From Dermatophagoides farinae (taxonomy: Eukaryota > Arthropoda > Arachnida > Sarcoptiformes > Pyroglyphidae), in NCBI RefSeq assembly GCF_024713945.1, contig NC_134680.1, positions 749,001 through 813,000 of the forward strand: 64,000 bases of DNA. Reading direction: 5' to 3'. A program made the translations under genes and the position numbers. Positions 1-64,000 of this stretch are shown here, piece by piece. The notes beneath the pieces were generated by a model. It worked only from the letters and a program-made list of their open reading frames with translations. It ran no database searches and was not told the DNA's origin. Position 1 is the stretch's first letter. The number at the start of each line of letters is the position of its first letter.

Positions 1-2143
1 ACAATGCCGGATAAATTACAACCAGATTTAGAATCAATAGCACGTGATTATAATCTGATTAGTTTAGGCAAATTATTACAATTAATATTAGGTTGTGCCA
101 TTAATTGTGTGAATAAAGAAAAACATATTGAAATTATGACAACGTTAAGTCTTCAGGTGAAACAAGCGTTAAAAATTGCCATTGATGAATTGGAAAATTT
201 TGATGAAAACAACACTGCAACGGCAAGCACCGTATCGAATATTAATGAACCAACGAATCAATCATTTTCATCTAATATAAATTTTCCCATTGATCGTCAA
301 CATACTATTGAAGAATTTAATCGTCTACAAGAAGAATTATCAATGATAAATGTGTTGAAAGAAAATGCCTTGCAACGATGTTCGGATCTTGAATCAACCA
401 TTACAAAATTGGAAGAAGAAAAACGTAATCTTAAACAAGAGAATGAAAAATTATCAAAAAATAATTGGTCATCATCATCATCAAGAAATAATCAACGGCC
501 ATTCGATTCAATTGAAAATGAAAATCTTTTTCAACGATTAAATGGCCAATTGAATGTAGCACAATTAGAATTGAGCCGTATGGAAGAACAGAAAGAAGAT
601 TATAAAATTCAATTAGAAATCAAGGAAAAAGAATATCAAAAATTATTATTACAAATAGATCAATTGCAAACAAAATTGAATGAATTCAAACATGATCGTG
701 ATGAATTGGATCGTTTGAAATATTTGAATGAAGAAATTATTAAATATAAAAACATTAATGATGTGCAGAAGAAAAAATTGGAAGAATTTCAAGAACATAA
801 AAAACAAATGAAAATCATTGAAGATCGTAATGCATCGTTGATCAAACAGATTTGTGAATTAGAAGAAGATAAAAAATCCATTACAGTATATAAAAATCAA
901 TTGGATTTAATCCGTAAACAACGTGATGAATTGCGTTCAAAAATGAATGAAGAAACATTTCGTGCTGATAAAATGGCCGATGAATTGAAACGTGTTTATA
1001 AAAAATATAACGATATTGGCGAGGAGAAAGAAAAAATGCAACTAGAATTGGAAAAAATTCGTATGGAATTGTCGCAGCTACGTAATAATGATTCTGGTTT
1101 GATTAATGTTCCAAGTATCGATATGGATTTATCAGCATCATCATCATCGGCGACAACAGCAACAACGACGAATTTAATACGCAACAACAACAACAACAAC
1201 AACGCTGCATTATTATTGAATGAAACAACAACCAATGTTGTAAATGAAAATGAAAAACTTATCCGTTTGGAATATGAAAATGAAAAATTGAAAAAACAAC
1301 TTCAAAATTCAAATGATGAACGTATTCGATTGCTTGAATCACAGCTTGATGATGAAAAGAATCGAGTAATCAAATTGGAATCAATGAATCGAACAAATTC
1401 ACAAAAAATTATTGAATTAGAAGGTCGATTAAAAGATTTGCCCGATACCAATGTTGATATGGACGGTGGTGCTGCTGCTGCTGCTGCTAGTGTACAATTT
1501 AAATCGAAATTAAAAGAATTACAAATTGAAAATAATAATCTGAAAACAATGTTGGAAAAAAAGAATGAAGAATTAGCCGAACGTGAAGAAAGATTTAAAA
1601 AACATTTGAATAAAGCAAAAGAAACTTATGGTATATTGGAAACACATATGAATAATGCAAAAATATCAAGCACATCATTACCATTGGATGGCGGCAGTAC
1701 GAAAACGATAAATTCATCCGATGATAGTGAATATTTACGTCATTTATGTAGAGAAAAAGATAATGAAATGGAAAAATTACGTCAAGAATTTCAACGAACA
1801 AATGCCATACGTGATATTGAAGAACATTTAATGTCGGTCAGTTTTCATAAAATGGTAAGTTGAAAATTTTCAACGACAACAATAATAAAATTGATTTTTT
1901 TTTCTTGAAAAAAAATCATCCACAGACATTCAATATGCAACGAAAAGCAGCCGAAGATCGTGTTTATTCGAACAATTTTCCAGCAAATTCCACAACATTT
2001 TTGTCTAGACAACGACAGGCTAGTTCAAGAAAATTTATCATTCCATCCAGGTATGTGGCATTGATTTGTTTTTTTTTTGAATTTATTTTAGATTCAAATT
2101 AAAATTTTTGTTTTCCGTTTCATTTAGTGATTTAGTCGAATGA
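1..2143 (+). CDS. Hook: Hook-family dynein/cargo adaptor, 5' part outside window
   Basis: Exons 1..1854, 1926..2050 and 2128..2143 join in frame (donors GTAAGT and GTATGT, acceptors CACAG and TTTAG); the 3' splice to stop TGA at 2141-2143 is clear. The first residues in view (LGKLLQLILGCAINC) match the end of the Hook N-terminal domain that contacts dynein light intermediate chain; the globular start must lie before position 1, so the ATG at position 4 is probably internal. The rest is a long Glu/Lys/Leu coiled coil, with low-complexity inserts (poly-Ser, poly-Asn, poly-Ala near residues 370-480). The end carries FLSRQRQASSRK, matching the FLARQRQ tail motif of Hook proteins. Family role: links endosomal cargo to dynein on microtubules. 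The family assignment is firm; which Hook paralogue it matches is not resolved. Confidence 0.9.
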
Positions 2144-3193
2144 ATAATGCATGGCATTTTTTTTTTTGTTTAATTTTGATTATTGATGAATATGGTTAAA
2201 AGAAAAAATTTGACTTGTGAATTTTTTATTTCTTTATTTCCATTTCAACGTTCAACGTTTAAATCTTAAAAATTCTACAATGTAGACATTGGTATGCAAC
2301 AACAAAGAATACAAGATCACCGAATTAATTTTTGGTTTACAAAGCATCATTATCATCATCAACATCATGTTTGTCATTCGATTCTATTCAATCCGTCCGT
2401 CCATCCATCCTTTCACACATCTAATCCAATTTATTCATATGTGAAGAAAAGAAAATTCAGTACAATATTACCATTGCACATTTATATAAACATTGTATTC
2501 CTGTAAAAAAAAAATTTCATTTTCAATTTCCATTCTTATTTTGCATGTCACCATCATCAACATTTTTAAGATTAAAAATTTAAAATTATAAAAAAGCGAA
2601 TCAAGAATTCATCATGACATACAGAATTGTGTCATGATGTTGTTGTCAAAAGTTATTTTCAGGAATCCATTGTTCATTCATCATCATCATCATCATCATC
2701 AACATTCGAATCAGAAAAAAATCGAATATCTGAAAAGTCAGATCATCCGCAACATTGAATGAATGAATGAATACGGGGAATGGAAAAGACAGAATTTCGT
2801 TTGTAGAATTTCGTTTTTTCTTTTTTAAAAAAATGGGAAAAAAACTTTTCTTTTTATCCCAAATTTTCTAAAAATATTTCTTCAGTTAGATTTTTCATTC
2901 ATATATTGGATTATTATTTTAAAAGATTTTTTTTTTGTTTTTCGTTTTGTTTTGAATTTCACTGAATGCCACTATCGAAATTTTGTCTTTGTGGTGATTC
3001 GAATGAACGATACTTTTTTGTTGTTGTTGTTGTTGTTCATTTTCCATTCGACTTTCATTCGTGATTTTTGATTTTTATTTTTCATTCAAATTATAATCAT
3101 AATTCATTGTTTTTTTTTTTGCAATTCTCTTTGGCCGTAAATCAATCAAATTAAATCGAATCGACCAGCCAAATCAAATTCTTGAATTGAAAA
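2144..3193. other. Intergenic, Hook 3' UTR and upstream of micropeptide 1
   Basis: A/T-rich sequence with ATC and TTG runs. Short open frames here are not supported. It should hold the Hook 3' UTR and the promoter of the small peptide at 3194, but I see no convincing TATA box or other motif. Confidence 0.5.
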
Positions 3194-3455
3194 ATGCTCG
3201 AAGGTCGAAGTTTGATATCGAATTATATCATTCTAATCGTATTATTAGTGATACTTTGGATCATTTATACCGGGGTAAGTGATTTTTGTGTATTTTTTTT
3301 TTGGTTCATTTTATTCATTCACTTTTTTTTGTGGTAAAATATGTGTGTGACACATATTTTTCAATTCATTCAACTTGATTTTTTTTTGTCAATTTTTTTT
3401 TGTTGCTGTTGTTTAGTCATCATCCACTTATAATGATAATCATCATTGTTGTTGA
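3194..3455 (+). CDS. Sarcolamban-like SERCA-regulatory micropeptide 1
   Basis: A short ORF begins at 3194 (MLEGRSLISNYI...). Exon 1 runs 3194..3274 and ends GGG before a strong donor GTAAGT. A good acceptor (T-rich tract, TTTAG) leads to 3417..3455 and a stop, giving 39 residues; if the intron is kept the frame closes at about 47 residues. Residues 1-27 have the layout of fly sarcolambans: M-x-E-[A/G]-[R/K]-S-L, then one hydrophobic helix of about 20 residues (IILIVLLVILWIIY). Known family role: a single-span ER/SR peptide that binds SERCA and slows calcium uptake in muscle. A similar peptide follows at 5226 on the same strand, as fly SclA and SclB share one transcript. The assignment rests on a short pattern, and the 3' exon is inferred. 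Confidence 0.6.
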
Positions 3456-4288
3456 TCATTGGACCATTGCATGGTAAATAACAGCTATATACACCCACAT
3501 TCACATACACATACAACACACAAACACGAACACACCTACGTCAATATAGAAGAAAAAGAAAAAACATTCGAAAAAACAAAAAATCATTCATCAGAATGGA
3601 TCATTGATTATTATTAGAATTTATCATTATCATCATCATTATCATTAATGAATAATGGGTGTGTGTCTTTTTTTTTGGCTTAAAATTATTTCAAAAATCT
3701 CAAGATTTTTCCTATTAAATGTTTTTTCTCTTTCTTTCTTTTCTACCACAATTCTTTACGGTGTTGACATTTTTCATCGTCGTCGTGCCCTTTTCATTTT
3801 TATTTTTTTTTTTTTTGTTTGACTTGACAAATTTTTCCGCTGATGATTATATTTATGATGATGATGATGATTTTTATTTAGTTTTATTCAACACTAATAA
3901 TAATATATAATCGACCATAATCATTAACCTAAATTTAGATTCTAATTTGTTCATACGGCAATAGAAAAGAAAAAAATAAATAAATAAATCATCAATTTCC
4001 ATTCAATTTGATTGTCAAGCACAATATTGGTGAAAATAGCCATATAGAAATCGAATCGAACGAAAAATTTTTCAAATCATTGAAATGTGTTTAAAATAAC
4101 CATTTGGGTTTTTTTTTCTCTGTCTAGAATGGTGATCATCATTTTTAATTATTATTATTATTCGCATCCGTTGCTGTGTATTAAATATATTTGACATTGA
4201 AAAAATATTTTCATCATCATTATCACTCTAATGGATTTATTCCACATGTTTATGAATTTTTTCACTAATTCTAATTTTATATACTGCC

Positions 4289-4322
<34 letters not shown>

Positions 4323-5225
4323 TCATAATTTGTTCAACAAATCCGAATCATTTATTACAAGACATAGCTAGAAAATTCTTTTTTTTCCTTATAAATTTCG
4401 AGGTTTTTTTTTCCTATAATCATGATGATGAAAAACAAAACAAAAAAAAAATGTAAATCATCATACACAAGTGCGTTGCAATCGTTGCATTAATACTTCA
4501 CACACACATACACAATTGAATGACGCCGACGACAACGAATTCAAACAGAATTTGAAGCCAAAAAGACCAAAAAAATATTCTCGACAGATGACGAACAGAT
4601 GCTATGAGAAAATGAATGAAAGGAAAAGAAAAGGGGACAAAGAAGAATGAACAAAAAACAAAAAAAAAAATATTTCTATGGCTATAATTATCATTAAACT
4701 ATTGAAATACAGAGAAAAAAATGTAGAAATTCTGTTAAAGATCAAAATCTTGAATTTTTATAAGAAAAAAAAAATGCCGCCACCACCACCACCAAGAGAA
4801 TATTCTCGCATCATTCTAATTAACTTTTTATTTTTGCCTGGTATGATGATCTAGTTGTTTGTTTGTTGGTTTTTTTTTGTCGTGTTGGTCGTTCGTTGTT
4901 GCTTTCACTTTGTTTTTTATATATTCGTTTTATTTGGAGACATTGTGACACACACACACACACACACAACAAACACCATCTAATTCGACATTGATTTGTG
5001 ATTAATGTAAAGAATACTCGTATTTGATTCATGTTTCTCTCTGTGTGTGTGTGCATTGATTGTTGATATCAACGGTTTATCGTGAATGATAGGATAATCC
5101 TAATAATCCGGTTTTTTTCTGTTTGTTTCCTGAATTGATTTTACAACACTCCATTTATATTTATATATAAAAAAAACGATAATCCATTCGAATTAGCGAA
5201 AGAACCAGATCAAAAAAAAAAAACG
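3456..5225. other. Non-coding interval between two micropeptide ORFs
   Basis: About 1.8 kb of A/T-rich simple sequence: CACCACCACC/ATCATC runs near 4290 and 4775, and a CA/TG run near 4950-5050. No ORF here resembles a protein. Since the flanking ORFs encode similar peptides, it may be an intron or an untranslated part of one shared transcript. Confidence 0.45.
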
Positions 5226-5369
5226 ATGGCCGAACGAAGAACAGAACGTCGTCGTTCATCAATAGTTGAACAGATGCAAGAAAAAGAAGCAAAAAGTTTA
5301 ATGGTCAATTATTTGATCCTATTATTATTGCTTGGTTTATTATGGACCATTTATGTTGGTTTCTGGTAA
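5226..5369 (+). CDS. Phospholamban/sarcolamban-like micropeptide 2, with RRxS site
   Basis: A complete 47-residue ORF (ATG 5226, TAA 5367) in one exon. Residues 1-23 are basic and charged: MAERRTERRRSSIVEQMQEK. Residues 21-47 read EAKSLMVNYLILLLLLGLLW and then TIYVGFW. The EAKSL segment equals that of fly sarcolamban B, followed by one membrane helix. The N-terminal R-R-R-S-S-I resembles vertebrate phospholamban's R-R-A-S-T-I, whose Ser is the PKA target and Thr the CaMKII target; Ser11 fits the RRxS rule. Published fly peptides are 28-29 residues and lack this cytosolic arm. I infer a SERCA regulator whose inhibition could be relieved by phosphorylation. No frame-breaking bases were seen. 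Confidence 0.7.
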   Translation: MAERRTERRRSSIVEQMQEKEAKSLMVNYLILLLLLGLLWTIYVGFW

Positions 5370-6035
5370 ACACCACCAATTAATGGATAATCGACCGACC
5401 GCACCAATCAATCGCATCATCACATACATACGTTTTACACATCATTTCATCGATCAAACAAAAAAAAACAAAATTTTTCAAATTTAACAAAAAAGAAAAA
5501 ATGTTGTAGTCATCATTGATGTATGAATGAAAAAAAAAAAAATGAATTTTCGGAAATTTTCTCCAACCTACCCAAGCATTCAAAAAAAAAAAAAAAAATT
5601 TCCATTTCCCATTCGAATATTCAAGATTCTTAATTGTTTCGTATCGCATATATTTTATTATATCTTCTTTATTTCAGATGTAAATACTAAAATGAAAACC
5701 GATTATAAAATCAAATCGAATGGATCACGATCGATTCCAACATCATCATCTTGATCATGGCTTGCCACCACCACCACCACCGCCACAACCTCTGTTCAAC
5801 AACAACCAAAAATCAATTCAATAATGGAATGAAAAAAAAAATGAAAAATGAAAAAGTTTCAATTCCCTCCAGTCCAGTTCCACCAATATATTTTGATTAA
5901 AATTCTATCCGTTTATTATATAGAATTAAAAAAACAGAAACAAAAAAAAAACTTTCAACTTTTATTTTGTTCATCATTCAATAATAAATTGAAAATCGAT
6001 AACAACCAAATCGAATCTTTTTTTTTTTTTTTTGT
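5370..6035. other. Intergenic, convergent 3' ends
   Basis: A/T-rich 3' flanks of micropeptide 2 (+) and the PH/PDZ gene (-). An acceptor-like TATTTCAG at 5670-5677 could mark a 3' UTR exon. AATAAA-like words occur near 5980. Nothing else recognised. Confidence 0.45.
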
Positions 6036-7646
6036 TCATTGCACAATATAATCTTTATAATGTTTTAACAATTTCAATTGTCGTTTAAGACGTTTAACGA
6101 AACCATATGGTTGTACGAGGATGGAAATCTCTTTACCTATTGCATTCAACAAGGTTTCAATTTCATTATTTTTAAAAAATAAATTCAATGGACGATTATT
6201 GATTTCGGTTAGAAACCAATTCTGATGTTGATTTATCACCATATTCATCATTATCATTGAATGTGATGGATTAGCATCATCATCATCATCATCATTGTTA
6301 TTATTATTATTATCTGAATAGAATTGACAATGTGATGTTAGACCATAACGATATGCAACACTTCCTTCGATTACTTGTGTTATTTGTCCAGTACCTTTTT
6401 CACGTTTCAATCCAAGATCTTCACCATCATAGGAACGTTTCAAACAATATATCTGTCCAAATGGTACACGACGTATAATAAAATCTAAATGTGTTGATGT
6501 TGTTTGTTTCTTGATAAATTGTTTAGCCTGTTGAGCGGTTTCAATGGTAACACCATTAATGCTGATTAATTTATCACCAATATGAAATGTATTATGCAGA
6601 TAGGGATGATCACGTTGTTTCCAGCCAGCAATAAATACACCATATGGATCCAGATCAACAAATGCAATAGAATTATAACAATCTTTTTTTCTCACTTTCA
6701 ATAAAACACCATTTGTTTGTTGCATTTCTTTTCGAAATTTTTCCACTTGCATCTCACGAAATGATGGCCGATGAATGGTGATTTCATCATTAGCACCAGT
6801 TGAACATTGATTTATATTATTTGTCGATGTTGTAGGAGCATTGGTATTAGTAAAAATACATTCATATGGTGGTGGACCTTCATCCGACGGCATTACCGGA
6901 TGATTCAAAGATAGTCGACGAATTTCTTCAGATAGATTAAATATCGGTTCATATAGTTCATCTGTTTGATTAATATTTTGAGTATTAGTGGAACTATTAT
7001 TATTATTATTATTGTTGTTTATGTTTGGCCGTCTTGGAGGTAATATTGGACTTTTTGAATAGAAATTTTCTGCCGGTTGAAGTATATTCATTTCAATCAA
7101 TTTTGTTCGTAATGAACCAATCCAATCCCACATTACTTCATCAGTGTCGGCAGCCAAACGTATCACATGTGTTGATAATGTAATAGAAAATTCATTATGT
7201 CTTTCATCATGATTTGTTTCAATCACAGCGTTTATATAGCGACAATTAATCAATGAATGTTTTGATACTGGTCCATCTGATTGTGGTTGTTGTTGTTGTT
7301 GTTGTTGTTGCTGTTGTTGTGGTTGTTGATGATTTGATTGTCGCTTTTGATAGAATTCTAAATACGGTGTTTGAGATCCATATACGGCAAATACAACCCA
7401 GAATTTATGATCATCCGATGATGAATATTTCTCCGCAAAAGGTATGTATTTTAGCCAACCTTTTTTAGAAAAAAAATATCAATTTAAATCATTGAATAGA
7501 GTGAATAGAATGAATTTACCAGCACGTTGTACATCACGATTTTCGAAAAAAATCTGATTTGTACGCAATACAATCGGCCTATTAATCGAATGTTGTTGTT
7601 GCTGAGTAATGGTTGAATTTCGTTGAGTATTATTATTGGTCATCAT
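6036..7646 (-). CDS. PH-domain and PDZ-domain adaptor protein
   Basis: Complement of join(6036..7459, 7520..7646), 516 residues. The 60-base intron has donor GTAAAT and a T-rich/A-rich acceptor ending AAG. The N-terminal part (about residues 30-165) looks like a pleckstrin-homology domain: AGWLKYIP, then FWVVFAVYG, a poly-Gln/Pro insert, and the closing helix DEVMWDWIGSLRTKLIEM with its conserved Trp. A low-complexity Asn-rich linker follows. The second half has a PDZ-like core (VFIAGW, then HIGDKLISINGVTI) and a second beta-rich stretch to the C terminus. No enzyme motif is visible. I infer a membrane-proximal scaffold and cannot name the orthologue. Confidence 0.75.
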
Positions 7647-8694
7647 CACGAATTTTTTTTTCTTTAAATGAAGAATTTATGATTCAAATACAATTAAAAC
7701 AATTACAAAAAAAACAAACAAACGAACGAATGAATGAATATAGATGAGATATTTTGATGATTTACGACACAATCACAAAACATTGTAAATATCGCCAAAC
7801 AGTTTTCGATGATTTTCGATGATCATCAATAGATTTTACTGGTCGAATAGAGAGAGAGAGAAAGAAAACATACAGGAAATGAACAAATTGAAAAATTGAT
7901 TGATTGATCATAAATCAATTAAACAAGAAAATTAATTTTCAAACAAATAAACTCTTTCGACAATGTATCATCATCATCATCATCATCATTGTTCACAATT
8001 AATTCAATTGCGTAGTCATTGTTTGTGATTGTGATGAATTCCATTCACAAAAAAAATTCTTTCTCTTTCACAAATTGTTTTCTCTTGTTGTTGATTATTA
8101 CAATTTCTATAGAAATATTTCATCACCATCATCATCAACTGGTTCGGCATTCACAAAATGGGCTGAAGAAAAAAAAATCCTGTTTTTCATCTCGTTCGAT
8201 GTGTATGAAATCGTTTATTCGGTCTACAAATACAAACACAAACACAAACATACACACACCGAGAATGTATGGGTTGTACTTTTGAATTTTCTTTTTTTTT
8301 TACAATTCACCGCGAAATACATACGAATAATGATGATGATGATAATAATTTAATCGAGCCATCGATCATCCAAATCCACCGCGGTTGTTTTGGTGGTGGT
8401 GGTGGTGGCCAAATATTTTTGTGTGAGCCACGGTGATCGAAACAACAAATCCAAATTGGCCAATAATAATAATAACAATTAATGAATAGAATAAGTTACG
8501 AGCTGCCATCTACCGAAAAAATTAGATTAAATCTTGATTGTATTCGAATTTTTAATTTTTTTTTCTTTATTGTTTTGTTTACAACGATTATAAAAATGAC
8601 CATTATTTTTTTTCACATAAATCTTGTAAGTATCGTTGATTGTGTTATTAGAATTTTTTTCAAATTGATTATTTTTTTTATATCTGTCCATCTT

Positions 8695-8725
<31 letters not shown>

Positions 8726-8728
8726 ATT
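7647..8728. other. Divergent promoter interval
   Basis: Lies between the start of the PH/PDZ gene (-) and the pseudokinase (+), so it should hold both promoters. Contains ATC runs, CA-type repeats near 8230-8260 and a GGTGGT run near 8390. Overlapping ORFs at 8019-8353 and 8482-8742 are simple-sequence artefacts. Confidence 0.5.
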
Positions 8729-11714
8729 ATGCCATACTTTGATCATCAAATGGCTACAAGCATATCGGATTCACCATCCGATTCACAATCATCAAAATCA
8801 ATGGGTTCGAAAAAAGATAAAATATTACGAACAGTGGCTTGTTCGAATAAAAAAACTGAAAAAATAACTCACAAAGATCCGGATGCATCGATAACATCAA
8901 AATATAAACAAAATATTGATCTAAGAAAATTAATGTTTATGCGTAATTTATTGAAAGCTGAAATTGAAACACTACAAAAAACAAAAGGAGCTCTACCAAG
9001 TGATAATAATCCCAATTATGCGAAATATAGTTATGATACGAATAAATCATTACAACAACAATGCGCTAGTGATTCACAATTCTATGAGGCACAAAATACC
9101 GATTATCCAGCACAGCCACTTTGTTGTCAATTATATGATTCAAAATCATCTGGTATTGAATCAAATTCTTTATATCTTCGTACAATACGTCATCTTGGTA
9201 AAAAACATCAATCAATCGTACAAACATGGGATTTATTCATAAATTCATCTGGAAATATTGAAATATTCCAGGAATATTGTTCAGCTGGAAATCTTGAACA
9301 ATTTGTAGAGAATAATACATTGAATGAAAAACAAATCTCATTGTATGCATGGCAATTATTACGTGGATTAGATTTCTTGGGTGATATTGGTATCTCACAT
9401 CGTGATATACAACCACATAATATTATGTTGCGGCCAGCACAGAAAGATAATTTTTTGAAAATAACAAATTTCCATAAATCAATCATTTATTGGAATGTAA
9501 CAGAAAATGATGTTATCTATGTTCAATGTGAACCAAAAGATAAACAAGGTGATAAAAATTATCAAGCACCAGAAATATATGGTGATCCATCGAAAGAAGA
9601 ATTTGATCCAATAATTGCCGATACATGGTCATATGGTGCTGTTATTCATTTTATGGGCTCCAAACAATATCCATATAATGTTGGTTCGAAATCAGATGAT
9701 CTGGACAAAGAAATTGCTGATAATGTTGATAAATTAAAATCACTATCAAAGGATGGTAAAGATTTATTGAAAGCAATATTAAAAGCAAATGCAAGTGAAC
9801 GAATGCCTATTGGTCTTATTGAGAAAAGTTCATGGTTCAATGATGCTAAAAGGGTAAGTGTCAGTGTTTTTTTTTGTAAGTAAATACTTTAATTTTTTTT
9901 TCTCTTCTCGAAAGGCTAAACTTAAAATTTTGGTGGATAAAAATGCACCTGTAGCAAAAGGAGGAGCTGGTAAAGTTGCGGATTTTGGTAAATCCAATAT
10001 ATTTGCTCGACCATCTGAATTTAAATCAACAGCATCAACAAAAAAAGAAAAATCTTCGTCATCGAAAAAATCAATTTCAAAATCCAAATCATTGTCAAGT
10101 AAATCGAAATCTAAATCAAAAACAATGGCTGATAATGATGATGGTGAAGCTTCGGATCAAGAAGCAAGTGCTTCTGGCGCAGCATCACAAGAAGAAGGAT
10201 CACCGCAAGGAGAGACAAGCAAATCTAAAACCTCATCCAAATCAAAAACTTCTGCTTCTTCTTCAAAATCATCATCAAAAAGTGGAGCCAGTTCATCAAA
10301 ATCTGGCGCTGAAAGCGAATCAGGAAGTGGAAAAGACGAAGAAGAAAGTTCAAAATCAACATCAAAATCAAAATCTTCATCTAAAAGCGGCAAAACATCA
10401 GGAAAAGAAGATGATGAAGATGGAGAAAGTGGATCTGAAGGAGATGGCAGCAGCGGTAAAGATGATGAAGCATCTGGATCGCAATCAAAATCTGGAACCA
10501 CATCAAAATCAAAATCAAAAGCTGATTCATCATCAAAGTCAAAATCCAAATCTTCTGCATCATCTAAATCAGGAGCGACATCGGGTGAAGAAAGTGGTTC
10601 AGAAGAAGGAGGTGGTAGTGAAAATGATGGAAGTGGTAAAGATGAACAATCAGGATCATCATCGGCAAAATCTTCGGCAAAGTCTACATCTAAATCTGAT
10701 GCATCATCAAAGTCAAAATCCAAATCTTCTTCATCCTCAAAATCAGGAGCAACATCTGGTGAAGAAAGTGGCTCAGAAGAAGGAGGTGGTAGTGAAAATG
10801 ATGGAAGTGGTAAAGATGAGCAATCAGGATCATCGGCAAAGTCAACATCTAAATCCGGTGCATCATCCAAATCAAAATCCAAATCGTCTTCTTCCTCAAA
10901 ATCAGGAGCAACATCAGGTGAAGAAAGTGGTTCAGAAAGTGATAGTGAATGTAGTGAAAGTGGACAATCAGGATCTTCCGCAAAATCAACATCGAAATCT
11001 GGTGCATCGTCCAAATCAAAATCCAAATCTTCTTCAAAATCAGGAGCAACATCGGGTGAAGAGAGTGATTCAGAAGAAGGAGGTAGTGATAGTGAAAGTG
11101 GACAATCAGGATCCTCCTCAAAATCTTCTGCAAAGTCAACATCGAAATCTGGTGCATCGTCTAAATCAAAATCCAAATCTTCTTCAAAATCAGGAGCAAC
11201 ATCTGATGAAGAGAGTGGTTCAGAAGAAGGAGGTAGTGATAGTGAAAGTGGACAATCAGGATCTTCCGCAAAATCTTCGGCAAAGTCAACATCGAAATCC
11301 GGTGCATCATCCAAATCCAAATCTAAATCTTCAAAATCAGGAGCAACATCGGGCGAAGAGAGTGGTGCCGAAGGCAGTGAAAATGATGGAAGTGACAAAG
11401 AAGAACAATCAGGATCATCTACGGCAAAGTCAACATCAAAATCTGGTGCATCATCCAAATCAAAATCAAAAAGCAAATCATCAAAAAGTGGCACTGATGA
11501 TAGTGATGCAAGTGATTCAACAGCTGCCTCAGAATCATCATCTCCTACATCGAAAACCAAATCAAAAACACTTTCCACGAAATCAAAATCGACTGCGGTT
11601 TCATCCAAATCGAAATCAAAATCGGCAACAGATTCTACGTCAACGTCGGCAGCATCGTCGAAAAAACTTAAATCCAAATCGAAATCTGTATCGAAAAAAT
11701 CCAAAAAGAAATAA
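8729..11714 (+). CDS. Pseudokinase fused to long Ser/Lys/acidic repeat tail
   Basis: Join(8729..9853, 9915..11714), 974 residues, phase-0 intron (GTAAGT...AAAG). Residues 150-375 have a protein-kinase fold: HRDIQPHN at 224-231 replaces the usual HRDxKxxN, so the catalytic-loop Lys is Gln. The DFG position reads NFH (247-249). APE (280-282) and ADTWSYG are kept, but no Gly-rich loop or VAIK lysine is visible. It should therefore not transfer phosphate. Residues 376-974 are made almost wholly of S, K, G, E, D, A and T, with repeated units of about 45-60 residues built on GATSGEESGSEEGG... and SKSTSKSGASSKSKSKS. This looks like a heavily phosphorylated disordered region (Nopp140/dentin style). 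An alternative start Met lies at codon 8. Function unknown. Confidence 0.8.
10560..11475 (+). repeat. Coding tandem repeat array of the pseudokinase tail
   Basis: Roughly seven imperfect units of about 130-170 bases, each starting near GGAGC(A/G)ACATC(G/T)GGTGAAGA and ending in TCCAAATC/AAATCC words. Units differ in length by losing Ser/Lys or Glu/Gly codons, which suggests replication slippage or unequal exchange. The frame stays open throughout, so the array is under coding constraint. Confidence 0.8.
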
Positions 11715-11931
11715 GAAAAAATTGAAGGAGATTTTAACGCATGGTAATGGAAAAAAAACAGCGCGAAAAAATTAAAATTAAATTTAAAAATTGAAAATCC
11801 TCATCAATAATGATGTGTGTTACATTCTATTTGAATAAAACTGAATTTATTGTTCGGCGCGCTCTTTTTTTCAGCGCATTTATGCATGTTGACATTTTTT
11901 GAAAGTTTCAAAAAAAATAAAATAAAATAAA

Positions 11932-13445
11932 ATGGGAATTCTTGGCCTTTCTCGTTTGATAGCCGATGTGGCACCGGAAGCAATCAAAGAAATCGAATTG
12001 AAATCATTATTTGGTCGTCGTATTGCTATCGATGCATCGATGTGTATCTATCAATTTTTAATTGCCATACGAAGTAGTGAATATACGATGACCAATGAAC
12101 AAGGTGAAACCACATCACATTTGGTCGGTTTATTTTATCGAACAATCAAATTGCTTGAGGTATGTGTCATTTGTATTCTATGAAAATTTCTAATTCCGTT
12201 TTTTTCTTTTTATTTTAGACTGGAATCAAACCGGTATATGTTTTTGATGGTAAAGCACCGAAACTTAAATGTGGTGAATTGGAAAAACGTGCTGAACGTC
12301 GTACTGAAGCTAAAGATAAATTGGAAGAAGCAAAAGAATTACAAAATGTTGAAGATATTGAAAAATTAAATAAACGATTAGTGAAAGTAACTAGAAAACA
12401 TACGGATGATTGTAAACGTTTGTTGGTATTGTTGGGCATACCGATTGTTCAGGCACCATCGGAAGCCGAAGCTCAATGTGCACAATTATGTAAAGAAAAT
12501 CTTGTATATGCTGCTGCTACAGAAGATATGGATGCATTGACATTCGGTTGTCCTCGTTTGATTCGAAATTTAACATCCGGACAGAATGAAAAAGTAAAAG
12601 AATATCAAATTAGTAAAGTTCTTGCCGGTTTAGATGTAACGCAGGATCAATTTATCGATTTAAGCATTCTAATGGGTTGTGATTATTGTTCAAATATTCG
12701 TGGTATTGGTGGTAAAAAAGGTCTGGATTTGATACGAAAATTTGATTCGATTGAAGGTATTTTGAAAAATAAATTCGGCATTGAAGAATATGTTGATGTA
12801 GAAATTGAATATAGTAATCGAAAAATTGAACCAAAAAAAGAAGAACAAGAAGAAGATACCAATGGTTTAGCAAAGAAAAACGGTGATCATCCTGATGAAC
12901 CAATTGTATCGGAAATGGACACCACTACTGTCACCGAAATCAAACAAGATGATGATATTGAAGGTGAAAATGTTGAAATACATTCTAATCATTCTGATGA
13001 TCAAGATGATGATGGCGACGAAAACATGGAAAAAGAAAAGACACCGGATAATTCAACAAAAAAAGTTCAATCAAATAAAAGACAACAAATGGTGGTGCCA
13101 GAAAATTGGCCATTTCGTGGTGCAAGAAAATTATTTCAACAACCATTTGTACTCGAAAATGAAATCACTGAAAATGATTTAAAAATGAAAGATATTGATG
13201 AAGAAGGTATGGTAAAATTTCTTTGCATTGAAAATGGTTTCAGTGAAGATCGTGTACGAAAATCATTGAAACGTGCACGTGAATCAAAACAAAAAGGTGC
13301 ACAAACTCGTATCGATACATTTTTCAAAATGATGCCATCCGTATCATCATCAATTAGTCCGAATAAAAGACCATTGGATGCTAAACATTCGAATGGAAAA
13401 AAAAATTCAAACACCAATAATAAACGTGGACGTCGTGGTCGATAA
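11932..13445 (+). CDS. FEN1: Flap endonuclease 1 with acidic insertion
   Basis: Join(11932..12159, 12219..13445), 484 residues, against about 380 for most FEN1. It removes 5' flaps in Okazaki-fragment maturation and long-patch repair. Metal ligands are all visible: IAIDASM (Asp34), VFDGKAP (Asp86), EAEAQ (two Glu), ATEDMDAL (two Asp) and LMGCDYC (Asp). The helix-hairpin-helix ([13 protein letters not shown]) follows. A PCNA-binding box QTRIDTFF lies near the C terminus before a basic tail. The extra length is an Asp/Glu/Asn-rich block of about 100 residues between the helix-hairpin-helix region and [14 protein letters not shown], where other FEN1 proteins have a short link. The start [10 protein letters not shown] is the family's own N terminus, needed for catalysis. 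It lies 217 bases after the pseudokinase stop. Confidence 0.95.
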
Positions 13446-13570
13446 TTTTTTTTTTATTTTCATTTCGCATAATTTTGAAATTTCTAATTTTTTTTCAATA
13501 AAAGAAAACAAAAGTTACAAAAAAAAAAAAAAATTTCACTTCATTTATTGTGTATTGCACATTAAAAAAA

Positions 13571-15157
13571 TCATTTAACAAATTGTTCATTCAACATTTT
13601 CCATGCACGTTTCACTTGTTCCATAGTGAATTCTTCTTCCCATTGTGTACAGAATACAACATTTGCATATGGAATTTTTTCACTACATGGCATTAATTTT
13701 TCAATTCGTTTCATTGCATCCGATTCATTGAGCTGATTACGGTCCATCAATCGTTTTATGACTTCTTTTTGGTCCAATATTGTTAACCATACCTGATGTA
13801 CTTGATCCATTCGATTATTTTCAATTAATAATGCAATTTCCAACACTATTACACGATATTTGATTTTCATTTGATCAATTTCCAATTGTAATAATCGCCT
13901 TACTTCGGGCCATACAAAACTATTGAGCAATTTTAATTTGGCTTCATCATTGAATACGATTTGTCCTAATTTTGGCCGTACGATTTGACCATTATTATCG
14001 AGAATATCGTTGCCAAATGTTTCGACAATTTTCTTATAGGTTGGCGTATCAGAATTTTGATATGTTTTATGAGCCAACATATCGACATTGATTATACCGG
14101 CACCTAATTTTTCCAATTTTTTCGCAATAGATGATTTTCCACTGGCAATCATACCGGTCAAGCCTATTAGATATGGTTTATCGGGCAGATTTGGTCGTGG
14201 TTCCGGCAGTTTGAGCAATGTACCCAATTTACGTATACGTAATGATGATGAAGAAACTTTATTCTCTTCAATCAAACTTTCTTTATGATCATCTTGTAAC
14301 AATTTTATCACATCAATTTTCAATGGTTTCATTCCTTTGGATTTACGTATTTCATTAATTTTTTCACCACCACGAATAGTTTCTTCACTAACAATTATTG
14401 CCTCTAATGTTGGATCCACTATGGCTGGTCCAAATGGATCGGAAATTTCACAGACATTATAATGAATAAATGGATCAACATCATTCAGATATTCATTCAA
14501 TGATTGTATACGTTTTTCACTGGTTTCAATTAATTCACGTAATGTTTTTGTCTTGAGCATCTGTTCATTTGTCACACCTATCGTTAATGATTGATTACAT
14601 TTTAATTGAGCTGTTGACAACAATATTTTATGTCCATTATGAAGATTATCAAATGTACCACCGATACAAACATTATCATAAATTTGATTAGAAATATTGG
14701 ATGATGATTCATGATTGATTGGATCCGATGATTGATCAGCTGATAATGAAACGATTGCCATATTTGTATGATCATCAGTTAGATTTAATCTGCTAAGATA
14801 TTGTTGAAGTAAATCATCTTTCCATTGTTCATTAGTAAATAGTATTTGTGGTCGAAATTGTAGCGATCGTTTTGTGGACATTATACCATTTTTACAATGA
14901 TAATAACTATGATGAAGAACACGAACATCAAGCAATGGTGCACGTCGATGTGCTTCAACATAGATGGCTGGTACAATTTTTTGCATATCATCATTACGAT
15001 AATCAACAACATTATTATTATCGTTCGTTTCCAATGATACATACAATGTTTTGGAAATTTTATTACTTGCCAATCGTATATATGAACCGACTTGGGTGAG
15101 CAATGATTTGGTCGTTTTTGGACCATAATTTAATATCATGAGACCATGTTGAAACAT
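13571..15157 (-). CDS. COASY: Bifunctional CoA synthase (PPAT / dephospho-CoA kinase)
   Basis: A single exon of 528 residues. It makes dephospho-CoA from 4'-phosphopantetheine and ATP, then phosphorylates it to CoA. The central domain has the nucleotidyltransferase start VCIGGTFDNLHNGH, with T/HxGH-type motif, and VSEETIRGG. The C-terminal kinase begins LIGLTGMIASGKSS (P-loop), followed by GAGIINVDMLAHK. The N-terminal 150 residues are diverged, as in animal COASY, where this region targets mitochondria. The gene converges on FEN1 with only 125 bases between stop codons, so their 3' UTRs probably overlap. Confidence 0.95.
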   Translation of the reverse strand: MFQHGLMILNYGPKTTKSLLTQVGSYIRLASNKISKTLYVSLETNDNNNVVDYRNDDMQKIVPAIYVEAHRRAPLLDVRVLHHSYYHCKNGIMSTKRSLQFRPQILFTNEQWKDDLLQQYLSRLNLTDDHTNMAIVSLSADQSSDPINHESSSNISNQIYDNVCIGGTFDNLHNGHKILLSTAQLKCNQSLTIGVTNEQMLKTKTLRELIETSEKRIQSLNEYLNDVDPFIHYNVCEISDPFGPAIVDPTLEAIIVSEETIRGGEKINEIRKSKGMKPLKIDVIKLLQDDHKESLIEENKVSSSSLRIRKLGTLLKLPEPRPNLPDKPYLIGLTGMIASGKSSIAKKLEKLGAGIINVDMLAHKTYQNSDTPTYKKIVETFGNDILDNNGQIVRPKLGQIVFNDEAKLKLLNSFVWPEVRRLLQLEIDQMKIKYRVIVLEIALLIENNRMDQVHQVWLTILDQKEVIKRLMDRNQLNESDAMKRIEKLMPCSEKIPYANVVFCTQWEEEFTMEQVKRAWKMLNEQFVK

Positions 15158-15708
15158 TGTTTAATTTCGATTGTTTTTTTTTATTCTGAACAATTGATCT
15201 GGAATGATGTTGAGTACAAATTGAATCTTTGGCACACAAACACACACACACATTTGGGTAGAAACATTCAGGTGTATATAGCCATCAAAGAAATAAAAAT
15301 ACGGAAATGAATTTTCGGAAAAAAAAAGAAAATTTATTGACGCGAGACAACCGATTGTTTGCTGGCTACATTTCATTAAAATTTGTTATTATTGTTTCAT
15401 GTTTTGAAGAAGATTGTTTTATGACATCGAAAATCAATCAACCATAACCATACGGTTATAATCTTATCATCAAATGTTGTAGATGACTAAATTTAGCCAT
15501 TTCATCTAATAATCAAAGTGAATGGTGATGAAAAATAAAAAAAAAATGAATTCGAATGAAAAATTCGGCTATCATTTCAGATTTGCAAGACAATGATCAA
15601 TAACAATGATAAATCAATGGATAAGTTTTTTTATCTTTATGGTTTGTGTTTGTGTTTTCATTTTTATTTTTTTATTCATTTGTTTATTTTTGTTTTCTAT
15701 TTATCAAG
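15158..15708. other. Divergent promoter interval
   Basis: Upstream of COASY (-) and of the Asp-rich gene (+). A CA run lies at 15239-15252. The first exon of the Asp-rich gene should be here but I could not fix it. Confidence 0.4.
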
Positions 15709-16302
15709 GTTTGCATTCATTGTCTTTTAACGGCAGTTGATCATGATGATGAAGACGATGATGGCTTTACAACACTTACAGATGATTATGGTCATACTAT
15801 TGGTCATATAAATCAAGAACCAATAACTAATCGAAAACATAATGATGAACGGAATGATGATGATGATGACAGCACCGACGACGACGACGACGATGGCGAT
15901 AATGATGATCGGAAAATTCAGGTTAAAAAACGAAATCGTAATAATTGGAACAATGATGATAATGATGACGATGATGATGATGATGATGATATGCTTTCAA
16001 ATGATGAATCAATGACAAATCATCGAAAATTTCGTCGTTCAAAAAGAAAAAAATCTAAAAAATTACATTCAAATGACGATTATCGATCAAAAATCAATAT
16101 GGATGACAATAATAATAACGGTGATGATGGTGGACAGAAAGAAATATTAAAAACTCAACAAAAATTAGCAACAATGAATCGTGTACCTGATGTACATAAA
16201 AGTCTTATTATTAAAGTATATCGTGGTCCAACCGAACATCAGGATGATAATCGTAAATCATTTGCATCATGGGGTTATTTCATTAAATTTCCAAATGTTT
16301 AA
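15709..16302 (+). CDS. Asp-rich protein, 5' exon unresolved
   Basis: An open frame ends with TAA at 16300-16302. It appears to begin after the acceptor TTTATCAAG at about 15700-15708 with GTT TGC ATT; no in-frame ATG precedes the first Met far downstream, so an upstream coding exon is expected. About 198 residues remain: poly-Asp tracts mixed with Asn, then a basic patch (RRSKRKKSKKLH), then a non-repetitive end (VHKSLIIKVYRGPTE, FASWGYFIKFP) that looks like a real folded segment. No family recognised. Acidic runs next to a basic patch suggest a nuclear or calcium-binding protein, but this is inference. Extending the frame upstream gives a hydrophobic run that is probably intron. Confidence 0.5.
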   Translation, partial: VCIHCLLTAVDHDDEDDDGFTTLTDDYGHTIGHINQEPITNRKHNDERNDDDDDSTDDDDDDGDNDDRKIQVKKRNRNNWNNDDNDDDDDDDDDMLSNDESMTNHRKFRRSKRKKSKKLHSNDDYRSKINMDDNNNNGDDGGQKEILKTQQKLATMNRVPDVHKSLIIKVYRGPTEHQDDNRKSFASWGYFIKFPNV

Positions 16303-16546
16303 ATGTAAATTTTCATTTTTTAAAACAAACAAACACACACGCACACTCAATCAAACATAAACATTCGATTTTTTTTTTGTTATTGGAAACACACACACAC
16401 AATAATTTTGTGACACTTGTTGTTTTTTGTTTAAATTTTAATTTGAAAAGAATTTTTTCGATAAAATTAATGACAATTTATATTATAATAATAATAATAA
16501 AATGAGAATTTGTTTTTGTATCAATCAAATAAAATGATGGTGATCA

Positions 16547-16577
<31 letters not shown>

Positions 16578-17477
16578 GAGAAGAAAATATAAAAGATGTG
16601 TAATTTACTCATTCACCAACCACCCAGCCACATTTCACAATGATAATAATAATAAGTGGAATTATTCTGTTTGTGTGTGTGTGTAATATGGGTAATGAAA
16701 AATATAAAATAGAATTGTTTGTAGAAAAAAAACACCAAAAAAAAAGAATCGAATCTTTGAAGAATTTGAATATATGTGGGCGGCTGTGTGTGTGTGTGTT
16801 TATGTTATGTGGATCCAAAAAAAAAACAAAAACAAAAATGGCTAAAACTTGACAAAATACATGAAAATGAATGTTTTGTTTTGTACGGATGGTAGAATTG
16901 TGTGTGTGTTGTACTGCAAAACAAAAAAAAAATTTCGATGTAATAAACATGCAAAATTAGAATATTTTACTAGAATTTCTTTTTTCTTGGTTGTTTTATA
17001 TATCTCAAACAAATAAATGTTCAAATGTGAATGAGAATTAATTAATTGAATGAAATTTAAATCAATAATAATAATAATGATGATGATTGATCTAATATAA
17101 ATGTTAATGGTGATGTTCAAATGAATGAATGATAAAAAAAATGATCAAAATATCTTTCAGAATGTGGATAATTTTTAAAAAAAAAAATTAATGATAATGA
17201 TGATGATGAAATTCGAGGAAGAAGAGGCAGGAAAAAATGTTGTTGTTGTTGTTGTGCTAGAAGCCTATTGTTTGTTTGTTTGTTTGTTGGTTGCGTTTTC
17301 TCTGGTTTGATTTGATATTTATATAAAAAAAATGATAATGTGATGGCCTTATTATTATCGATTGGATGCTTGAATTGGTTGATTCCATAAAGGATATGCA
17401 ATGCCATTCACAAATGCAATGATGATCAATGGATTCGTTCGATTTTTTTTTTTTTTTTTTTTTTGATACGAAATTCT
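16303..17477. other. Non-coding, convergent 3' flanks
   Basis: 3' flanks of the Asp-rich gene (+) and TOP1 (-). A long A run lies at 16544-16572, with TG/CA runs near 16670, 16785 and 16900. No ORF has protein-like composition. Confidence 0.5.
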
Positions 17478-20114
17478 TCAAAATTGATAATCAGGACCAA
17501 CCATTTCAATGGCCCAACGAAATTTATCACGCTGTGTTTTATTGTAAATCTTTTCAATTGGAACTTCCCATTTTTTGCACCTTAAATGAAACAAATCAAA
17601 AAATTAATTTAATTTAAATCAGAAATTTAAAAAAACAACTTACCATGCAACACTGATACGTGGATCCAAATAATTTAGCTTCGAAGTGCCCAATGCAATC
17701 TGTTTATTTTCTTCTTTATCAACTTTGGCCACTTCCAATTTTTTCAATTGTTCTTCCAATGTTTTCAATTTCTTTTTATATTTTTCTTTAGCGCCAGCAT
17801 CATTTTTTGTTTCTTTATATTGTTTTTTCAATTCTTTAATCTGTGTTTTTTTATCCTTAATTTTACCATTAAGATTTTCCATTTGTTTATCATGTGTTTT
17901 GGAAACAGATTTTTGATGATTACACAACAATGCAACGGCACGATTTGCACGATTATAGGCAAGTATCTTTTCCGGCATTGTCATATCAAGTTTTGTTAAT
18001 TCATTTAGCTGTTGTTGTAGAGTATTGGATGCATTATATGTACGAAATACTTTGGCCGTCAAGCCATCCATCAAAGAATTTAAATACTTATTCAAACTTG
18101 ATGTATTCAGACGATCAAAAAGATCATCACCTGGACTTTTATCGACGATAAAATGTTTTAGATTTTTAAACACACGTTTCTCCACCGATACTGAATTCAC
18201 ATAACGTATGGAATCTTTACCCAAAAAATCAAAATCAACAACATATTGTTTGCCATCTTTTTCTGAATGTAATGTAATATGTTCAACACGTAATGAACAA
18301 CAACCAACAGTGTCAGCGGTTTCACCTTCTTCTTTTTCATTGCCGGCTCTCAATGCTAATTTATCAATAAAATATAATGCAACAGCACGTTGTCGTTTCA
18401 TCATTTCACGGGATTTAAAATCAGCCCTATAATCGGAACGGATTTTATTCACATATTTTTTCAATTCACGTGCTTTTTCATATTTTTGCCAATCTTTTAT
18501 ACTTTTCAATTTTGATGATGGATTCAACATTATATATTTAACATTGCCCATAATGTTTTCCGTCCACGATGCTAACCATGTAACAGTATTATCATGACGT
18601 ACTTCTTTCCATTTATGACCAGCCGGTGGTGTCGGTATTTTTACTTTTTCACCAATATTAATAATTATATCTTCTGGTTGTACACGTTTTTTCAGTTTAC
18701 CCATTTTAGGATGTTCACCACGGCCACGAAACAATCCAGGTGGTTCGATACGAAAATTGCCAATTTTTTGTTTATGGCCATCAACAATACAATAACCATA
18801 TTTATTGACAATTTCTTCATTTTTCAATTTAATTTGTTGTTTTTCTTCTTTTGTCATCTGTTTACGTAATTCGGATTGTTGTTTAAAATATTCATTCAAT
18901 TCATGAAAATTACATTTTTTCAAATCAGTAATCAATTCACGTTCTTTTTCATTCATTGTTTTACGCCAATCTTTGAAGAAATTTTTATTGAAAACATCTT
19001 TCGATGTATATTCATGTTCCAACATTCGTGCATAAAATCCGGCCACTTCTTCGGCTTCTGATGATAGTTCGAAATGTTTTCCATCATAATAGAATCGTAC
19101 CTTCTTTGGTAATGGTTCATAATCCGGTGGAAATACTGGACCATTATGTTCCAATGTTTTCCATTTGATACCTTCACCAGGACTTTCTTCTTCCCACCAT
19201 TTCCAAATATGTTCATCTTCTTCTTCTTGTTTCTTTTTTCGTTTCTTTTCAACTTTACCATCTGACGATGATGATTCTTTTTTAATTTTAGATTTTTTAT
19301 TATTATCTTTTGATGATTTTGAATCTTTTTCTGATTTTGTTTTCACCGTTTTTGTTTTCATTCCACCATCATTCATTGCCAATGTCGATGTTGATGATGA
19401 TGATGATGATGGTTTGTCTTTTTTATTCTTTAATTTTTTCTTATCACCACCACTGCTATCCAGATGTTTTGTTTTGGATTTTTTCAATTTTTTCGATGAT
19501 GATTTATATTCTGAATCACTATAATCGGATTCATTATCATTATCATCATCATTATCAATATCATCATCGTCACTATATTCACGTTTGATTTTTTTCTTTA
19601 ATTTTGTCGTTGTTGTTGTTGTTGTTGAGGAATCATTATTTGAATGTTTTGTATCGGATTTTTTAGATTTTTTCGTCTTTTTAGGCATATAATCATCTTC
19701 ATCAGAATCATTATGTTTACGTTTTTTCTTCTTTTTAGATTTATTATTATAATTATCATCATCATTTGAATCACTTTCTTCTTTATATTTTGAATGATGA
19801 TGATTATTTAACATTGAATTATTATTATTATTACTACTACGGGTATTATTATTATTGTTGTTGTTATTGTTCGATACCATTCCAAATGAATCATCTGGTT
19901 CAGATTTCATCTCTGAACGTTGTGAATCATCATCATCATCATTATTATAATCTTGACTATTGTCATTATCATCATCTTCATCATCATCATAAGAATCATA
20001 TTTTCCATTACCATTACGTGAATGATATTGTTGTGAATCATCATCATCATCACTTTGTTGTTGTTGTTGTTCATGTTGATCATCCGATTCATCAGCCGAT
20101 GATGAATTGGCCAT
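17478..20114 (-). CDS. TOP1: DNA topoisomerase I (type IB)
   Basis: Complement of join(17478..17580, 17644..20114), 857 residues. It relaxes supercoils by a transient 3'-phosphotyrosyl nick. Residues 1 to about 290 are disordered, rich in Asp, Asn, Ser and Lys, with probable nuclear signals (KKKKKRKH). The core begins [18 protein letters not shown] and includes [35 protein letters not shown] and [12 protein letters not shown] Lys-rich coiled linker ([18 protein letters not shown]) follows. The active site is [14 protein letters not shown], Tyr at 815. The terminal exon is small and lies beyond a 63-base intron; it codes for [20 protein letters not shown]..., the standard C terminus. The Trp codon is split by the intron (TG|G). 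Confidence 0.96.
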
Positions 20115-21574
20115 CTCGTTTTTTTTTGTTCTTAATATAAAATCAAATTATTGTCGATGATAAATGAATTGATTAATTTGTTTGTTTTGTGGTTCCTGTT
20201 TCAAATTTGAAAACGAAAAAAAAAATTTATTTTCATAATCATCAAATGTAAAAAACTTACTTTGGGTTAATTAGAAAAAAAAATCAGTCTAGATAGATAA
20301 AATTGTCATCGTTGTTGTTGTTGTTGTTGTCGATTTTGATGTGCCCAATGTTAATAACGACAATAACGGCAAAAAAGTTGACAATACACACACAAACTTT
20401 ACATAAAAGGTAAGAAAAAAAATTATCTATTTACAAGCACATACACAATTTACGGTCGTTGATTGTTTAATTGATGATGATGATGATGATGATGGTGATG
20501 GTTTTAAAAACACCGGTCACAGGATTTTTTTTTAGTCGAAACGAAACAGAATCGTCCAATAAGTCACTCGATAAACACACAAACACACACACACAAAAAA
20601 CAGAATTGATCAAATTCGTCGTAATATACCCGAGGTAGAATGAAGATGAGAAAAAGTTTCGGTAAAAAACAACCAAAATTCCAAATGAATAACGATTCGA
20701 TTTCGCGAAAAGACGGTCGAGGTTTGTTTTCGAGATTACTGTTTTTCCGGTGTATTGAACAAAAAAAAACCATCAAGATTGATTTTTCTAAATGAATGAA
20801 AATGTGCTACAAATAATCGAAGAGAAACAAACAAAAAAAAAAGAAGCCAAAAAAAAATCCTAAATGAAACCCCAATTAATGATGAACACAACGACGACGA
20901 CGACGACGAGAAAAAAAAAAGACCAACAACAACGGCAACGGCAAAACGAGACGATGGCGAGTTGGACTTAGTTTTTTTTTCAGCCTTTTTTTTCAGAGTT
21001 TAGTTTTTTTTTCTATCTATTTGTGCAACTTTGTGTGTGTTTATGCTGTGCTATGTAACCATTTTTCAATGCGTTTTTGCCATTAGCTACTTTTTTGTTT
21101 TGCAAAAGAAAAAAAAAAGAAAGACTCGACAATCATCACCATCATCATCATCGAACAAATAAAATACTGAGACGACAATGGAGAATAATGTGAGAAGATA
21201 TAGTGAGAGATTGTGAGATTTTGGGAGGGTGAGTTACCGCACACACACACACACACAAGTTAATGCTACTACTTTTTATTGGTCATACAACAAACAAACA
21301 AAAAAATTTTTTTTTTTTTTTGGCCATTTTGTCCCGCGAGGTTGAATGGCTGAATAATGATGGTCTGTGCATGAGTGGAGAGAGAGAGAGAGAAAGAGGG
21401 TGAATTTTGTGTGTGTGATAAATACCACTAGAAATTTAGACAGCAACGCCGTCTGGTGTTGAAATAATTTTTTCAAATTTTTTTTCTCCAAATTATTAAC
21501 AGATGGCGATAATAGCAGTATTGGGATATTCAAATTGTTTTTTTTTTAAATTTTTAAATTCACAAAAATTCATT
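20115..21574. other. Intergenic, TOP1 5' flank and PNKP 3' flank
   Basis: Simple sequence, including TTG runs (20310), CA runs (20380, 20590, 21240), GACGAC runs (20890-20910) and GAGAGA (21375). A TOP1 5' UTR intron is possible: an acceptor and donor would fit near 20135-20260. No supported gene. Confidence 0.45.
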
Positions 21575-23098
21575 TCATTTTTCCAATAAATACATTGAAT
21601 ACAATTTTTGATGATCATGTTGTGAAAATTTTTGATTAAAATTAACAATAAATTGTCGATTACATTCATCATCTTGAAGTGATTCGAATTTTTTATTCTG
21701 CGAATAAATGACAACATCTGGTACGGATTTATGTATACCAGTTAGTTGTCGAAATTTATTATTATGAAAAATATGTTTCAATGAAAGTTCAAAATGGAAA
21801 ATAATCCATTCATAGCCATTTTCTTTGCATAAATTAATCCATTGTTGACGTGATTTTCGTTCAATATTTGTATTATCGATCACAATATTACGTTGTTCTT
21901 GTATTGATTTTTTCATCAATTGTTGACATTTTTGTATGGTTTTTAGTTGATCATAATTTACATGTACATAATTTAATGGTTGTAGATAATTTTCATAAAA
22001 TGTTGTTTTTCCTGATCCCGATATACCACAGAATATTATACAATGAACACGTGTTGGTAATATTGATTCGATATTGGGAATTTTCTCTCCAGTTAATCGA
22101 TTTGTAAGCAAAAAATTTGATTCTTTCGTTTTGTCATCAACTTTGAAACATTTTTCTGGTAATGAGGAACTATATTCGAATTTTTGTTGATAATCGAATC
22201 CATTATATTTGGCGACATGAATGAGGAATTGTTCGGGTGTCAGAAAATTCACACCAATATTCATTGCAAACAAAATATCCGATGCACTAAAATCAGCTTT
22301 TTTCAATGCACTTTTTGAACGGCCAGCTGCATCACCTACATAGAAACTTTGTTTCAAATTAATTTCTACATCTGGTTGAATATTTCTTACAAGATGATTC
22401 CAAAGACCAATACATGGTTTACGATAAATATCATCTTTTGTGGCCACCAAAATCAAACAAGGTATTCGTTCAATACATAAATCTTTCATTGAATTTTCGA
22501 AACGTTTTCGAACCATATCCACCGTAACTTTACCTTTCGATATTCCCAATTGATTAGAGAATATAACAAACCGGTAACCTTGTTGTTTAACCAATTTTTG
22601 AATGAATCCTGTAAGTCTTGGATCAAATAATTTCCAATCATTTTCATCACTGGGAAATGATTTTCCAGTTTTCGTACAGACCAATGTAAAATCGAAATCA
22701 AATCCAGCAATTTTATCGGATTTACAATCGTAGCCACCAAATATTGAACCAATCATAACATTACCAGATTCTAATTCAGTCCATGAGATTTCATCATTCA
22801 TTACTTGGGCCATTGTTGAAGCATTTTTTGAATCATGAATCATACAAATTCTATAGGAAAATCCAGGACCATTAATGAATTCACCAGATTTCATTTGAAC
22901 AGTACGATCATCTTTTAAATATTCAACCAATAATTTATTTTCATTCGATAATAATTGAATTTTACAATAATTTCTTGAACAAAATAGATTTTTAATTTTA
23001 CATTGTTGATTACGACCAATAATCAATGTTTGGCCGGCTTTGATTATCTGATCAGGAATCGAATGATCGGTACTAATCAATTTACAGGTTATCATCAT
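21575..23098 (-). CDS. PNKP: Polynucleotide 5'-kinase / 3'-phosphatase
   Basis: A single exon of 507 residues, starting MMITCKLIS at 23098 (the frame extends upstream without an ATG). The enzyme restores 3'-OH and 5'-phosphate ends at DNA breaks for XRCC1/XRCC4 repair. The N terminus looks like an FHA domain (TLIIGRNQQCKIKNLFCSRN), which in the family binds phosphorylated XRCC1. The HAD phosphatase carries AGFDFDFTLVCTKTGK: both Asp of DxDxT are kept, although the usual Gly before Thr is Phe. FSNQLGISKG and YVGDAAGR follow. The kinase P-loop is CGISGSGKTTFYENYL, and VIDNTNIERKSR resembles the family's DNTN segment. Length and order match animal PNKP. Confidence 0.94.
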   Translation of the reverse strand: MMITCKLISTDHSIPDQIIKAGQTLIIGRNQQCKIKNLFCSRNYCKIQLLSNENKLLVEYLKDDRTVQMKSGEFINGPGFSYRICMIHDSKNASTMAQVMNDEISWTELESGNVMIGSIFGGYDCKSDKIAGFDFDFTLVCTKTGKSFPSDENDWKLFDPRLTGFIQKLVKQQGYRFVIFSNQLGISKGKVTVDMVRKRFENSMKDLCIERIPCLILVATKDDIYRKPCIGLWNHLVRNIQPDVEINLKQSFYVGDAAGRSKSALKKADFSASDILFAMNIGVNFLTPEQFLIHVAKYNGFDYQQKFEYSSSLPEKCFKVDDKTKESNFLLTNRLTGEKIPNIESILPTRVHCIIFCGISGSGKTTFYENYLQPLNYVHVNYDQLKTIQKCQQLMKKSIQEQRNIVIDNTNIERKSRQQWINLCKENGYEWIIFHFELSLKHIFHNNKFRQLTGIHKSVPDVVIYSQNKKFESLQDDECNRQFIVNFNQKFSQHDHQKLYSMYLLEK

Positions 23099-23274
23099 AA
23101 TAAAATAAAATAAAATCAAATCAAATTTAAAATTTATAGATAGAACGAAAAAAAGTTTTCAATGTCACAAAAATATTACAATAAATTCAAAAAATTCACC
23201 GAAACAAAACTCACATTCAAATCATCATCATCATCATGAATTTGTGTGTGAAAAAAAAACGACAGACGAACATC

Positions 23275-23347
23275 ATTCAAAGATGACGAAATTCGAAGAT
23301 TTAAATTTTTCATTCAAAGATGACGAAATTCGAAGATTTAAATTTTT
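23275..23347. repeat. Short tandem duplication upstream of PNKP
   Basis: The words TTCAAAGATGACGAAATTCG and AAGATTTAAATTTTT occur twice in a row with a shift of about 37 bases. It lies between the ALT stop and the PNKP start; a simple tandem duplication. Confidence 0.8.
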
Positions 23348-23385
23348 TTTTCTTGTTTAAATAAATAAATAATAATATAAATATT

Positions 23386-25010
23386 TCAGGAATATTGTTC
23401 CATAAAATTTAAATGAAATTGTTTAAATTTTTTCATCATTGCTTCAAGTTTTTCATTTTGTGGTAGAATTGTTGTCCGAAAATGATAAGTACCGGGTATT
23501 TGGCCAAAACCGGATCCAGGCACAACACAGATACCAGTTGTTTCGAGAAGATTCATTGCATAGAAAAAATCTGCTGCTTGTCCAAGTTCTGTGGCTTTTT
23601 CTTTAGCTTTTTTCGGTATATCTATCTGTGGAAATGCATACATTGCACCGGCTACTTTGTTCGATTTTATACCCGGTATTGTATTGAATGTATCGGCCAC
23701 CAATTTTGCACGATATTTTAATGCTGCCAATACATCGGATTTTTCCTGATGATATCGTTCATATGATTCACCATCAACATCCGGTGGTTTGACAATACAA
23801 TCTAATGCAATCTGTCCAAGTATTGATGAACAAAGACGAGCCGAAAGCATTTTAAAAAACATTGCTTTAACCGATGGATCAAAGTTTACTAGTTCACAAT
23901 AACCACCACGTAATCCACATTCACCCATAAAACCTTTCGATGCCGACATGACCGATGCTAATTCAATGTCTTCATTCAATTCATGAAGAATTTTTTTGAA
24001 TGAAAAAAATTCACCATCATAAATATTATGTTGATAAACTTCATCGGCAATAATGAGAATTTTATTCTCTTTAGCAAAACGAATAATATCTTCGATATTT
24101 TTTTTGGTCAATACCGAACCAGTTGGATTACCCGGATTGATAACAACAATTGCTTTTGGTTTACATTTCACTTTGGCTTCATTCAATGAACGTTTTAATT
24201 CATCAATATTTAATGACCATTGATTATCTAATTATGGTGGAAATAATTCAAATAATCAATTGTGGTAAATAATCATGATAACTAACCTTCATCAAGATAA
24301 TAATTAATTGGATACATTCCATATTCAGTAATAGTGGCAGAATAAAGTGGATATTGTGGTATCGGTATCATAACACCGGACGGTAATGAATCAGTTGAAC
24401 AGGTATTGATTAAAGCTAATATAGAACGTATACCTTCACTGGCACCAGTTGTAAGAACAATATCACGCCATTCAGATTCAATACCATCACGATGGCTAAC
24501 ATATTCTGCACAATGTTTACGTATAATTTCAACACCAGCTGAATCAGAATAAGCACCAACAGATTGTCCACCACAATATTTTAACATTAATCTTGTCCGT
24601 TCTTTAACATCATTTGGATAATGTTGACTAGTCAAAAGGCTATCATCAGATGAACATGCCAATACTTGTCTTAAAAATGTTAACGGTCTTTGACCCATTG
24701 CATGACAATCACCAATATTTGCACGTATTACTTCATTAAATAATCTTTGGTTATTGGACGATGATGATGATGATGATGATGATTGTTGTTGTTGTTTCAA
24801 TTCATTTTCAATAACACCGGCACGTATCACTAATGGACCACGTACAGCATATTCTAAACGTTTAACATTATCATTTATATTATCCAATGTTATTGTATGT
24901 CGACAACAATTATTCATTCGAATAAAACGTTGTTGTTGTTGTTGTTTTTGTGAATAATTAATATTCAATGATGATAAATAAAATAATCGTCCATAACGTT
25001 GTGAATTCAT
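23386..25010 (-). CDS. GPT: Alanine aminotransferase
   Basis: Complement of join(23386..24227, 24287..25010), 521 residues; the intron is 59 bases with donor GTTAGT and acceptor AATTAG. It interconverts alanine plus 2-oxoglutarate with pyruvate plus glutamate, using PLP. Motifs: NIGDCHAMGQRPLTFLRQVLA, TGASEGIRSIL, VVINPGNPTGSVLT (substrate/PLP-binding Asn), ILIIADEVYQHNIY (Asp-x-x-Tyr), and SASKGFMGECGLRGGY with the Schiff-base Lys. The N terminus is Arg/Ser/Leu-rich without acidic residues, which fits a mitochondrial presequence. Low-complexity inserts (poly-Gln, and QQQQ plus nine Ser) interrupt the region just before NIGDC. The start at 25010 is the first ATG in an open frame. Confidence 0.94.
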
Positions 25011-25518
25011 GATCCAATTTTTATTATATTGGAAGTAAGACAAAGAAAACAGCGTAGATTCTTTCGAATCAGAAACAAAAACCGTTATGAGTGGATAAAT
25101 TTTCTTTTTTACATTACTTTACTTTACTTTACATTCGAACAATGAATGTATTCATCATATAATTTGAATATATGATGAGAAAATAAACTTTGCTACCCTA
25201 AGAACAAATTGTTTGCTATCAATCGTTCATTTTTCCACTGTTTAATTTGTTGTTTTTTTGTTGTTGTTGTTGTTGTTACTGCTGATAACTTTGATGTTTA
25301 TCATCAATTCATTTATCAAAACAAAATAGGTGAAAAAAATCCAAAAGTTAACAATAGATCCGTTAGATGGAGCCAAGTGATGAACTGATTCAAATCTGGT
25401 TTATTTTTTTTTAATTTGAAAAATTTTAATAAAAATTTTTTTTTCTTCAAATAAATTATTTTTTCTTGATATCAATAATGTATATATATTGTAATTAACA
25501 CTAAATAATAAAATAAAA
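25011..25518. other. Intergenic, ALT promoter and MED25 3' flank
   Basis: Both flanking genes are on the minus strand. A TTTAC word is repeated near 25110-25130 and a TTG run lies at 25259-25277. AATAAAATAAAA at 25505-25516 sits just past the MED25 stop on the plus-strand view. No gene seen. Confidence 0.45.
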
Positions 25519-28500
25519 TCAATAAAGTTGATCACCAAAATAATTTCCAGTCTGTCGTTGTTGTTGTTGAGAATTAGTCTGCTGTTGTTGTTGTTGTGAG
25601 ACAACCTGTTGATTTTGAATTTGTATTGTATTCTGAGAAATTTGTTGCTGCTGCTGCTGTTGTTGTAATCGAAATTGTTGTTGTTGAAGCATAATTTGTT
25701 GTTGTTGTGGTTGAAGATTCTGTTGCGTTTGTTGTATATTTAATCGTTGTTGTTGTGTAGCTGGATTCATTGTACGCATCTGTTGTTGTTGATGATGTTG
25801 TTGTTGTTGAAGAAGATAACGTAATTGTGTTGTTGTTGCAGGTGTTGCAACAGCTGAAACTGGTACATTATTTGTATTATTATTCATTTGTTGTTGTTGT
25901 TGTTGTAAATTAATATTTCCAGCCTGATGTTGTTGTAATTGTTGTAAGTGAATATGTTGTTGCTGTTTTTGTTGTATTTGTTGTTGAAGATGATGGCGTA
26001 CACCATTCTGTGATTGTTGTTGTTGTTGTTGGATAGCCTGTTGAATATTTTGATTATTAGTATTCGGTTGTTGTTGTTGTATTGTAACCATTGTAGCTGT
26101 TCCAGTATTCATAGCATTTGATTGTTGCTGTTGTTGATTTATCTGAAATTGTTGTTGCTGTTGTTGTTGTTGTGGTCCAGATTGAACCTGTACAAATGAA
26201 TTGATTGAAACCGGTATACAACCGGTACTGGTTGTTACCATTGTTACATTTGAATTCGGTATCTGAAAATTTTTATTAACATTAGCCATTGTCGTTGATT
26301 GTGTTGTATTTATCATCTGTACATTCGATGGAATTATATTTGATGCCATTGATGTCATTTGTTGTTGCTGCTGCGACTGCTGCTGTTGTTGTTGCAGTTG
26401 ATTATTATTCAATGTAGGTATTTGTACCTATTTTTACGAAAAAAAAAATCAAAAAAATTAAATCTGTGAAAAAATAATTCCTTTTTTTCATTACTTGAAA
26501 CATTTGATTGTTTGAATTATTTCCAGTTTGAATCATTGTCGTTTGTGGTTGTTGTTGTTGTTGTTGGCCACCATGTTGTTGATGGTGACCTTGTTGTTGA
26601 TGAATAATCTGTACAATTTGATTACCGTTTGGTCCGGTACTCATCTGATGAACAATCTGTTGATTTGATGGTTGTTGAACTTGATTTGGCATTAATGTTG
26701 ATGGTCCAGCGCCACTTCCACCACCACTATTTGAATTTTGCTGCTGCTGCTGTTGCTGTTGTTGTTGTTGCATTTGTAAAATCTGAGATGAAATGAGTTT
26801 GATAAAAAAAAAACATTATAACTATGTGTTATACAGAAAATAAAAATGAATTTCGTATTTCTTACCATTTTTTGTTTAACATTTTGTTCTTTTTTATGTG
26901 TTTCAACCAATTCTTTCATCGATGACATAAATTCTTCTTGATTATGGGGAATAAATCCAAGGAATAATCTATAGTATTTTGAAAACGAAAAAAAAATTGA
27001 ATTTCAGAAAAAAAATCCGCCTTTTTCTTACTTTTTATCGGGCAAATAAAAAACAATTATGATACGTATGTTTGCTGGTGTTGTCAATTGTATACAACCA
27101 ACCTGATGATGGGAAATTCAAACCAAACAAAAAAAAACAAAAAAATTAATAAAATTTCAATTGAAATTTTCATACATACCATCGAACCCATAGCTTTACA
27201 AAGTAATTGTAAACCTTGTGATTCATTTGGAAAATGAAAATGAACCTGATAGGAATTATTTTTGAATATTGGTGACAGACGATTCATCAATGTTTTAGGT
27301 ACTGTGCACAGAACCAATTTATCGGGCCATTTATCTGCTTTGAATTCTGGTTCATTATTATTTGGTTGATAAGTTATCTGACATTCCAATGAATAGCTAA
27401 TTTTCGACAGTGGATTAGCCATCGATTGTGCTTTGTCCGTATATTCAATAACACCATTCCATATACGTGTACGTTGATGATTTTGACTCATCAATGTTGA
27501 CATTGTTGTTGGTGGCATTGTTGTACCGGAAATATTCATCATTTGTCCTTGTGATACAGCTGTATTCATTGTAACTTGTTGTCCTGGTTGTTGTTGTTGT
27601 TGTGGCTGCTGTTGCTGTTGTTGTTGTTGTGTATGTGGATGATGAGACATTTGATTCATTTGTGATTGTTGTTGTTGTTGAATGAATTGTTGTTGTTGTT
27701 GTGAAGGTTGTGATTGTGACATTGGTGATTGTACCGGATTCATTGGTGACATAACTGCCGTTCCTCTCATCATTGGTGATTGTTGTGGCTGTGATGGTGA
27801 TGGTACAGCCGTTTGTGAAAATGGTGATGGTTGTGGACGCATTGTATTAACACCATTTGAAACGGGTCTAATCATTGTTTGTGGTTGTTGTTGAGGAACA
27901 TTCATTGGACGTACATTTTGATGTTGTTGTGGTGGTACTAGGCCCGGTAATTGTGTTTGCTGTGACTGCTGAGCTGTTTGTTGCTGTTGTTGTTGATTCA
28001 TTGACATTTGATTAGCAACAGATGATGGTTGTGGTGTTGGTACACGTTGTCGAACTGATTGTGGTAATTGTGTACGAACCGATATTTGTGATACAGGTGA
28101 TGGTACCTGTTTGGTTGCACCATTATTCCAATGACCACCAAGCGATGGTGATCCAACTTGTCGTATTCCTAGTTGTTGTTGCTGCTGAGACTGTGGTTGT
28201 TGTTGTTGTTGTTGTCCAAATTGTTGAACCAGATTATTCGATTGTTGTTGTTGTACAGTTTGCTGTTCTATCTGAGGACGATTAATAGCCATCATTTGAT
28301 TCGGATTAGTCAACATTGTTTGTTGTGGACCTAAAAGTGTTGATTGAGAAGTAGGCGGCTGTGGTTGTGATACTGGAATAGTTTGATGCGATGATGATGA
28401 TGATGACGGAGATAATGGTCGTTTAATTCCCTGCACAATCTGTGACTGTTGTTGTTGTTGTTGTTGACATTTATCTTGTTGCTGTTGCTGCTGTTCGATT

Positions 28501-29578
28501 GCTGGTACAGGCTGACTTGATGATGGTGGTTGTGACATTGGACTAATATCTTTTTCCTGTAATTGAATACCATTCAACAGGACTAAATGTCGTCGATCTT
28601 TAGCATAATTTTTTGTCAATGCTGTAGACAATTTACCACCACCTTTTTCGAATAATTTATATAGGAATTTCATTTTACGTGGTGAGAAAACACTGAAATG
28701 AATGCCCTTTTCAATCATTACATTCATTAATTGATCAATAGTATAACCACAATAAACAGGATTTTCATATGCAGGTTCCATATATGGTGTTGAATTACAA
28801 ATAAGAATTAGATATTTTTTACTATTTACCGGTGCCGGTGATTGTCGACCATTATTATCACCACAGCCATTCGAATCATATTGTAGCCGTTCTTTTTGAC
28901 ATTTATCACGAAGATTTTGACAATCATCAAACAAACTAATAGCCGTACAAATACCTTCAACAATATGGCTAGAAGAATCACCAGCACCGCCAATAAATCT
29001 ATATATATACAAGGAAATCAAATTTGAAAAATTAAAAAAAAAAAAAAACAAAAATGAAAAAAAACATACTGTATTCGTTCTAAATATTGTAGAAATGTAT
29101 TCGAATTCGATGTTGGTGCATAACAAAATGATGCAGAATCTGGACGACAATCCATTGACATGAATGTGACTAAACCATATAAAGTTGATGATGAATACTA
29201 TATATATAATATGTTGATGAATTCAAGAGGTAAAATCAATTTTGTAAATCACACAATCGGACACCTACATTTACGTGGCCACCAAAATCAATGAAACGAT
29301 CATCACTGTTACCATTGATACCATTAATTCCATTGAAATATCTATAATTATTAACGAAAATGATGAATAATAAAATTAATTGATTATATAAAATGGTTCG
29401 AATATTTTTCAATAAAACCATACTCAATACTGGGAATAATGTAATTGGTTTTTAAACTTTCAACATATGGACTAATATGTGCTGTTGCTTCAATAACAAA
29501 AACAACATCGACCAAATCATTATTTGTTGAATTTCCAATCGTTTTTGTGAACGGATGTGGATATATTTCCAGCAACAG
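25519..29578 (-). CDS. MED25: Mediator complex subunit 25, start codon unresolved
   Basis: Exons on the complement: 29424..29578 (5' end uncertain), 29275..29341, 29070..29197, 27180..28998, 27032..27102, 26866..26968, 26495..26782 and 25519..26427, all with GT-AG junctions in phase; about 1180 residues. The N-terminal VWA domain (VDVVFVIEATAHISPYVESL, then FGGH, YSSSTLYGLVTF, FIGGAGDSSSHIVEGI) anchors MED25 to Mediator. A 400-residue Gln/Pro linker follows. The ACID domain (TRIWNGVIEYTD, SYSLECQITYQ, DKLVLCTVPKTLMNRL, VGCIQLTTP, LFLGFIPHNQEEF) is the activator-binding module. The tail is nearly pure Gln with CAA/CAG mixed. The frame entering the VWA domain has no in-frame ATG before a TAG at 29579-29581. 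Confidence 0.9.
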
Positions 29579-29738
29579 CTACCGTTGAAGCTGTTGTGTT
29601 GGTCGTCGTGGTTGTTGCTGGTGCTGCGGTTGGTGTTGATGTTGTTGTTCCTGTACCTGTACCAGGTGCAAATTGTCCCGGTGATGATATCGACGATGAT
29701 GATGATGATGATGAAATTGTTGTTGATGATATGACCAT
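29520..29738 (-). other. Ser/Thr-rich ATG-initiated frame overlapping MED25 exon 1
   Basis: An ATG at 29738 opens 72 codons (MVISSTTISSSSSSSSISSP..., then Thr/Pro-rich) that end at 29520. This frame overlaps the VWA-coding frame by about 60 bases but is offset from it. It is likely the real MED25 N terminus, joined by a missed splice, a polymorphism or an assembly indel; I could not find a splice that joins the frames. Confidence 0.4.
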
Positions 29739-30802
29739 TTTTCTTTTCTTTGATTGATATTGAAATGAGCGAAAAAAAATCAATCACAATCCAAATGATC
29801 AAACAACAAACAAACAAACAAAGGAAATTTTTTTTCGCTCAAAATTTTTTTCCACTTTTTTTTTAATTTCGTAAACAAAATAAAAAATACAAAAAAAAAC
29901 TCAATCAACGATGGTGGTGGTGATGATACACAGAAAAGAAAGCAAAAAAAAAAAAAAAACTCAGCCGGGAATAAAAACTACAACCAGCACCACCAGAAGT
30001 CGCTAGTAGAAATTCGAATCTTTAATTTTTTTACGAATTAATCGAAATATAAATATTTTTTCGGTTTAAATTTCAATTATTTTATAATTTTTTTTTTAAA
30101 TATTTTGATGAAAATTAAATTTTAAAATTATTTTTCGTGTTTTTTGTTGTTGTTGTTGTCTTGCCTATTGTTTGTGTGTGTGTGTGTATGCAAATTAAAT
30201 CATCCACATTTGATTTTTGTTTGTTTTTTTTACTTTGATTTAATGATTTAATGAAAAAAAAGAGAAAGTGAAAATTGACGGATGATGAAATGAAATGTGC
30301 GAGAGAAACTGTGGTGGGTGTGTGGGTGTGATTGAATGAATAAATTGGGTATATCAAACAGACAAACAAACAAGGTAAGAAAAAAAAACTGAATTTTTTT
30401 TTCAATTTTCAAAATGAGATGAATTTTTTTGTTTTGTTTTTTTTTCAATGATGAGAGATAAATATGAAAGAAAAAAAAATCTTCAAATTCTTTGTGTCTG
30501 TGTGTGAGTAGATGAATAATATTTATATATAGAGCAAGAAAATGTGTGAAAAAAAACAAACTGAACATTAGCATCATCATTATCATCAATAATTAAAAAA
30601 AAGTGTGTGGTGTGTGTGTGTTGTTACATGTTGATTTTTTTTCCACAAAAAAAAAATTCCTTGACCAATTCTTTGTGTGTGTGTGTGTGTGTGAGTATAC
30701 AAGAGAAAAAAAGATATATTGGAGAGAGAGAGAGGGGGATGAGAAAGTTTTGTCTGGGTTATGATTTGTTTTTTTTTTGTTTTAATTTTTATTTTCAATT
30801 AT
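29739..30802. other. Intergenic, MED25 5' flank and CK2 alpha 3' flank
   Basis: T/A-rich with TG runs (30170-30190, 30610, 30672-30692) and GAGAGA (30722-30735). Open frames here are simple-sequence artefacts. Confidence 0.5.
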
Positions 30803-32344
30803 TTAAGTAACATTTGGTTGAGCGATATCACCAGAATTAGTGACTTGTAATGGACCATTACCACCGACTACACCAACAGCACCGTTTCCACCACCACCAC
30901 TAATAGCATTCGATGTTGATGCCGAAGTTGGTGCTGCATTTGATGATGAAAGTCTTAAATCAAGATGATAATTATTTGATGATGGTTCTTTAGAAACTGG
31001 ATCTAAAAGTTTTGATAAAAAAGTAGAAAATAAAAATTATTGATTCAAATTCAATCATTCAATTGAAAACATACAAAAATATGGATGTTCCATTGCTTCA
31101 CGAGCTGTTAAACGTTCAGCATGATCATAACGTAATAATTTATCCAGAAAATCGATGGCATCACTTTCGACAAGATGTGAATTTTCTCTATTTATAAATT
31201 TTTCCCATCTTTTTCTTGAATGTCTACAAGACAAATTATGAACCAAAAAAATTAAAAAAACAAACAAACAAAACATTGCAACAACATACCGTCCAAGTAT
31301 ATTATCAAATCTTGAATCCAATTCAATTTGATATTTATTTAAATATTCATATAATTCTTCTGTACCCAATACTTTAGCTATACGAACTAATTGATCATAA
31401 TTATCGTGGCCATGAAAAAATGGTTCTTTACGAAATATCATTGATGCAAGCATACAGCCAAGGCTCCACATATCCAATGAATAATCATACATTTGATAAT
31501 CGACCAATAATTCTGGTCCTTTAAAATAACGTGATGCAACACGTACATTATATTCTTGACCAGGATGATAAAATTCTGCCAAACCCCAATCAATAAGACG
31601 AAGCTATGATAAAATGAAAAAAAATCAATTTTTTTTTTTGCGAACAAACAAAAAATTTTTATCAAACCAAAACAAACCTTACGACTTGAATGATCAATCA
31701 TAACATTGTGTGGCTTTACATCACGATGCATAATTCCCATACTATGACTATAATCCAATGCTTTCAACAATTCATACAAATAATAACGAATATCATAAGG
31801 CGTCAATGTTTGATATAATTGTTTAAAATCAGTATTGTCAACATATTCAAATATTAACGATGGTGTTCGTGACTATGTGTAAAGAGATACAACAACAACA
31901 ACAACAACAATTCATGAATCAATCAGTTTTATGCATAATCATTATTCAATCCACTTACCAAAGTATCTTTTACAACAGCTTTCAATGTTATTATATTTGG
32001 ACCATCGCGTAAATTTTCCAATATTTTAATTTCACGTTTAATTTTTTTCTTTTTGACCGGCTATAGATGAAAACAATCAGAAAGAAAAGTTCAATTGAAA
32101 ACAGTCAATCAATCAATCAATATCAATATATACTTGCCTTTAATATTTTAACAACACAACGACCATTATTTGTTACATTGATTGCTTCAAATACTTCACT
32201 ATATTTTCCACGGCCTAATTTTCTAACTAATTGATAATCATCTTGTTCTGACCATTCAACTTGATGTGTTTCATAATCCCAATATTCACGTGGCCGATGT
32301 ATATTAACATCGGAATAAACTCTGGCTCTTGATGGTAAAGGCAT
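30803..32344 (-). CDS. CSNK2A: Casein kinase 2 alpha subunit
   Basis: Complement of join(30803..31002, 31075..31223, 31290..31603, 31678..31872, 31959..32060, 32138..32344), 388 residues. A constitutive acidophilic Ser/Thr kinase of nucleus and cytosol. [20 protein letters not shown] starts at 32344, the family's N terminus. Gly-loop [17 protein letters not shown] (ATP Lys), basic cluster [30 protein letters not shown] (the CK2-specific DWG in place of DFG), and [12 protein letters not shown] are all present. The C-terminal tail is Ser/Gly/Asn-rich and unlike the vertebrate tail. The intron 32061-32137 begins GCAAGT rather than GT: the protein continues KILK|PVKKKK only if this GC donor is used. 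The frame stays open upstream to about 32614 (His/Gln-rich), which I take as 5' UTR. Confidence 0.95.
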
Positions 32345-34089
32345 TTTTTTCAGAATTTTTTTATGATTACGACGATTATCATCAACAATAAATGATGAAT
32401 AATAGGAATTATTATTATTGGTCTGTTTACCACTTTCTTCGTTCAAATATTGTTGTTGATTATTATTTGAACAAAAAAATTTAATATTTTGATAATGAAA
32501 TTTTATTCTTTTTTGTTCAATGATATTTTTCTGTTGTTGTTGTTGATGATGATGATGATGATGGCGTTGATAATAACGATGTTGTTGTTGTTGATGATGA
32601 TGATGAAAATTCAATGGTAATGATGATGAATTTAGACTATTTCGACAATGATGATGATGATGATGGCAAAGTGTTGCGACACTACACTTCGATAAATCGA
32701 AGAAAAAACGTATAGAATATTTGGCCGTAATTTTTTTCAGCTTGATAAATTTTTTTTTTCGGTCAATGATGGTAATGTTTGGGAAAAAAATTTAAATAAT
32801 TATTGAAATTTGTTTTACAAGTTGTCTGTCTGTCTATTTTTTTTGTTGTTGTTAATTGGTGATTCTGATGAATTTAAATTGATTAGAAAAAAATTTTGAC
32901 ATTCTCGATGTGAATTTTTTCATTACAACAAAAGAAAAAAAAATGAAAATTCTCTATACACTATTATCTATTTTAGAAAAAACAAAAAAAAAATTCTCAC
33001 TTTTGATGACATCAAGTGAATATATATGATCAACAACAATATCTCGTGTAACGGGAACTATATGGAATTTTTATAAACAAAAAAAAAAAAGAATTAATGA
33101 ATTGATTCGAATTATGGGGGAAAAAAATACTACCTCTTCTGATGATTGTTGTTGTTGTTTCGTAACAAAAAAAAACACAAATTTAAATTCAAAGAATTTT
33201 AAAGACTAAAAAAAATGATAACCCTTTTATTCTGATGATGATCGATCGTCCGAATGGAAAGGTTGAATGTTTTTCACACACATTTGTACAACAAGACAAA
33301 AATAGTCTATTTCATCAGAAACGAAATCAAAAATACTTTGTATTGATGGTAAAAAAAACAAGAAAAAAAATTATATCATCATCATCATCAGATTTTTTCA
33401 TGCATCCCTTTCACTGAATGATGATGGAGCAGAACATTGATGCATTGACGCATTCACAAACACACACACACACACATCAAAACACCGAAACCAAGATTAT
33501 GTTTGTTCGTTTTTTGTTTCATTGTGCAAAAATAAAAAACAAGAAAAAAAAGATTTTCAAATGTGAATATAATGATGGATCCTTGTAATAGGAAAAAAAA
33601 TTTTAAATATGAAAAAAAAATCAAAAAGAAAAAGAAAAAATCAAATGAAATCAATAATGAAATGCTGATGATGATGATGAAAAACTTCATCAACGATGAC
33701 GACAATCGAGTCAAAAGCAATTGAAAAAAAAGCCGAGTGTGTGTGTGTGTGCGAGGGAGGGAGGAAGAGTGTGTGTGTGTGTGTGTATGTGCTATTAGTT
33801 AGTTTGCTCACCAAAAAATGGACGTCAGTTAACGTTATCGGTGGTATTGGTCACAATATTGGCATATTTGTTTTGTTTTCAATCGAACACAGAATATATA
33901 CTTATTTTGTCATATATGTGGCCATAACGATGATGTATAACGCATTGTTCATTGTGACTATTTCGTGCTGATTTTTTTTTCGTTTGTTTGTTAATTCGTG
34001 TGTGCTTCACCGGCAGAAAAATAGCAGAAGCATGCACTGTTTTTTTTTGTTGGCCAGGAAAAAAAACAGATTTCTGATTCGTTTCATTT
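32345..34089. other. Intergenic, CK2 alpha promoter side
   Basis: Poly-CAT/CAA-type repeats at 32535-32670, TTG run at 33145, CA run at 33460-33475 and TG run at 33738-33786. Short open frames have no protein-like composition. No gene supported. Confidence 0.5.
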
Positions 34090-34188
34090 GTACAGATTTT
34101 TTGAACGGATCCAATTTTTTGTCTATTTTTTTTCTCTTTGTCTTGTTCGAGAATTCGAAAAAAATTGATTTTCATCGCTGAAATCGAA
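34090..34188. repeat. Direct repeat copy R1 (about 99 bases)
   Basis: Starts GTACAGATTTTTTGAACGGA, ends CATCGCTGAAATCGAA. Nearly identical to 34325-34423 (R2) apart from homopolymer lengths. Each copy is followed on the plus strand by tRNA-Gln-like sequence, so the duplicated unit included both. Confidence 0.9.
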
Positions 34189-34212
34189 TACATATCAATG
34201 ATAAACAGCAAA

Positions 34213-34239
34213 CCGAGATTCGAACTCGGATTGCTGGAT
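34213..34239 (-). pseudogene. tRNA-Gln 3' half fragment (copy 1)
   Basis: Minus strand reads ATCCAG CAAT CCGAG TTCGAAT CTCGG: the 3' side of the anticodon stem, variable loop and a perfect T arm of tRNA-Gln. The 3' acceptor strand is missing (TTTGCTG instead of TGGGGCC). It starts at the same point as the intact half at 34588, just after the anticodon. A relic. Confidence 0.7.
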
Positions 34240-34324
34240 CACTTTTTTCCTTTTCCTTTTTTTCCTTTGTATCTATATGAATGGAAAGTAAATGAATTCA
34301 ACTCAATTCTTTACATTTTTCAAA

Positions 34325-34423
34325 GTACAGATTTTTTGAACGGATCCAATTTTTTGTCGTTTTTTCTTTTTGTCTTGTTCGAGAATTCGAAAAAAAAAAT
34401 TGATTTTCATCGCTGAAATCGAA
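34325..34423. repeat. Direct repeat copy R2 (about 99 bases)
   Basis: Second copy of the segment at 34090-34188; it lies between the tRNA-Gln 5' half and the truncated tRNA-Gln 3' half. Confidence 0.9.
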
Positions 34424-34508
34424 AACAGCCAAAAAAAATGAATATTTTTACTACTCACCATTTGATTTGATAATGTGAATGTGGAAAAAAAGAAGGCTCA
34501 CCGATATT

Positions 34509-34588
34509 TTCAAAGTCCAGAGTGATAGCCACTACACCATGGAGCCATTAATTAGGCCCCACCGAGATTCGAACTCGGGTTGCTGGAT
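34509..34588 (-). tRNA. tRNA-Gln(TTG) with permuted halves (3' half before 5' half)
   Basis: On the minus strand, 34588 to 34554 reads ATCCAG CAAC CCGAG TTCGAAT CTCGG TGGGGCC T: the anticodon-stem 3' strand, T arm, 3' acceptor strand and discriminator. After a 7-base spacer (34553-34547, AATTAAT), 34546 to 34509 reads GGCTCCA, a D arm with A-box TGGTGTAGTGG, then CTGGA and the loop CTTTGAA with anticodon TTG. Together the two parts give a full 72-base tRNA-Gln: GGCTCCA pairs with TGGGGCC, CTGGA with TCCAG. The break is at 37/38, the usual tRNA intron site. A T7 run (34491-34485, minus sense) follows the 5' half, as a Pol III stop would. It could instead be the junction of two decayed tandem tRNA genes. 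Confidence 0.6.
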
Positions 34589-35000
34589 AACATTACAAAT
34601 AGATTAGATTACATTAACTTTTTTTCATTCTTTCTTTTTCTGTATCCTTTTTTTTATAATTCTTTTTTTTTCTTTTCACTTTTTACCATAGAGCCCTTAA
34701 CTGTTAGGGAAAGTTGTGATCCTTTGAATTTAAATAGAATAAATTTTCATCATTTTTATCATGTAATTTTAATTATCAATTAACACCCTCGAAAATGAGA
34801 AGTCAAGATGAAGGATAGAAAATAGTTACGAAAAAAATGAGAGAAAAAGTCAAAATAACAAATATTGGAAGCATAGAAATGAACATTCAGTATATCCAAA
34901 AATCACGTGAATGACTTTGGCCGCTTGGTGGGCGATTTAGCCGATGGTATCGCAATTTTTTTTTCAATTGTTTTTAGTTTCAACAAATCACGTGACTATA
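34589..35000. other. Flank of piggyBac relic
   Basis: A/T-rich. A CAAAAATCACGTGAATGAC / CAACAAATCACGTGACTAT pair at 34898-34917 and 34981-35000, each followed by ATGGTATCGCA / CGATAGTATCCCG words, suggests a degenerate short duplication. No gene seen. Confidence 0.4.
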
Positions 35001-35640
35001 TCATGACAATCGATAGTATCCCGATTTTTTTTTTGATTGTTTCATTAAACGACTGATAGTAATTTCTTTTTTTTCGCTGCGACTCCATCGTTTACCCGAT
35101 GAAAGCGGTTCAATTGTTTCATGATTTGATAATAGTTTCACACAACTATTATCCATCCATGTTATAGCCAAAATTTCATTTTTAATATCAAATTGGTAAT
35201 CATATGTTCCTCTTGATTTCTTTTTCATTTCTTTATCTTTTGTCAATGGGCACTTATTCATTCTATCGAATCGACATGTTCCTGTCGCTTTCACATTTAT
35301 ATCGTTTAGATATTTCATCAAAGAAAAACCAATGAAAAAACTATCAAAAAAAAAAAAAAAAATTTCATGTTCTGGTTGATCAAGAATCGAAACCATTTTC
35401 GCCACTACAGATGCGTCGAGACCTGTCACACCTGTTTCATTAGTATTCGTAGTTGATTTGTCTTAATAAACGTCCATTCTGTGTACAGTATCCGGTTTCG
35501 GAACAACAAATTGCCCATTGTTTAAAGGCAAATCAGATTGGCTTGACACAAATAAATTGCTTCAAATAGTGATGGCCAAAATAACGAACCATTTGTTCAT
35601 CTATAGCTAAAAATTGTGTATTTTTCCCAAAAACAATATT
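35001..35640 (-). mobile_element. piggyBac-type DNA transposon relic (transposase C-terminal half)
   Basis: Minus-strand translation at 35640-35430 gives FLAIDEQMVRYFGHH, LKQFI, KPIRFAFKQWAICCSETGYC, and at 35429-35001 FFFDSFFIGFSLMKYLND, ATGTCRFDRMNKCP, and EILAITWMDNSCVKLLSNHE. These match the piggyBac transposase DDE domain (ID-EQM, KPI+-GFK-W, the YFDN-F--F-L segment, ATGT-R-NR-, W-D---V---S). The reading shifts between frames at least once near 35570 and again at 35430-35470, and the T run at 35341-35363 interrupts the coding, so it is dead. No terminal repeats or TTAA target sites were recognised. Confidence 0.75.
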
Positions 35641-35829
35641 TGAATTTTTAAAAATAAGTTTTATTCTTAATATATTTGGATATGAATGAGTAAAAATGAA
35701 AAGAAAAAACAGACAAATTTTTTTTAAAACAACATTTTAAGACATAGATGATTTATATTACATGATCAAATAAAAATTGAAATCAGAAAAACAAATGAAT
35801 ATAAATAAACATCATCGTGATTCTAATAT

Positions 35830-36215
35830 TTTATTTTACTTATTTAATTGAATCCATGTGTTCAATAATTAATTTCACAGCAATTCGATCAGTCGTATCA
35901 TTCATACACATTGCTTTGTAATTGACCAGTTGAGCAAGCGATGTTTAGTTTACAAATATCTTCTTCCAGAAAAGGACATCTATAATCCTTCAATAATTCA
36001 TGAATATATTCGTATCGTGGATTTCTATTTAAAATAACCGTTCTTTTGATAGTTTTTGATTCTCCTATGGGTCATTGAATTTGATGTTGATTGCCACTTG
36101 AAGAACCACGATTTGCATTTGAAAAAGCATAGCCAGAAGTATCGATGACTCTTCTTTTCTTGGTCTAATTTGCGAAAGCAACGTCTATTATCAGACATTT
36201 TTTTTAACCTTTGTA
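35830..36215 (-). mobile_element. Degraded coding segment, probable part of same relic
   Basis: Minus frame from about 36060 reads KRTVILNRNPRYEYIHELLK, then DYRCPFLEEDICKLNIACST: protein-like with Cys, in a gene-poor stretch just upstream of the piggyBac transposase remains and on the same strand. I do not recognise the domain. Stops interrupt it on both sides. It may be the N-terminal part of that element or another repeat. Confidence 0.35.
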
Positions 36216-37081
36216 AATTTCTTTTGGTTTTATTATCAATCAAAAAAAAACGAGAAACAAGATATACGATTGCAAAATCGAAAACAAAATCAAAAAACAT
36301 GCATTTGATAAGAAAAGGGAAAAAAAAGAAAACGTTAATGAAATATCGATGTTGAAAAAAATATTTCACTCTAGAGTCCAAAACGGAACTGCAACGTTTT
36401 TTTCATCATCATCACTGTAGTAATAATAGAACAATCACTCACTCACATTCACACAAAAAACGCTCACACACAGACACCGTACTTATATGACGTACTCAAA
36501 AAAAAAACGAATCAACAGCAAACATATTGTAATAGTGAGTATATGATCATAAAAAAATATGATAATGAATCATTTACAAAATTGTTTTTCCAATCAACAT
36601 TAACAACAAATTCCACCATCAAAATAGTAATCCATCTGACATCATCAACGATCGAAATAAATGAGAAACAAAATAAAATCCAATACCATATTCTTGTAAC
36701 TATTGTGTGTTCTGGTGAAACGAAAAAACTTTCAATCATAAATAAATCCATTGAAGATGAAGTGATTATTATCCAAATATAATCATCATCATCATCATTG
36801 GTTCCATTGGAACACTATATATGTTACGATCCAAGGCAAATGATGATTTCCACATGCCAATAACGTATTGACATCCATAATTTTGATACCATAACTATCG
36901 TTGATAAGATCCAAGATTGTATTTGAATTATATTGATATTAAATTCCTTCCTAAAAGATAATAAAAACCGATTTATTTGTCAATAAAAAACAATCATTTA
37001 TATATATGTAGACAAAAAAATAAATAAATAAAAAAAATCAACTTTCGTATCAAATTTAACCATTTTCATTGGGAATTATCT
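36216..37081. other. Gene-poor spacer
   Basis: Overlapping ORFs on opposite strands at 36512-36782 have ordinary A/T-rich composition and no recognised domain. CA-type word near 36440-36475. Nothing supportable. Confidence 0.4.
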
Positions 37082-37310
37082 ACTATATTATGAGGCTAAG
37101 GATGTCTCGGTAAACTGCGGCGAAGCTGAGCCGGCCATTCCTGCTTATTTTCAGTACAAACATAACTATTTAGTATGAGCTACTCAGTGTGTATTCTTAA
37201 TCGAAGATTATTCGATGATTCAAATTGTTGTTGTTGGTGGTAATGGTGACTTGATTCTTCATCGTGAAGTTCCATGATGGTGTTACAGACTATTTACCAG
37301 ATGATCAAGG

Positions 37311-37455
37311 ATTGATACCTTTGGCTGGGTACCAAGCAGGGGGCGGCGCAGCCGCCACACCTGCGGGTATCCAGTTATATTGACCATCAAGGAGTCAGCC
37401 CCGCAGGGCCAGACCAGGACAGGCGCGAAGCGCCTGTTCTCGGGCTGGTATCAAT
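37311..37455. repeat. GC-rich multi-hairpin foldback
   Basis: Bounded by ATTGATACC (37311-37319) and GGTATCAAT (37447-37455). Inside, CTGGGTACC (37325-37333) pairs with GGTATCCAG (37366-37374), enclosing GCAGG/CCTGC and GGCGGC-GCA-GCCGCC (37342-37356). A second arm is ACAGGCGC-GAA-GCGCCTGT (37419-37437). A smaller GCCC-CGCA-GGGC lies at 37398-37409. Stems are capped by short GCA and GAA loops. The composition is wholly unlike the surrounding A/T-rich DNA. No coding frame is apparent. Confidence 0.8.
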
Positions 37456-37734
37456 ATAATCATCATTGTTGGTAAGTGATATCATCATTTATTATTAATG
37501 TCTGGAACCATCCTATTGATTGATTATTTTGTTCGTTGAATTTTTGATGGTGGTTCAAAAAATGTCTGCTCTTGTTCTTGATGTTGTTGTAGTGATGGTG
37601 GTTGATCGTCATTGACGTTTGATGCTGATGTTGAAATAACAGTAAATCCACTATCGATTTCATTAAAAAAAGAAATTCTTTGCCCAATCTCTTTTTCTTT
37701 CAATTTACGGGCTTCTTCAATGATCATTTTTGAT

Positions 37735-38345
37735 AATTCGGCAATTGTTATGGTACAATGTATTGTTGAAAGATAAATTCGTGCTTTATTTGGATATTAA
37801 ATCTTCCGATGTCATCAACGCAATTTCGATATCTTTCGGTTTCACTAAGCTGTTTTCACCAGGAATATATACAATTTTACATTCATTTCGATTTAAATTA
37901 TCTAGAACATATTCTCTTCTTATATCTATATGTTTAAAATGTCTTTGTGGACCGTCTTTAAAAATCTTCATTGTGGATTGATTATCAGTTTTAATAATAA
38001 AACATGGTCTTTTAGACTCTATATCATTGATTATTCTGCTTATCCATAAATATTCAGCCATACCTAAAGATATGGCACATAATATTCAGCTTCAGCTGTT
38101 GAAATTGCTATTGATTTTTGTTTTTTACTCATCCAACCAATTGTTGATCCATAGTATTTAATTAAAACACCACTAATTGATTTTCTTCCAGGTGTTGTTC
38201 CAAAATGCTTGGTATCCAGCCAAAGGTATGAATCCTTGAGGTCAATATTGCTGGTTACCCGAAGGTGAGGACCCACAGGTTCCTCAATTTCCTGAACAAA
38301 AATCTTCAGATTATTAGGATTATGTGAATTATTTGTCACTACTTA
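37735..38345 (-). mobile_element. copia/Ty1-type LTR retrotransposon fragment (pol, RNase H end)
   Basis: A broken fossil. Only the C-terminal part of pol is present: a segment with the GYSDADW-to-RNase H features (SISGVLIKYYGSTIGW, KQKSIAISTAEAEYY) followed by the TDNQS...KHIDIR portion typical of copia RNase H. The coding is interrupted at about one or two places. No gag, integrase, LTRs or target-site repeats were recognised, so it is a truncated and probably old copy. It lies inside the block bounded by inverted repeats at 37094-39544. Confidence 0.8.
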
Positions 38346-39437
38346 ATACCGAGAAGAAAATTGGGCGAGAATAATGCCATTGTGAAATCATTGCATGCCA
38401 TCCAAAGATGCGAGATCTTTTCGGCCAATTGCTGCAGCAAGAAATTTCGCAATCGCGAATTATTATATCAACATATCGTTGCTGTTCATCCGAATTTCTA
38501 TGTCGACGACAGTATTCCTAAGAATGGATCATCCGAAAAAAATCACGATCAACACCATCATGTTTAGCGTCGAAAGTAAATCAAAAAGCCAAATCAACTG
38601 AATGTATGGAGAAAAAAATCATCACCAATGTGTTCAACGCTTGGCATTGATAATCATGAAACAAACTTACCAAACAATGAGTAGATCATAGATCACCGGA
38701 ATAAAAACACAAAAAAAAATCATTCCAATGAATGCAGTCTTCAGGCAAGATTTCATCATCAAATACACACTCACACAGGCACACAAAATGAAAATCACGT
38801 TTGTCACATGTATTGTTCTATTGAATGATTGCACCATCTATTGGATTCAAAAACTGCGGCACCGTGTGCTGATCAGCTAGATTTGACTCTCCCGTTTTTT
38901 TTTCAGTATATGGTTGAACTTTACTGCTAATGCATGTGTATGATGATTTCTGTGACTAAGCGTCATTTTTTTTCTGTCTGTTTCATCATCATCATCATCA
39001 TTGAATTTAAAACTTATGCATAAATAAATTTTTATCAATTTCGAAAACACGTGCTTTTTACAATATACAATTTCCGTTTTAGCTGTGAGATGACTGATGC
39101 ATGCATGTTGATGATGATGATTATTGTTCAGAAGATTTTGAATATGATGAAGACAATTATGATTCACCAGATATTTGTTATTTTACAACTAAAATCATAA
39201 AGCTTGCAATTTTAAATCATGTATAAAAAGAAAATTCTCAACTCTACTATATAGCAAATGGTCATTACCTAAAAAAAAATTGGATGGTCTTCCCCGACAA
39301 CATTTGCAGCTTCATTGGTATTTTTTTTTTTTTTTTAATTACCAATAACATTTGTTTTCAAATCAACAATTCATGAAATCGGAATACATGATTCAATATC
39401 ATGCAAATCATAACTCCGATCAAAAAATAATAAAAAT
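38346..39437. other. Non-coding stretch inside inverted-repeat block
   Basis: A short frame at 38361-38567 (CSKKFRNRELLYQHIVAVHP) resembles the back half of a C2H2 finger but lacks the proper first Cys pair and any gene context. The rest is A/T-rich simple sequence with no supported gene. Confidence 0.35.
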
Positions 39438-39621
39438 AATAATTGTAATATATATAAATGTTTCATTATCAAATTTTAATCATCAATCAATGGACAAATG
39501 AATGAATTCGCTCAGCTTCGCCGCAGTTTACACACATCCTTAGCGTCATAGTATAATTGTAATATATATAAATGTTTCATTATCAAATTTTAATCATCAA
39601 TCAATGGACAAATGAATGAAT
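39438..39621. repeat. 72-base direct repeats flanking the right GC-rich arm
   Basis: The segment beginning ATAATTGTAATATATATAAA and ending AATGAATGAATTCG occurs at about 39438-39510 and again at about 39550-39622. Between the copies lie only about 40 bases: the right GC-rich arm CTCAGCTTCGCCGCAGTTTA...CTTAGCGTCATAGT. So the short GC-rich sequence sits between long direct repeats of its flank. Confidence 0.85.
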
Positions 39622-39786
39622 TCGAAATTTCATAATCATTTCATTTAGAATTTAATAAAATGATGTTCAAAAAAGAATTTTTATTTTAACAAAATTATTA
39701 TTGCAATTTGATTAATTCAAATGTTCAGTTCATTAGTATATTGATTATTCAGTGTTATGTGAACCAGTGTGTGTGTGATACTGGAT

Positions 39787-41278
39787 TCAAAGTCCAGATT
39801 CACGATCACGTGCTAATATTGTTTCAGTTGAAATTTCACCACCACCACCACCACCACCACCATCTGCATTAGCAATAATTTGACTAGTTCTTTCATTGCT
39901 ACTAGCCGAATGTTGATCAATAATAATAGGACCATCACCATTATCATTATGCATTTTATGTTGTTGATGTTGATTGTTATTATGATACATAATCATTAAT
40001 GAACGTGTACGATATAGATCGGAAATGAAAAATGCACCAAATGTGGCCATCAATGATCCTTGTAATAGACCAATTAAAACATCACTCCAATGATGTTTAT
40101 AATCAGAAATACGGCTAAATCCCGTATATAACATAAGACAAATAAGTAGATATTGATATAATGGTTTCACAAGACCTAAATTTTGCCATCGAATTCGAAA
40201 TTGTATGTAATACTATATAGAACCAATGAAAAAAAACAACAACAACAAAAATTAAATTGATTTCCAATTCATAACAATCAATTTCATATACATACAACTA
40301 GATATATCAATGTAACGGCAGCAAATGATGAATGTCCAGACATGAATGATAAACGTGAATCCTTAAGTCTATAAAAATCATTTTGATTTTTTGTACAAAC
40401 AAAATCCATTACATAAACTTCGGGAGTAGAACAAGTAGAAAAACGATCATAAACCATTCCTTTATCATCTTTTGGTCGGCAAACATCAAGAAAATGTGGC
40501 CTAAGACGGCCAATACTATATTTAGCAATATCGGTAATTAATTGTGATCCTAAAAATGTGAATATAAACGGAATTATGTGCAGATATAATTGCCAAAAAT
40601 AATTTTTAAGAAAAAATCTTGATGATAAATCAAAACCGGACATTAATCGACGATAAATTAGAAATTCATTAATACAGATCTATATTGAAAAAAAAGAATG
40701 AATGATTGATTGATTGATTCTTTAAAGAAAAACACAAATTACCGTTACAGTTGGTATCATGATTGAATAAAAGAATAATAAATTACTGGAAATTGTGCTT
40801 TCCAAATATGGATAACGTATACTATCATCATCACAATAGAATCCACGTTTAAATGGTTTGCCCAGTTTATACAGAAGAATTATCGGTGTTATTACTGTGT
40901 GGTGGAAAATGTAAGAAACGAAAACAAAAAAAAATTTGAATTTCAATATGGAAAAAAATAACAATACATACTCAATATTAATACAAATGAATCAATCAAT
41001 ATTTTCAACAATAGACGAGATTGATTTGGAATGGCTGCAATTCTTGGTAGATACATTTGTTGCATTATTCTTCTATTAATATGATGATGATGATTCTTTT
41101 TTTCTTTATTATTATTTATCAATTCAATATCGATACCGTTATTATTGATAGCTGCAGCAATTGAATCGTCAATAGTAGTATTATTAGTGTTCGTCGTGGT
41201 TGTATCGATTGTTTGATTTTCAATGTTTATTTGTTGATGATGACTTTGATTTAATGTTTCTGGTTGCTGTACATTCAT
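39787..41278 (-). CDS. Lipid phosphate phosphatase (PAP2, Wunen/LPP type)
   Basis: Complement of join(39787..40212, 40296..40679, 40743..40894, 40972..41278), 422 residues; four exons, all GT-AG and in phase. It dephosphorylates extracellular lipid phosphates (phosphatidate, LPA, S1P). The three catalytic motifs are visible: KYSIGRLRPHFLDVC (C1), SFMSGHSSFAAV (C2) and SRISDYKHHWSDVL (C3). Six membrane spans fit. The first exon has a 70-residue Asn/Thr/His-rich cytosolic head before SRLLLKILIDSFVLIL. The C-terminal tail is low-complexity with nine Gly. In flies the Wunen proteins guide germ cells; the same role here is only inference. Confidence 0.93.
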
Positions 41279-43023
41279 AGCTTAATCATCATCATCATCA
41301 TTCTATTGTAATTTGATTGTATGACATGAAAGATAATAAAATAAAAAAAATGATGATTAACATGAAAAAAACAAGAGAAAAACAGAAAAAAAAATTTTTG
41401 ATAATCCACACCATAAATGGCATTTCATTGAAATTTTTTTTTTGTTTCGTGTGTGTGTGTGGATAAATCACTCACTAACATTCAAATCGAATGTTAACAT
41501 GATCACAACACATTGACATACATCATTGTCGACTTGTTACATTTTTTTAAAACAATTTACTGATAATTGATGATTGGATATATTTCAATCAATCAATTGA
41601 TTTAGAAGAAAAAAAATTTTTTTTTCCTGATTAAAAAAATCAAAATCAATCAACGATAATAATGTAAACAAATGTAAAAAAAAAATTCACAAATGACGTA
41701 CGGATATATTTTTTTTTTGTTGAAAACTCAATAAATTTGACCACAACACAACACAATGATTTATAATTTGTAAATAAAAGTTCAATGATCAGTGATGATA
41801 AAAAAAAAAATAGAATCATAATCATTTCATTTCAGGTTTAAAAATGAAATGGATCTTGATTTCTACATTACACGATTCATCATCATCATCATTGACGATG
41901 TTGTTGTTGTTGAAATAGGATTCGAATTCGAATTCGAATTCAATTGGATTCAAACTAAAACCCAAACAAGTTTTTATCTTTGTCCGCGCCTAAATCATTT
42001 TGTTGAACCAGTTATTTATTTATATTATTTTATGATCAAATTGTCTCTCTCTTTCTCTACAACTCCATCTATACGTTTTTTATTTCTCTCACTGTCAATG
42101 TAATGTATACACACACACACACGCACATTATGATTTTTGATTGTGTTAAACACAAACACAAAGCAGAGGTGGTGAAATCAAAGAGAGAGAGAGAGAGAGA
42201 CAAGACAAAAAGATTACAATAACACATTTCGATTGACGTAACAGAAAAATCAAGAAACAAATAGGATTTATTATCATTCAACCATTATGTATGAATGAAT
42301 GATTGAATTGAAAAAAACAACATTAACCGGTTGGTTGATTGGATTGAATGCATACAAAAAAAAAATAATTTTGAGGTCAAAGTTGATTTTTTGAAAAAAC
42401 AATGTCGACCATCTCTCATTATATTAATTGTGTATAACACACATCAACATCATCACATGATCGAAGCCAAAAAAAAACCGGAATAATTATCGATGATCCG
42501 TATAGAAACGTTTGTTTGTTTTTTTCTCGATTACAACTTACAGATTACAACCAAAAACAACAACAATCACAAAAACAAATTTTTTTCTACTAATGAATCA
42601 AAGGAAGAAAAAAAAGACAAAAAAAATTTGTCAATAAACTCATCATTATGTATCGATGATGATGATGACAAGGTGATAACAAAGTTTTTTTTTCTATCCT
42701 TACAAAACAAAAATTACCAAATAGGTAAAAATAGCCACTGAGAGAGAAAACAAAAAACGTCAAGTGTAACATAGAAGTTGAAATCAAATGGAAAAAAATG
42801 TGTAGATTTTCCCACCATCATCATCATCATTAATTGATTGTTTTTTGATTGCTTTTTGATTGGCAATTATCCCATGATAATGTTAATGATGATGATGACG
42901 ATGTCAAGGATTATTTGTTTGTTCACTAAATGATCGTTTGGTTGGCAAAAAACAAAAAAAAAGAAAAAGAAAATTTGATTGATTGATTAATCGAATTCAA
43001 ATGATCCTAAAAGAAACGACAAT
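41279..43023. other. Divergent promoter interval
   Basis: Between the phosphatase (-) and the class B GPCR (+). Contains a GAATTCGAATTC run (41931-41942), CA run (42108-42124) and GAGAGA (42183-42202). The frame at 41849-42103 is not protein-like. Confidence 0.45.
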
Positions 43024-45093
43024 ATGAAACGACAACAATTATTATTATCATCATCATCATTGTTGTTATTATTCACTATGATGACCATTCAATGGTCAAA
43101 TAGTGGCCAAACAATAACAGTGTCAGCATCAGCATCAGCATCAGTTTCATGGAAACCAAAATCTTATTGCCATAGTCCAGCCAATATATTGTTCGATAAT
43201 ATTGATGAATTTACAAATGCAATGTGTACATATTGTCTATATACAATGTATACAAAAACGGCCAATTTTGTTTGGCGTGATGGCTATAAATTTGATCGTT
43301 TAAAATTTATTGATCATTCACATACGACAAATGTTTTGGTCATCATGGAAAATTCATCATATGCTTATTATTATGAAATAGATTTAAAACATTTACAACA
43401 ACAAAGATTGAATGGATTATTCCGTGAAGATCCAATTTTACAGGATTTTTCCAATGAATATTATATGGTAATGTACAGTATTATTATGGATAATTTGATC
43501 AAATTTGAACACTTTTTTTTCCATTTAGGATAAATTTTTAAAATGTTGTCAAGATTCACATGATTGTTGTGAACAAATGATCAATCGATCTGTTGACAAT
43601 GACGACGACAACGACAATAATGATGATCATCATTGTCCAATGATTTGGGATGGTTGGACATGTTGGATGTCAGCCGAACCAGATTCAATGAGTAAAACTA
43701 AATGTCCTGATATGTCATTGATGGCATTCCATTATGATGACGATGATGATAATGAAATACCATTAGCTATTCGGTCGAATGCTGTGAAAAAATGTCAATC
43801 AAATGGTACTTGGATACAGCATACTGATTATAGAGATTGTAGCATATTGGCAAAAGATGTTCGTCAATCAGTGGTAAAAACAAGAATCATATTACAATCA
43901 ATATCGATCATTTTATCCATTGGTGCCGTAACTATTTTCATTTATCTACGTTTATATGTAAAATTTTACATACAATTATTATTGAATTTTTTCACATCAA
44001 TTATTCTGTCCACTATGATGGCATTATTGTACGATATTTATGTCACCAAAGGTCATTTACAATTTTCTGACAATGTTATTTTACAAAAGCAAGTGAAATT
44101 GTTTTGGAATTTTTTTTGTTTTGTTTTGTTCTTTTTCTTTTTGAAAACTTTTTATTGATTTTTTTTCTTTCATTCATTTCATGACAGCCAAAAATATTGT
44201 CGTACATTCACATTCCTGTATAAAGAAACACGTATGATGAACTATTCATGGATGTTGATTGAAGGCATTTTTCTTCATAATAGTGCCGTGTTTGCATTTC
44301 ATTGTAAAAAAATGTCCGAATGGCGACGAACAATTTATATATTTGGCTGGTTTGTGCCCAATATTATTATGGCCATTTATGGTGTTATACGGTTAAAACA
44401 TTCCGATAGTATGGATCGTTGTTGGACCGATACGATTGGAACATTGGAATGGACTTTTATGTTTTTTCCATATTTTTGTTTTTTTGTAAGTGTTTTTTTT
44501 TTGCTCTTCTTCTCATTCCAAAATCGAATCGAATGATTTTTAATGTTTTTTTTCTCTCTCTCTATTTCTTCTCACACAGTTCAACTTGTTGCTATATTGT
44601 AATTTGATTCGTTTCATTTTAATTAAAACAGTATTCATTAATAATGGCCATACTAAAGAATTCACCTGGATAAAATTGGCCACAATTTTAATGCCAATTT
44701 TTGGCATTCAATATACAATATATATGGTTACAATTGATCCAACAGCTACTACCAGTTTATTTTTATTGGCCATATTTCGTATTCAGAATATTGTTGAATC
44801 ATTACAAGGTACAATTGTGACCATTATTCTTTGTTTTTTAAATAAAGATGTAAGTATCAATCAATCACACACGCATGACTATCGATATTTGAATTGAAAT
44901 TTTGTTTGTTTGTTTTTTTTCTTTCACACACACACACACACACACACAGGTTTACAGAACAATACGAAAATCCATTGTAAAAAGTTATGGTCGTCGTAAA
45001 AGTAATCTATTACATTCGGCATTATCCACACAGATTACAATGACTGATTCATCGAAACAATATCATCGATCAGAATCGACTATTAAACGATGA
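43024..45093 (+). CDS. Class B (secretin-family) peptide GPCR
   Basis: Join(43024..43467, 43529..44088, 44188..44485, 44580..44849, 44950..45093), 571 residues. Signal peptide MKRQQLLLSSSSLLLLF. The ectodomain has an extra Cys-containing region (residues 45-150), then KFLKCCQDSHDCC and the hormone-receptor core CPMIWDGWTCW, CPDMS, KKCQSNGTW. Seven membrane spans follow, with KYCRTFTFLYKETRMMNYSWMLIEG (TM3), CWTDTI (ECL2 Cys) and QGTIVTIILCFLNKDVYR (TM7-helix 8). This fits the calcitonin/DH31/CRF-like group; I cannot name the ligand. A poly-Asp insert sits within the core. The second intron uses GCAAGT as donor (44089); only this phase joins VILQ(N) to QKYCRTF. Confidence 0.88.
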
Positions 45094-45178
45094 TAATGAT
45101 TTATTGATTTCATTTCATTTGTTTGTTTGTTTGTCATTTTTTTAAAATTAAATAAAAAAAAAACATTTACATTTCTAA

Positions 45179-46386
45179 TCAATTGGAATCAAATTTTTTC
45201 ATTGCCCGATTCAAATGTTCGTTTAGTTGACCAATTTTTTCCCTTGCATTCATGTTTGATTGGCCCATCATATTCTGTGTGAGAACCTGTTTGGAAAAAA
45301 AATATTTCGAAATGAAAATCAAAATCTAAATTTGAACACACACACACATACACTTTGAATGACAAATACGTGTTTCAAAATGTTCAATAATAGCGCTTGA
45401 TGATGGAATTTTTGTTTTTCGGCGATATCGTCACCAAAGGTGGAAAAAAATCAATCAATCAATCATTTGATTCAATCAAACAAAAATTGAATTGAATTGT
45501 AATAATACATACTCATTAACATTGGTGTAGTGAGTAAAGTAAGAAAAACCGATGGTAAACTTGCCATTATTGAATCAGGCCATGATGATTTTCTACCGGT
45601 TTTAAATGTATGTACAAATACTGTGTTGTTGAATGAGAGAAAAAGAAGAAAAAAAAACAAAACAGAACAACAAAATTAGTGGAAACAAAAAATGAAGATT
45701 TTTCATCTTTTGCCATTTTCATTTATACTTGGATAAGGATTAGTCGGTGTAGTTGATGATTGTGGATGTGAATGATGATCATGATCATGATGAGTACGAA
45801 ATAATCGGCTTGTTGTTGTAGTAGGATCCAAGACATTTTTATTTCCTAGATCATCTTCTTCAGTTTTATATTGAAAACAAAAATGAATGGAATGTAAATT
45901 TTTTTTTCCTGGTTTAGGTTAATAAAACTGACCATTATCATACTGATGATGATGATTATCATCCATAATCGGTTCATCATCAATATTTGTTGTTATATCA
46001 TTTAATGAAAGAAAATCTTTTAAATCTCGTTTATTATTATTGCTACTACTGATTGCTGCCGGTGATGATATAATTTGATGGCCATGATGATGTTGATAAT
46101 AGCCATCATTATTATCATTATTCATTGAAAATGGATGACTACCATTATGATCATCATTATAAGATGATGATGATGATTGATAACGATGATGCGGCGGTGG
46201 CGAAGGCGGCTGATGATGATGATGATTATGATGATGATGATGATGATGAGGATGAGGATGATGGCTATTAATTTGATATAATTGTCTTATATTATCATTA
46301 TTCATCTGTGGAAAACATTGATGATGATGATGACCAATTTTAATTACTAAAATCAATATCAATAGATAAAGTTTTTTGTCAAACAT
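45179..46386 (-). CDS. His/Asn-rich secreted or membrane protein, tandem paralogue B
   Basis: Complement of join(45179..45286, 45352..45395, 45513..45620, 45729..45857, 45933..46386), 280 residues; all junctions in phase (1,1,1,0). Signal peptide MFDKKLYLLILILVIKIG, then a His/Pro/Asn/Ser-rich stretch (poly-His 40-60). A hydrophobic segment (SIMASLPSVFLTLLTTPMLM plus LLLNILKHVFVIQ) precedes a short helical tail (NAREKIGQLNEHLNRAMKKF). No domain recognised. The exon plan, including a 44-base fourth exon in the same phase, matches the neighbouring gene at 46760-47893, so the two are likely a tandem duplication. The second exon's acceptor is a NAGNAG (45854-45860). Role unknown; poly-His could bind metal. 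Confidence 0.65.
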
Positions 46387-46759
46387 TTTTACGTATTTTC
46401 ACCCAATGGATACAAGAAACAAGATTCATGAGTTTGTTTAGTTTGGTTTTTACAATAATCAATAATTTTCATGTTTCAAAACGATTTTTATATGAAAATC
46501 ATCTACAAACGAAACATCATGGTTCATGATCACCATCATAATCATGTAACCTAAATGATTTTATCAGTTTTTTTTTGTTGTTGTTGTTGTTTTTAATGAT
46601 AGAAATAAGATTTTTACAAAATGATAATTTTAATGATTTCAAAATAAAAAGCGAAAATTTATCAAAAAATTTTTTTATTCTTCTTCTTCTTCTTTACCCC
46701 AAATAATTCTGTTTGGGGGAAACGGGTGGTGCTGATGCTGCCATACATGATTTTGACCG
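46387..46759. other. Intergenic between tandem paralogues
   Basis: 373 bases: the promoter of paralogue B and the 3' flank of paralogue A, both on the minus strand. A TTG run lies at 46577-46592. No gene. Confidence 0.5.
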
Positions 46760-47893
46760 TCATAACTCATAGACCATAATAAATTGATCGATCGCATGTG
46801 ATATACGTTGTGATAAAATTTCAATTGTTTCATCATCCATTGGAAGTAGAATATTATCGCCCATTTCATTCATATTTGAACGTTTACGACGACGACGACG
46901 ACGACGTCCAAGACCACCAAATGTAGTAGCGGCTGTAAATCTTGTTGAATCATTATTATTCATATTATTCATTGTCTAATTTAAATGAAAAAAACAAGGT
47001 TAAAGATCAAGGTCATTTGATATATCATTTGATTTTCGTAACATACATTTTGCATCATTGCTAATAATGCCAATACTTGGGTGAAAAATGCTAAATGAAT
47101 GAATCGAGAATTTGAATCAAATTTTCGAATATAAACAAAGACAACGAAATACTCACAAAATAATAACGGTAATAATAATAATGGCAATAATGCCAATAAT
47201 AATAATGGTAGAAAATCATCTTTTTTCTTGTCCACATATGGTTGTGGATAATATGGTTGTGGTTGTGCCGAATGTATATGAACTGATTGTTGATTTTTGA
47301 TGGTCAAAAATAAAATAAAAAAAATTCAATTTAAAAATTTTAAAACTTGACATTTTAAATTATTATTACTTACTCGATTTGACAGCTGAACCATATGGTT
47401 CTTTATAATCATGACCACCATCTATTGAAATGAATGAAAATTTTGGATAAAAAAAATGAATTCCATCATCATCAATCATCAATAATCATTTATACTTACA
47501 ATCCATTCGATCATTTATAGTTTGATGATTCACCATTGGCTGTGTTGATGATGACCAATATCGTTGTTGTTGTTGTGGATCATATTGTTGATGATTTTGT
47601 AGAAAATAATACAATTTCTTTTTAGTATAATAATCATCACCATCATCGTTGCCATTACTGGTGTTTAGATAATAATCATCATCATCATCATTATGATGAT
47701 AGTTTCGATAATATCGATTATTATAACGATTATGATGATGATGATGATGATGATTCGAACGTTTTGAATCTAAAGTTGTAGCTGTTGTTGACCATGATTG
47801 TGATTGTGATTGTGATGCACAAACAATTTGAATTAGAATAATATTTGATAATAATGAAAGATTTGCAATTAAAAATGATGGACTAGTAAACAT
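46760..47893 (-). CDS. Secreted or membrane protein, tandem paralogue A
   Basis: Complement of join(46760..46975, 47047..47090, 47157..47282, 47374..47421, 47500..47893), 275 residues, all GT-AG and in phase (1,1,1,0). Signal peptide MFTSPSFLIANLSLLSNIIL...VCA. Low-complexity His/Asn/Asp/Tyr and Gln stretches follow. A strongly hydrophobic segment, DDFLPLLLLALLPLLLLPLL, is followed by SFFTQVLALLAMMQN and then a basic run of seven Arg (GLGRRRRRRRKR). The C terminus is acidic and helical (MDDETIEILSQRISHAIDQF). Unknown family. The Arg run could be a processing or nuclear-retention signal, but there is no other support. It shares exon phases and the 44-base exon with paralogue B. Confidence 0.65.
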
Positions 47894-49018
47894 TTTGTTG
47901 ATAAAAAAAACAAAGAAGAAAAAAAAATCACAAATTTAACTAATAATATAAAAATGGCAAATGAAAATTGTTGTTGTCGATGATTAATGAATATTTTTTT
48001 TTTGTTGTGTGAGTTATCTTGTCGCCATCATCTTCATCAAATGTCAATGAATGATAAATTGTAATACATTTCAAAGTTTTTTTTTCCCAAAATCATTCAA
48101 AAAATAATGATGAAGGAATTCGGGCGAGAAAAAAATTTTTTTTTCTGATCATCATAATTAAGGTCAAGGTTTAGTACATCCGGAAGAAGAAAAATATGAT
48201 CATCATGATCAATGGTCTATCAACAACCACCACAATATGGACACAATTATTGACGGTTTTATTCAAATTCGTTCAAACATGTCAATATACAACAATGGCA
48301 AACAAATTAATAACGCATAAAAAAAAAATTCACTGGACCCGAAATAAAAAAAAAAAAAACGGCCAAAAAACCCATATTCAATTGTTATTTATTCATCAAA
48401 AAAAAAATTCTTCAATTCTTTTACCATCATCATATTATTCAAATTTGCATATATATTCAGCAATCAATTAATTTTGTAATTAAGCCAGGAAACAAAAAAA
48501 AATGAAATGTGATTATTAATCAATTGTCTCTCTGGTTGTGTGTGGGTGTGTGCAAGTGAACAAATTATTATAATGAGAGATTAGGTTCAATTCAATTCAA
48601 AAAAAAAATTAAATAGCAAATTGTTTCAATGTGAAGATATTTCAAAATTTTTATTTCAATTTCATTTCAAATGTATGTAGGTTGTTTTTATTCATTATAA
48701 TTGTTGTTGGTGGTGGTTATCATTATAAATTGAGAAAAAAAAGATAAACTGTGTGTAGTATTTTGTTTGCTGTGTAAATGTTTGTTTGTTTTTTTTAAAG
48801 ATGTGAAATATGAATGTAATGTGATTACATCAACGATTTTTCTGTTGTTGTTGTTGTTTCATATAATGATGAATGATGATGATATATAAGTGTGTGTTGT
48901 GTTGTGTGTTTATGTAATGTGTATATTCTTCTTCAGTTTTTTTTTATAATTATTATTATTAAATTATCATCATCTTCATTTTATTCTTCTTCAAGATGTG
49001 TTTTTTTTTACACACACA
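47894..49018. other. Intergenic, paralogue A promoter and CNBP 3' UTR
   Basis: A/T-rich. The 49018-48600 part probably holds the CNBP 3' UTR. TG words near 48540 and 48895. No ORF is supported. Confidence 0.5.
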
Positions 49019-49486
49019 CTATTGACGATTTGGACATTGAGCAGCAATGTGACCAACTTCGTTACAATTGAAACAACTCTTGGAACGTTCTTTACGTGGT
49101 TCCGAACAATCACGACTAAGATGACCTTCCATACCACAATTGTAACAGGTTTTAGCACCTGGTGGTTGTGTACAATCGCGACTAATATGTCCTTCACGTT
49201 GACAATTATAGCAACGTTGATTGTTTCGTGAACGGAAACTCATCATTCCATTTCCGCCGCCACCACCACCACCACCACTCATCTGTGGTTTACGGCAATC
49301 ATATGACAAATGTCCAAATTGTCCACAATTGTAACAACGACTACCGTTGTTACGTGAAAAGCCACCACCGCCGCCACCACCACGACGATCATTGTATCGA
49401 CTGTACTGTTTGTTATCGCCATCCATCATATCATCTTGAATGGTACCAGCAGAATCAGTAACAACGGGACCTTCGTTTTCGCTCAT
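49019..49486 (-). CDS. CNBP: CNBP-like CCHC zinc-knuckle nucleic acid-binding protein
   Basis: A single coding exon of 155 residues. Four CCHC knuckles (C-x2-C-x4-H-x4-C): CYNCGQFGHLSYDC, CYNCQREGHISRDC, CYNCGMEGHLSRDC and CFNCNEVGHIAAQC. Two Gly runs lie before and after the first knuckle, an RGG-like arrangement. The N terminus is acidic (MSENEGPVVTDSAGTIQDDM). The family binds single-stranded G-rich RNA/DNA and promotes translation. Vertebrate CNBP has seven knuckles and the fly protein six; four is shorter, so it could be a CNBP/GIS2-like member. The upstream stretch to 51.7 kb could carry a 5' UTR intron. Confidence 0.88.
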   Translation of the reverse strand: MSENEGPVVTDSAGTIQDDMMDGDNKQYSRYNDRRGGGGGGGFSRNNGSRCYNCGQFGHLSYDCRKPQMSGGGGGGGGNGMMSFRSRNNQRCYNCQREGHISRDCTQPPGAKTCYNCGMEGHLSRDCSEPRKERSKSCFNCNEVGHIAAQCPNRQ

Positions 49487-51702
49487 TTTTTTTTTCTTAA
49501 TTTTTCGGTTTTCCGACGATATTCAAAAAAAGCTGCTGTTCAAAAAAAAAATAAAATCAATAAGTATTTGATTAATATATTCAAATATTTATAAATTGTA
49601 GATTCAAGAAAAAATTCGAATTTCGAAATTCAACATCATGATTTATATGGTGATTATTATAGTGTAGAAGGGAGTGGGGATTGGTTGGACAAAAAAAAAT
49701 TCACCATCATAAGCTAAATTTAATCAATCAAATCAATGATTGATTGATTATGAAAAACTTACCAAAAATCAAAAAGAAAATTCAAAGATCAAAACACCAC
49801 CACACAAACAAAATTGATGAATCTTGATTGCTTTAAAGCTATTTATGATCAATAATATCCGGAAATAGATTTTTTTTTTCGTAAACAGATTCGAAAAATA
49901 CACGACCACTATATATATGTGGAAAATGAAATCGAAAAATCAAGAATTAGAAAAAAATTATGACGGAATAAATTTGATATATACACAACAGCAGCAGCAG
50001 CAGCAGCAAGAGCAATGCAAATATACAGCGTGGCAACAATAACTCACACACGCACATGGAAAACTCAACAAAAAAAAAATAAAATTCGAATCATCAAAAA
50101 AAACTAAGATTCGATAATCAAATTTTTTTTTTTCTTCATAACCGGAAAACAAATAAAAAAAATTTCTACTAACCTTTTTTTTTATTTTCAAACACACAAA
50201 ACGCACACACACACAAAACAACACGCACACCCACCAAATTACAAATATAACGGATTATTGTAGAATTTGTCCAATTTGATAATTTGATTGATTTGGAGAA
50301 AAAAAATTTTTGACGATATATGAATGGATAATTATCGATGATGAAGACAAGACAATTATTATAAAAAAAATGTTTAAGTGAGAGGTAAAAAAAAAATTGA
50401 AACTTTATTTTTCAACTTTGCAAATGAAGAGAATGGGAAATAATAAAAAAAAATACCACGTGTTATGAATCAAGCACACACACACACACACAAACACACA
50501 TCACACACTCACATAAAATTTTGTTATATGCGGCAGCAATAATGATGGTGGCAGCACGGCTATAAAAAAAAAAAAAATCAAATCAAACATAGAAGTATGG
50601 CGACAAAAAAAGTAAGATATACAGTAGGAGGGGATGAGGAGGTAGAATGAGGAGGATGATGCTGATGATGAAAAAAAAGGGGAAGTAGAAGTGGAATAAA
50701 AAGAAAAAGAAAAAAGGATCGGTCGATTGTCGGCAGCGTCGTCACAAACAAAAAATTTTTTTTTTCTGTCCTGTTTTGATATGTGTGTGTAGTGTGTGTG
50801 TGTGTTTTTTATCGGGTGTTCTCGGCCGATTTGGCCGGTCCGTCAGTCTGTCCATCCATCTGTCCATCTATTCATCATCATCATCACCATTAATCTCGCT
50901 ATCACAGTTGTAGTGGTTCATCCATATATGAATATGAGTGTTGCATGAAAAAAAAAAAAAAAAAATTTCAACTCATGAGCCAAAAGCCGGGAAATTATGT
51001 TCGATTTTTCTTTTACTCCCGACTATGATGATGATGATGATGATCGTGATGAGGATGAGGATGAGGATTTTTTTTTTTTTTTGATTGAAATCGTTTTTTT
51101 TTAGCTCGGACAGACAGACAAACAAGACTTAAGATGGATTCAATTCGATTTATATACAATGATGATGATGATGAAATGGATGGACGTACAGAACTTGTAA
51201 AGCCAGTTTGATACGTGAAAAGTTTTTTTTTGTTTTTGTTTTGTTTTTCAATTTTTTTTTTAAATTTTGCCACGATAATCACGATTTCCAATTGAATTGA
51301 TGATTATGAAAAATTTTAATTTAAATTTTAAATTTTTTTGGAAAAAACAACATTTGACAGGGTGTCATATAACTGAACCATAAGACAATTCTTTCAAAGG
51401 TATGGATGATTTGATGGAAGCCATTTTTTTTCTTGGAAAAAAAACCACTGATAATCTGCTGTCTAGCCAACAGCAGCAGCTGGTAACATCGTAAAAGAAG
51501 TTTATTGATCTTTTGAACATCGTACACATACAGCGTATAAATAAATAACCGATTAATATCATCTCCACCAAACATCATTGTTGTCATCTTGATCGATGTT
51601 GCAGAGAAAAAAAAAATCAGTTTTTTTTCTCTCCATTCAACACGACAAAGTGATACGATTGATTGAAAGAAAAAGAGATTTAATGTGCGCGAATTTTTGA
51701 AA
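49487..51702. other. Intergenic or CNBP 5' UTR intron
   Basis: 2.2 kb of A/T-rich sequence between divergently transcribed genes. Simple repeats: GCA at 49989-50009, CA at 50180-50212 and 50476-50500, TG at 50780-50802. Donor-like CTTACC words near 49765 (minus sense GGTAAG) suggest a 5' UTR intron of CNBP. Frames in 51013-51591 are not supported. Confidence 0.4.
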
Positions 51703-53097
51703 ATGATGAAAATGATTCAAAAATTGTTTCAAATATTCATATTGATCATTGCCTATAATCGAATGATCACTATTCATACACTTTCGTGTATGAATGAAAA
51801 AGGCCATCCAGTGGATTCATTTATTGGTTACAAAGTGCCAAAATTGGAAAAATCAAATGATTCATTGGTGCGTAATGGATTACAATATTTATATGTGATA
51901 CCATCATCATCATCATCAACATCAAGATCATGGACATTTGGACAGCGATCATTGAATGACAGTCGATCAATATTGGGTGCAACATTAAGATCAATTTTAA
52001 AAAATGAAAATAATAAACATTATAATTTGATATTTTATAATGATCAAAAACCATCAAGTAAGTTTGTTGTTTCAAATAAAAATGATTCAAAATAACTTTG
52101 TTTTTTCATTTGTCTGTTCATTTTCATAGCACGAACACGATCATCAAGTACAGGTGCACATGCAAAAGGTATTCTGGCAATGTATGGAAAAACTGGATTC
52201 TGGTTATTACATTCAATACCACAATTTCCAATAGTATCGGATGAATCATATGAATATCCCAAACGTTCATTAAATAATGGCCAATCATTCATATGTATTA
52301 CAATATCAATTGATGACAGGCAAACAATGGAAAATGTTGCAAAACATTTATCAATGATGAGACCAAATATTTATTCAATTAATTTGACGAAAAATTTTCT
52401 CCGAAAATATCCAATTTATGAAGAATTTGTGGATAAAAAACGACATAAATCTAATAGACGTCCAAATCAATTAATTCAAACGATTTCGTCAGCAAATCAT
52501 TTGTCATTTACCATATTTTCCAAGAATCATAAATTCAATCATGATATCTATGCCGATCTGATTGCCCAACATTATCAAGATGATTTTTTCGCTCAATCAT
52601 GGCGTAATGGTGCCGGAGAAGTTTTGCCATCCGATTGTACATATGGTTATAAAATTTTTAATATTAATTCAATAAAAATGTATGTGTCTGGATTGACATT
52701 TTTTTTTGTTCGTTGTTGTAAATTAATCAATTTTTTCTTTCTTTTTTTTCTAAATGTTAAATGTAGTCGTGATTCAATACAATGGCCATATCGTGAAGAT
52801 CATGCTAAATGGACCATTTCGGTGGATCATAAAAGACGTCCAATTGTATGTTTAGTTGATTTAAATCGAATGAGATCACAATTTAGCCGTGGTGGTGGTG
52901 CCATTTGTCTGGAATCATCAGCCAATCTGTGGAATGTATTCAAATCATCCATTTATGATATTGAAAGCTGTCCAGCAAACAAAGTACGTTTTCCATCATT
53001 AGATTGGCTTTCATCATTACCACAACGAACGTGGAGAAAAATCGATGATGTTAAACAAAAATGTGGACTAAAAAAATCAAAGAAAAAAGAAAAATAA
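51703..53097 (+). CDS. DNASE2: Deoxyribonuclease II (acid endonuclease)
   Basis: Join(51703..52057, 52130..52679, 52767..53097), 411 residues, introns of 72 and 87 bases. A lysosomal DNase that leaves 3'-phosphate ends; it degrades DNA of engulfed cells and food. A hydrophobic signal (FQIFILIIAYNRMITIHTLS) precedes CMNEKGHPVDSFIGYKVPK, matching the mature family start (CxxxxGxxVDWFxxYKxP). GAHAKGILAM and GFWLLHSIPQFP fit the first HxK element; REDHAKWTIS is the catalytic HxK at the second site. A basic insert (KKRHKSNRRPNQ) is unusual. The second intron is read through by the open frame; the join IK-IRDSIQWPYREDHAKW restores the family pattern. In-frame ATGs at 51703 and 51706 both fit. Confidence 0.92.
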
Positions 53098-53311
53098 AAT
53101 TTTCAAAGAAAAAAAAATTTGAATTTCGAATTCTATTGCCACACCAATGGCTCATCTAGGTAGCACGTTCAATTTCATAAAAATAGGCGCTGTTTTTGTT
53201 CTGGTTTTAGAATGAAAAAATTCGTTATAGAAAAAATAGCAAACTGTCATTTTTTTTTCGTTCGTTCATTTGTTTTTCATTAAATTTCATCATCATCATC
53301 AAATCATCATC

Positions 53312-56300
53312 ATGTTTATTAAAAAACTTATCCTTGACGGCTTCAAATCATATGGAAAACGTGTTGAAATCACCGATTTTGATCCATCATTCAATGCCAT
53401 CACTGGTTTTAATGGTAGTGGAAAATCGAATATTCTCGATGCAATTTGTTTCGTACTTGGTCTATCCAAATTAGAACTTGCTCGTTGTCATACGTTGAAT
53501 GATTTAATTTATAAAAATGGACATGCCGGTGTTACAACGGCATCGGTTACAATGGAAATTGATAATACAGATGGTAAATTTTCACATAGTGATTATAGTA
53601 ATTCACCAGTGATTGTTGTTCGTCGTGAGGTAATGTATAAATTGAATGAAAAATTCGTTTCATTTCACTGATGATCAATTTATTTTTTTCTAGATCAATA
53701 TGAAAAATCAATCCAAATATTATATTGATGGATTTTGTGTGACCAAAGAAAAATTGATGGATTTTTTTCAATTAGTATCATTGAATATTCAAAATCCACA
53801 TTTTCTAATTATGCAAGGTAAAATTGTTAAAGTCGTATCGATGAAACCAACCGAGGTATGTGTCAGAATTTCTTGTTTGTTTTTCTGTATGACTAAAATT
53901 CATTCCATAGATATTATCAATGATTGAAGAAGCTGTCGGTGTCAGTGTTTATGAGAACAAAAAGAAACAGAATTTGATCAGAATTGAAAAATGTGATAAA
54001 TCATTGAATGAAATTGGCTATTTAATTGATGAATCCATTCGGCCAAAATTGAATCGAATTTGTGAAGAACAAAAAGCATTACGAGAATATCATACAATCA
54101 AAGCCAGATATGATCAAATGTTTAAAATTTCAATTGCACATCGATATTTGAAAGATAAACACATTGTCGATATGGCCGATACAAATGTTGAATCACATAG
54201 AGCATCTATACAGGCAAAAGAAGATGAAAAATTTCGTCTTATTTCGGATTCAGAAACATTGGCCAAACAAATTGAAACATTACAAAAACGATTAGATGCC
54301 AGTATGGGTGGTGATCTTCGGCAATTTGAAACCAATGTAAATCAAAAGCAAAATATTCTCCAACAGATGAATATGAAACAAAAATTGAAACAAGATCAAC
54401 TTGACGAAGAACAAAATGAATTGACAACAGTACAGAAAAAATTAAACAAAGAAACGAAAATATTGACTAATAAACAGAATGAATTTGATGAATTGAAAAA
54501 AACATTGGAACAATTGAAAAATGAACATGAAACAAATGAAAAATTATTCAATAAAGCTCAAGAAGATTTAGAGGCCATAAATTTTGGCAAATCCAAAGGC
54601 ATTCAAGGTGAAAAAGCGGCAACATTAACACATCAATTAATGACCACTAAAGATACATTGGCCGATGTTGAATCACGGATCAATAAATGCAAATTGATTA
54701 TTGAACATACAACAAAAGAATTGACAACGAAAAATAAACAAATAAAATCCGATAAAGATGTTTATGATGGTATCATACATGATATTGAAAAACGACGTAA
54801 AGAAATGGAACAATTGCAACAAGAAATGAATGTAATTGATTTTAGTGAAGAAAATTTTGAAGAAATGAAACAAATTAATTCACGTTTGAAAAATGATATA
54901 TTATTATTGCAGGATAAAATTAATCATTTACGTCCATCAGTACCTTTTTCAAAATTTAAATGTCCAGATTCATTGGATATTGATGAAGAATCAATATATG
55001 GTGTTGTTTGTGATTTATTCACTATTAATCATCCAGAACAACATTCTGTTGCCATTGAAAAAGTATGTGGTGGCCGTCTTTTCAATGTTATTGTATCCAG
55101 TGATGAAGTGGGTGCTAAATTGATCAAGAAAAATCTTAAAGAACGACGTACATTTTTACCATTGAATAAAATCACTGGAAGAGATACCGATATTCGTGCA
55201 TTACGATTGGCTGAACAATTAGTTGGCCGTGGTAATGTTCATTATGCTATCAATTTGGTTTCATTTGATAATGAATTGAAAAATGCTATGAAATATGTAT
55301 TCGGTGATACGATGCTATGTCCAAATATGAATATGGCTAAAAAAATTGCCTTTGCCAACGGTATCATGAAACGTGTTGTAACATATGATGGTGAAATATT
55401 CGATCCAACCGGTACATTGACTGGTGGTGCATTGAAAAATAGCCAATCATCATTGGAGATTATTGGTGAAATTAAATCCATTGAAGAAGAATTACATTTG
55501 CATCGTATTCGTAAACAACAGGCTGAAGATGAATTGAAACATCTGGATCGTAATGCAAAACAATTTGAAGATAAAAAATCAAAATTATTATTAAAACAAC
55601 AAGAAATTGATGGATTAAATCTACGTTTACAAGAATCATGTCATTATGTTACAATGAAAGATATTGAAGATATGAAACAACGAATAAATGATGAACAAAA
55701 TTCGTTGAAACAATTGGCCAATGAAAAAACCGCCATCAATGATCGTATTAAAGAAATTGAATATAAAATTCAAAATTCTGAATCAACAAAAAAACTTGAA
55801 CTAAAAGAAGCAAAAAATTATCTATCATCAATACAAAAACAATGTGAAACAACTGGAAAACAATTGCAAAATGATGAAAAACAATTTGTTTGCCTGGAAC
55901 AAGAACTACTACATCATCGTGAATGTGTTGATGTGTTGAATAAACAGATTGAAAAAATTCATTCAGATATTGAACAAATCAAAAAAGAATTGCTCACCAT
56001 ACAGAATGAAATTGATAATTGTCAAATGGAAATGAAATGTGCGCAAGAAAAATATGATGAATATAAACAACAATTGAATGAAAAATCAAAAGAAATACAA
56101 AAACTACAAAAACAATCCGATATGATACGTAATCTTGTTGATGAAATTGGCCGTGAAATTAAATTGAAAACATATGAAATGGAAAAAATTGAAACATCCA
56201 TACATGAAGCACAGGAACGTTTACGATCAATGTTGCATAAATATCAATGGATTAAAGATGAAGCAAAAGATTTTCATTCCGATCAAAATGAATATCGTAT

Positions 56301-57041
56301 ATTGAATCAGATGGATTTTGATGAAAATGTTTTTTTCGTTAAATTAAAATCATTAAAATTGCAACAAGAATCATTGGGAAAATCTGTGAACATGAAAGCC
56401 AATATAATGCATGGACAAATGCAAAAAGAATTTGAAGAACTATTACATAAACGTGATGTAACATTGAAAGATAGAAAAAAATTAATACAATATATGGAAA
56501 AGGTGGAGAAAGAAAAAGATAAAGAATTACGAAAAGCGTGGAAAAAAATTAATGAAAATTTTGGCGCTATTTTTGGCACATTATTACCAAATGCTAATGC
56601 AAGATTGGCACCAGTATCGTCACGTATAAAAGATGGTCTAGAAATTAAAGTTGCATTCGGTGATGTATGGAAAGAATCATTATCTGAATTGAGTGGTGGC
56701 CAACGATCATTGGTGGCATTATCATTAGTATTATCATTGTTAAAATATTATCCAGCACCATTATATATTTTGGATGAAATTGATGCAGCATTGGATCAAA
56801 GTCATACACAAAATATTGGATTAATGATTCGTAGACATTTTAAAAATGCACAGGTATGTGTCATATGTACATTCGATTGAATTTCAATATCATCATCAAT
56901 GTTTTAATGTCCAATTTTTCTTTCCAATTCAATTAGTTTATCATTGTATCATTAAAGGATGATATGTTCAACAATGCAAACGTTTTGTTTCAAACAAAAT
57001 TTATCGATGGATTTTCAACTGTTGACCGGATTAAATTATGA
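53312..57041 (+). CDS. SMC2: Condensin subunit SMC2
   Basis: Join(53312..53629, 53694..53855, 53911..56853, 56937..57041), 1175 residues; the length suits SMC2. The ATPase core of condensin I/II, compacting mitotic chromosomes with SMC4. [19 protein letters not shown] is the family start. Walker [22 protein letters not shown]; long coiled coil; hinge around [21 protein letters not shown] to [13 protein letters not shown]; second coiled coil; signature [16 protein letters not shown]; Walker [14 protein letters not shown]. The last exon gives [22 protein letters not shown], the usual D-loop end. It begins 214 bases after the DNase II stop on the same strand. Confidence 0.97.
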
Positions 57042-58886
57042 AAATTTTCGTTTTATTTTCTGATATGAATCATCATCATCATCGTAATCATCGACGAAAA
57101 TTGTTTTTTTTTTATCTCTCCCATCATATCACATCTCTTTTTTTCAAAATCAAAATCACATTTTTTTTCATGATACACAAACACGCACCTATACATATAC
57201 ACCACCCCCACCTCTCTTTAAATTATATTCATAGACATTATCCATGTTTTTTTTACAACAACAAAACAAAAATTGAAATGAGGAAATTTCAATAAATTTG
57301 ATTTGATTTTGCATTTTAAATTGCTATTTTACCAGAAAAAAAATATCGATTGATTGAATATAATGGACGATGACCTTTTTATTTGATGATTTGAAATTGT
57401 TGATTTTTCTTTCTTTCGAATACATTTTTGAAGGGAAAAAGCCCAAAAATGATATAAAATGATCAATTTTTTTCCAATTCAATTACAATTGGTGGATGCA
57501 ATTTTTTTTTCGTTTGAAATCAATGTCAAATGATGATTACTATTATTGCGATGGTGGTGGTGGTGGTTGTGGATGAATAAATGAACGACGACGACGACGA
57601 CAACAACAACAAACAAACAGGTAGCAATGATGATGATGATGATGATTATGGCCATTCCCATTTTTTAAAATAAAATTTAGTCAGCCCATTATCATCATGA
57701 TCGTCGTCATCATCATCAAAACAACATTATGGAGAGAAAAAAAATGAAATAAAAATAAAAATAAACTAAAATTTTGTCCTTGTTAAAAAAACCAATCGAT
57801 CGTCATTAGTCATTATTATCGATACATTTTTAGTTTTCTCATATTTTGACCATTATCAATTTATAAAATATCGTCATAGTATCATGATGAATCATTCGAT
57901 TTGTTGATTTTATTCTATATTGATTCAAAAAGAAAGAAAGAAAAAAAAATTTTCTCACGTAAGTGATGCTTTGATTAATTTTTGATTTTTATCATAATTT
58001 ATGTTTTGTAACAAGACGTTGATGTTTGATTAAAAAAACGTACGATTTTTGTGTCGATTTCCATATTGCAATCGTATATAATCATCAAGTGTTCCCAAAT
58101 ACATTTGATACACGTAGATTAATCTAATTATTATATTATAACAATTAATAACCAGGATTTTTTTTCATTGTTGTTGTTGTTGTTTTTGGTCACATCATAT
58201 GATTAGATTAGATTTTTTGAAAAAAATATACTTACCATTTATTCTTTTAGGCCGGTAAATCAAGTTTGTACTTTTTTTTACAAATATATCCGCAATTTAG
58301 GTACAATAGGATGATACTTTATTATTATGATTATCGTCAGCTATTGAAAGGATAACACACTTACCAGTTTCTCTTTCACATTTATATTGTTGTTATTTCT
58401 CTTTCTCTTCATCATCATCTTCTTTTTGTTTTGTTTTGTTTGTTTCTTTTGTCATCATTACATCGTTTCAAATGGTCAGTGAATAAATTTTATAAAATGA
58501 AATGAATTTTTTGATGGCAAATATAAATGATGTTGACGTTCAACTTGGCAGCCAAGAATAGAAAAAAAAATTACCCGAATGACCGAAAACTGTCAATTTT
58601 TTTCTCTTGCCAAACCAAAAACAAAAAAAAAATATTATTCGAATCTTTGAAAATTTAAATTCTTACACACACACCAAATTCTACATTAACGGTTCTTGTG
58701 TATGTAAATAGCATATGTGTTGGTGTTTTTATTGATGTTTTTTTTTTTGAAAAAAAACCGATTCTTTAAGATTCTGTGCAATCACAAATAAATTCTGCTC
58801 ATTTTTTTTTTTTTAAAGCTGTGATATATTTACACACAATATTGTTAATACGCTATACTCTATATATATATGTTATATTTGCTGTA
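57042..58886. other. Intergenic
   Basis: 1.8 kb of A/T-rich sequence with ATC runs, GACGACGAC near 57585, and TTG runs near 58170. No supported gene. The 3' end probably holds the hydrolase promoter; TATATATATA at 58861-58870 lies 17 bases before its ATG. Confidence 0.45.
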
Positions 58887-60140
58887 ATGTTTAATCATAT
58901 TATTCTATTGTTTACATTTTCAACATGTTTTATAATTCCATTCATTTTATGGATAATTCGACGACAACAACGAATTGATCATCATCATTCATATGATAAA
59001 ATTAACACAACATCAGTACTTAATGAAACAATGTGTCCATCATCATCGAAAATTGAACGGCGATTATCATCGGCATTGGTTAAAACAATTACCATACGTA
59101 CTTGTGTTGGTATTTATGATGACCACATGAAACAATGGCGTCCAGATTTTTATCGTTATGCAACCGATGATGGTTTAGATTTGACTATTAATTATGTTGA
59201 CACATTAATCAACGACAATGATGGTGATGGTGATGATTATTTTGAAAAAACAATTGTCGCTATTCACGGTGTTCCCGGTTATTATACACATTTTGATAAA
59301 TTAGTCGAATATTATCGTAATACAAATGTTCGGGTCATTGTACCGAATTTGCCGGACTTTGGCCATACAAGAAAAACCCGTTCATTTTGGCATACAAGTG
59401 TTGAAAAATCAACATTTCTTAAAGATTTTCTCCGCAAATTGAATGTAAAAACCGTTGATTGTTTAATTTGTCATTCGTTTGGTGTCCAAACAGCGGCTGC
59501 TATTTGTGAACAGGTATATTTGATTTCAAAATTTCTTTTTTCTTCAATAATTCTATAACCGACATTTTTTTTCTCTCATTCGTTTTAGCCCGGTAATTTG
59601 GCCATAAAATCCGTAGCATTCCTATCACCGCAACCACTTTGGGATCCGGTTCGTAATGATGAAATGCTAAAAGCATTTAAACATAAATCCGAATGGTGGT
59701 ACAATTTTTTATCACTGATGCGTGTACATAAAAAAGCCTATACTAAATTACGTTGTGCCAATATCAATGAATTTCTTTTACTATGTTCAATTGGTATTGA
59801 AGATGATACACCGGAAAAATTTACTCATCGTTTACAGAAAATAATCAAAATGAACATTCCAATTGTGTTAATTTATGGTGAAAAAGAACGTCTCATATCG
59901 AAAACAGCCATACAACGTTTAAATGAACAGTTGTATATTGAATCTAATGATATTATTATGATTGATCCAGATGATTCTACATATCAAGAACAATTAGAAT
60001 TGACCAAAAAATATAGTTCATTTGTAATTAAAAATGGTGGCCATTTTACACATTGTAATCATCATCATGTGGCTAATGCAATTATTGATAATTTATTAAA
60101 ACTTGACAATCATCATCATCAACAACCGGATGATGATTAG
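58887..60140 (+). CDS. Membrane-anchored alpha/beta hydrolase (DUF1057-like)
   Basis: Join(58887..59513, 59589..60140), 392 residues; 75-base intron, phase 0. A hydrophobic N terminus (MFNHIILLFTFSTCFIIPFI) suggests a signal anchor. The hydrolase fold shows the oxyanion segment IVAIHGVPGYYTHFDKLVEY, VIVPNLPDFGHTRK, the nucleophile elbow LICHSFGVQTAA (CHSFG, where Cys replaces the usual first Gly of GxSxG), PIVLIYGEKERLIS (probable acid region) and KNGGHFTHCNHHHVANAI (catalytic His). The HGVPG and NLPDFGHT patterns resemble the DUF1057 hydrolases known from nematodes. The substrate is unknown. A His/Asp-rich end closes the protein. Confidence 0.8.
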
Positions 60141-61359
60141 AAGATTTTTTGACATTAATTAATTAATTAATTGACTTTGTGACATAAATTAGGTTTCCAA
60201 TTATATCGATCTGATGTTTGGTGGCTACCAAAAATTATCGATTTGTTTCAAATTATTATTATTATTATTATTTCAATTGAAAATTGTTATTAATTAAATT
60301 TTAAATTTGACTTATTAAATTTTGAATTTTAACAAACTAAAAAATATCGATTGATGAAAAATCGATTGTATCGTGATTTCTATTATTTTTTTTTCTAGAC
60401 ATTTCCTTAGCATGCTTTCATGCACACAACACCCACACACACTCATTCTCACTTGCCATGCTGTTTTCATCCTGGACAAGTCTTGTAATTTCGAAAATCG
60501 TAATTTTTTTATTTTCAAATTTTTTTGTGACCAAGTAATAATGAAAGTGAGTATCTTCTTTTTGTTGCCACAAATTGAAACAAAAATATAACCCTTTACA
60601 ACGCCGCGTGTCGATGTTTTTTTTTATATTCAAAAAATTGATGCGTGTTTTTAATATTAAAATTCAAAGGGAAAAGTACTGAATATCTTTATAAAACATT
60701 GATATTTATATATCGATAATTGAATATCAATACCTGTATTCTGATACATTTTTTTTTACTTTTTTATTAATTTATTTTAAACAGTCGCTGAATAATAAAG
60801 ACTTGGAATTGAAAACCCCTTATTCCATATTATATAAGGGTGAAGAAAAGATCCTTGAAACAAAGCTATGGAACAACACCAAGAGCCTTGCTATTCGACA
60901 AAAAAAGCTGAAAAAATTTAAATTTTGAAGCCAGAAAGCATTTCCAATTCGGAACGTTCCAGATCATAAAGATCCTGAATCAAGCCTTGGAATTGACATA
61001 ATTCGAAACTGTAGGAGCAGAAATTTAATCTCCAATTGAAATTACCAATAACATGGATGGATGTGATTTTGTTATGAATCAACGCAATCTAACATCCCGA
61101 CGAGCTTGAAAAGGAAGCCATTAAAAAAGACTACGGCTTCTGAAGCATATAATGGAAGCCATTAAAAAAGACTACGGCTTCTGAAGCATATAATGACAAA
61201 AGACTGGAACAGAGTTTAGGGCAACTCAAGTCACTGGAAATGAACAAGAAGAACTTGCTAAAGTATATGATCCAGGCGTACAAAATACTGCCCTCTCAAA
61301 TATAACCCTACGTAATCTCTGTAAAAATTTATTTTATATTTTATTATTAATTTTATTAT
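60141..61359. other. Gene-poor flank, possible LINE-derived sequence
   Basis: From about 60780 the base composition rises and the text looks like decayed coding sequence (words such as CAAGAGCCTTGCTATTCG), without a long frame. It lies directly upstream of the LINE endonuclease relic and may be its ORF1 remains. Unproven. Confidence 0.35.
61113..61194. repeat. 41-base tandem duplication
   Basis: Two adjacent identical copies (61113-61153, 61154-61194) of a unit starting GGAAGCCATTAAAAAAGACT and ending GAAGCATATAAT. An unchanged recent duplication inside decayed sequence. Confidence 0.9.
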
Positions 61360-61590
61360 AACACATTGTATGATATCGGATTGTTAACCGAAACATGGTT
61401 CGATCACCAGATTGGAAAACTACATCTGGTTAACGAACAAAGGCTGTGATTTATGTGAAGAAAAACAGTAGCATCAATCCGATTTTGATTGATCAATACA
61501 GTCGTTTCAATCAATGTGTAGTCAATGTTACACTAATTGGCCAATCAATAAGGCTAATTAGTGTATACGGTAGCAAGGAAATTATTTCCA
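61360..61590 (+). mobile_element. Non-LTR retrotransposon (LINE) endonuclease relic
   Basis: Plus frames give YDIGLLTETWFDHQIGKLHL and then, after a +1 shift near 61440, AVIYVKKNSSINPILIDQYS and CVVNVTLIGQSIRLISVYGS. These match the APE-type endonuclease of jockey/R1-like LINEs (L-ETW, A-YV+-, -V-V------LISVY). No reverse transcriptase remains are nearby. A short dead 5' fragment. Confidence 0.65.
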
Positions 61591-61869
61591 CATCTAGATG
61601 ATCCATTGTTAAATTATCTTTATGATGATAATCAAAAAAAATTGAACAGTATTTACGTATTAGCGCCACCGCAAACTGGTTTGCAACAGAATCGAATTAA
61701 ACACAATAATACACTTGCAAATCAATAAATTTACATGTTATAACAGTCTTTATTTCCTATAATTCTATTTTTTTTTATATTTAGAAGCCTTTTTATTATT
61801 TATTTGTTCACGAATCTTTCTTTTTTGTTTTCTTGTTGTTTGCTGATTATATGCCCCACTTTTAGTGTA
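61591..61869. other. Spacer between two relics
   Basis: Continues decayed sequence after the endonuclease, then A/T-rich. No ORF is supported. Confidence 0.35.
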
Positions 61870-62505
61870 TAAAAAATGCTTATTTGGGATTTGCCAACAA
61901 CAGAACAAGACACAATTATATTTTTTCAGGAGCGAAATATCTTACCTAATGGACGAAAATGTACCAAAAAAAAAACATGATATATGAAGCTTTATTTTGG
62001 TAAACGTTGCTTTTGGAAATGTAATCAAAGACGATGCGATCATCAAGTGGGACTTGGAAAAGACAACTGGTTTGAGTTTAGCAAAATAACATTTTGTTCA
62101 GCTATGAGATTCATATACTGCTGGTACGAGAAGTTAACGTCCATTAAATTTTGTAAAAAGCAACTTGACTTATCCGACAAAACTGTTATAGATTGGAACA
62201 ATTACATGCGTGAATTATGTGTCCTTGATATGGTAAATAAACCAAACAAGAAGATAGATGGACCAGGATGCATCGTGGAAATTGATGAAAGTTTATTTAC
62301 AAAACGTAAAAATAATTGTGGTCGTTTATTACCAGAACAGTAGGGTGTTTGGTGGTGTATGTAGAGAAACAAAGGATTCATTTATATTGTCACTATTCCT
62401 AATAGAACTGGGTGGTCTACCCTTCTAGATAAAATAATTGAAAACATTTCAGATGGAAGCACAATTTATTCAGACTGTTGCAAAGGCTACCAAAGGTTTT
62501 TTTCC
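61870..62505 (+). mobile_element. Merlin-type DNA transposon relic (IS1016-like transposase)
   Basis: Translations in the plus frames give TIIFFQERNILPNGRKC, then LYFGKRCFWKCNQRRCDHQV and NWFEFSKITFCSAM, TVIDWNNYMRELC, GPGCIVEIDESLFTKRKNNC, VFGGVCRETKD, and IVTIPNRTGWSTLLDKIIEN plus GSTIYSDCCKGYQ. The order matches Merlin/IS1595 transposases: N-terminal helix, zinc-ribbon remains, DDE with the first Asp in EIDES and the second in YSDC. Frames change at about 62340-62400, a stop lies at 61985 (TGA) just before the second piece, and the third catalytic residue is not seen. Dead. No terminal repeats found. Confidence 0.8.
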
Positions 62506-63180
62506 AACATACACACACGTGGTTTTTCATTCTCTTTTCTGTTCGCTTACGATTATAACGATTAAAAATAAAAACTTAATTTTGAAACAATTTTCCGTTT
62601 TCCGTCTTATTTCGCTATTCGTGTTTCTACACATTATAATCTGATTCTACATTATTTTTTTTTTTTAAATCAAAATTACAAGTTTCCAAAAAAGTTTCGC
62701 TATAAGTTTGTTATTATTATTATTTATTAACAAAACGAAAAACAATTATTCCGTTATAAATATAAGGGTAATAAGAAAAAATTACAAAATAAAATATAAG
62801 TTCAAAGGCTAGATTGGACGGTCGATTTTTCTATGTTACCCCTCATGATGGCTTTTTTTCATCTCCCCATTATGTACATGCTACATCTTTTGTGAATGCA
62901 CGCTGCATTTATGGTGATCCGTTACTTTGATGTGTGTGTATGCAAAAAATGTACCTGTATGAATAGATATACTTTTGAATATCAAAAAAAGTTCTATTCT
63001 CGAAATCAAAGCACATGGTCCATACAAGCTTTATATATTGTGATGATTTTCGATTTTCCATTTCATTCTTTTCCATGTGGTCGTCCAGTCAACCATGTAA
63101 TTGTATTTCAAATTTTATTAATTAAATCTTTTTTTTATAATTTGTTCATCAATGCTGAACACAAATTATAAAAAACAAAA
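62506..63180. other. A/T-rich spacer
   Basis: After the Merlin remains, ordinary non-coding sequence. A frame at 62896-63171 (CTCMNRYTFEYQKKFYSR) is open but of unknown origin and not supported as a gene. Confidence 0.4.
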
Positions 63181-63432
63181 ATCCCTAATTTTAATCCAGA
63201 TGAAATTGTGGAAAATATTCGACGTTTAATTCGTGGAAAAGAACTTTTGCCGATGAAACCATGGTTCAAAGGATTTACCGGAACAATCGAACAAATTGAT
63301 GACAAGCAACTTGATTTGTTATATTTGGCGAAGCAGCAATATTGGATGATGAATCGTTCGCAATCACAGAACTACCTGTTGGTGTTTCGACTCAAAGATA
63401 TAAAAAAACGGTATTAGAGCCGATGTTGAATA
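63181..63432 (+). pseudogene. DNA topoisomerase II fragment (single exon-sized)
   Basis: Frame from 63181 reads IPNFNPDEIVENIRRLIRGK, then LLPMKPWFKGFTGTIEQIDD. After a one-base shift near 63320-63335 it continues FGEAAILDDESFAITELPVG and TQRYKKTVLEPML. This matches the central breakage-reunion region of eukaryotic topoisomerase II (KIPNxNPxEI, PMxPWFxGFxGTI, AxLDDxxxEITELPV, YKxxVLEPML). A TAA lies four codons upstream, there is no acceptor-like sequence, and the flanks do not continue the protein. It is a captured and broken piece of a host gene, beside transposon remains. Confidence 0.8.
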
Positions 63433-64000
63433 TAGAGTTCAAACGGTATTGTCTCAAACAACTATTATATATTATTATTAATAATGGAATTAAACATCAA
63501 TTCGATGTAAACTTTTATTTTTGTATACAACACACACATAATATTAACAATTTTTTTTTTTTTTTGTATTTTCTGATTTTATCCATGGATACATACATGT
63601 TCAAAAACATAAACATCCTCCTTGTATGACAAAAGCTAGAAATAAATAAAGTGCTATTTTATTATTATGAAAAAAAACATTGTTTTTTTTTGGTGGTAGT
63701 TAGGGGGAGGGGGGGTTGTAATAGAAAATGATCAAAACTTTTTGATGTGTTTTGTGTTGTGTATAACAAACATGCAACATGTGCACACATGTTGCTTGTG
63801 TGCGACTACGAATAATGGCCATTTTGTGCTTTGAGGCTTTTGTGTTTCGCTTTCGTTCTGATTGGTGGCCATTCACATTTATGTGTGTGTGTATGTGTGT
63901 TGTATATATAAAACATCTGGCCTCTTGTTTATAGCAATTTTTTTTTTTGGGTTGAAGGTCAATAATCAAAATAACATAATGGTCCTTGTTCGATCAAAAC
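63433..64000. other. Window end, no gene seen
   Basis: A/T-rich, with a G run at 63701-63715 and TG words near 63880-63905. AATAAA at 63643-63648. Open frames are simple-sequence artefacts. Confidence 0.45.

Follow-up and report, generated by a model that had tools for sequence, protein, structure and literature searches.

Permuted tRNA genes encode the 3' half of a tRNA upstream of its 5' half on one strand, and the two halves together give a complete tRNA. The relevant sections of a 2014 review describe such genes from unicellular algae and one archaeon, and type II genes, with the junction between positions 37 and 38, from red and green algae and a nucleomorph; in Table 1 of the review the intervening sequences of type II genes span 5-64 bases (PMC3978253). 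In the same sections, how permuted genes develop is called unclear, the proposal being that tandem intron-bearing genes lose their outer halves, and an extra 5' half is cited for O. lucimarinus (PMC3978253). RNase P and tRNase Z are named in another paper as the enzymes that possibly open the circle (PMC4033280). The portions of the literature on permuted tRNA that we drew on (PMC3978253, PMC4501094, PMC4033280, PMC8450103) name no permuted tRNA gene from an animal. Here we describe a mite locus at which two halves of a tRNA-Gln(TTG) stand in permuted order, and we confirmed that this swapped order is real. To our knowledge, a working permuted tRNA gene at this place would be the first in an animal.

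The window, the whole stretch of 64 kb that we analysed, covers positions 749001-813000 of contig C4 in an assembly of 62.4 Mb and 22 contigs. It also carries a gene for an SMC hinge-domain protein (53911-56880, plus strand) and one for a eukaryotic topoisomerase I (17640-20147, minus strand), neither of which looked unusual. The first-pass annotation had described a full 3' half followed, after 7 bases, by a full 5' half with the anticodon TTG and then by a run of seven Ts, and the coordinates (Table 1), a covariance-model score and a tRNA call on a circularised piece bear this description out. Half A, the 3' half, contains the 3' strand of the anticodon stem, the variable loop, the T arm, the 3' strand of the acceptor stem and a discriminator T, with its B box at 34574-34566. 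Half B, the 5' half, contains the 5' strand of the acceptor stem, the D arm with an A box from 34539, and the anticodon. The acceptor and anticodon stems pair between the halves; the T stem lies inside half A and the D stem inside half B. All 20 of the stem pairs tested are standard, with seven in the acceptor stem (one of them T-G), five in the T stem, five in the anticodon stem and three in the D stem, and the complementarity of the acceptor and anticodon stems across the halves thus holds as first reported. The ARAGORN output shows U8, A14, G15-C48, G18G19, U33 and TTC in the T loop, and ARAGORN also places the break of a longer circle at 37-38, where the first reading had put it. Between 34697 and 34485, the seven-T run is the only run of four or more Ts.

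Table 1. Positions of the features at the permuted locus (window coordinates) and of the extra 3' halves elsewhere (coordinates of the respective loci).
Feature	Position	Strand	Basis
Half A, 3' half of tRNA-Gln, A38-T73	34554..34588	minus	halves paired; model R1, ARAGORN
Linker AATTAAT, 7 nt, without T4 run	34547..34553	minus	
Half B, 5' half of tRNA-Gln(TTG), G1-A37	34510..34546	minus	halves paired; model R1, ARAGORN
Trailer 3' of position 37	34492..34509	minus	
T7 run, possible Pol III terminator	34485..34491	minus	
Leader upstream of half A, read as intron-like, ends ATGTT/A	34589..34684	minus	
Alpha relic GGCTCTATGGT, positions 1-11 of lost 5' half	34685..34695	minus	sequence match to half B
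A-box-like TGGTAAAAAGT, one mismatch, overlapping alpha relic	34678..34688	minus	
Beta relic TCGGTGAGCCT, read as 3' end of beta's lost 3' half	34494..34504	minus	recognised by eye
Gamma, second 3' half	34205..34239	minus	pattern searches, model R1
R1 flank, first copy of duplicated flank (repeat, not the model)	34325..34427	minus	
R2 flank, second copy of duplicated flank	34090..34192	minus	
Extra 3' halves	L016:496-531; L017:348-383; L035:360-395; L036:621-656; L037:299-335; L041:317-353 and 97-133; L042:742-778		

We scored the locus with model R1, a covariance model of permuted tRNAs made from 26 rows of the same assembly, with no Gln among them and the window locus excluded. The score was 61.2 bits with an E value of 1.1e-17, which is rough owing to the short calibration, and the only second match in the window up to E 10 was gamma, at 12.6 bits. 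On the circularised piece, ARAGORN called a 72-base tRNA-Gln(ttg). Linear tRNA searches of the window, including ARAGORN with introns of up to 400 bases, called no tRNA, and no 5' half was seen upstream of a 3' half that pairs with it, as in an ordinary tRNA gene with an intron. Across 45 loci, model R1 gave 110 matches up to E 1, of which the five strongest reached 43.1-67.2 bits and the next 29.9 bits (L037). All five are joints on small contigs at which two neighbouring intact genes meet; in three, both genes are for the same amino acid, and several of the genes involved are themselves rows of the model. Since joints of intact genes reach 43-67 bits, permuted genes and tandem joints cannot be told apart by a high score. 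The T-arm pattern GGTTCRANYCC occurs at 258 places in the assembly, compared with 51 for a reversed control. Our census drew on the first 100 of these places, on C1-C3 and the start of C4; 12 lay in loci already examined and 79 in 78 further loci. Among 79 loci (those 78 and L058), the model gave no match at E 0.001.

The sequences on either side of the joined halves contain remains of further tRNA sequence. Upstream of the leader, the alpha relic and its TTAA flank are identical to the start of half B at 14 of 17 bases, which places a 5'-half relic upstream of the 3' half, as at a tandem joint with lost outer halves. The alpha relic is the best ungapped match in the window on both strands, half B itself aside. 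Directly after half B comes the acceptor-like TCGGTGAGCCT, picked out by eye and without a statistic, which is probably what is left of a second lost half. About 270 bases beyond half B, downstream on the same strand, lies gamma. Up to the acceptor it has 28 bases, which are free of damaging changes and differ at one position each from half A and from the ordinary tRNA-Gln gene on C1, and it keeps a T arm and a normal 3' splice context (AAGTG/A). Its acceptor strand has been replaced (TTTGCTG), and pairing with GGCTCCA of half B is impossible. Gamma and its flanks form a tandem duplication with a spacing of about 235 bases, joined at a shared CTGNAC; the R1 and R2 flanks agree at 97 of 100 aligned bases, with 3 substitutions and two 3-nt gaps.

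On balance, the locus is probably a recent relic, the undecayed and dispensable remains of a tandem pair of tRNA-Gln(TTG) genes, here called alpha and beta. These genes would have stood head to tail, each with an intron at 37/38. Alpha would then have lost its 5' half save about 11 bases, and beta its 3' half, likewise save about 11 bases, which would have left the two inner halves (3' from alpha, 5' from beta) 7 bases apart as a complete tRNA in permuted order. A second copy of the beta 3' half, gamma, would have come from another local duplication and would later have lost its acceptor strand. We infer this order of events as the simplest history. If the locus is transcribed, Pol III could begin at the alpha relic, an A-box-like sequence that precedes the half A B box, and terminate at the seven-T run; tRNA-splicing endonuclease and ligase could join 37 to 38 into a circle, from which RNase P and RNase Z could excise the linker. 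The pairing of AATAT with ATGTT just outside the break, pointed out from the letters at first, is feasible, with five pairs of which one is G-U, but it is weak evidence in DNA this rich in A+T. A bulge-helix-bulge at the 37/38 junction would rest on these five weak pairs, and the leader could derive from the alpha intron.

When the leader of half A was compared with the gamma intron, 392 of 500 shuffles scored as well or better, so that their similarity is not significant and the comparison recovered no homologous introns of two former genes. Nor did comparison with the intron of the C1 gene show homology to the leader or to the gamma intron. The missing intron homology weakens the tandem-gene reading, and the introns may have diverged past recognition. 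Without demonstrable homology between leader and gamma intron, what links alpha and beta as genes of common origin is their halves together with the short relics.

Redundancy is one ground for the verdict of a recent relic. The first-pass annotation had proposed a count of other tRNA-Gln genes, and our pattern searches returned an ordinary Gln(TTG) gene on C1 with a 79-nt intron and an ordinary Gln(CTG) gene on C3 with a 77-nt intron. Since both are present, the window locus is dispensable for decoding, and it probably has no role. The pattern for the 5' Gln half occurs at a single place in the assembly, in the window, and that for the 3' half at three (the C1 gene, half A and gamma); a shorter 3' pattern gave four places, with C3 added. 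A shorter 5' pattern gave 24 places, compared with 14 for a reversed control. Three of these are exact: those on C1 and in the window are tRNA halves, and L061 is without a tRNA by ARAGORN. Among the 21 inexact places, the three that we examined (L062, L065 and L072) contain no tRNA.

The good state of the two halves does not by itself call for a function, because gamma is dead and 28 of its bases are nevertheless intact. By our estimate, about 1-2 changes in 72 bases are to be expected since the duplication of the R1 and R2 flanks, so that intact halves A and B are unremarkable. Against the relic stands the loss of both outer halves with both inner halves intact, which is the pattern expected from selection for a permuted gene. 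The joint change at positions 15 and 48 described below and the 20 of 20 standing stem pairs also argue against it. If alpha lost its 5' half early, the intact half A would need explaining.

Broken tRNA copies are found elsewhere in the assembly. Around each of 32 tRNA genes we searched a locus 1 to 5 kb long, ungapped and at 72% identity or more, and found an extra same-strand 3' half downstream of seven (Asn twice, Pro twice, Phe, and Met twice), at 73-100% identity and with the nearest copy 69-178 bases away (Table 1). The seven cases make up three pairs of similar loci and Phe, and hence about four separate families; for Phe, the duplicated unit begins in the anticodon stem, much as next to the window locus. 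These broken tandem copies favour the relic reading. No lone extra 5' half was found beside any of the 32 genes, the only 5' halves seen belonging to a tandem pair of Gly genes, both intact, and this makes half B unusual.

ARAGORN found at least 68 tRNA genes in 44 loci, 26 of them on C1-C10 and 42 on small contigs; these counts are a lower bound, as 63 of 2453 candidates were scored in the RF00005 search. Introns of 10 to 109 bases interrupt the anticodon loop of 21 of the 26 genes on C1-C10. The further loci contributed two Gly genes and also three Leu genes, in which the intron is 113-174 bases long. The tRNA set of the large contigs seems unusually rich in introns for an animal. Base 32 pairs with the intron base at position -3 relative to the 3' splice site (the 32/-3 pair) in 24 of 26 introns measured, in a count that took genes sharing both loop and intron as one and set every intron at 37/38, a position from which the ARAGORN placement within the loop sometimes departs. 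The exceptions are L016 Ser and L050, whose intron ends the script perhaps misplaced. Domain matches for splicing endonuclease lie on C3 and C6, with a third on the small contig C15.

Of the 42 tRNA genes on small contigs (among C11-C21, for example at L012, L018 and L157), 41 lack introns, and C14 carries an intronless MCM gene. The assembly seems to include a second, compact eukaryote, represented by the small contigs. To place these contigs, SSU rRNA copies were scored for microsporidian identity; the five that were scored all lie on large contigs, and an Rfam search of two 9.9-kb stretches of C14 and C16 found nothing. On the large contigs we also observed three strong matches to the group 7 allergen family (C6:4185833-4186336, C6:4867184-4867720 and C1:4965543-4966097) and two weaker ones on C9 and C3, which support a mite as the source but are no proof of it.

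The alternative that fares best is a working circularly permuted tRNA-Gln(UUG) gene of type II with its junction at 37/38, which we regard as a serious but minority possibility. In such a gene, Pol III would initiate at the alpha relic, or at an upstream element, and read up to the seven-T run, endonuclease and ligase would form the circle, and RNase P and RNase Z would open it at the acceptor stem. The first-pass annotation had left a choice between a working permuted gene and the joint of two decayed tandem genes. The flanking relics back the tandem joint as origin, and a working gene is compatible with that same origin because the loss of outer halves from tandem genes is the route to permuted genes proposed in the review section on their origin (PMC3978253). 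Besides the complete cloverleaf with the bases listed above, a working gene is favoured by the linker and junction, both inside the range given in the type II table (PMC3978253), by the genes with a splicing-endonuclease domain that lie on C3 and C6, and by the 32/-3 pair, which is kept at the window locus between C32 in half B and a G at -3 in the leader of half A, a base shared with most measured intron 3' ends in the genome. It is disfavoured by the ordinary genes that serve both Gln anticodons.

One observation that speaks for cooperation of the halves concerns positions 15 and 48. At the window locus half B carries G15 and half A carries C48, whereas four other Gln genes (TTG on C1, CTG on C3 and both small-contig Gln genes) have A15-T48 and gamma has T48. 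This Levitt pair is G-C or A-T in 42 of 46 tRNAs, a count over 46 of 47 alignment rows (L052 was dropped for its length) that excludes Leu, Tyr and most Ser genes as well as repeats. G15 and C48 both look derived, compensating for each other across halves of different former genes, and their joint change suggests that halves A and B worked within one molecule, which speaks for maintenance by selection. Alternatively, 15/48 changed before the duplication and gamma reverted, which would cost one more step.

A possible transcription unit is a second, likewise indecisive line in favour. The A-box-like relic precedes the B box of half A by about 110 bases, with no run of four Ts until the seven-T run, and a transcription unit from the alpha relic to that run is thinkable. 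Neither feature is statistically rare, which counts against a working gene: stretches without T4 make up 12-17% of 206-nt stretches and 561 of 1256 at similar T content, and A-box matches with one mismatch or none turn up at a rate of about one per kb on each strand. We therefore rejected the absence of T4 as a sign of selection; T4 occurs inside 5 of the 26 ordinary genes on C1-C10. In the predicted minimum free energy (MFE) fold of the 211-nt RNA, the alpha and beta relics pair with each other, most pairs having probabilities of 0.8-1.0, and this outer stem, which favours a working gene, encloses the acceptor, T and anticodon stems. On the other side, the fold z-scores are only -1.67 for 211 nt and -0.27 for a 119-nt piece, and the MFE fold of the latter is not a cloverleaf. 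The mean anticodon-stem probability was 0.41 for 211 nt and 0.50 for 119 nt, compared with 0.05 for the ordinary C1 gene. Because that gene folds no better, folding cannot decide function, and we rejected folding energy as a diagnostic. Tentatively, the locus may be read as a working permuted animal tRNA gene caught early, in which the inner halves act together, the alpha relic serves as A box and the pairing of the relics aligns the splice ends.

Far less plausible is that half B forms the 5' exon of an ordinary gene whose intron of about 270 bases ends at gamma. Gamma has the position, the splice context and the T arm that such a gene would call for, but no pairing is possible between its acceptor strand and half B, ARAGORN calls no gene spanning half B and gamma when introns of up to 400 bases are allowed, and G15 with U48 would fall outside the G-C and A-T pairs of 42 of 46 tRNAs. 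With the acceptor broken, we rejected this linear reading as close to refuted. That the assembly wrongly joined two copies, tandem or allelic, is scarcely credible, as the short relics and the tandem flanks, 3% diverged, form a consistent local history, and a DNA search of the assembly with the 121-base locus found only the locus itself, in a search insensitive enough to miss the C1 gene too.

In conclusion, a recent relic of two tandem genes is the reading that we favour for this locus. One outer-half relic, and probably both, can be read beside the joined inner halves, which makes the published origin route testable at a single locus, and the locus lets the question of a working permuted tRNA gene in an animal be put to experiment. 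Like the type II genes described in the sections of the review that treat them, it has the 3' half first, a junction at 37/38, a short linker (here of 7 bases) without T4, and a T run after the 5' half (PMC3978253). Unlike them, it has an animal host, visible relics of outer halves and an ordinary gene with the same anticodon elsewhere in the genome. With the intermediate predicted in the review's account of origins, it shares a tandem of the same anticodon, an intron at 37/38, lost outer halves and an extra half nearby; it departs from that prediction in that the relics of both lost halves seem readable and in that the extra half is a 3' half and not a 5' half (PMC3978253). It also resembles tRNA pseudogenes and truncated tandem copies, in which halves are lost, the copies are redundant with intact genes and duplications are local. 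In contrast to truncated copies, its two remaining halves fully complement each other.
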